A stretch of DNA of 37,861 nt from Campylobacteraceae bacterium (GTDB lineage: Bacteria; Campylobacterota; Campylobacteria; Campylobacterales; Sulfurovaceae), in assembly GCA_027068975.1 (NCBI GenBank), contig JALXFN010000136.1, positions 1-37,861 on the forward strand. Reading direction: 5' to 3'. Positions 1 through 37,861 of the stretch are shown piece after piece (within the stretch, counting starts at the first letter, position 1; every line of letters starts with the position of its first letter). The notes beneath the pieces are model-generated. The model did not search any database. It was given only the letters and a program-made list of their open reading frames with translations, and was not told the DNA's origin. Made by a program: the position numbers and the translations under genes.

Positions 1-70
1 TAGCTCAGTTGGCTAGAGCAGCTGATTTGTAATCAGCAGGTCGGGGGTTCGAGTCCCTTCATCAGCTCCA
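1..70 (+). tRNA. tRNA-Thr (anticodon TGT), 5'-truncated by the window edge
   Basis: The anticodon arm ctgatt-TGT-aatcag, T-arm ggggg-ttcgagt and acceptor 3' strand catcagc followed by T-CCA are visible. The matching first seven bases (expected gctgatg) lie before base 1, so the gene is cut by the window and not broken in the genome. CCA is encoded. It is the first of a four-tRNA cluster upstream of tuf, the same arrangement as thrU-tyrU-glyT-thrT-tufB in E. coli. Confidence 0.95.
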
Positions 71-111
71 TTAAAATTTTATCAGTGTTTGACCAGAGAT
101 ATAACATCTAT

Positions 112-196
112 GGTGGGTTACTCAAGTGGCCAACGAGGGCGGATTGTAAATCCGCTGACTACGTCTTCGAAGGTTCGAATCCTTCACCCACCACCA
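112..196 (+). tRNA. tRNA-Tyr (anticodon GTA)
   Basis: The acceptor stem GGTGGGT pairs with ACCCACC at 186-192, followed by discriminator A and encoded CCA. The anticodon loop ttGTAaa sits in the stem cggat/atccg. The long variable arm (class II) is as expected for bacterial tRNA-Tyr. Length is 85 nt. Confidence 0.96.
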
Positions 197-214
197 TGTT
201 AGTTTAATATTGAC

Positions 215-290
215 GCGGGAATAGCTCAGTGGCTAGAGCCCCTGCCTTCCAAGCAGGATGTCGCGAGTTCGAATCTCGTTTCCCGCTCCA
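215..290 (+). tRNA. tRNA-Gly (anticodon TCC)
   Basis: The acceptor GCGGGAA pairs with TTCCCGC at 280-286, followed by T and encoded CCA. The anticodon loop ctTCCaa lies in the stem cctgc/gcagg, and the T-loop is ttcgaat. Length is 76 nt. The 103-nt gap to the next tRNA contains an 8-bp inverted repeat, ATGTGAAA (318-325) with TTTCACAT (339-346), which could be a processing hairpin; nothing else is seen there. Confidence 0.96.
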
Positions 291-393
291 AATAGTATTG
301 AAGCAATCTGGGAGCTGATGTGAAAATTTTATTACTACTTTCACATTATCAATCAAAATCACAAACACTTATAAGCAAATATAAAGAATATAT

Positions 394-468
<75 letters not shown>

Positions 469-476
469 CCATAATT

Positions 477-528
477 ATGGACAAAAGTGTTGTTGAAATT
501 TAACATCTTTACAATAGTTTTGTCCATA
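477..528 (+). other. Hairpin between tRNA-Thr and tuf
   Basis: ATGGACAAAA at 477-486 is the reverse complement of TTTTGTCCAT at 518-527; one flanking T-A pair extends it to 11 bp around a 31-nt loop. It separates the tRNA cluster from the tuf promoter region. It may be a processing or termination structure, but no clear T-tract follows, so its role is open. Confidence 0.45.
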
Positions 529-561
529 TTGTTGGTAATTAAAGCAATATTGAGTTATGTC

Positions 562-570
562 TGATATAAT
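562..570 (+). promoter_or_regulatory. Likely tuf promoter with extended -10 (TGATATAAT)
   Basis: TGATATAAT at 562-570 is a perfect extended -10 (TGN-TATAAT), 38 bases before the tuf start. No good -35 lies 17 bases upstream. That is acceptable, since the main sigma factor in Campylobacterota is known to rely weakly on -35 sequences. Confidence 0.5.
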
Positions 571-608
571 GTCAGCAAATTTTTTAACAATTAACTTAGG
601 AGAAACAG

Positions 609-1817
609 ATGGCTAAAGAAAAATTCGAACGAACAAAACCACATGTTAACATTGGTACAATTGGTCACGTTGACCACGGTAAAACTACATTAACAGCTGC
701 AATCACAATGTGTTTAGGGCTTAAAAATGGTCAAGAGACTATGGACTATGATCAAATTGATAATGCTCCAGAAGAGAGAGAAAGAGGAATTACTATTGCT
801 ACTTCTCACGTAGAGTATGAAACTGAAACAAGACACTATGCTCACGTAGATTGTCCAGGTCACGCCGATTACGTTAAAAACATGATTACTGGTGCTGCTC
901 AAATGGATGGAGCTATTCTTGTTATTGCTGCTACTGATGGACCAATGGCTCAAACTAGAGAGCATATTCTTCTTTCTAAGCAAGTTGGTGTACCATATAT
1001 AGTTGTTTTCTTAAATAAAGAAGACCAACTTGATGCAGAAGATAAAGAAGAGATGTTAGAACTTGTAGAGATGGAAGTTCGTGAACTTCTTGAAGAGTAC
1101 GATTTTCCAGGTGATGATACTCCAATCGTTGCTGGTTCAGCATTTCAAGCTCTTGAAGAAGCAAAAGCTGGAAAAGCTGGTGAGTGGTCAGAAAAAATCT
1201 ATCAACTTATGGATGAAGTTGATGCTTATATTCCTGAGCCAAAAAGAGAAACTGATAAAGATTTCTTAATGCCAATTGAAGATATCTTTACTATTCAAGG
1301 TCGTGGTACCGTTGTAACTGGTAAAATTGACAGAGGTCAAGTTTGTGTTGGTGATGCTGTTGAAATCGTTGGTATTAAAGATAACCAATCAACAACTGTA
1401 ACTGGTGTTGAGATGTTCCGTAAAGAGATGGATTGTGGTCAAGCTGGTGATAACTGTGGTGTTCTTATTAGAGGTATCGAAAAAGATGCTGTTGAAAGAG
1501 GTATGGTTCTTTGTAAGCCAGGTTCAATTACTCCTCACTCTAAATTTACAGCTGAAGTGTATATCCTTAAAAAAGAAGAGGGAGGTAGACACACTCCATT
1601 CTTTAACAACTATAGACCACAGTTCTATGTAAGAACAACAGATGTTACAGGTTCAATTACTCTTGCTGAGGGTGTTGAGATGGTTATGCCTGGTGATAAT
1701 GTTACTATTACTGTTGAACTTATTAACCCAGTTGCGCTTGAGCAAGGTACTAAGTTTGCTATCCGTGAAGGTGGTAGAACTGTTGGTGCTGGTGTTGTTG
1801 CTGAAATTATTGAGTAG
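609..1817 (+). CDS. tuf: Elongation factor Tu
   Basis: This GTPase delivers aminoacyl-tRNA to the ribosomal A site. The 402-aa protein is full length for the family. GHVDHGKT (residues 19-26) is the P-loop, DCPGH is the switch II/G3 motif, and NKED (about 136-139) is the G4 guanine-specificity motif. The C-terminal half has the usual beta-barrel domains 2 and 3, ending in a [10 protein letters not shown] tail. Shine-Dalgarno AGGAGA lies just upstream of the ATG. The gene follows four tRNA genes and precedes rpmG by 5 nt, so it probably shares a transcript with rpmG, tRNA-Trp and secE-nusG. No tuf copy follows fusA here, so this may be the only one, which the window cannot prove. Confidence 0.98.
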
Positions 1818-1822
1818 TCATC

Positions 1823-1975
1823 ATGAGAGAAACAATCCACTTAGGTTGTGAGAAGTGTACTAGACGTAACTATCACACCACTAAGAATAAAAGAAACACT
1901 GCTGAAAAACTTGCTTTAAAAAAGTACTGTAAGTGGTGTAAGTGTCACACTACACACAAAGAGATGAAACTGTAA
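1823..1975 (+). CDS. rpmG: 50S ribosomal protein L33
   Basis: This is a 50-residue large-subunit protein of the E-site region. The translation starts MRETIHLGCEKC and ends THKEMKL. Four cysteines in two CxxC pairs (Cys9/Cys12 and Cys36/Cys39) form the zinc-ribbon version of L33, so this is the zinc-binding paralogue type. The start lies 5 nt after the tuf stop with no obvious Shine-Dalgarno, suggesting translational coupling to tuf. The tuf-rpmG-tRNA-Trp-secE-nusG order is typical of Campylobacterota and many other bacteria. Confidence 0.96.
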   Translation: MRETIHLGCEKCTRRNYHTTKNKRNTAEKLALKKYCKWCKCHTTHKEMKL

Positions 1976-1997
1976 TAAGTTTCATTTACCCTATTTT

Positions 1998-2025
1998 AAT
2001 ATCATTGGGTACGCTCAATGATATT
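1998..2025 (+). terminator. Hairpin with TACG tetraloop between rpmG and tRNA-Trp
   Basis: AATATCATTG (1998-2007) is perfectly complementary to CAATGATATT (2016-2025). Two inner pairs (one G-T) close a TACG loop, a UNCG-type stable tetraloop. Only a short T-rich stretch follows (tattc), so it may be an mRNA 3'-end or processing hairpin that frees tRNA-Trp more than a strong intrinsic terminator. Confidence 0.5.
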
Positions 2026-2032
2026 TATTCTT

Positions 2033-2108
2033 AGGCCAATAGCTCAGTTGGTAGAGCACTGGTCTCCAAAACCAGGTGCCGGGGGTTCGAGTCCCTCTTG
2101 GCCTGCCA
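2033..2108 (+). tRNA. tRNA-Trp (anticodon CCA)
   Basis: The acceptor AGGCCAA pairs with TTGGCCT at 2098-2104, followed by discriminator G and encoded CCA. The anticodon loop ctCCAaa lies in the stem ctggt/accag. The gene sits between rpmG and secE, a widely conserved position. Confidence 0.97.
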
Positions 2109-2142
2109 TGCAAATATATGGTAAATAAAAAAGGTAAATACA

Positions 2143-2325
2143 ATGGAAAAATTAACAACATATTTTACACACGTTAAAGAAGAGATTCAAAAAGTTATAT
2201 TTCCGACAAAAGTACAAATAAGACAGGCGTTTTTTGCTGTTTTTATCGTCGTAACCGTTATATCAATCTTTTTAGCACTTGTTGACTTATTGATGTCATC
2301 TATTGTAACAGCAGTAGTTGGTTAA
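2143..2325 (+). CDS. secE: Preprotein translocase subunit SecE
   Basis: This is the small essential subunit of the SecYEG channel in the inner membrane. At 60 aa it is the short single-span form. A cytoplasmic amphipathic part containing KEEIQKVIFPTK (the conserved x-K-V-x-[FW]-P-[ST] motif) is followed by one transmembrane helix at about residues 30-55. A weak Shine-Dalgarno (AAAAGG) precedes the ATG. It directly precedes nusG with one base between its stop and the nusG ATG, the conserved secE-nusG pairing. Confidence 0.95.
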   Translation: MEKLTTYFTHVKEEIQKVIFPTKVQIRQAFFAVFIVVTVISIFLALVDLLMSSIVTAVVG

Positions 2326-2326
2326 G

Positions 2327-2857
2327 ATGGCATTTCAATGGTATGCAATCCAGGTGTATTCTGGATCAGAACAAGCAGTTAAAAAGGGTATAGAACTACT
2401 AGCTAAAGAGAATGGTATTGAAGAACAAATTGACTCAATTATTGTTCCTACAGAAGAAGTTATAGAGGTTAAGAATGGAGATAAAAAGATTACAGAACGT
2501 GTTCTTTATTCTGGTTATGTATTTGCCTCAGTAGATTTAGATACAAGCCTTTGGCATAAAATTCAATCACTACCTCGTGTGTCTCGTTTTATTGGAGAAG
2601 GTAAAACAGCTACACCATTAAGTGATGCAGATATCAAAGTTATCTTAGATAAAATGGAACAAAAAACTGCTCCACGTCCTAAAGTTGACTTTGAAAATGG
2701 GGAGATGGTTCGTATTATTGATGGTCCATTTTCTAACTTTACAGGATTGGTTGAAGAGTATGACCTTGACCATGGAAAATTGAAGTTGAATGTCTCTATT
2801 TTTGGTAGAAATACACCAGTAGAAATTCTTTATACACAAGTGGAAAAAATTCTATAG
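2327..2857 (+). CDS. nusG: Transcription termination/antitermination factor NusG
   Basis: NusG binds RNA polymerase and links it to Rho or to ribosomal S10. The 176-aa protein has the N-terminal NGN domain (WYAIQVYSGSEQAV at the start; SLPRVSRFIGEG at its end) and a C-terminal KOW domain at about 120-176 (GEMVRIIDGPFSNFTG, then EEYD and the VEILYTQVEKIL tail). The open frame extends to an upstream TTG at 2318, but the ATG at 2327 gives the family N-terminus MAFQWYAIQV and follows the secE stop by one base, so it was chosen. NusG also acts with boxA in rRNA antitermination, and a boxA lies at the far end of this window. Confidence 0.97.
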   Translation: MAFQWYAIQVYSGSEQAVKKGIELLAKENGIEEQIDSIIVPTEEVIEVKNGDKKITERVLYSGYVFASVDLDTSLWHKIQSLPRVSRFIGEGKTATPLSDADIKVILDKMEQKTAPRPKVDFENGEMVRIIDGPFSNFTGLVEEYDLDHGKLKLNVSIFGRNTPVEILYTQVEKIL

Positions 2858-2865
2858 TTTTATGT

Positions 2866-2891
2866 AAGGGTAGAGTGATATTTCTACTCTT
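2866..2891 (+). terminator. Possible terminator or attenuator after nusG
   Basis: GGGTAGA (2868-2874) pairs with TCTACTC (2883-2889), with two outer A-T pairs and an 8-nt loop, followed by a T-rich stretch. It would allow partial uncoupling of secE-nusG from the ribosomal protein genes downstream. Confidence 0.4.
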
Positions 2892-2931
2892 TCACTATTT
2901 TACAAAAAACTCTTATATTATAAAAAACTTT

Positions 2932-2961
2932 AATAATAAAAATATTTTTGTTTTTATTATT
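2932..2961 (+). other. AT-only hairpin in the rplK leader
   Basis: AATAATAAAAA (2932-2942) is perfectly complementary to TTTTTATTATT (2951-2961) around an 8-nt loop, 49 bases before rplK. The structure is weak because it has no G-C pairs. It could be part of the L11 leader or of an AT-rich promoter region; no convincing -35/-10 pair was found. Confidence 0.3.
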
Positions 2962-3010
2962 CAAGTTTTTATTTTTAAAATAAACGACTATTTAATCTAA
3001 GGAGATAACG

Positions 3011-3436
3011 ATGGCAAAAAAAGTAACTGAAAAGTTCAAAATGATGATTCCTGCTGGGTCAGCGAACCCATCACCACCAGTAGGACCAGCACTTGGTCAA
3101 CGTGGTGTTAATATTATGGAATTCTGTAAGGCATTCAATGAAAAAACTAAAGATAAAATGGGGTTTAAAGTTCCAGTTGTAGTTACAGTATATGCAGATA
3201 AATCTTTTACCTTTGAAACAAAGCAACCACCTGCGTCTGAGCTCATTATGAAAGCTGCTGGTATAAAAAAAGGTACAGATAATCCTATCTTAAATAAAGT
3301 CGGAACACTTACAGCAGCTCAAATTGATGAGATTGTTGAGAAGAAAATTGTTGACTTAAATACAGATGATAAAGAGATGGCAGCAAAAATTATTGCTGGT
3401 ACTTGTCGTTCAATGGGAATTGAGATTGCTGGATAG
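3011..3436 (+). CDS. rplK: 50S ribosomal protein L11
   Basis: L11 forms the GTPase-associated centre stalk base on 23S rRNA and is needed for the RelA stringent response. The 141-aa length is normal. The N-terminal domain carries the proline-rich switch [20 protein letters not shown] (about residues 16-35), the thiostrepton/micrococcin contact region. The C-terminal rRNA-binding domain includes [14 protein letters not shown] and ends with [13 protein letters not shown]. Shine-Dalgarno AAGGAGA lies 6 bases before the ATG. rplA follows after a 106-nt spacer; in many bacteria L1 represses this pair. Confidence 0.98.
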
Positions 3437-3542
3437 AGTTTGACTATGTTAAACTAAAAAAGCATTGTAGATTTATAATATGGTTACAAATAGTGACCCT
3501 ACACCACTAGTTAGTGGGAGATTTTATATCGTGGAGAGATAG

Positions 3543-4256
3543 ATGGCAAAGAAAGTAAATAAAAAAAGAGCAGCACTCTTAGAAAAAATAGAAACAGAGA
3601 AAAAGTATTCAGTTGAAGAAGCTACTGCACTTCTTCCAACTCTAAAATCAGCGAAGTTTGATGAAACTGTTGAAATTGCATTAAATTTAAATGTTGACCC
3701 AAGACATGCAGACCAGATGCTTAGAGGTTCAGTTGTTCTTCCTAATGGGACAGGTAAAGTTGTAAGAGTGGCAGTATTTGCAAAAGATGATAAAGCAGAT
3801 GAAGCTAAAGCAGCAGGGGCTGATTTGGTTGGTTCAGATGATTTAATTGATGCAATAAAAGAAGGTAATATTGATTTTGATACCGTTATAGCAACTCCAA
3901 ATATGATGGGAACACTTGGTAAAGTAGCTAGAATCTTGGGTCCAAAAGGTTTAATGCCTAACCCTAAAACTGGTACTGTTACTATGGATGTAGCAAAAGC
4001 AGTTACTGAAGCTAAAGGTGGTAAAGTTAATTTTAGAACAGATAAAAAAGGGAATATCCATGCTGGAATTGGTAAAGTCTCTTTTGGTGCTGAAAAAATT
4101 AAAGAAAATTTAGAGACTTTTGTACAAACAATTAACAAAGTTAAACCAGCTTCTGCAAAAGGTAGATATATCCTTAATGGAGCATTGTCTTTAACTATGA
4201 GTCCTGCTGTAACCCTTGATACCACTGAACTTTTAGATATGAAAGCAAAAGCTTAA
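3543..4256 (+). CDS. rplA: 50S ribosomal protein L1
   Basis: L1 builds the L1 stalk that handles E-site tRNA and is the usual autorepressor of the L11-L1 transcript. The 237-aa protein carries family motifs: [12 protein letters not shown], the central [15 protein letters not shown], and a C-terminal [19 protein letters not shown]-like segment (here beginning SAKGRYI). The ATG is preceded by GGAGAG. The long open frame on the opposite strand (3524-4225) is a codon-bias shadow of this gene. A striking 34-bp hairpin starts 16 bases after the stop. Confidence 0.98.
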
Positions 4257-4271
4257 GAGCCTAAAGCTTAG

Positions 4272-4347
4272 GATATAGATATAGGGGTCAGGTGAACGTA
4301 ATCATGCTATGTATGATTACGTTCACCTGACCCCTATATCTCATATC
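4272..4347. repeat. Long near-perfect palindrome (REP/MITE-like) between rplA and rplJ
   Basis: The 28 bases at 4278-4305 (starting GATATAGGGGTCAGGTGAAC) are the exact reverse complement of 4313-4340, with a 7-nt loop GCTATGT. After one more A-T pair and a one-base bulge (C4342), GATAT (4272-4276) pairs with ATATC (4343-4347), making a 34-bp stem. The ends carry TAGGGGTCAGGT, the sort of G-rich conserved end seen in REP palindromes mobilised by IS200-like (RAYT) transposases; that link is inference. There is no transposase gene here, so if mobile it is a passenger element. In RNA it would form a very stable hairpin in the rplA-rplJ transcript. Confidence 0.75.
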
Positions 4348-4388
4348 TTTTCCTTTATGCTTGGCATAAAATGATTTTAGGCTGAAGA

Positions 4389-4453
4389 TAATAGGGGCGA
4401 AAGCTTAATTAATATATTCGAAAGGATATATGTGTCAAATGGACACCCTATTA
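4389..4453 (+). promoter_or_regulatory. Structured rplJL leader (candidate L10 autoregulatory leader)
   Basis: Three nested helices are visible: a closing stem TAATAGG (4389-4395) with CCTATTA (4447-4453); an 8-bp hairpin (4412-4419 with 4424-4431, one G-T pair) capped by a GAAA tetraloop; and GTGTC (4432-4436) with GACAC (4442-4446). A branched leader of this kind directly before rplJ matches the position of the L10(L12)4-binding leader (Rfam L10_leader), the autorepression target of rplJL. The identity rests on position and structure; the kink-turn was not modelled. Confidence 0.6.
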
Positions 4454-4472
4454 GAAGTCGAAAGGAGAACAA

Positions 4473-4958
4473 ATGACTAGAACTGAAAAAGAAGCTATTG
4501 TTAATGAACTGTCAACTGCTTTTGCTAATCAGGGTGCTGTAATCGTATGTGATTATAAAGGTATGACTGTTGAAGCATTAGAAGGTGTTCGTAACATGGC
4601 TAAAGAGAATGATGTTAATGTTCGAGTAGTTAAAAACACACTTGCAACTATTGCACTTAAAAATGCAAACTGTGAAGAGTTAGAACTACTTGACAACAAT
4701 ATTTTTATTTGGGGTGAAGATCAGATTGCTACTTGTAAAGTGGCTGATAAATCTGCAGAAGCAAATAAAAATCATTTCTCAATCAAGTCTGGAGTAATTG
4801 AGTCTAAAGTTGCAGATATCGCTACGATTAATGCTATGGCTAAACTTCCAGGTAGAGATGAACTTCTTGGTATGCTACTTAATGTTTGGAATGCACCAGT
4901 GCAGAACTTTACAATAGGTATGAGTGCACTTGCTACTAAACTAGAAGAAGAAGCATAG
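4473..4958 (+). CDS. rplJ: 50S ribosomal protein L10
   Basis: L10 anchors the L7/L12 dimers on the ribosome and represses its own operon with them. The 161-aa protein starts MTRTEKEAIVNELSTAF, has the conserved DYKGMTVEALEGVR and VRVVKNTLATIAL segments, and ends in the C-terminal helix that binds L12 dimers (GMLLNVWNAPVQNFTIGMS and the acidic LEEEA tail). A strong Shine-Dalgarno AAAGGAGAA precedes the ATG. rplL follows after 80 nt. Confidence 0.97.
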   Translation: MTRTEKEAIVNELSTAFANQGAVIVCDYKGMTVEALEGVRNMAKENDVNVRVVKNTLATIALKNANCEELELLDNNIFIWGEDQIATCKVADKSAEANKNHFSIKSGVIESKVADIATINAMAKLPGRDELLGMLLNVWNAPVQNFTIGMSALATKLEEEA

Positions 4959-5038
4959 TTTTATCTATTTAAATAGATATTAATTTGAATGTAATGATAT
5001 GAAAATCATTAAAAAAATATAATTTTAAGGAATTAACA

Positions 5039-5410
5039 ATGGCAACAACTAAAGAAGATGTTTTAGAATTTATTTCAAACATGTCAGTATTAGAGCTTTC
5101 TGAGCTAGTAAAAGAGTTCGAAGAGAAATTTGGTGTAACTGCACAAGCAACAGTCGTAGCTGCTGGTGGAGATACAGGTACAGCTGCAGCTGAAGAGCAG
5201 ACAGAATTTGACGTAGTACTTACCGATGCAGGTGCCAAAAAAATCAATGCTATTAAAGTAGTAAGAGCCATTACTGGACTTGGACTTAAAGAAGCTAAAG
5301 CAGCAGTTGAAGAAGCTCCTACAACCCTTAAAGAGGGTGTATCTAAAGAAGAAGCTGAAGAGATTAAAAAACAGATTGAAGAAGCTGGTGCTTCTTGTGA
5401 GCTTAAATAA
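5039..5410 (+). CDS. rplL: 50S ribosomal protein L7/L12
   Basis: This is the multicopy stalk protein that recruits and activates the translational GTPases EF-Tu, EF-G and IF2. The 123-aa protein has the N-terminal dimerisation helices ([20 protein letters not shown]), a short Ala/Gly hinge at about 40-52, and the C-terminal factor-binding domain ([20 protein letters not shown], then [15 protein letters not shown]). Shine-Dalgarno AAGGAA precedes the ATG. A 13-bp hairpin follows 18 bases after the stop. Confidence 0.98.
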
Positions 5411-5428
5411 AAATTATTTAAATCACGC

Positions 5429-5457
5429 ATTTCAAATGAGCTTTGCTCATTTGAAAT
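5429..5457 (+). terminator. rplL-rpoB intergenic hairpin (attenuator-like)
   Basis: A perfect 13-bp stem, ATTTCAAATGAGC (5429-5441) with GCTCATTTGAAAT (5445-5457), has a 3-nt TTT loop. No long T-tract follows, so partial attenuation or mRNA 3' protection of rplJL fits better than full termination. This parallels the known attenuator between rplL and rpoB in E. coli that sets the L12 to RNA polymerase ratio. Confidence 0.65.
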
Positions 5458-5484
5458 ATTAACATATTTCAACCCTTTCTTCTA

Positions 5485-5534
5485 CTGCATTAGTAACAGT
5501 AGATTATAACTCTTGTGCTGCATTAGTAACAGTA
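5485..5534 (+). repeat. Two 17-bp direct repeats upstream of rpoB
   Basis: CTGCATTAGTAACAGTA occurs at 5485-5501 and again at 5518-5534, identical and 33 bp apart. Each copy can fold as a small hairpin (CTG...CAG ends) with the same loop CATTAGTAA. A TATAAT lies at 5552-5557, so the copies sit where upstream and -35-proximal regulator sites would be for a promoter serving rpoBC. No good -35 hexamer is present. Confidence 0.5.
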
Positions 5535-5577
5535 CAAAATCAAAAAGCCATTATAATTTATTTTAGATGTAGTGATG

Positions 5578-5595
5578 AACTATTGCGCAATAGTT
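5578..5595. promoter_or_regulatory. 18-bp perfect palindrome before rpoB
   Basis: AACTATTGCGCAATAGTT is a perfect 18-bp palindrome in the rpoB leader, 52 bases before the start codon. It could be a dimeric regulator site or, in RNA, a 7-bp hairpin with a GCGC loop. Its function is not known from sequence. Confidence 0.4.
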
Positions 5596-5638
5596 TCTTT
5601 GTATATCTATACATTTATTAACATAAACATACTAATAA

Positions 5639-14346
<8,708 letters not shown>

Positions 14347-14357
14347 TCTTTCTTCTG

Positions 14358-14383
14358 TAGGTTGCAATATATCGTGCAACCTA
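14358..14383. terminator. rpoC terminator-like hairpin (convergent region)
   Basis: TAGGTTGCA (14358-14366) is perfectly complementary to TGCAACCTA (14375-14383) with an 8-nt loop. It lies 12 bases after rpoC and 5 bases beyond the end of the convergent small minus-strand gene, so it may serve both strands. No clear T-tract follows on the plus strand. Confidence 0.5.
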
Positions 14384-14387
14384 GAGG

Positions 14388-14570
14388 TTATATTCCTTCC
14401 ATTACTTTGGCATTAAAATACAGTAATTTATCTCCAGAAAATTTAAACTCTAACTCTATAGGTCTACAACAAACTTCACAATCTTCTATATAGTCGCTTG
14501 ATTCTTCTTCACTATCAAGTATCATAGATATACGTTCCCAGCAGTAAGGACAGATAAAAAAATGCTCCAT
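14388..14570 (-). CDS. CPXCG-motif cysteine-rich small protein
   Basis: A 60-aa protein, MEHFFICPYCWERISMI..., matches the small CPXCG-type cysteine-rich family (Pfam Cys_rich_CPXG), whose function is not established. CPYC is followed about 27 residues on by CEVCCRP, and the two Cys pairs probably bind a metal such as zinc. The last Gly of the family name motif is Trp here (CPYCW). The open frame allows a start 5 codons upstream, but AAAGGAG lies correctly before the inner ATG at 14570, so that start was chosen. It is a single gene convergent with rpoC and divergent from the str operon. A possible promoter on the minus strand has -10 TATACT at 14603-14598. Confidence 0.75.
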   Translation of the reverse strand: MEHFFICPYCWERISMILDSEEESSDYIEDCEVCCRPIELEFKFSGDKLLYFNAKVMEGI

Positions 14571-14667
14571 TGATTCTCCTTTCATTTACTAGGGGATAGT
14601 ATAGCAGATTTTATTGTTGCTACAAGACCCAATATTTAATTAATATTGAAATCTCTTACAAAAATCC

Positions 14668-14696
14668 TTAACAACTAAAGTCTATTTGGGTATAAT
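14668..14696 (+). promoter_or_regulatory. str operon promoter (rpsL-rpsG-fusA)
   Basis: TTAACA (14668-14673) and TATAAT (14691-14696) are separated by 17 bp, a near-consensus housekeeping promoter. The expected start point near 14703 places a 16-bp hairpin almost at the 5' end of the mRNA and gives a leader of about 93 nt before rpsL. Confidence 0.75.
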
Positions 14697-14713
14697 ATGC
14701 ACCATTTTCTATG

Positions 14714-14764
14714 CATGAAAGTCCCGAAAGTATGTTTAGATGATGTTTTTTCGGGACTTTCATG
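14714..14764 (+). promoter_or_regulatory. 16-bp leader hairpin upstream of rpsL
   Basis: CATGAAAGTCCCGAAA (14714-14729) is the perfect reverse complement of TTTCGGGACTTTCATG (14749-14764), with a 19-nt loop. It sits in the 5' leader of the str transcript about 31 bases before the rpsL start and is not followed by a T-tract. It may be an autoregulatory leader (S7 or S12 control), a protein site or an mRNA stabiliser; the sequence alone does not decide. Confidence 0.65.
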
Positions 14765-14795
14765 TTCAGATTTTAATTCAAATAAAGGAATTGTA

Positions 14796-15167
14796 TTGCC
14801 TACAATTAATCAATTGGTTCGTAAAGAACGTAAAAAGCAAGTGAAAAAATCAAAATCACCTGCACTCGTAAACTGTCCTCAAAGACGAGGTGTATGTACT
14901 AGAGTTTATACTACAACTCCCAAAAAACCTAATTCAGCTTTAAGAAAAGTTGCAAAAGTTAGATTGACAAGTGGATTTGAAGTTATCTCGTACATTGGTG
15001 GTGAGGGTCATAACCTTCAAGAACACTCAATCGTACTTGTACGTGGAGGTAGGATTAAAGATTTACCTGGTGTTAAATACCATATCGTTCGTGGTGCATT
15101 GGATGCATCTGGTGTTAATGGTAGAAAAGTTGCTCGTTCTAAATATGGTACTAAAAGACCAAAATAG
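14796..15167 (+). CDS. rpsL: 30S ribosomal protein S12 (TTG start)
   Basis: S12 lies at the decoding centre and governs accuracy. The true N-terminus [14 protein letters not shown] begins at a TTG at 14796, preceded by AAAGGA; the open frame extends upstream to an ATG at 14697, but that part runs through the promoter-proximal leader hairpin and is not S12-like, so it is rejected. The 123-aa protein has the [18 protein letters not shown] segment including the Lys equivalent to the streptomycin-resistance residue 43, and LPGVKYH with the second such Lys. Both Lys are intact, so streptomycin sensitivity is expected. First gene of the str operon, 174 nt before rpsG. Confidence 0.96.
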
Positions 15168-15311
15168 ATAAGAACTTTTTAAACGTTAAAAAATGGTAGA
15201 AGTGATTATATTACATAAAAGTGTGAGCTTAAAAAAGCTTTAAGCAGTTTTTATCAAAATATCTTTGAGTAGATGACCTTAGGGGATAAAAATTGAGTAA
15301 ATCAATAGTAG

Positions 15312-15809
<498 letters not shown>

Positions 15810-15818
15810 GGGAATAGT

Positions 15819-17906
15819 ATGGCACGAACACATAAACTCGAAGACGTAAGAAATATTGGTATTGCAGCACACATTGATGCAGGTAAAACAACAACTACAG
15901 AGAGAATTCTTTTCTATACTGGTGTAGAGCATAAAATTGGTGAAGTTCATGATGGTGCAGCCACTATGGACTGGATGGAGCAAGAGCAAGAGAGAGGTAT
16001 TACCATTACCTCTGCTGCTACTACTTGTGAATGGCAAGGTAAACAGATTAACATTATTGACACTCCAGGTCACGTTGACTTTACCATTGAAGTTGAGCGT
16101 TCTATGAGAGTTCTTGATGGTGCTGTTTCAGTATTTTGTGCTGTTGGTGGGGTCCAACCACAGTCTGAGACAGTATGGAGACAACGTAACCGTTACGGTG
16201 TACCATCAATTGTATTTGTAAACAAATACGATAGAACAGGTGCTGACTTTTATGAAGTTGAGAGACAAATCAAAGATAGACTAAAAGGTAATCCCGTTCC
16301 AATTCAAATTCCAATTGGTGCTGAAGAGAACTTTCAAGGGGTTGTTGACCTTGTAAAAATGAAAGCGATTGTTTGGGACCAAGATGCAGCAATGGGTTCT
16401 AACTACCATGTTGAGGATATTCCAGAAGATATGATGGAGTTGGCTGAAGAGTACCGTGAGAAAATGGTTGAAGAGATTTCTGCAGCTGATGGTAACGATG
16501 AGCTTATGGAAAAGTATATGGAGGGTGAAGAGCTTACTGAAGAGGAGATTAAAGCTGGAATTAAAGCTGCTACTATTGGTATGCATATTGTTCCAATGAC
16601 AGTTGGTACAGCCTTTAAAAATAAAGGGGTTCAAACACTACTTGATGCTGTTGTTGACTACCTTCCATCTCCTGTAGAATCACCTGCCATTAAAGGTACA
16701 ATGATGGATGATGAAGAGGTAGAAATTGAAGTAGAATCTACAGATGATGGTCCATTTGCCTCTTTAGCATTTAAAATTATGACTGACCCATTTGTTGGAC
16801 AGTTGACATTTATCCGTGTTTACCGTGGTTCTTTAGAGTCAGGCTCTTATGTTCATAACTCAACTAAAGATAAAAAAGAACGTGTTGGTCGAATTATGAA
16901 AATGCACGCGATTAAAAGAGAAGAAGTTTCTGAAATTTATGCTGGTGAGATTGGGGCTGTTGTTGGTCTTAAAAACACAACTACGGGTGATACCCTTTGT
17001 GACCCTTCAGATAAAGTAGTACTTGAAAGAATGGATTTCCCAGATCCAGTTATCTCTGTTGCAGTTGAGCCAAAAACAAAAGCTGACCAAGAGAAGATGG
17101 GTATTGCTCTTTCTAAACTAGCAGCAGAAGATCCGTCTTTCCGTGTTTCAACAGATGAGGAGTCTGGTCAAACTATTATTGCAGGAATGGGTGAACTTCA
17201 CCTTGAAATTCTTGTAGATAGAATGAAAAGAGAGTTTAATGTAGAGGCTGAAGTTGGTGCTCCACAGGTTGCTTACCGTGAGAGTATTAGAACAGCTGTT
17301 AAAAAAGAGTACAAATATGCTAAGCAGTCTGGTGGACGAGGACAATTTGGTCATGTTTATTTACACATTGAACCACAAGAGGCTGGTCTTGGCTATGAGT
17401 TTGTCAATGAGATTAAAGGTGGGGTTATTCCAAAAGAGTTTATTGAACCTGTTAATAAAGGTATTCAAGAGGCAATGGCTAGAGGAATTCAAGCTGGTTA
17501 CCCTGTTGAAGATGTAAAAGTAACTCTTTATGATGGCTCTTTCCACGATGTCGATTCATCTGAAATGGCATTTAAACTAGCAGGTTCTATGGGATTTAGA
17601 GAGGGTTGTAAAGAGGCTAACCCATTTATCTTAGAGCCAATGATGAAAGTTGAAGTTGAGACTCCAGAGGATTACATGGGTGATGTTATTGGTGATGTCT
17701 CTAAAAGACGTGGTATTGTTCGTGGTATGAGTGATAGAGCAGGAAACAAAATTGTTGATGCTTTTGTACCACTTTCAGAGATGTTTGGTTACTCAACAGA
17801 CCTACGCTCAATGAGTCAAGGACGTGCAACGTATGCAATGGAATTTGACCATTACGATGAAGTACCTGCTAACGTAGCTAAAGAGATTATTGAGAAGAGA
17901 AACTAA
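15819..17906 (+). CDS. fusA: Elongation factor G
   Basis: This GTPase drives ribosomal translocation and ribosome recycling. The 695-aa protein has AHIDAGKT (17-24) as P-loop, DTPGH near residue 81, NKYD (about 135-138) as G4, and the full set of domains II-V, including MGELHLEI and GGRGQFGHV in domains III/IV and [12 protein letters not shown] near the C-terminus. Start is an ATG 9 nt after rpsG with GGGA upstream. It ends the str operon: the stop codon lies inside a small hairpin, and a strong terminator follows. No tuf gene follows, unlike the E. coli str operon. Confidence 0.98.
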
Positions 17907-17916
17907 GGTTTCTCTT
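17895..17916 (+). terminator. Hairpin spanning the fusA stop codon
   Basis: AAGAGAAAC (17895-17903) pairs with GTTTCTCTT (17908-17916) across the loop TAAG, which includes the stop codon TAA. It is followed by TTATCCCTTTTT. It probably acts with the second hairpin just downstream as a double terminator or 3'-end stabiliser. Confidence 0.5.
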
Positions 17917-17928
17917 TTATCCCTTTTT

Positions 17929-17964
17929 ACTCTATTGGTTTTCTCCAATAGGGTGTCTTTTTTA
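17929..17964 (+). terminator. Strong intrinsic terminator of the str operon
   Basis: ACTCTATTGG (17929-17938) pairs with CCAATAGGGT (17945-17954, one G-T pair) around TTTTCT, followed by GTCTTTTTT. It is the clearest Rho-independent terminator in the window and isolates the str operon from the surface-protein locus. Confidence 0.85.
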
Positions 17965-18169
17965 ACTTTTTATTTTTTATTCTCTTCTTTCTTTTTTATT
18001 TTTTTCTCTTTTCTTTTCTATAAACTCTTTATCCCTTTTTATTATAAAACTTAAATTTATATTAAAATATAATTATAATTATCTTAAATAAATAATAAAT
18101 AAGATAGAATATAGTTTAAATTAAAATTAATTATTTATTTTAATGTAATATCTATATCAAGGAGAGAAA
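17955..18169 (+). other. Pyrimidine-rich then AT-rich spacer before the surface-protein locus
   Basis: About 17955-18045 is almost purely T and C on this strand, with many TTTCTTTT-type runs. It is followed by about 120 bases of A/T. No gene is visible. The promoter of the first giant surface protein should lie in the AT-rich part, but many TATAAT-like strings make a single choice unsafe. Shine-Dalgarno AAGGAGAG lies at 18159-18166. Confidence 0.5.
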
Positions 18170-21100
18170 ATGAAAAGAATTAGCAATATATTATTACTTC
18201 TTACGACAATGTTTGTAAATGTTTTTGCACAGGTAGATTATGCCAATGTTAAAATTTCTGATGCACAGCCTACAGTAAAAAACTCAAAACATAGTAATAG
18301 TTATTCCAAAACTACTGTTTCTAAAGTATCACTAGGAAGTTATGTTTGGTTTGACCATAATGGTAATGGGGTACAAGATTTAGGTGAGTTAGGCATTTAT
18401 GGAATTAATCTTAAACTTTATGATAATGCTGATTGTACAGGTAGTGTTATAGCAACCACAAAAAGTTCAGATATTGGATATTACAAATTTTCTGATATTA
18501 CACAAAGTACAGATAATTATTGTATAGGAGTAGAGTATCCACGTTATTGGACACATACTCTTTCTAACCGTGGTAGTGATGATGCTTTAGATTCAGATGT
18601 CATTACAATGAGCAGTAGTATGGGAAAAATAGAAAATATTTCATTGACTAAAGATAATCTGAACTTAGATATTGGTTTACAGCATAAAGATGTAAATTGT
18701 CAGGTTCCAACATTAAAAATGGGAGCTACTGGAGAGTATAATTACAATAACTCATGGGCCAAAAGAGCCACACTTGATGTGGAGTTTGAAAATGTGGTTG
18801 CCAATGGATTTTGTCATGAGTATAGCAATAGTGGTCCAGAAGAAGGAGAAAAGTATACGACTCATTTAAAAGATAGGTTAAACTTTTCTAATCTACAACG
18901 AGACCGACTTTCACGAACATTTAGATTTATGAGTGACCCTGAAATCATGGCATTGGTTGAAGAGACTTTTAATCCTGAAGATAGAGACTACTGGTTTAAT
19001 ATTTTATCTAATGCATTTGTGTGGTATTACTCTGATTGGGAAAATGATTTCTCTGAAATAGAAACCTATATAGATAATGGATGGTTGTCAGATAAGCTAA
19101 CCGATACAGAGAAATCCTCTTTAAAGGATATATCGAGACTTATTATTAATAAGATAGAGGGTCTTAACGGAGAAGTTCAGTATGAAGCGATGAAAGTTTA
19201 CTATCTCTGGAATGAAGATAATGATACACATCAAGATTTAATTGTTCCCGAGACATCTTTAGTACCAAAGCAGAGTGAATGTAAAGCATCTATTGCTACG
19301 GCAGAAATAGGAGATTTTGTTTGGTTTGATGCCGATAGAAATGGTAAACAAGATAATGGTGAAGCTGGTTTAAAAGATGTGAAAGTTGAACTTTACAGCA
19401 GTGATACCTTGGTTAAGAGTACAACTACAGATGCAAATGGTGCTTATCTTTTTTCTGCTTTAGAAGCTGGAGAGTACAGCTTGAAATTTTTTGCTAAAAA
19501 TGGTTGGAGTATTACTACTAAAAATGCAGAGGGCGTATCTGCTTCGTTAAATTCTGATGCTGATAAAACTACAGGAAAAACAGAAGCATTAACACTGAAT
19601 GATGGAGATAAGAACCATGATATTGATGTAGGTATGTATATTACCCCTAAACCAGCTATTAAAATCACTAAAGAGACCAATGGTGGGAAGGTAGATAATA
19701 TTGTTGAAGGTGATGTAATTACTTGGACTTATGTTGTCACTAACAGTGGAAATGAACCTCTCTCTAATCTTGTAATTAGTGATAATAAAGAGGGCATGGT
19801 TTCGGATTGTAAGGGTGATGGCTCATTAGAGCTACTTAATCCTGCAAAGAGTATAACCTGTACTAAAGTTGGAACAGCTATTTTAGGTGCTTATGAAAAC
19901 TCTGTAACCGTTGTAGCTTCTACTGACAGTGTAGAGGTTCAAGACAGTGCAAAGAGTTCATATGTGGGTAAAGATGCTCCTGTTTTAACAGGTTCTATTG
20001 GTGATTATGTTTGGTTGGACCTTAACCATAATGGTATCCAAGATACAGATGAACCAGTAGTCAATGCAATAACTGTTAAACTTTTTAATAAAGAGAATAA
20101 AGAGGTAGCTGTTACCAAAACAGATGCTTCTGGAAAGTATCAATTTTTAGATGTTGTAGCAGGTGAGTATTATATTCAATTTTCACTTCCAAGTGGTTAC
20201 TCTACAACCATTCAAGATAGAGGTGATGATACCTTAGATTCAGATGTAAATGCAGATGGAAAGACAGCACTTTTTATATTGGGTGCTGGTGAGACTATAG
20301 AGAGTATAGATATGGGTCTCTACCCAATGTTGGTTGAGTTGGGAAATCGTGTTTGGTATGATGCCAATAAAAATGGTATTCAAGATGCTGATGAAAAAGA
20401 GAATATAGCCAATGTTACAGTGAAGTTATATAAAGAGAGTGGTGAGTTTGTTAAAGAGACCAAAACACGTGCTTCTGGTCTTTATAATTTTAAAGATTTA
20501 GTTGCTGGAAACTACTATGTTGTTTTTGATATTCCTGAAAACTATAAGGTAAGTCCTAATAATGTAGGAAACAATGAGAGTGATGACTCTGATGCAAACC
20601 CTACAACTGGTAAAACAGATGTAGTGACACTTGTAGCAGGTATTAACAATAGAACGGTAGACATGGGTCTCTATCAAGAAGCTGCAAAAGTTGGTGATAG
20701 AGTTTGGTACGATGCCAACAAAAATGGTATTCAAGATGATGGAGAAGAGGGCGTAGGTGATGTGACCGTTCAGCTCTATCGTGTAGGTGAAACTGATGCT
20801 GTAGCCACCACTAAAACATCTGCAACAGGTATTTACCTTTTTGATAATGTGGCTCCTGCTGAGTATTATATTACATTTACTGCACCTGCTGGTTATACTA
20901 TTACAGAAGCAAACAAGGGTGATGAGCATAAAGATTCAGATGCTGATGCTACTGGTAAAACAGAAAACTTTACACTACTTACGGGAACACAGAACTCTAC
21001 TATAGATATGGGGGTTTACCAAAATGTAGTAAGTCTTGGTGACAAGGTTTGGCTCGATACCAACCATGATGGAATACAAGATGTAGGTGAAACAGGGGTA

Positions 21101-23803
21101 AGAGACATCAACGTAACCATTCATAGTGAAACCAATGATTTTTCTAAGTCTGTTTTGACTGATGAAAATGGTAACTATCTCTTTACACACCTCTCAGCTG
21201 GTGAATACTCTGTAGAGTTTAGAGATATACCGTATGGATACCTTGTTACTAAAAAAGATGTCAATGGTAACAAAAATGACTTGAATGATTCAGATGTATA
21301 TGTAAATGAAGATAAAAAGCTCGTAACAGAGGCAACACTTTTAACCCCTGGTGAAAATGACCTTTCATGGGATATGGGAATCTATAAAACAGTCTGTCTT
21401 CCTGGCAAAGCAGTTCTTGGAAACTTGGTTTGGGAAGACTTTAACAAAAATGGTATTCAAGATATAGGTGAGCGAGGGGTGGCAAATGTAAAAGCAACAC
21501 TCTTTAACAACGATACCGATGAAAAAGTAGCAGAAGTAGTAACTGATGAAAATGGTCTTTATGAGTTTGCTCACCTTGACCCAGAGTTTAACTACTATGT
21601 TCAGTTTACTCTACCTGCTGGTTATGTGGTGAGTCCACAAGACCAAGATGATGATATGATAGATTCAGATGCAGATGCAATGGGTAAAACAGATGTAATT
21701 ACTTTAGAAGCTGACCAGATTAACTCTACTGTTGATATGGGTATTCACCATGAGGGTTCTACCATTGGTGATAGAGTTTGGTACGATGAGAAAAATGGTG
21801 TAAGTAATGGTATTCAAGATGCAAGTGAAAATGGTGTTCAAGGTGTAAAAGTTACACTCTATAGTGCCAATGGGGATGAGCTTCAAACCACTCAAACCAA
21901 TGCAAGTGGAGAGTACCATTTTACCAATATTCCAAAAGGAAATTACACCATAGGTTTTTCTGAATTGCCAAATGGTTATGTATTTACAGAACAGAATCAA
22001 GGTGCTAATAGTGAGCTTGACTCTAACGTAAATGTTAATGGAAGAACAGAGCTTATTGTTGTTGATGGTATTGCCAATATAGGGGATATTGATGCAGGTA
22101 TCAAAACACTTTCTCCTGTAGATTCTCGTCCAGATATAAAAAGAGGTACATCAGGAGAAAGTACAGTTATTGATATTTTAGCAAATGATGGAGATGGTAC
22201 TTATGACCTTGACCCTTCAACGGTAAAAATCACAAACATACCTGATGGTGCAACACTGAGTGAAGATGCTAGAACTTTAACCGTACCAAATGAGGGTGTA
22301 TGGAGTGTAAATCCTTCAACTGGAGCCATTACATTTACACCTAATGATGGTTTTGTAGGAGACCCTACACCTATTAGTTATACGGTATCTGATACACAAG
22401 GAAATGAGACTGGTTCTGATGTTGAAGTAAACTATCCACCTTTAGCACAAGATGACCATGTAAATGGTGAAGTTGGAAAGCAGATTGTTATCTATGTCCT
22501 TGATAACGATAGCAATACTTCAACACCCCTTGATAAAACAACCGTAAGAATTATTGACCCTGAAAATGGTAATGAAGTAGAGACTTTAACCGTAGTGGGA
22601 GAAGGAACTTGGAGTACCAATGAAGATGGCTCTATTACCTTTACGCCTGAAAATGGTTTTGAGAGTAATCCAACTCCAATAGAGTATATCGTACAAGAGC
22701 AGTCAGGAGATGTGAGTAACAGAGCAACAGTTGCTATTGTTTACCCTGATGCCGTGGATGATATAGTGATAGTACCCGTAGGGCATACAGGTGATATTAC
22801 AGTAAATGTACTTGAGAATGATAGTAACAATACAGAAGCTTCTACCGTATCTCTAGGATGTACAGAGGCAAATGTAAAAAGCTTAACGGTAGCTGGTGAA
22901 GGTGTGTGGAACGTCACAAATGCAGGAGTAGTTCTCTTTACTCCAGAGGCAGAATTTATTAATGAGCCTACAGATGTTAACTATACAGTTGGATTGGTTT
23001 CAGGTGAACGTTCTAACTGTGCAACTATAGATGTCCGTTTAGAGTTGTTGGCTAGAGATGATAGCTCACTTATGAATGTAGGTGGTAAAACATGTATTCA
23101 TGTTTTAAACAATGATTATGGTTCTCTTAATCCAGAGTCTGTAAAACTTATCTTACCAGAGAACATACCAGCTGGAAGTAGAGTGACTGAAGATGGAAAA
23201 ACTTTAACTGTACGTGGTGAGGGTGTATGGTCGGTAAATAGTGAAGGTATGGTTTGTTTTAGAGCTGAAGATGGTTTTACAACAACTCCAACACCAATTA
23301 ACTATAGTGTAGAGAACCGTAATGCTTTAGTTAGCAATATTGCAACCATTACTTTAACGCAAGGTGGTGATGCAACTGTTATCGCTACCAATAATAGTGC
23401 TCAGGCAAATAATGGTGAGCCTATAGTTATAGATGTGTTGAGTGATGATAGAGGTGACCTTAATGGTTCAAGAGTTTATATTTTAGATGCAGATGGAAAT
23501 AGAGTACAGAGTCGTGTAGTTACGGGGGAAGGAACTTGGCAAGTAAATGCTGACCAAACAGTAACATTTACACCAGAAGCAGGTTATACAGGTACACCTA
23601 CTCCTATTGAGTATGTTATTCAAGACCGTCATGGTGTTATTAGTAATACAGCTACGATTACTATTGAAGGAGTATGTACCTGTGAAGCATATGAGAAGAG
23701 TGTTCCTGTATTAAGTGATACAGCAGGAGCATTAATGCTCTTATTAACACTTTTACTAATGCTTTTCTTTTTTGAAAGAGAAGAAAATATGAGATATAGT
23801 TAG
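18170..23803 (+). CDS. Giant modular surface adhesin with SdrD-B, thioester-like and CshA-type domains
   Basis: An exported 1877-aa protein of unknown ligand. It starts with a Sec signal peptide, probably cut after Ala20 (VFA-Q). Domains in order: SdrD-B 1 (54-171); a thioester-domain-like module (about 176-372, Cys215, Asn281 in SNAFVW); SdrD-B 2 (378-492); a DUF11/DUF7507-like domain (495-585); SdrD-B 3 to 8 (starting about 608, 723, 839, 954, 1081, 1197); five CshA-type repeats (about 1318-1421, 1422-1525, 1526-1623, 1624-1733, 1735-1830), each with [GE]EG[VT]W and FTP-x-x-[GAE]F-like motifs. Most B domains carry a calcium-loop motif of DxNxNGIQDxxE type. The C-terminus has C1836-x-C1838, YEKSVPVLS and a hydrophobic segment (about 1850-1868) before EREENMRYS. 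No RTX, LPXTG or autotransporter barrel is seen. Surface location and adhesion are inferred from domains. Confidence 0.85.
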
Positions 23804-23827
23804 AAATACCAAGATTAATTGGTATTT
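23804..23827 (+). terminator. Hairpin after the first giant gene
   Basis: AAATACCAA (23804-23812) pairs perfectly with TTGGTATTT (23819-23827), with a 6-nt loop, starting at the base after the stop codon. Only a short T-run follows (TTTTC), so termination may be partial. A TATAAT at 23848-23853 with a weak TTTTCA 17 bp upstream could restart transcription for the outer-membrane gene. Confidence 0.5.
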
Positions 23828-23880
23828 TCAGCTTAAACAGTGTAGAATATAATTAAATAATATATAACAAAGGATTTAAA

Positions 23881-24630
23881 ATGAAACAAGTAAAATTATC
23901 TATAATCACTATTTTAGCAATGGGGAGTTTTGCCTATGCTGGGGGTGATATTGCCCCTGTAACAGAGTTTGAGACAGAAGATGCTGCTCTTGCAGAAACG
24001 TATGTTGAACCTACCGTAGAAGAGGAGTATGTCGCTCCTGTAGAAACTCCAGCTCCAGCTCCAGCACCTATAGCCGTTAAGCCAAAGCCAGTTCCTGTGG
24101 TTCCTGTTAAAAACATTAAGGCAAATGGATTTTATGCAGGTTTAGGTATTGCAGGAGCTCAGTATAAATCAAATTGTGATTCAACTTGTTCAAAATCAGG
24201 TAAAGATAAAACAGTTGGTGTTATGGCAAGAGTCGGTTATGACTTTAATAAATATGTAGGTCTTGAAGCAAGAGGTATTAGAACCAACTGGAAAGCCGAT
24301 GGTGGAAAAGTAAAACATGCAGGTATTTTTGTTAAGCCTATGTACCCTGTAACAGATGCAACTAATGTATATGGATTGGTTGGTGTGGCAAAAACTAAAA
24401 CTGATGGTCATCTTCAAAAAACAAATGCAGAAACACTTGCTCTTGGTGCTGGTGTAGAGGTTGACTTAAGTGCAGACAGAGCAAAAGAGGGTCGTTACAA
24501 TAGAGCATTTGATGGTCAAGGTGACCAAGAGAAAGGTTTGGGTGTATTCCTCGACTATGAAAGAATGGCAGTGAAGTCAGGGGCTCCTGACTTAGATGCT
24601 GTTTCAGCTGGTGTTACTTACGACTTTTAA
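23881..24630 (+). CDS. Outer-membrane beta-barrel protein with proline-rich N-terminal linker
   Basis: This 249-aa protein has a Sec signal peptide ending AYA at residue 20. An acidic then Pro/Ala/Val/Lys-rich linker follows (about 28-78, with PAPAPAP and PKPVPVVPVK). From about residue 82 (NGFYAGLGIAG) it has alternating strands typical of the small OmpA-like/OMP_b-brl barrels, ending in AGVTYDF with a C-terminal Phe, the usual BAM-recognised last strand. Cys99 and Cys103 may form a loop disulphide. Shine-Dalgarno AAAGGA precedes the ATG. It sits between the two giant surface genes on the same strand, 77 nt after the first, suggesting a partner role in surface display; that role is inferred. 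It could equally be an independent porin-like protein. Confidence 0.75.
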   Translation: MKQVKLSIITILAMGSFAYAGGDIAPVTEFETEDAALAETYVEPTVEEEYVAPVETPAPAPAPIAVKPKPVPVVPVKNIKANGFYAGLGIAGAQYKSNCDSTCSKSGKDKTVGVMARVGYDFNKYVGLEARGIRTNWKADGGKVKHAGIFVKPMYPVTDATNVYGLVGVAKTKTDGHLQKTNAETLALGAGVEVDLSADRAKEGRYNRAFDGQGDQEKGLGVFLDYERMAVKSGAPDLDAVSAGVTYDF

Positions 24631-24661
24631 TTTTTTCTTCTTTTAGTCTTTTTTTCTCAAG

Positions 24662-24686
24662 CTTAGTGACTAAATTGGTCACTAAG
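24662..24686. terminator. Palindrome after the outer-membrane protein gene
   Basis: CTTAGTGAC (24662-24670) pairs perfectly with GTCACTAAG (24678-24686) around TAAATTG. It lies 31 bases after the stop and is flanked by T-rich stretches on both sides but has no clean T-tract directly downstream. The symmetric form TTAGTGAC-N7-GTCACTAA also resembles a dimeric regulator operator, so terminator or operator are both possible. The remaining 175 bases to the next gene are AT-rich; TTTACA (24790) and TTTAAT (24814) with an 18-bp spacer form a possible promoter. Confidence 0.5.
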
Positions 24687-24861
24687 TAGAAATAAAATTC
24701 TTCTTTTTATACTTCCTCTTTCCTTTACTATTTAAAATTGTTTTTCTCTAAATATTGGTGTTTAACTTTTATTAATATTTCTTTTTATTTTTACAAGATT
24801 AACTTAAGTTGTATTTAATATTTATTAAAATAAATACATAAAATTAGTAAAGGAAATTAAT

Positions 24862-27800
24862 ATGAAATTAAAAATGTCTATAATGCTTAGTACATTATTA
24901 TTGGGTAACATACTACATGCTTCCAATGTCAATATAACGACTAAGTACGGTAAAACAGGAGGTGTTCTCGGACCTCTTAATAAAACTACTGATAAAATAA
25001 ATGGACGAGCAATTTGTTCTGTTGACCCAACTCCTGGTTGTGATTTTGATGATGACCCAAAATTTAATAATAATAATACAGTTGATGACCCAAGTGATGA
25101 TAGTTATAGTGGAGACTTGTTGGTACGTACCAATGATAATTTTCAGGCTATTGCTGGTTGGACATGGAATGGAACAGCAGGTGGAGCCGAAGAGGTAGCT
25201 ACCATTACAGGTACTTTACCTGCTGGTGGATATTATGAATGGGCAGCACTTCCAGGATCTTGTAATCTTGCCAATTCATCTATTTCTGCTGATAAACAGA
25301 CAATTATTTGTGAGCGAAAAGATTTTGATAAGAATGATGCAGGTACCTATTCTGAAGATTTAACCTTTAACGTACGAGTTTTGGGTGGAACTCCTTCTGG
25401 AACTCAACCAGGAGATATTAAGTTTAAAGTTGAAGCACCAAACGCAACAGCTGTAGAGGATACTACAGATGGAAACTCTTTAACTGTTACAGCTTCCCCT
25501 AGATGGAATTTAGATAAAGCTTTTGGAGCCTATTCTGTTCGTTCTGGTCAAACAGTAACGATTGATGGTCAAGAGAAAGAGGGATGGGTGATTGATTATC
25601 GATTGCTTATTGAGACTGATGAAGTTAATGGTGAGATAGATAATACATACTCTTTGTTAGGTAATGAGTCTTTAGGTGCTGATGCAACACTTACTTTTAC
25701 AGATGATTTGTCTAATGTTTCTCCTAATGCAAAACTTTTAGATTGTCGTACTACAGGACGTGCATACAGTGATGGTACATTAAGAGATGGTTATGACGGA
25801 AGCAATCTTCCTATTACTTTCTCTGGTGAAGGGTCTATTAAGCCAACACAAGTAAATTCACACTTACCTCAAGCTAAAGATGAACAGCAGGTAACGTGTA
25901 CTCAAACAGGCAGCTCTGTAGCTGTTGAAGTAAAACATGTAGATGCCACCTTAAACCACTACCCTACACGAGATTATTATGACCGACCATTACCTGTAAA
26001 TCGTGCTATTGCCTCAATGGTTAATATGTCAATATTTATACCTCTTGAAGATGTAAAAGCAGGACCAAATGGAACTGTAGATTGTGATGGGTATGGTATT
26101 GGTAGAGATGACTGTGATGATGGTGAATTAATTACAAAGAACTATGTAACTGATTTTAATCCTGTATCTGCAAGTGGAGTACAAAACTTCTCAGGTCAAG
26201 GGGAGAGTGAAAAAGACAACTATCGTACCTATACACTACAGTACTCAGCAGGTAGTTTTGACAAATACTACTGGGGTGATAAGAATAGTATTTGGAATGG
26301 ACCAGCTGAATCAACAAGTTCTAGACAAGGAGATAGATTTGTCGGTAAAGGGTATGAGTGGTCATCGAGACTTTATGCTAATAACAGTGGTGGAGTTAAC
26401 CAAACAGAAAATGGTTTTTGTGATGTAATTGATGCCAATTATATGGAAATAATTAAGTATAGTGAGAAAACGAACTACACCGATACTCGTTATAACCATG
26501 AAGATGAGTTGCCGTTTATTACTTATACAAGTATAGGAAAAGGTACTCCTGACAATCATTTATATAATGGCTCAAAACTAACAGACTATTATGATTTTGA
26601 ATTTGCTGGAGATTATGAAGATGACTCTTTTCTTCCCTCTAACAATAACAACAGACAAGATGAAAATCAAGATGCAAAAACACGTGCAGAGTGTGATGCC
26701 CCTGCCAATAAGTGGTATGCAACCATGGATGAAGCAAGAAATGCAGCAGGAGGTGTTGGTGCTGTAACAAAAGTAAGATGGAAACTAAAACCAAATATGC
26801 TTATGGTTCCTGGTCAAAGTGAGTATTGGATGCTTCTTCATCGTGTTCGAGAAAACAGATTGGATAATAATGAACCTCTTCAACCTGGAGATATGATGGT
26901 TAACTATGGTAAACACAAGTTTGATGGTAACCAAGGAACATGGAGTAACACCTCTTATATTCCTCATGGATTAGATACTGATGGTATTCCAGAAGGTTTT
27001 AGTGGTGCTGCAGGTGATAGAATGTTCTATACGGATGCAAAAGTACGTATTAGAAAAGAGGAGAGTCGAACAAGTGCAACTCCAGGAAATGAGGTAACAT
27101 ATAGTTTTAAAATGTCATTTACAGATGATATTAGAACTCAAGGTGAGTCAGACAGTGTTAAGTTGACTGATATACTTCCTAAAGATTTTAAGTATCAAAA
27201 AGGTTCAGTAACTCCTTCATCTTATGGTGAACCAATTATTGGTAGTTGTGCTGATGCAATAGATATTAACTCTACTGAGTCACCATGTGTTGATGGAGAG
27301 AATCAAGTTTTAATTTGGGATTTAGGAACTAGAGAAATCAATGCAGATATAGCAGATTTAAACTACACAGCACTCATTGGTGCAGCTGCGAAGGTGGGGA
27401 CAAATACAAATGTTGTTAAAATAGAATCTCCTGCTGATGCTTCTCCTATTTCACAACGTAAATCTGAAATTGGTTTAATCATTGATGTTCCTGCTTCTAT
27501 CAATATTGTAAAAAGTACCGAAGAGAATCCAGACTATCCAAGTAAAAGAGAGAGAACAACAGAGCCTAAAGATATCTATTTCTTAATGGATATGAGAAAT
27601 GGTAAAGATGGTGATATAACTGATTTAGATGTTATTGATATTTTACCTTTTGAAGGTGATGCAGATGATGCAGCAATTAAATTTAATAATTTAGAGCTTA
27701 AACGTAAAAAAGCAACAAGTTTCCATGGTAGTATGATTTTCCATGAAGCAAGTTTTAACCAGCACCCTGGTTCAGATACAGCATGTGATATGTCTTATAC

Positions 27801-30800
27801 TAGGGGTGGGGATTATAGTGTAAAATACTACTACACCAATGCAGACCCAAAAACAATTAATATGGCACCAACGGTTGGTGATGAAAATGATATAACCAAT
27901 GCACAGTCTATTTGGTGTGAAGGAGACGCAACTGGACCAAATGGTTGTACTATTGCATCAAGTGGTTTTACATTCTCTAGCAATAGTCAAGTAACAGCTG
28001 TTCGTGCAAGAGGACCAAGAATGGAGAAACAAGCTATTTGTCAATTTAAGGTGCATGTTACTGTAGATGACAACTTAGCAGGAGACAACTACTCTAACTC
28101 TGCAGGTGCTAGTGCTACAGGTATTACGTTACCAGTTCTTTCAAACTCATTGGCTGTACCTGTTGTTGGTAGTTCTTTAGGAGATAGAGTTTGGTATGAC
28201 AGAAATGCAAATGGTATACAAGATGAAGGTGAAAATGGAGTAGAAGGTGTAACTGTAAAACTATTGGATGGTAGTGGTAACCCTGTTAAAAATCCTTTAA
28301 CTGGTGCAGATTATGTTACAACTACTGGTGCTGATGGAGTTTATGGTTTTAATAAGTTAAATCAAGGAAGTTATATTGTCGAGATTGTTCCACCAGCTGG
28401 GTACATTGTCTCAAAGAAAGAGGAGGGTAGTAACTCTGCTATAGATTCAGATATCAATAGTGATAGCAATAGAACAGATGTTATTACATTGGACGTAGAG
28501 GAGGACAATCCTACTATAGATATGGGTATATTTACTCCTATTATCTCAGGAAATGTTTTTTCCGATGGAAATGGAGATGGGACCATTAATGGAACAAAAA
28601 TTGCAACAGCCAGTGGAACTCAACTCTATGTTACTCTATTGTCAAATAGTGGAGATATCTTAGCAACTAAACCACTCTTGGCAGATGGAACTTACACATT
28701 TGATGGTGAAGATGGAGTACAAGCAAATAGTGACTATAGAGTTGTTATAAGTAGTAGTTCAAATACAGCAACCTCTACACTTCCTGATAACTGGAACCAT
28801 GCAGATGGTGAACATGTTGGAACAGGTGTTGGAACAGATGGAACAGCTGATGGAATTATTGATGTTAAAGTTCTTAAAGAGAATGTTCCAAATGTAAACT
28901 TTGGAATTAATGAGAAACCAGTAGCACAAGACAAAACAGAGGCTCCACAACTGAACCCAGGAGCAGATGTAAAAGTCTCTGTGCCAGATTTAAATGTAAC
29001 AGATAGAGAAGATGGAACACCAACAACGATAACCATCACAACACTTCCTACTAATGGAAAACTTTATTATAATGGAAATTTAGTAACAGTAAATGAGGCT
29101 ATTGAAAATGCAGACCCAAGTAAATTTACCGTTGACCCAGACAATGGTGACCAAACGGTTGTATTTAACTATACAACAACTGATAAAGTTGGTGTAGTAT
29201 CAGATGAAGCAACGGTTACCATGCCATTTAGAGGATTGAAAATTTCAGGAAATATCTTTGATGATGGAAGTGGAGATGATACTATTAATGGTACAAAAAT
29301 TTCAAGTCCAGATAGTAAACAACTCTATGCAACTCTTTTAAGTGGTGATGGTGCAGTATTGGCAACTAAAGCAATATCAGCAGGAGCATATAGCTTTAAT
29401 GGTGATGATGGGATTAAGCCAAATAGTAGTTACACCGTAGTGCTTAGTACAGAAGCAAATGCAACTGAGGCAAAACTTCCAACAGATTGGAACCATGCAG
29501 ATGGTGAGCATATTGGTACAACTGAAGGAACAGATGGTGATGCAGATGGTTCCATTTCAGTTTCAGTAGAGGGTGTAGATGTTCCAGAAGTTAATTTTGG
29601 AATCAACAACAAGCCGACAGCTGTAGATAAAGCTGAGCCAACACAAGCAAACCCTGGGAAAGATAATCAAGTAGTTGTACCAACATTGAGCATAGCAGAC
29701 AAAGAAGATGGAACACCAACAACGATAACCATAACAACAGTTCCTGCTAATGGAAAATTATACTATGATGGTGATGAAGTAAATGCTGGAGATACATTAA
29801 CTGATTTTGACCCAAGTAAATTTACGGTTGACCCAGATAATGGAGACCAAACTCTTGAGTTTAAATATACTGCAACAGATAGAGCTGGTGTGGTTTCAGA
29901 TGAGGCAAAAGTGACTCTACCGTTTACAGATATTGCTATCTCTGGAAAACTATTTGATGATGGAAATGCTAATGGAAATGTCGATGGAAACTTAACAGCA
30001 AAAGCTGATAATACACAACTCTATGTAACTCTAGTCGATGCTAATGGTGATGCGGTAGCTTCTAAACCTTTAGGTGCAGATGGAACATATAGCTTCTCAA
30101 ATGTTGATGGTGTTACACCAAATACAAACTATACTATGGTTCTTTCTGATGAAGTAAATAGAACAACTCCAAAGCTTCCAGAAAACTGGAACAATGCAGA
30201 TGGTGAAAATATTGGTCTTAATGGAGTTGATGGAGATGCAAATGGTATTGTAGCTGTTAATGTGGCTTCAACACATATTTCAGAGATTAACTTTGGTATT
30301 AATAAAAAGCCAGTAGCTGATGATAAAACAGAGCCAACACAGTTTAATCCAGGTTCAGATGTACAAGTAAGCGTTCCAACGTTAACCGTTAGCGATAAAG
30401 AAGATGGAACTCCAGCTATTGTAACTATTAGAACACTGCCTACAAATGCAACACTCTATTATGATGGTGTAAAGGTAACAGTTGATATGGAGATAGCTGA
30501 TCTAACGCTATTGACAGTTGACCCAGATGATGGTGACCAAACAGTACTGTTTACGTATACTTCAACTGATGTAACAGGTATGGTTTCTAACCCAGCAACG
30601 GTGACTATGCCATTTAAAGGGATTAAAATTGCAGGTAATATCTTTAATGATGGAAATGCTGATGGTACCGTTAATGGTACGCCAATAGCTTCACCAAATG
30701 GTACGCAGTTACATGCTACTCTTTTAGATGTTAATGGAACAGCGATTGCCACTACACCTATAGCAGAAGATGGAACATACAGCTTTGGAAATAAAGATGG

Positions 30801-33210
30801 TGTTTTACCAAACCACTCATACTCTGTAGTACTTAGTACAACAGCTAATTCAAATGAAGCTTCTCTTCCAGTGAACTGGAACAATGCAGATGGTGAGCAT
30901 ATAGGTACAAATAAAGGTCTTGATGATGCTCCTGATGGAGTTATTAATGTAACTGTAGTAGAGAAAGATGTGGTTGAAGTAAACTTTGGAATCAATAAAA
31001 AACCAGTTGCAGGTGATAATACAGGTGAATTACAACTTAACCCAGGAACAGATGTTCAGGTCAATGTAATTGATTTAAATGTTAGTGATAGTGAAGATAC
31101 AACACCAAGTACTGTAACCATTAAAACAGTGCCAAGTAATGGAACACTATATTATGATGGTGTAGAGGTTGTTGCTAATCAAGTGATTGAGAATTTTGAT
31201 AATAGTAAATTAACACTTGACCCAAATAATGGTAGTTTAACAGTTTCATTTACTTATACAACTACAGATGGTAGTGGTGTAGAGTCAGATATAGCAACTA
31301 TTGCTATGCCATTTAAAGGTCTGAAAATTTCAGGAAATATCTTTAATGATGGTAACAACAATGGAATAGTTGATGGAGATTTAACATCAAAAGCTGATGA
31401 GGTAGCACTCTATGCTGTACTACTAGACAGTAATGGTAATTTTATGGCAAGAGAAGCTATAAAAGCAGATGGTTCTTATGACTTTGATGGATTAGATGGA
31501 ATTGTTCCAAACAGTACTTATAATGTTGTTTTAACTTCTGATGCAAATGGTACAACAGCAATGTTGCCAACTACATGGACTAATGCAGATGGTGAGCATA
31601 TAGGAGCTGATACTGGTTTAGATAGAGTAGCAGATGGAGCGATTAAAGTTGTAGTAACTACTAAAGATATTCCAGAGATTAACTTTGGGATTAACAAAAG
31701 ACCAGTGGCTGATGATAAAACAGAGCCAGAGCAGTTAAATACAAGTAGAGATGCTCAGTATGTTGTACCTACATTAACGGTGAGTGATAAAGAGGATGGG
31801 GTACCAGCAGTTATAACCATTAGAACACTACCTACAAACGGAACACTTTACTATGAGGGAACTCCTGTAGAGGTAAATGCAACCATTGCAGACCCAAGTA
31901 AGTTAACAATTGACCCAGATGATGGTGACCAGAATGTTACCTTTACCTATACATCAACAGATGTAACAGGTGCAATTTCAGACCCTGCAACGGTAGTTAT
32001 GCCATTTATTGGTGTGAAAATTTCAGGATATATCTTTGCAGATGGTAACAACGATGAGACAGTTAATGGAACGCAGATAGCAACAGTAGATGGTGTTCAG
32101 CTCTATGCAACACTGCTTAATGAGAATAATGAGACTTTAGCTACTGTAGCGATTGATAGTAATGGAAGTTACCTCTTTGAAAACAAAGATGGTGTCTACC
32201 CGAACAATAATTACCATGTGGTACTTAGTACAGAAGCCAATGCTACAACAGCCTCACTTCCAGAAAATTGGAACCATGCAGATGGTGAGCATATTGGTAG
32301 AGATAAAGGTTTAGATGATAATGCTAATGGAGTGATAGCTGTAAGTGTTGTAACAACGGATATCCCAGAGGTTAACTTTGGTATCAATAAAAGACCAGTA
32401 GTTGAAGATGTTACCTCAGTAGTCCAAGCCAATCCAGGAGCAGATAAGCAAGTACAAGTTATAGATTTAGGTATTAGGGATAATGAAGATGGTTCTCCAA
32501 AAACGGTAACTATCGTCTCTTTACCAACAGAGGGTACGCTCTATTATGATGGTGTTGAAGTAACAGAAGGTCAAATTATTCCTAACTTTGATAATAAGTT
32601 GTTAACAGTTGACCCTAAAAATGGTGCAACAAAGATAGAGTTTGATTATACTACAACGGATAATACAGGTTGGGAGTCAGAAAAAGCAAGAGCAACCATG
32701 CCGTTTGCAGCAGTTGCTCCAGCAGAAAACTTTACGGCTGAAGATGATGCACAACCTGCAAGTTTAGAAGGACCAGTAACTACCATTAATGTATTGGAGA
32801 ATGATGTGTTAGGTGAAAATAGTACGATTCATCTTCTTAATATAAATGATGGTACGGTTTTATGGAATGAGGGTACAGCTGTAGGTTCAGCAACCATTAA
32901 TACACAAGATAGTGTTGTGGTTCCTGGTGAAGGTGTTTGGACAGTAAGTGGTAGTACTGTTGTCTTTACAGCAGAAGAAGGTTTTACAGGTATTCCAACA
33001 CCAATCTACTATGTTGTAGAAGATGACCAAGGAAACCAAACCAATGTAGCACAAGTAGCAGTTATAAGTAATTGTGTTTGTGATACCTATGAAAAGTCAG
33101 CCAGTGATTCTGTATCAGCATTAAACCCATGGTGGATGATAGTCGGAATGTTCTTTATCTCAATTCTAGGAGCTCTCTTTGCAAGAAGAGAGTTTGAAGA
33201 GCTTAAGTAA
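24862..33210 (+). CDS. Giant repeat surface protein with six ~231-aa tandem repeats and CshA-type C-terminal domain
   Basis: A 2782-aa exported protein; the signal peptide is probably cut after Ala20 (LHA-S). Residues about 21-735 resemble actinobacterial DUF11-type surface proteins (Asp/Asn-rich start, VRTNDNFQAIAGWTW). Two DUF11-like domains follow (about 736-880 and 883-1103), then one SdrD-B domain (1104-1226, GDRVWYDRNANGIQDEGE). Six tandem repeats begin at residues 1228, 1461, 1693, 1923, 2156 and 2387. Each has an SdrD-B-like half (ISGNIFxDGN to VNFGINKKP) and a cadherin/Ig-like half (DKEDGTPxxITI to TVDPDxGDQTV and TMPF). One CshA-type repeat (about 2622-2735) precedes C2738-x-C2740, YEKS, a membrane segment (about 2757-2775) and ARREFEELK. 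Shine-Dalgarno AAAGGAA precedes the ATG. Adhesion is inferred; no enzymatic motif is seen. Confidence 0.83.
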   Translation: MKLKMSIMLSTLLLGNILHASNVNITTKYGKTGGVLGPLNKTTDKINGRAICSVDPTPGCDFDDDPKFNNNNTVDDPSDDSYSGDLLVRTNDNFQAIAGWTWNGTAGGAEEVATITGTLPAGGYYEWAALPGSCNLANSSISADKQTIICERKDFDKNDAGTYSEDLTFNVRVLGGTPSGTQPGDIKFKVEAPNATAVEDTTDGNSLTVTASPRWNLDKAFGAYSVRSGQTVTIDGQEKEGWVIDYRLLIETDEVNGEIDNTYSLLGNESLGADATLTFTDDLSNVSPNAKLLDCRTTGRAYSDGTLRDGYDGSNLPITFSGEGSIKPTQVNSHLPQAKDEQQVTCTQTGSSVAVEVKHVDATLNHYPTRDYYDRPLPVNRAIASMVNMSIFIPLEDVKAGPNGTVDCDGYGIGRDDCDDGELITKNYVTDFNPVSASGVQNFSGQGESEKDNYRTYTLQYSAGSFDKYYWGDKNSIWNGPAESTSSRQGDRFVGKGYEWSSRLYANNSGGVNQTENGFCDVIDANYMEIIKYSEKTNYTDTRYNHEDELPFITYTSIGKGTPDNHLYNGSKLTDYYDFEFAGDYEDDSFLPSNNNNRQDENQDAKTRAECDAPANKWYATMDEARNAAGGVGAVTKVRWKLKPNMLMVPGQSEYWMLLHRVRENRLDNNEPLQPGDMMVNYGKHKFDGNQGTWSNTSYIPHGLDTDGIPEGFSGAAGDRMFYTDAKVRIRKEESRTSATPGNEVTYSFKMSFTDDIRTQGESDSVKLTDILPKDFKYQKGSVTPSSYGEPIIGSCADAIDINSTESPCVDGENQVLIWDLGTREINADIADLNYTALIGAAAKVGTNTNVVKIESPADASPISQRKSEIGLIIDVPASINIVKSTEENPDYPSKRERTTEPKDIYFLMDMRNGKDGDITDLDVIDILPFEGDADDAAIKFNNLELKRKKATSFHGSMIFHEASFNQHPGSDTACDMSYTRGGDYSVKYYYTNADPKTINMAPTVGDENDITNAQSIWCEGDATGPNGCTIASSGFTFSSNSQVTAVRARGPRMEKQAICQFKVHVTVDDNLAGDNYSNSAGASATGITLPVLSNSLAVPVVGSSLGDRVWYDRNANGIQDEGENGVEGVTVKLLDGSGNPVKNPLTGADYVTTTGADGVYGFNKLNQGSYIVEIVPPAGYIVSKKEEGSNSAIDSDINSDSNRTDVITLDVEEDNPTIDMGIFTPIISGNVFSDGNGDGTINGTKIATASGTQLYVTLLSNSGDILATKPLLADGTYTFDGEDGVQANSDYRVVISSSSNTATSTLPDNWNHADGEHVGTGVGTDGTADGIIDVKVLKENVPNVNFGINEKPVAQDKTEAPQLNPGADVKVSVPDLNVTDREDGTPTTITITTLPTNGKLYYNGNLVTVNEAIENADPSKFTVDPDNGDQTVVFNYTTTDKVGVVSDEATVTMPFRGLKISGNIFDDGSGDDTINGTKISSPDSKQLYATLLSGDGAVLATKAISAGAYSFNGDDGIKPNSSYTVVLSTEANATEAKLPTDWNHADGEHIGTTEGTDGDADGSISVSVEGVDVPEVNFGINNKPTAVDKAEPTQANPGKDNQVVVPTLSIADKEDGTPTTITITTVPANGKLYYDGDEVNAGDTLTDFDPSKFTVDPDNGDQTLEFKYTATDRAGVVSDEAKVTLPFTDIAISGKLFDDGNANGNVDGNLTAKADNTQLYVTLVDANGDAVASKPLGADGTYSFSNVDGVTPNTNYTMVLSDEVNRTTPKLPENWNNADGENIGLNGVDGDANGIVAVNVASTHISEINFGINKKPVADDKTEPTQFNPGSDVQVSVPTLTVSDKEDGTPAIVTIRTLPTNATLYYDGVKVTVDMEIADLTLLTVDPDDGDQTVLFTYTSTDVTGMVSNPATVTMPFKGIKIAGNIFNDGNADGTVNGTPIASPNGTQLHATLLDVNGTAIATTPIAEDGTYSFGNKDGVLPNHSYSVVLSTTANSNEASLPVNWNNADGEHIGTNKGLDDAPDGVINVTVVEKDVVEVNFGINKKPVAGDNTGELQLNPGTDVQVNVIDLNVSDSEDTTPSTVTIKTVPSNGTLYYDGVEVVANQVIENFDNSKLTLDPNNGSLTVSFTYTTTDGSGVESDIATIAMPFKGLKISGNIFNDGNNNGIVDGDLTSKADEVALYAVLLDSNGNFMAREAIKADGSYDFDGLDGIVPNSTYNVVLTSDANGTTAMLPTTWTNADGEHIGADTGLDRVADGAIKVVVTTKDIPEINFGINKRPVADDKTEPEQLNTSRDAQYVVPTLTVSDKEDGVPAVITIRTLPTNGTLYYEGTPVEVNATIADPSKLTIDPDDGDQNVTFTYTSTDVTGAISDPATVVMPFIGVKISGYIFADGNNDETVNGTQIATVDGVQLYATLLNENNETLATVAIDSNGSYLFENKDGVYPNNNYHVVLSTEANATTASLPENWNHADGEHIGRDKGLDDNANGVIAVSVVTTDIPEVNFGINKRPVVEDVTSVVQANPGADKQVQVIDLGIRDNEDGSPKTVTIVSLPTEGTLYYDGVEVTEGQIIPNFDNKLLTVDPKNGATKIEFDYTTTDNTGWESEKARATMPFAAVAPAENFTAEDDAQPASLEGPVTTINVLENDVLGENSTIHLLNINDGTVLWNEGTAVGSATINTQDSVVVPGEGVWTVSGSTVVFTAEEGFTGIPTPIYYVVEDDQGNQTNVAQVAVISNCVCDTYEKSASDSVSALNPWWMIVGMFFISILGALFARREFEELK
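28543..32713 (+). repeat. Six tandem coding repeats of ~693 bp
   Basis: The repeat units start at 28543, 29242, 29938, 30628, 31327 and 32020, giving lengths of 690-699 bases (230-233 codons). Each encodes the same two-part module. The copies are clearly diverged at DNA level, so they are not a recent amplification, but short identical blocks (for example around gaagatggaacaccaacaac in units 1 and 2) could still support recombination. Confidence 0.85.
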
Positions 33211-33217
33211 GAGCTTC

Positions 33218-33862
33218 TTATTTTGAAGCTTTTTTCAAAAAAAGCTTCAAAGACTTTTTAGATTTATAATTCATCTTATACTCAATATGTTCCAAATACC
33301 AAAGGAGCTGTTTGGGTGTAATATCTCTTTTTTTTGCCTCTTTTTTTAAAATATATTGAGGTACTTTATGAGGTGTATGCATAAACTTTTTAGCCATTTT
33401 TTTAATAGACTCTCCATAACAGTTGTAACATAGTCTAGCAAATACAAAAGGTAAATTGGTCTCTTTGTGCCACTCTGTAGCCAAATCAATACCCTCTCCT
33501 CCATTTAAATAGTAGGTTAAAGCCTTATCTCCAATAATAACTTCTCCTTTTAAATCTAAAACCTCTGCTAATTGATTGGAAGTGGCTGATTCATTATCTA
33601 CTTTATCCTCTCCCTCTATAACAAAAACAGAATATACAGCTCTATTTGCAATAATCCCCAAATCTGTACAGTCATATCTAGGAGACTCTATACTAGAGAT
33701 AAATGCTCCATTAATATGTCGTGATTTAAGAGCTTTGTTGATTTGACTGGGGACATTTTTTCTATAGTTTAGTGCCATTTTTGTACCTGAGTGTTTAATA
33801 TAACGCTTCATAAAAACTTGAAAAGGTAAAAGATTGAGGTAGCTAATGGAACCAAATATCAC
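33218..33862 (-). CDS. mqnA: MqnA, chorismate dehydratase of the futalosine menaquinone pathway
   Basis: The 214-aa product matches the MqnA/MqnD periplasmic-binding-like family: MIFGSISYLNLLPFQVFMK at the start, VPSQINKALKSRHINGAFISS, and DLATEWHKETNLPFVFARL in the second lobe. MqnA removes water from chorismate to give 3-[(1-carboxyvinyl)oxy]benzoate, the first step of the futalosine route to menaquinone, the normal route in Campylobacterota. The start is GTG at 33862, with AGGAG 8 bases upstream. It reads toward the giant surface gene, with the 7-base space and the end of the gene forming the shared terminator. At 214 aa it is somewhat short of typical 230-280-aa homologues, but both lobes look present. 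Confidence 0.85.
   Translation of the reverse strand: MIFGSISYLNLLPFQVFMKRYIKHSGTKMALNYRKNVPSQINKALKSRHINGAFISSIESPRYDCTDLGIIANRAVYSVFVIEGEDKVDNESATSNQLAEVLDLKGEVIIGDKALTYYLNGGEGIDLATEWHKETNLPFVFARLCYNCYGESIKKMAKKFMHTPHKVPQYILKKEAKKRDITPKQLLWYLEHIEYKMNYKSKKSLKLFLKKASK
33222..33251. terminator. Bidirectional terminator between the giant gene and mqnA
   Basis: TTTGAAGCTTTT and AAAAGCTTCAAA form an inverted repeat around 33222-33251 with A/T runs at its apex. It begins 12 bases after the giant gene stop and lies inside the last codons of the convergent mqnA, so it can end transcripts from both sides. Confidence 0.6.
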
Positions 33863-33894
33863 ACTTATACTCCTGAATGAAAAATTTAAGCATG

Positions 33895-33918
33895 ATTATA
33901 TCAAACAACTTTTATAAT
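33895..33918. promoter_or_regulatory. Divergent -10 elements for mqnA and moaD
   Basis: TATAAT is present on the minus strand (33900-33895, for mqnA) and on the plus strand (33913-33918, for moaD) within the 86-nt intergenic space. Neither has a good -35 at 17 bp. The position between two divergent genes makes both plausible start sites. Confidence 0.45.
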
Positions 33919-33948
33919 CGAAACAATTTTTAGAAAAAGGTATTAGAA

Positions 33949-34170
33949 ATGGTTATAGTGGAATTTTTAGGTCCCATAGGTGAAGAGTCTTTAGAGTTAG
34001 AAGCTAAAACACTTCATGATGTAGCAGAGCAACTACAAAAAATAGATACCATCAGTGCATGGCTATCTAAATGTGCTGTAGCTGTTAATGACCAGATGAC
34101 AAGTGATTTATCTATGGAACTTAAAAGTGGTGATAAAGTCTCTATTTTACCTCCTGTATGTGGAGGTTAA
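33949..34170 (+). CDS. moaD: Molybdopterin synthase sulfur-carrier subunit MoaD
   Basis: MoaD is a ubiquitin-like protein that carries the thiocarboxylate sulfur for making molybdopterin from cyclic pyranopterin. The 73-aa product has the family form and ends SILPPVCGG; the C-terminal Gly-Gly is essential for adenylation and sulfur loading. It is followed at 2 nt by moaE, its partner subunit. The codons for Gly-Gly (GGA GGT) also form the Shine-Dalgarno of moaE. A Shine-Dalgarno AAAAGG precedes moaD itself. Confidence 0.92.
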   Translation: MVIVEFLGPIGEESLELEAKTLHDVAEQLQKIDTISAWLSKCAVAVNDQMTSDLSMELKSGDKVSILPPVCGG

Positions 34171-34172
34171 AA

Positions 34173-34607
34173 ATGGAGTTATATAACGGTTCATTAGATG
34201 TAGAGCAAATCTTTTCAAAGTGGTTACATGAAGAGGCAGCGTCCAACTATGGCGCATACATTCCTTTTGTAGGAACCATTCGAGCAGAAGATGGTATTGA
34301 AGCTTTGAGTTTTGATATTTATGAACCTGTGTTAGAGGCTTGGTTTAACTCTTGGGTTGAAAAGGCAGAGAAGTTGGGAGCCAAAGTAAAAATGGCACAT
34401 GCTATTGGTGATGTTCCAGTACATACATCATCTTATATATCGGCTGTTTTTTCACCAAAAAGAAGAGTGGCATTAGAACTTATAGATGAGTTTGTAGAAG
34501 ATTTTAAAGCCAATGCTCCTATTTGGAAATATGATGTAAAAGATGGAAAAAGAATTTATGCAGAAGATAGAAGTACCCCTATGAGTGGTAGTGGGTTATT
34601 GGCGTAG
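34173..34607 (+). CDS. moaE: Molybdopterin synthase catalytic subunit MoaE
   Basis: MoaE binds cyclic pyranopterin monophosphate and transfers sulfur from MoaD to form the dithiolene. The 144-aa protein has GAYIPFVGTIRAEDG, HAIGDVPVHTSSYISAVFSP and NAPIWKYDVKDG, with the conserved Lys of the PIWK motif at the active site. The open frame begins 5 codons earlier at an ATG overlapping moaD, but the ATG at 34173 has GGAGG spaced 6 nt upstream and gives the family start MELYNGSLD, so it was chosen. moeA follows after 54 nt containing a 7-bp hairpin. Confidence 0.93.
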   Translation: MELYNGSLDVEQIFSKWLHEEAASNYGAYIPFVGTIRAEDGIEALSFDIYEPVLEAWFNSWVEKAEKLGAKVKMAHAIGDVPVHTSSYISAVFSPKRRVALELIDEFVEDFKANAPIWKYDVKDGKRIYAEDRSTPMSGSGLLA

Positions 34608-34624
34608 GTTCGGTAGCACCGAAC
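34608..34624 (+). other. Small hairpin between moaE and moeA
   Basis: GTTCGGT (34608-34614) pairs with ACCGAAC (34618-34624) around AGC. It begins at the base after the moaE stop and is not followed by a T-tract, so an mRNA processing or stabilising element is likelier than a terminator. Confidence 0.4.
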
Positions 34625-34661
34625 ATTAAAATTAAATAGAATTAAAAAAAGGAAAAATAGA

Positions 34662-35867
34662 ATGGCATTTATGCACTTCGATGAGTCTATAGATATAATT
34701 AAAAATATAGAGATAAAAAGTTATAAAACACATAAAAAATATTTAACAGATTGTTTGGGGTATGTCTTAGCAGAAGATATTATTGCTGACCATAACTCAC
34801 CAGAATTTCCAACATCTGCGATGGATGGTTATGCTATAAAACATGAAGATTTAGCATTGGGAAGATTAAAAATATCGAGTATTAACCCAGCAGGTTCTGA
34901 TTTGGTAGATGAAGTTATTGGTGGTCAGTGTATTAAAACCTTTACGGGTTCACTTATGCCAAAAGGAGCAGACACTTTAATTCCTATAGAGAATGTAACA
35001 GTAGAAGGTGATGAGATTGTTATAAATGAAGAGATTCCTTTTGGATTTTCAGTAAGAGCAATAGGTGAAAATTATGCCAAGGGACAAAAACTTATAGAAG
35101 TAGGGACTAAAATAGGCTTCGCAGATATAGGTGTTATGGCAAGTTTAAATGTCGTCTCTCCTTTGGTTTATGAAAAACCTAGAGTGGCTATTTTGTCAAC
35201 AGGTTCAGAACTACTTGAACTAGGAGAGAGCCAAACTTCTGATGCACAAATTCGTAGTTCTAACAACTATATCTTAGAGGCAATAGTCAAAAAATATGAT
35301 GGAGAACCTTTACAGTTAGGATGTATATCTGATGATAAAGAGAGTATTTTATCGGCAGTTAAAAAAGCATTATCTCAAAGCGATATAGTCGTAACTACAG
35401 GTGGTGTATCGGTAGGTGATTTTGATTTTGTAAAAGATGTTATTGTAGAACTTGGTTGTGAGGTACTCTTTAAAGGAGTACGTGTTAAACCTGGGCAACA
35501 TATTATGGTAGCAAAAAAAGATGATAAGTTCATTGTGGCACTACCAGGGTTTGCGTACTCTTCTACAGTGACAGCATTGCTCTATATGGTGCCACTAATA
35601 GCTAAACTTCAAAAAGGTAAATGTTCATTACGTATGGTTGAAGCAACACTTCGTTCACCTTTTAATAAACGTATTAAGAAAGCAGAATTTACAGCGTGTA
35701 ACTATAGTTTAGAAGAGGGGAGTTATTTTGTCGATTTTGATGGTAAAAAATCTGGCTCTTCTGCTATTTTAACCAATATGTTGGGGGCAACTGCTCTTTT
35801 GGTTACTTCAGAAGAAGATACTCCTAAAGTAACAGGTGGTAAGGTTAAAATTCTTCTTATCGACTAA
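34662..35867 (+). CDS. moeA: Molybdopterin molybdenumtransferase MoeA
   Basis: MoeA inserts molybdate into adenylylated molybdopterin to complete the cofactor used by molybdo-enzymes such as formate dehydrogenase and nitrate reductase. The 401-aa protein has SAMDGYAIKHED near residue 51 (the domain-I active-site region), TFTGSLMPKGADTLIPIENV, and the MPT-binding segment TTGGVSVGDFDFVKD, then KPGQHIMVAK and the LPGFAYSS loop. AAAAAGG lies upstream of the ATG. It is third in the moaD-moaE-moeA group; moaA, moaC and mobA are not in the window. Its last 11 bases overlap the end of a 41-codon minus-strand ORF. Confidence 0.93.
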   Translation: MAFMHFDESIDIIKNIEIKSYKTHKKYLTDCLGYVLAEDIIADHNSPEFPTSAMDGYAIKHEDLALGRLKISSINPAGSDLVDEVIGGQCIKTFTGSLMPKGADTLIPIENVTVEGDEIVINEEIPFGFSVRAIGENYAKGQKLIEVGTKIGFADIGVMASLNVVSPLVYEKPRVAILSTGSELLELGESQTSDAQIRSSNNYILEAIVKKYDGEPLQLGCISDDKESILSAVKKALSQSDIVVTTGGVSVGDFDFVKDVIVELGCEVLFKGVRVKPGQHIMVAKKDDKFIVALPGFAYSSTVTALLYMVPLIAKLQKGKCSLRMVEATLRSPFNKRIKKAEFTACNYSLEEGSYFVDFDGKKSGSSAILTNMLGATALLVTSEEDTPKVTGGKVKILLID

Positions 35868-35982
35868 TCTTCACAGTTTGCATATTGGTACGCACTTTTA
35901 AATAGAGTGCCAATTCTGCAGCTGTTTTACATCCTGAGTTAATAGCTTCATTCAATATTTTTTTACTTGTTGTTACATTCAT
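35857..35982 (-). CDS. 41-aa putative small DNA-binding protein divergent from the CI-like repressor
   Basis: This short ORF reads MNVTTSKKILNEAINSGCKT followed by AAELALYLKVRTNMQTVKIS and R. A good Shine-Dalgarno (AAAAAAGGAT on the minus strand) lies 6 bases before its ATG. The middle (AINSGCKTAAELALYLKV) has helix-turn-helix spacing, so a Cro-like small regulator is possible. It is transcribed away from the CI-like gene with operator-like repeats between them, and its 3' end overlaps moeA by 11 bases. I recognise no named family; the existence of the protein rests on ribosome site, context and composition. Confidence 0.45.
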   Translation of the reverse strand: MNVTTSKKILNEAINSGCKTAAELALYLKVRTNMQTVKISR

Positions 35983-36000
35983 TTTAAATCCTTTTTTAGT

Positions 36001-36069
36001 AAAATATGTCAAATTATACATATATTATGTAATTTAAGTATAAAATATGGCAAATTGTCATATAATTTG
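36001..36069. promoter_or_regulatory. Operator-like repeats in the divergent control region
   Basis: AAAATATGTCAAATT (36001-36015) recurs as AAAATATGGCAAATT (36042-36056), 14 of 15 identical and 41 bp apart, close to four helical turns. The second copy is part of the palindrome CAAATT-N7-AATTTG (36051-36069), which overlaps a TATAAT at 36061-36066, the likely -10 of the repressor gene. The first copy lies 19 bases upstream of the start codon of the minus-strand small ORF. The arrangement suggests that the CI-like protein represses itself and perhaps its neighbour. Confidence 0.55.
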
Positions 36070-36095
36070 TAAAATAGATTAAAGAAGGATTAAAA

Positions 36096-36749
36096 ATGTA
36101 TGATTTTAAGAAAATAATTATTAAGTTGAAAGATATTCTTGCAGAAGAGATAACTAATAAAAAAATATTTGATAAAGATGTTGCAGATGCTTTGGCAATA
36201 CCTCAAACAACTTTTGCAACCATGAAGAAAAGAAATTCCATACCTTTTAAAGAGATTATGGAATTTTGTGCTACAAAAAAGTTGAGTATCAATTGGCTTT
36301 TTTTTGACCAAGCCATAGACATGTTAGCAGAGGAGACAGAAAAATTCTTTCAAATTCATTATTTTGCAAATGTTAGGGCAAGTGCAGGGGGTGGAGCATT
36401 TACATTTGATGAAAATTATGAAGTATTGACCGTTGATAAAACAATATTGAGTAATATTATTAGCTCTAGTAATCAGGATATAGAAGCTATCAATGTAGAT
36501 GGTGACTCTATGGAGCCAACACTACAAGATGGCTCAATTGTCTTTATTGATAGAGAGCAAACCAATATTTCAAAAGATGGTATCTATATCGCTTCAACTA
36601 ATGTGGGGCTATTTATAAAACGTATTAGACAAAGAGCAGATGGAATGATTGAACTTATCTCTGACAATAAAGCTTATAGCCCAGAAGTAATGTTACCAGA
36701 AGAGATTAAAATAGTAGGAAGAGTTGTTGGAAACATTGAGAGTTTGTAA
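36096..36749 (+). CDS. CI/LexA-like repressor with S24 self-cleaving peptidase domain
   Basis: A 217-aa transcription regulator. The N-terminal part has a CI-type helix-turn-helix (DVADALAIPQTTFATMKKRN, about residues 28-47). The C-terminal part is a Peptidase_S24 domain with catalytic Ser138 in GDSMEPTLQDG and Lys175 in LFIKRIRQ; the Ala97-Gly98 bond in RASAGGG is the likely self-cleavage site. By family knowledge, RecA filaments formed after DNA damage could trigger cleavage and derepression. No other phage genes are visible, so it is either a domesticated prophage regulator or a chromosomal LexA-like regulator; Campylobacterota often lack canonical LexA. ATG start with AAGAAGG upstream. 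Not every S24 regulator is RecA-responsive. Confidence 0.85.
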   Translation: MYDFKKIIIKLKDILAEEITNKKIFDKDVADALAIPQTTFATMKKRNSIPFKEIMEFCATKKLSINWLFFDQAIDMLAEETEKFFQIHYFANVRASAGGGAFTFDENYEVLTVDKTILSNIISSSNQDIEAINVDGDSMEPTLQDGSIVFIDREQTNISKDGIYIASTNVGLFIKRIRQRADGMIELISDNKAYSPEVMLPEEIKIVGRVVGNIESL

Positions 36750-36792
36750 TAATAATATTAGTATAATAGATATAAATTATAAAAGGAAAAAA

Positions 36793-37032
36793 ATGTCAGA
36801 TAACGTAAAAACATTAGATCAGAGAATAGATAGAATATACAAAATGGCAAAAGAACATTTTGGAGAGGTACGTTTTGTTGGAATTAAAAGACATACTAAA
36901 ATAGGTTGGGTTGCAAAAATTCAGTTTGATGAGTTTGAATCATTAGTCGCAGAAGGTGAAGATGCAATTGATGCACTTAAAAAGTTAAGAAAACGTGTTA
37001 AAAAAATTATAGATAGATACAATATGGTTTAA
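36793..37032 (+). CDS. Hypothetical 79-aa protein upstream of aroK
   Basis: I do not recognise this family. The product begins MSDNVKTLDQRIDRIYKMAK and ends KKIIDRYNMV; it reads as helix, two strands (VRFVGIKRHTKIGWVAKIQF), then a Lys/Arg-rich helix (EDAIDALKKLRKRVKKIIDRY), a small alpha/beta protein with a basic C-terminal helix. The strand-helix half vaguely recalls HicB-like folds, which is only an analogy. The open frame extends upstream into the repressor gene, but AAAAGG lies 7 nt before the ATG at 36793, so that start was chosen. It starts 43 nt after the S24 repressor and ends 1 nt before aroK, so it is probably translated together with aroK. Confidence 0.7.
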   Translation: MSDNVKTLDQRIDRIYKMAKEHFGEVRFVGIKRHTKIGWVAKIQFDEFESLVAEGEDAIDALKKLRKRVKKIIDRYNMV

Positions 37033-37033
37033 T

Positions 37034-37552
37034 ATGAAAAAAAACAATATTATTCTTATTGGATTTATGGGTATAGGTAAGGGAACAACTGCTAGAGCTT
37101 ATGCAGAACAATATAAATGTTTTATTATAGATACTGATGATTTAATAGAATCTAAAGAAAATCAAAAAATTAAAAATATTTTTGATAAAAAAGGTGAAAA
37201 ATATTTTAGAGAATTAGAACAAGAGTGTGCAGACTGGATTCTCTCTTCTGTTGATAATACATTTATCTCTTGTGGTGGTGGATTTTATAATGTAAATAAC
37301 TTAAAAGAGTTAGGTGTAGTTATTTTACTAGATGCTTCTTATGATTGGATATATAAGCGTCTCTCTACAGCTGAAAACTCAAAAGCAAAATTAAAAAAAC
37401 GTCCACTCTTCTCAGAACCTAAAAAAGCGAAAAAGTTGTACAAAGAGAGAGAGAAGGCTTATAAAAAAGTTGCTGATATTGTTATTAATGTGGAAGATAA
37501 AGACTTAAAGAGTGTTATTAGAGAGATACATAAAAAAGTTACTATCATATAG
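37034..37552 (+). CDS. aroK: Shikimate kinase
   Basis: Shikimate kinase phosphorylates shikimate at the 3-OH with ATP, in the pathway leading to chorismate (the substrate of MqnA in this same window). The 172-aa length fits. The P-loop is GFMGIGKGTT (residues 10-19); DTDD (about 33-36) is the shikimate-binding motif, FRELEQEC includes the conserved F-R-x-x-E, and SCGGGFY supplies the GGG loop. The lid region has LKKRPLF with the conserved Arg. The residue after the P-loop Lys is Gly instead of Ser, as in adenylate kinases. ATG lies 1 nt after the preceding stop. Confidence 0.9.
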   Translation: MKKNNIILIGFMGIGKGTTARAYAEQYKCFIIDTDDLIESKENQKIKNIFDKKGEKYFRELEQECADWILSSVDNTFISCGGGFYNVNNLKELGVVILLDASYDWIYKRLSTAENSKAKLKKRPLFSEPKKAKKLYKEREKAYKKVADIVINVEDKDLKSVIREIHKKVTII

Positions 37553-37578
37553 TAAGCGAATTACTTTATAACATAGAA

Positions 37579-37605
37579 TTTGAAATTTTTTTTATAAATT
37601 TCAAA
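37579..37605 (+). terminator. AT-rich hairpin after aroK, upstream of the rRNA promoter
   Basis: TTTGAAATTT (37579-37588) pairs with AAATTTCAAA (37596-37605), with a T-rich loop. It could end aroK transcripts weakly. The same A/T tract occupies -40 to -60 of the rRNA promoter, where an UP element that binds the alpha subunit C-terminal domain is expected, so the two roles may overlap. Confidence 0.45.
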
Positions 37606-37611
37606 AAACCC

Positions 37612-37640
37612 TTGACATCCTTAGACAATTTCTCTATAAT
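37612..37640 (+). promoter_or_regulatory. rRNA operon promoter, perfect consensus -35 and -10
   Basis: TTGACA (37612-37617), a 17-bp spacer and TATAAT (37635-37640) match the housekeeping consensus exactly. The A/T-rich tract upstream fits an UP element, and the G/C-rich discriminator ACGCGTCC after the -10 is typical of stringently controlled stable-RNA promoters. With the boxA downstream, this marks an rrn operon whose 16S gene should begin just right of the window. Confidence 0.9.
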
Positions 37641-37861
37641 ACGCGTCCAAGAACAAAGGGTACGACTTAGAGATTAAGTCGATAAAGTTCCTAGAGTTTT
37701 TAAGTGGTCTTTAACAACTAAATATAAGAGAACAAAACAAACGTCTATTTGAGTTTTTTTCGATATTTTTTAAAATAAAAATACGATAAAGAGAGAACTT
37801 AATTAGAAATTTTTAAGTGATTCTCTGAAATAGGTTTAAACTTATTTTCATTAATTTTAAT
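37641..37861 (+). other. rRNA operon leader with boxB-like hairpin and boxA
   Basis: This stretch holds no protein gene. A 7-bp hairpin, CGACTTA (37663-37669) with TAAGTCG (37675-37681), is placed like boxB, and TGGTCTTTAACAA (37705-37717) closely matches the rrn boxA consensus TGCTCTTTAACAA, the loading site for NusB-S10 antitermination. The rest is AT-rich leader, probably including the 5' half of the 16S processing stem, whose partner lies outside the window. 16S rRNA sequence itself has not begun by base 37861. Confidence 0.8.

Follow-up and report, generated by a model that had tools for sequence, protein, structure and literature searches.

A putative transposase-end dimer in the loop of an apparently native hairpin between rplA and rplJ of a Sulfurovum-like bacterium

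The window, a stretch of 37,861 nucleotides from a Sulfurovum-like bacterium whose genome is coded G000 here, carries rplA (ribosomal protein L1) at positions 3543 to 4256 of the forward strand, with its stop codon at 4254-4256, and rplJ (ribosomal protein L10) at 4473 to 4958 of the same strand. The first gene was assigned from its open reading frame and context, the second from its frame and from orthologues in 77 of 80 relatives. Two structured elements occupy the spacer. The stem of a long hairpin begins 13 bases past the rplA stop, and the end of the hairpin lies about 120 bases ahead of rplJ. It is followed by a structured rplJ (L10) leader (4377 to 4472, forward strand), recognised in the spacer comparison by position and conservation only. 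In Rfam no L10 leader family matched it, and a preQ1-II model on the leader remained sub-threshold.

A repeat search of the window identified the hairpin as a perfect inverted repeat, with 29-bp arms (4277-4305 and 4313-4341) that are 100% complementary around a 7-nt loop. In the RNA fold the stem extends to 4270-4307 and 4311-4349 with a single bulged base at 4342. The minimum free energy is -63.5 kcal/mol, compared with -17.9 ± 2.9 for shuffled sequences (z -15.8; none of 200 shuffles was as stable). The runner-up inverted repeat in the window is 26 nt at 81%, which leaves the rplA-rplJ hairpin the best by far, and GGGGTCAGGT, allowing at most one mismatch, occurs in the window only twice, exactly as the two arms. 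A first-pass annotation had described perfect arms, a 7-nt loop and the most stable structure of the window in this spacer, and these descriptions are borne out by the fold, the repeat search and the gene boundaries; the arm length given there, 28 bp, differs slightly from the 29 bp measured. Rfam matches to microRNA precursors were sub-threshold, as expected of any long perfect hairpin, and were rejected.

The stem is composite. A 21-bp sequence, AGGGGTCAGGTGAACGTAATC, lies at 4283 to 4303 on the forward strand and again, inverted (GATTACGTTCACCTGACCCCT), at 4315 to 4335 on the reverse strand. Between the copies the middle segment ATGCTATGTAT (4304 to 4314) holds the loop and two more pairs common to both arms. 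The same 21-bp sequence is found on another contig of this genome, C11, at 9587-9607, 10418-10438 and 10492-10512 (L009 2588, 3419 and 3493), where it stands as inverted repeats on two sides of a Y1 transposase gene. That gene, one of six Y1 genes in G000, is an intact 255-aa IS200-like frame. It matches Pfam Y1_Tnp (PF01797) at 2e-17 and NCBIfam REP_Tyr_transpos at 9e-20, the latter below its cutoff, and it has the HuH motif NHYH as well as YIEQNP. Several helix-turn-helix models fall on residues ~221-255, every one of them below cutoff. Comparison of the 61-bp hairpin with its own genome gave a single complete copy, strong single ends at three places on C11 and one decayed end on C95; the full dimer occurs once. 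The first-pass annotation had proposed looking in the genome for an IS200-like or RAYT transposase gene and for further copies of the arm. The gene exists, on C11, flanked by the arm's 21-bp end, and the arm recurs as single ends on C11 and C95, not as a second full dimer.

On this identity the core of the window hairpin is a head-to-head dimer of 21-bp TIRYT ends. A mobile origin of the palindrome is supported because the arm sequence coincides with the inverted repeats of a Y1 transposase gene in the same genome; a transposase of this type presumably inserted the dimer. The terminal inverted repeat (TIR) is also present in relatives. Orthologous transposase genes have the same TIR in G011, G014 and G024 and diverged ends in G019 and G059, and related TIR dimers occur at scattered other places in G003, G011, G021 and G030. 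Left and right transposon ends differ by 1 to 3 bases, too little to separate left-right from same-end fusions in the dimers. Among named genomes, matches to the exact 20-mer come almost exclusively from Campylobacterota, one of them the assembly of Sulfurovum sp. UBA1140. The single 21-bp repeat has no fold of its own (0 kcal/mol) and lacks a GTAG head, and since the monomer does not fold the repeat is not a REP. GGGGTCAG conforms to the motif GGGGWSAS. The REP/RAYT- or MITE-type origin first suggested is supported as to mobility and the Y1 link but not as to REP, the repeat being of TIRYT type with a non-palindromic TIR.

Other repeats accompany Y1 genes in G000. The C11 and C95 transposase ends (L009 2519-2590; L010 ~1370-1410) adjoin degenerate short tandem repeats, for example CAGTCAAGCAGTC and CTAGACTGCTAGACTG, and dimers in G011 and G021 have comparable low-complexity flanks (AATTTAGG, TTAGCCC). 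A second TIRYT of G000 has a different 20-bp inverted repeat, AAGGGTCAGACGTTGAATAT, at 1075 and 1919 of L014 (G000:C34). Two more Y1 genes, in L015 (G000:C101) and L017 (G000:C6), are flanked by self-complementary REP-like inverted repeats (CATGGACTAAAGTCCATGCTCC and CGGTGTAGACGGGGTCTACACCCTAC).

The stem outside the dimer (5' half 4270 to 4282, 3' half 4336 to 4349, both on the forward strand, with the bulge at 4342 and a T-rich stretch after it) is that of the native hairpin. The rplA-rplJ spacers of 30 readable genomes of the genus and of 19 other members of the family or order were compared; the genomes are mostly metagenome assemblies and the sampling is at species level. A homologous frame, AGCTTAG...TTTATGCT, opens the spacer as a hairpin in 25 of the 30 genus genomes, and some species are without it. 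In eight species (G009, G019, G015, G017, G006, G027, G028 and G030) the loop is short, as with GGGTACAAATAATTTATTTGTACC in G009. The loops of the others have varied contents. A GTGAACGTAATC dimer is found in G000, G011 and G021, a GGGGTCAGGTGATAACGATAGC dimer in G003, and dimers with TTTAA or CTTAAG centres in G004, G007, G026, G032, G033, G013 and G014. Decayed dimers are present in G022 and G025 and a degenerate one in G010. The same loop holds a GTAG-type REP in G024 (22 genomic copies) and in G029, and a REPIN-like element in G002, whose genome has 31 exact copies of the motif; both families are repeats of mobile type. Family and order members outside the genus have ordinary spacer hairpins and none of these repeats.

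The last small hairpin of the leader (GTGTCAAATGGACAC in the window), just before the rplJ ribosome-binding site, is a second landing site. It is empty here, and its loop has GGGGTCAG dimers, some decayed, in G032, G033, G013, G014, G010, G028 and G030. G010 and G013 each have one dimer nested inside another. A third dimer of G013 lies in a terminator-like hairpin that immediately precedes a tRNA gene of the same cluster, ~2.4 kb before rplJ. Outside these loops no dimers were found in the rest of the rplA-rplJ spacers compared. Parsimony on the gene tree gives about 12 state changes at the first site and 4 at the second, but the count of independent insertions is uncertain because the spacers recombine. 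The most frequent dimer core in this spacer is GGGGTCAGGTTTAAACCTGACCCC. A pattern search of 34 genomes for a transposase end matching the GGGGTCAGGTTTAAA dimer returned, besides dimers, only one stray half-site (G000:C84); with no matching transposase end in the genus genomes searched, a TIRYT origin of the GGGGTCAGGTTTAAACCTGACCCC core is argued solely from the shared GGGGTCAG motif. G029 has 84 exact copies of the GAGGCTAAAGCC REPIN-like motif. One copy (G029:C427:12640-12655, L059) lies just downstream of rplJ, so in that genome the rplJ-rplL side has been invaded too.

Judged from these spacers, the loop that holds the palindrome is that of a native hairpin whose position is conserved across the genus. 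The choice between a mobile and a native element is then a false one, since both apply, and the first-pass annotation, which had set a native operon element against an insertion, does not hold on this point: a mobile TIR dimer lies inside a native frame found in 25 of 30 spacers. That annotation had proposed comparing the spacer in sister strains for an empty site; in the comparison made here, at species level, eight related species have short-loop hairpins. A purely native hairpin, evolving rapidly as an operon element, would fit the conserved position and the single full dimer in G000, and its likeness to a transposase end would then be a coincidence or the trace of a transposon that had captured the hairpin. 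This is highly improbable: the inverted repeats of a transposase gene of this genome match exactly over 21 bp, orthologous transposase genes of other species have identical ends, and related species have short loops. A simple conserved native element was likewise rejected.

The dimers are not spread evenly over the genomes. In 34 genus genomes the exact pattern GGGGTCAG-N(0-30)-CTGACCCC was found at 10 sites: 8 in the 0.2-kb rplA-rplJ spacer, and one more within the cluster, in a hairpin that immediately precedes a tRNA gene. Across 399 sampled genomes of the order, only a few of them from the genus, the pattern occurs 6 times and never in this spacer. Pairing of the flanks shows a similar bias. 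The sequences flanking the dimer core form a median of 10 contiguous pairs in 19 cluster dimers, compared with 1 in 16 dimers elsewhere (genus plus order) and a mean of 1.5 when mismatched flanks were cross-paired as a null. Mann-Whitney tests on pairs of 12 gave 2e-5 for cluster dimers against those elsewhere and 5e-11 against the null; the 19 are partly interdependent, since some are shared by descent between sister species and the spacers recombine. Since flank pairing separates the cluster from other places, loop position is a property of the locus and not of the dimer family. In another genus a GGGGTCAG dimer (L157 870-903, G155:C189) adjoins a further pair of ribosomal-protein genes, rplU-rpmA, before obg.

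With a loop position specific to one locus, tolerance or selection at the site is more plausible than a general preference of the transposase for loops, although a local preference may exist; we infer that selection accounts for the loop positions. Targeting would offer a different cause: the Y1 transposase may prefer single-stranded hairpin loops exposed in a heavily transcribed operon. Loops of this cluster hold several dimers, nested dimers (in G010 and G013) and REP families that are unrelated, which could be read in that way, as could the REP dimers within palindromes of three other species in the available text of De Nocera et al. (2013, PMC3733652). However, members of this dimer family at other places in genomes of the genus and order lie outside hairpins, with a median of 1 flanking pair, as in the null. 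The unrelated REP families in the same loop have other transposases, and so indicate the site and not the enzyme. Targeting is accordingly considered rather unlikely.

Changes within the stem also bear on tolerance and selection. In four related hairpins (G007, G026, G032 and G033; 89 aligned columns), 10 of 38 pairs have been altered on both sides with pairing kept, and none of the 10 lies within the dimer core, all being in the outer stem. A T-A pair adjoining the dimer has given way to G-C between G000 and G011. The simplest cause of such compensatory changes is selection on a hairpin, whether of RNA or of DNA; templated (quasi-palindrome) correction between the arms is an alternative that could yield them without selection. 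A neutral account, with a hairpin that has no RNA function and loop insertions that are simply those still visible as perfect stems, would accommodate the eight species with only a short hairpin and those without the frame. It is unlikely in view of the 10 pairs changed on both sides and the lack of dimers in the rest of the spacer.

How the dimer came to be in G000 is indicated by the surrounding sequence. In the gene tree G000 groups with its sister species G032 and G033. Between 3980 and 4457 (~480 bp, the 3' end of rplA and the spacer), however, informative sites, windowed identity and trees mark a recombinant tract that resembles G011 and G021 in a background like G032 and G033. There, informative sites divide 64 to 7 in favour of G011/G021 over G032/G033 (permutation p about 1e-4). 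In the spacer, windowed identity to G032/G033 falls to 72-75% and that to G011/G021 rises to 91-96%; the relation is reversed in rplJ. Trees of the two sides agree, placing G000 with G032/G033 for rplJ-rplL and nearest G011 for rplA. The same dimer is at the same place in G011 and G021, and the arms of the window dimer run on as AATCAT, as does the transposase right end of G011 and G014, whereas the C11 ends run on as AATCGC, AATCGT or AATCAC. The hairpin therefore most likely came in by homologous recombination, with a spacer in which the dimer was already present, and was not inserted here, since the ~480-bp tract matches G011/G021 and both flanks match G032/G033. A fresh local insertion by the TIRYT on C11 could account for the identical TIRs, and that transposase has an intact frame of 255 aa. 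It is improbable: G011 and G021 have the same dimer in the same place, the G000 dimer lies inside the tract that resembles theirs, and the arms continue unlike the C11 ends. A simple fresh insertion was rejected.

Taken as a whole, we consider the following account likely. A native intercistronic hairpin, 13 bases past the rplA stop codon and ahead of the L10 leader, would have received in its loop, in a lineage like G011/G021, a TIR dimer of a TIRYT with an IS200-like Y1 transposase of the subclass 2.1 kind. Insertion in the loop would have extended the short hairpin to a stem of ~38 bp, and the tract bearing the dimer would later have replaced the resident spacer of G000 by homologous recombination. 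Mobile palindromes have entered the spacer repeatedly, and those that persist lie in the loop either of the rplA hairpin or of the final L10-leader hairpin; persistence is proposed to follow from the fact that inserts in a loop lengthen the stem and keep the fold, so that loop insertions would survive by preserving a needed intercistronic hairpin. The last component of the account is a separation of messages at the RNA level. The TIR identity, dimer structure, native frame, recurrent loop insertions, recombination tract and compensatory changes in related hairpins are all read from sequence comparison.

As for that RNA role, the stem is followed by TTTTCCTTT, and the terminator scan did not list the rplA-rplJ hairpin. 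Its placement close to the rplA stop, with a T-rich stretch after it and the L10 leader next, suits a partial terminator, a processing site or protection of the rplKA message end. Most likely the hairpin would separate the rplKA from the rplJL messages, as a partial intrinsic terminator, as a processing or end-protection site for RNase III or RNase E, or as both. More tentatively, and with less than even confidence, the loop may be, throughout this genus, a repeatedly used landing pad in which unrelated mobile palindromes are captured, kept paired and exchanged among species by spacer recombination, tuning the split between rplKA and rplJL. The MITE hairpin NEMIS is cleaved by RNase III. NEMIS, ERIC and YPAL are bacterial MITE hairpins in messenger RNAs, according to the available portions of De Nocera et al. 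(2013, PMC3733652), and the hairpin described here is likewise transposon-derived, in a predicted transcript whose processing it could alter. Unlike those in that account, it is known from sequence alone, and the host hairpin appears to predate the insert.

Two classes of mobile repeat resemble the dimer. TIRtrons, or TIRYTs, form a terminal inverted repeat class with the motif GGGGWSAS (De Nocera et al. 2013, PMC3733652), and they belong mostly to TnpA_Y1 subclass 2.1, which is prevalent in epsilon-proteobacteria (Quentin et al. 2018, PMC6006769), as far as the available parts of both papers go. In those parts the class shares with the present elements a Y1 HuH transposase, inverted repeats with GGGGWSAS (here GGGGTCAG) and repeats that also occur as dimers. 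TIRYTs are described there with a C-terminal tail resembling a helix-turn-helix, which in the C11 protein corresponds to models at ~221-255 that are all below cutoff. In contrast to TIRYTs as described in the same parts, the dimers here cluster in one ribosomal-protein operon, in native hairpin loops. REPINs and RAYTs (Bertels and Rainey 2011, PMC3116915; Nunvar et al. 2010, PMC2817692) are similar in being short, non-autonomous palindromic dimers tied to a Y1 transposase. They differ in that the monomer here is unfolded and without a GTAG/GGAG head, and in that copy number is low (one full dimer in G000).

Nesting of a mobile palindrome inside another palindrome has a parallel in the REP dimers of A. 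variabilis (GTAG-15), T. roseum (GTAG-23) and H. neapolitanus (CGTC-1), which lie within palindromes in the available text of De Nocera et al. (2013, PMC3733652). The pairings given there, however, recur throughout a single genome; in the present case an orthologous intercistronic hairpin forms the outer palindrome, and the inner palindrome varies by species. A literature search found no papers on preferential insertion into terminator stem-loops or on MITE hairpins in ribosomal operons. The spacers form a natural series: across more than 20 species, a single hairpin between genes of an essential operon either has stayed short or has been rebuilt from varying mobile palindromes. Such a series makes it directly testable whether transposon palindromes are just tolerated or have become RNA control elements by adoption. 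Recombination of a spacer between conserved genes can also spread a short element of transposon origin, so a hairpin that looks mobile need not be a local insertion.

The TIR is found in other settings as well. In L134 (1049-1110, G028:C198) a tandem array of TIRs, with CTCTA before each, lies beside a partial Y1 transposase gene, and one further TIR (GGGGTCAGACGTTGAATAT) is present on the 3' side. In three SZUA metagenome assemblies (L167, L170, L175, L177, L178 and L183) the TIR is ~55-85 bases from the contig end, suggesting that repeated TIR elements break these assemblies. One of these bins is labelled Crocinitomix, possibly a binning error.
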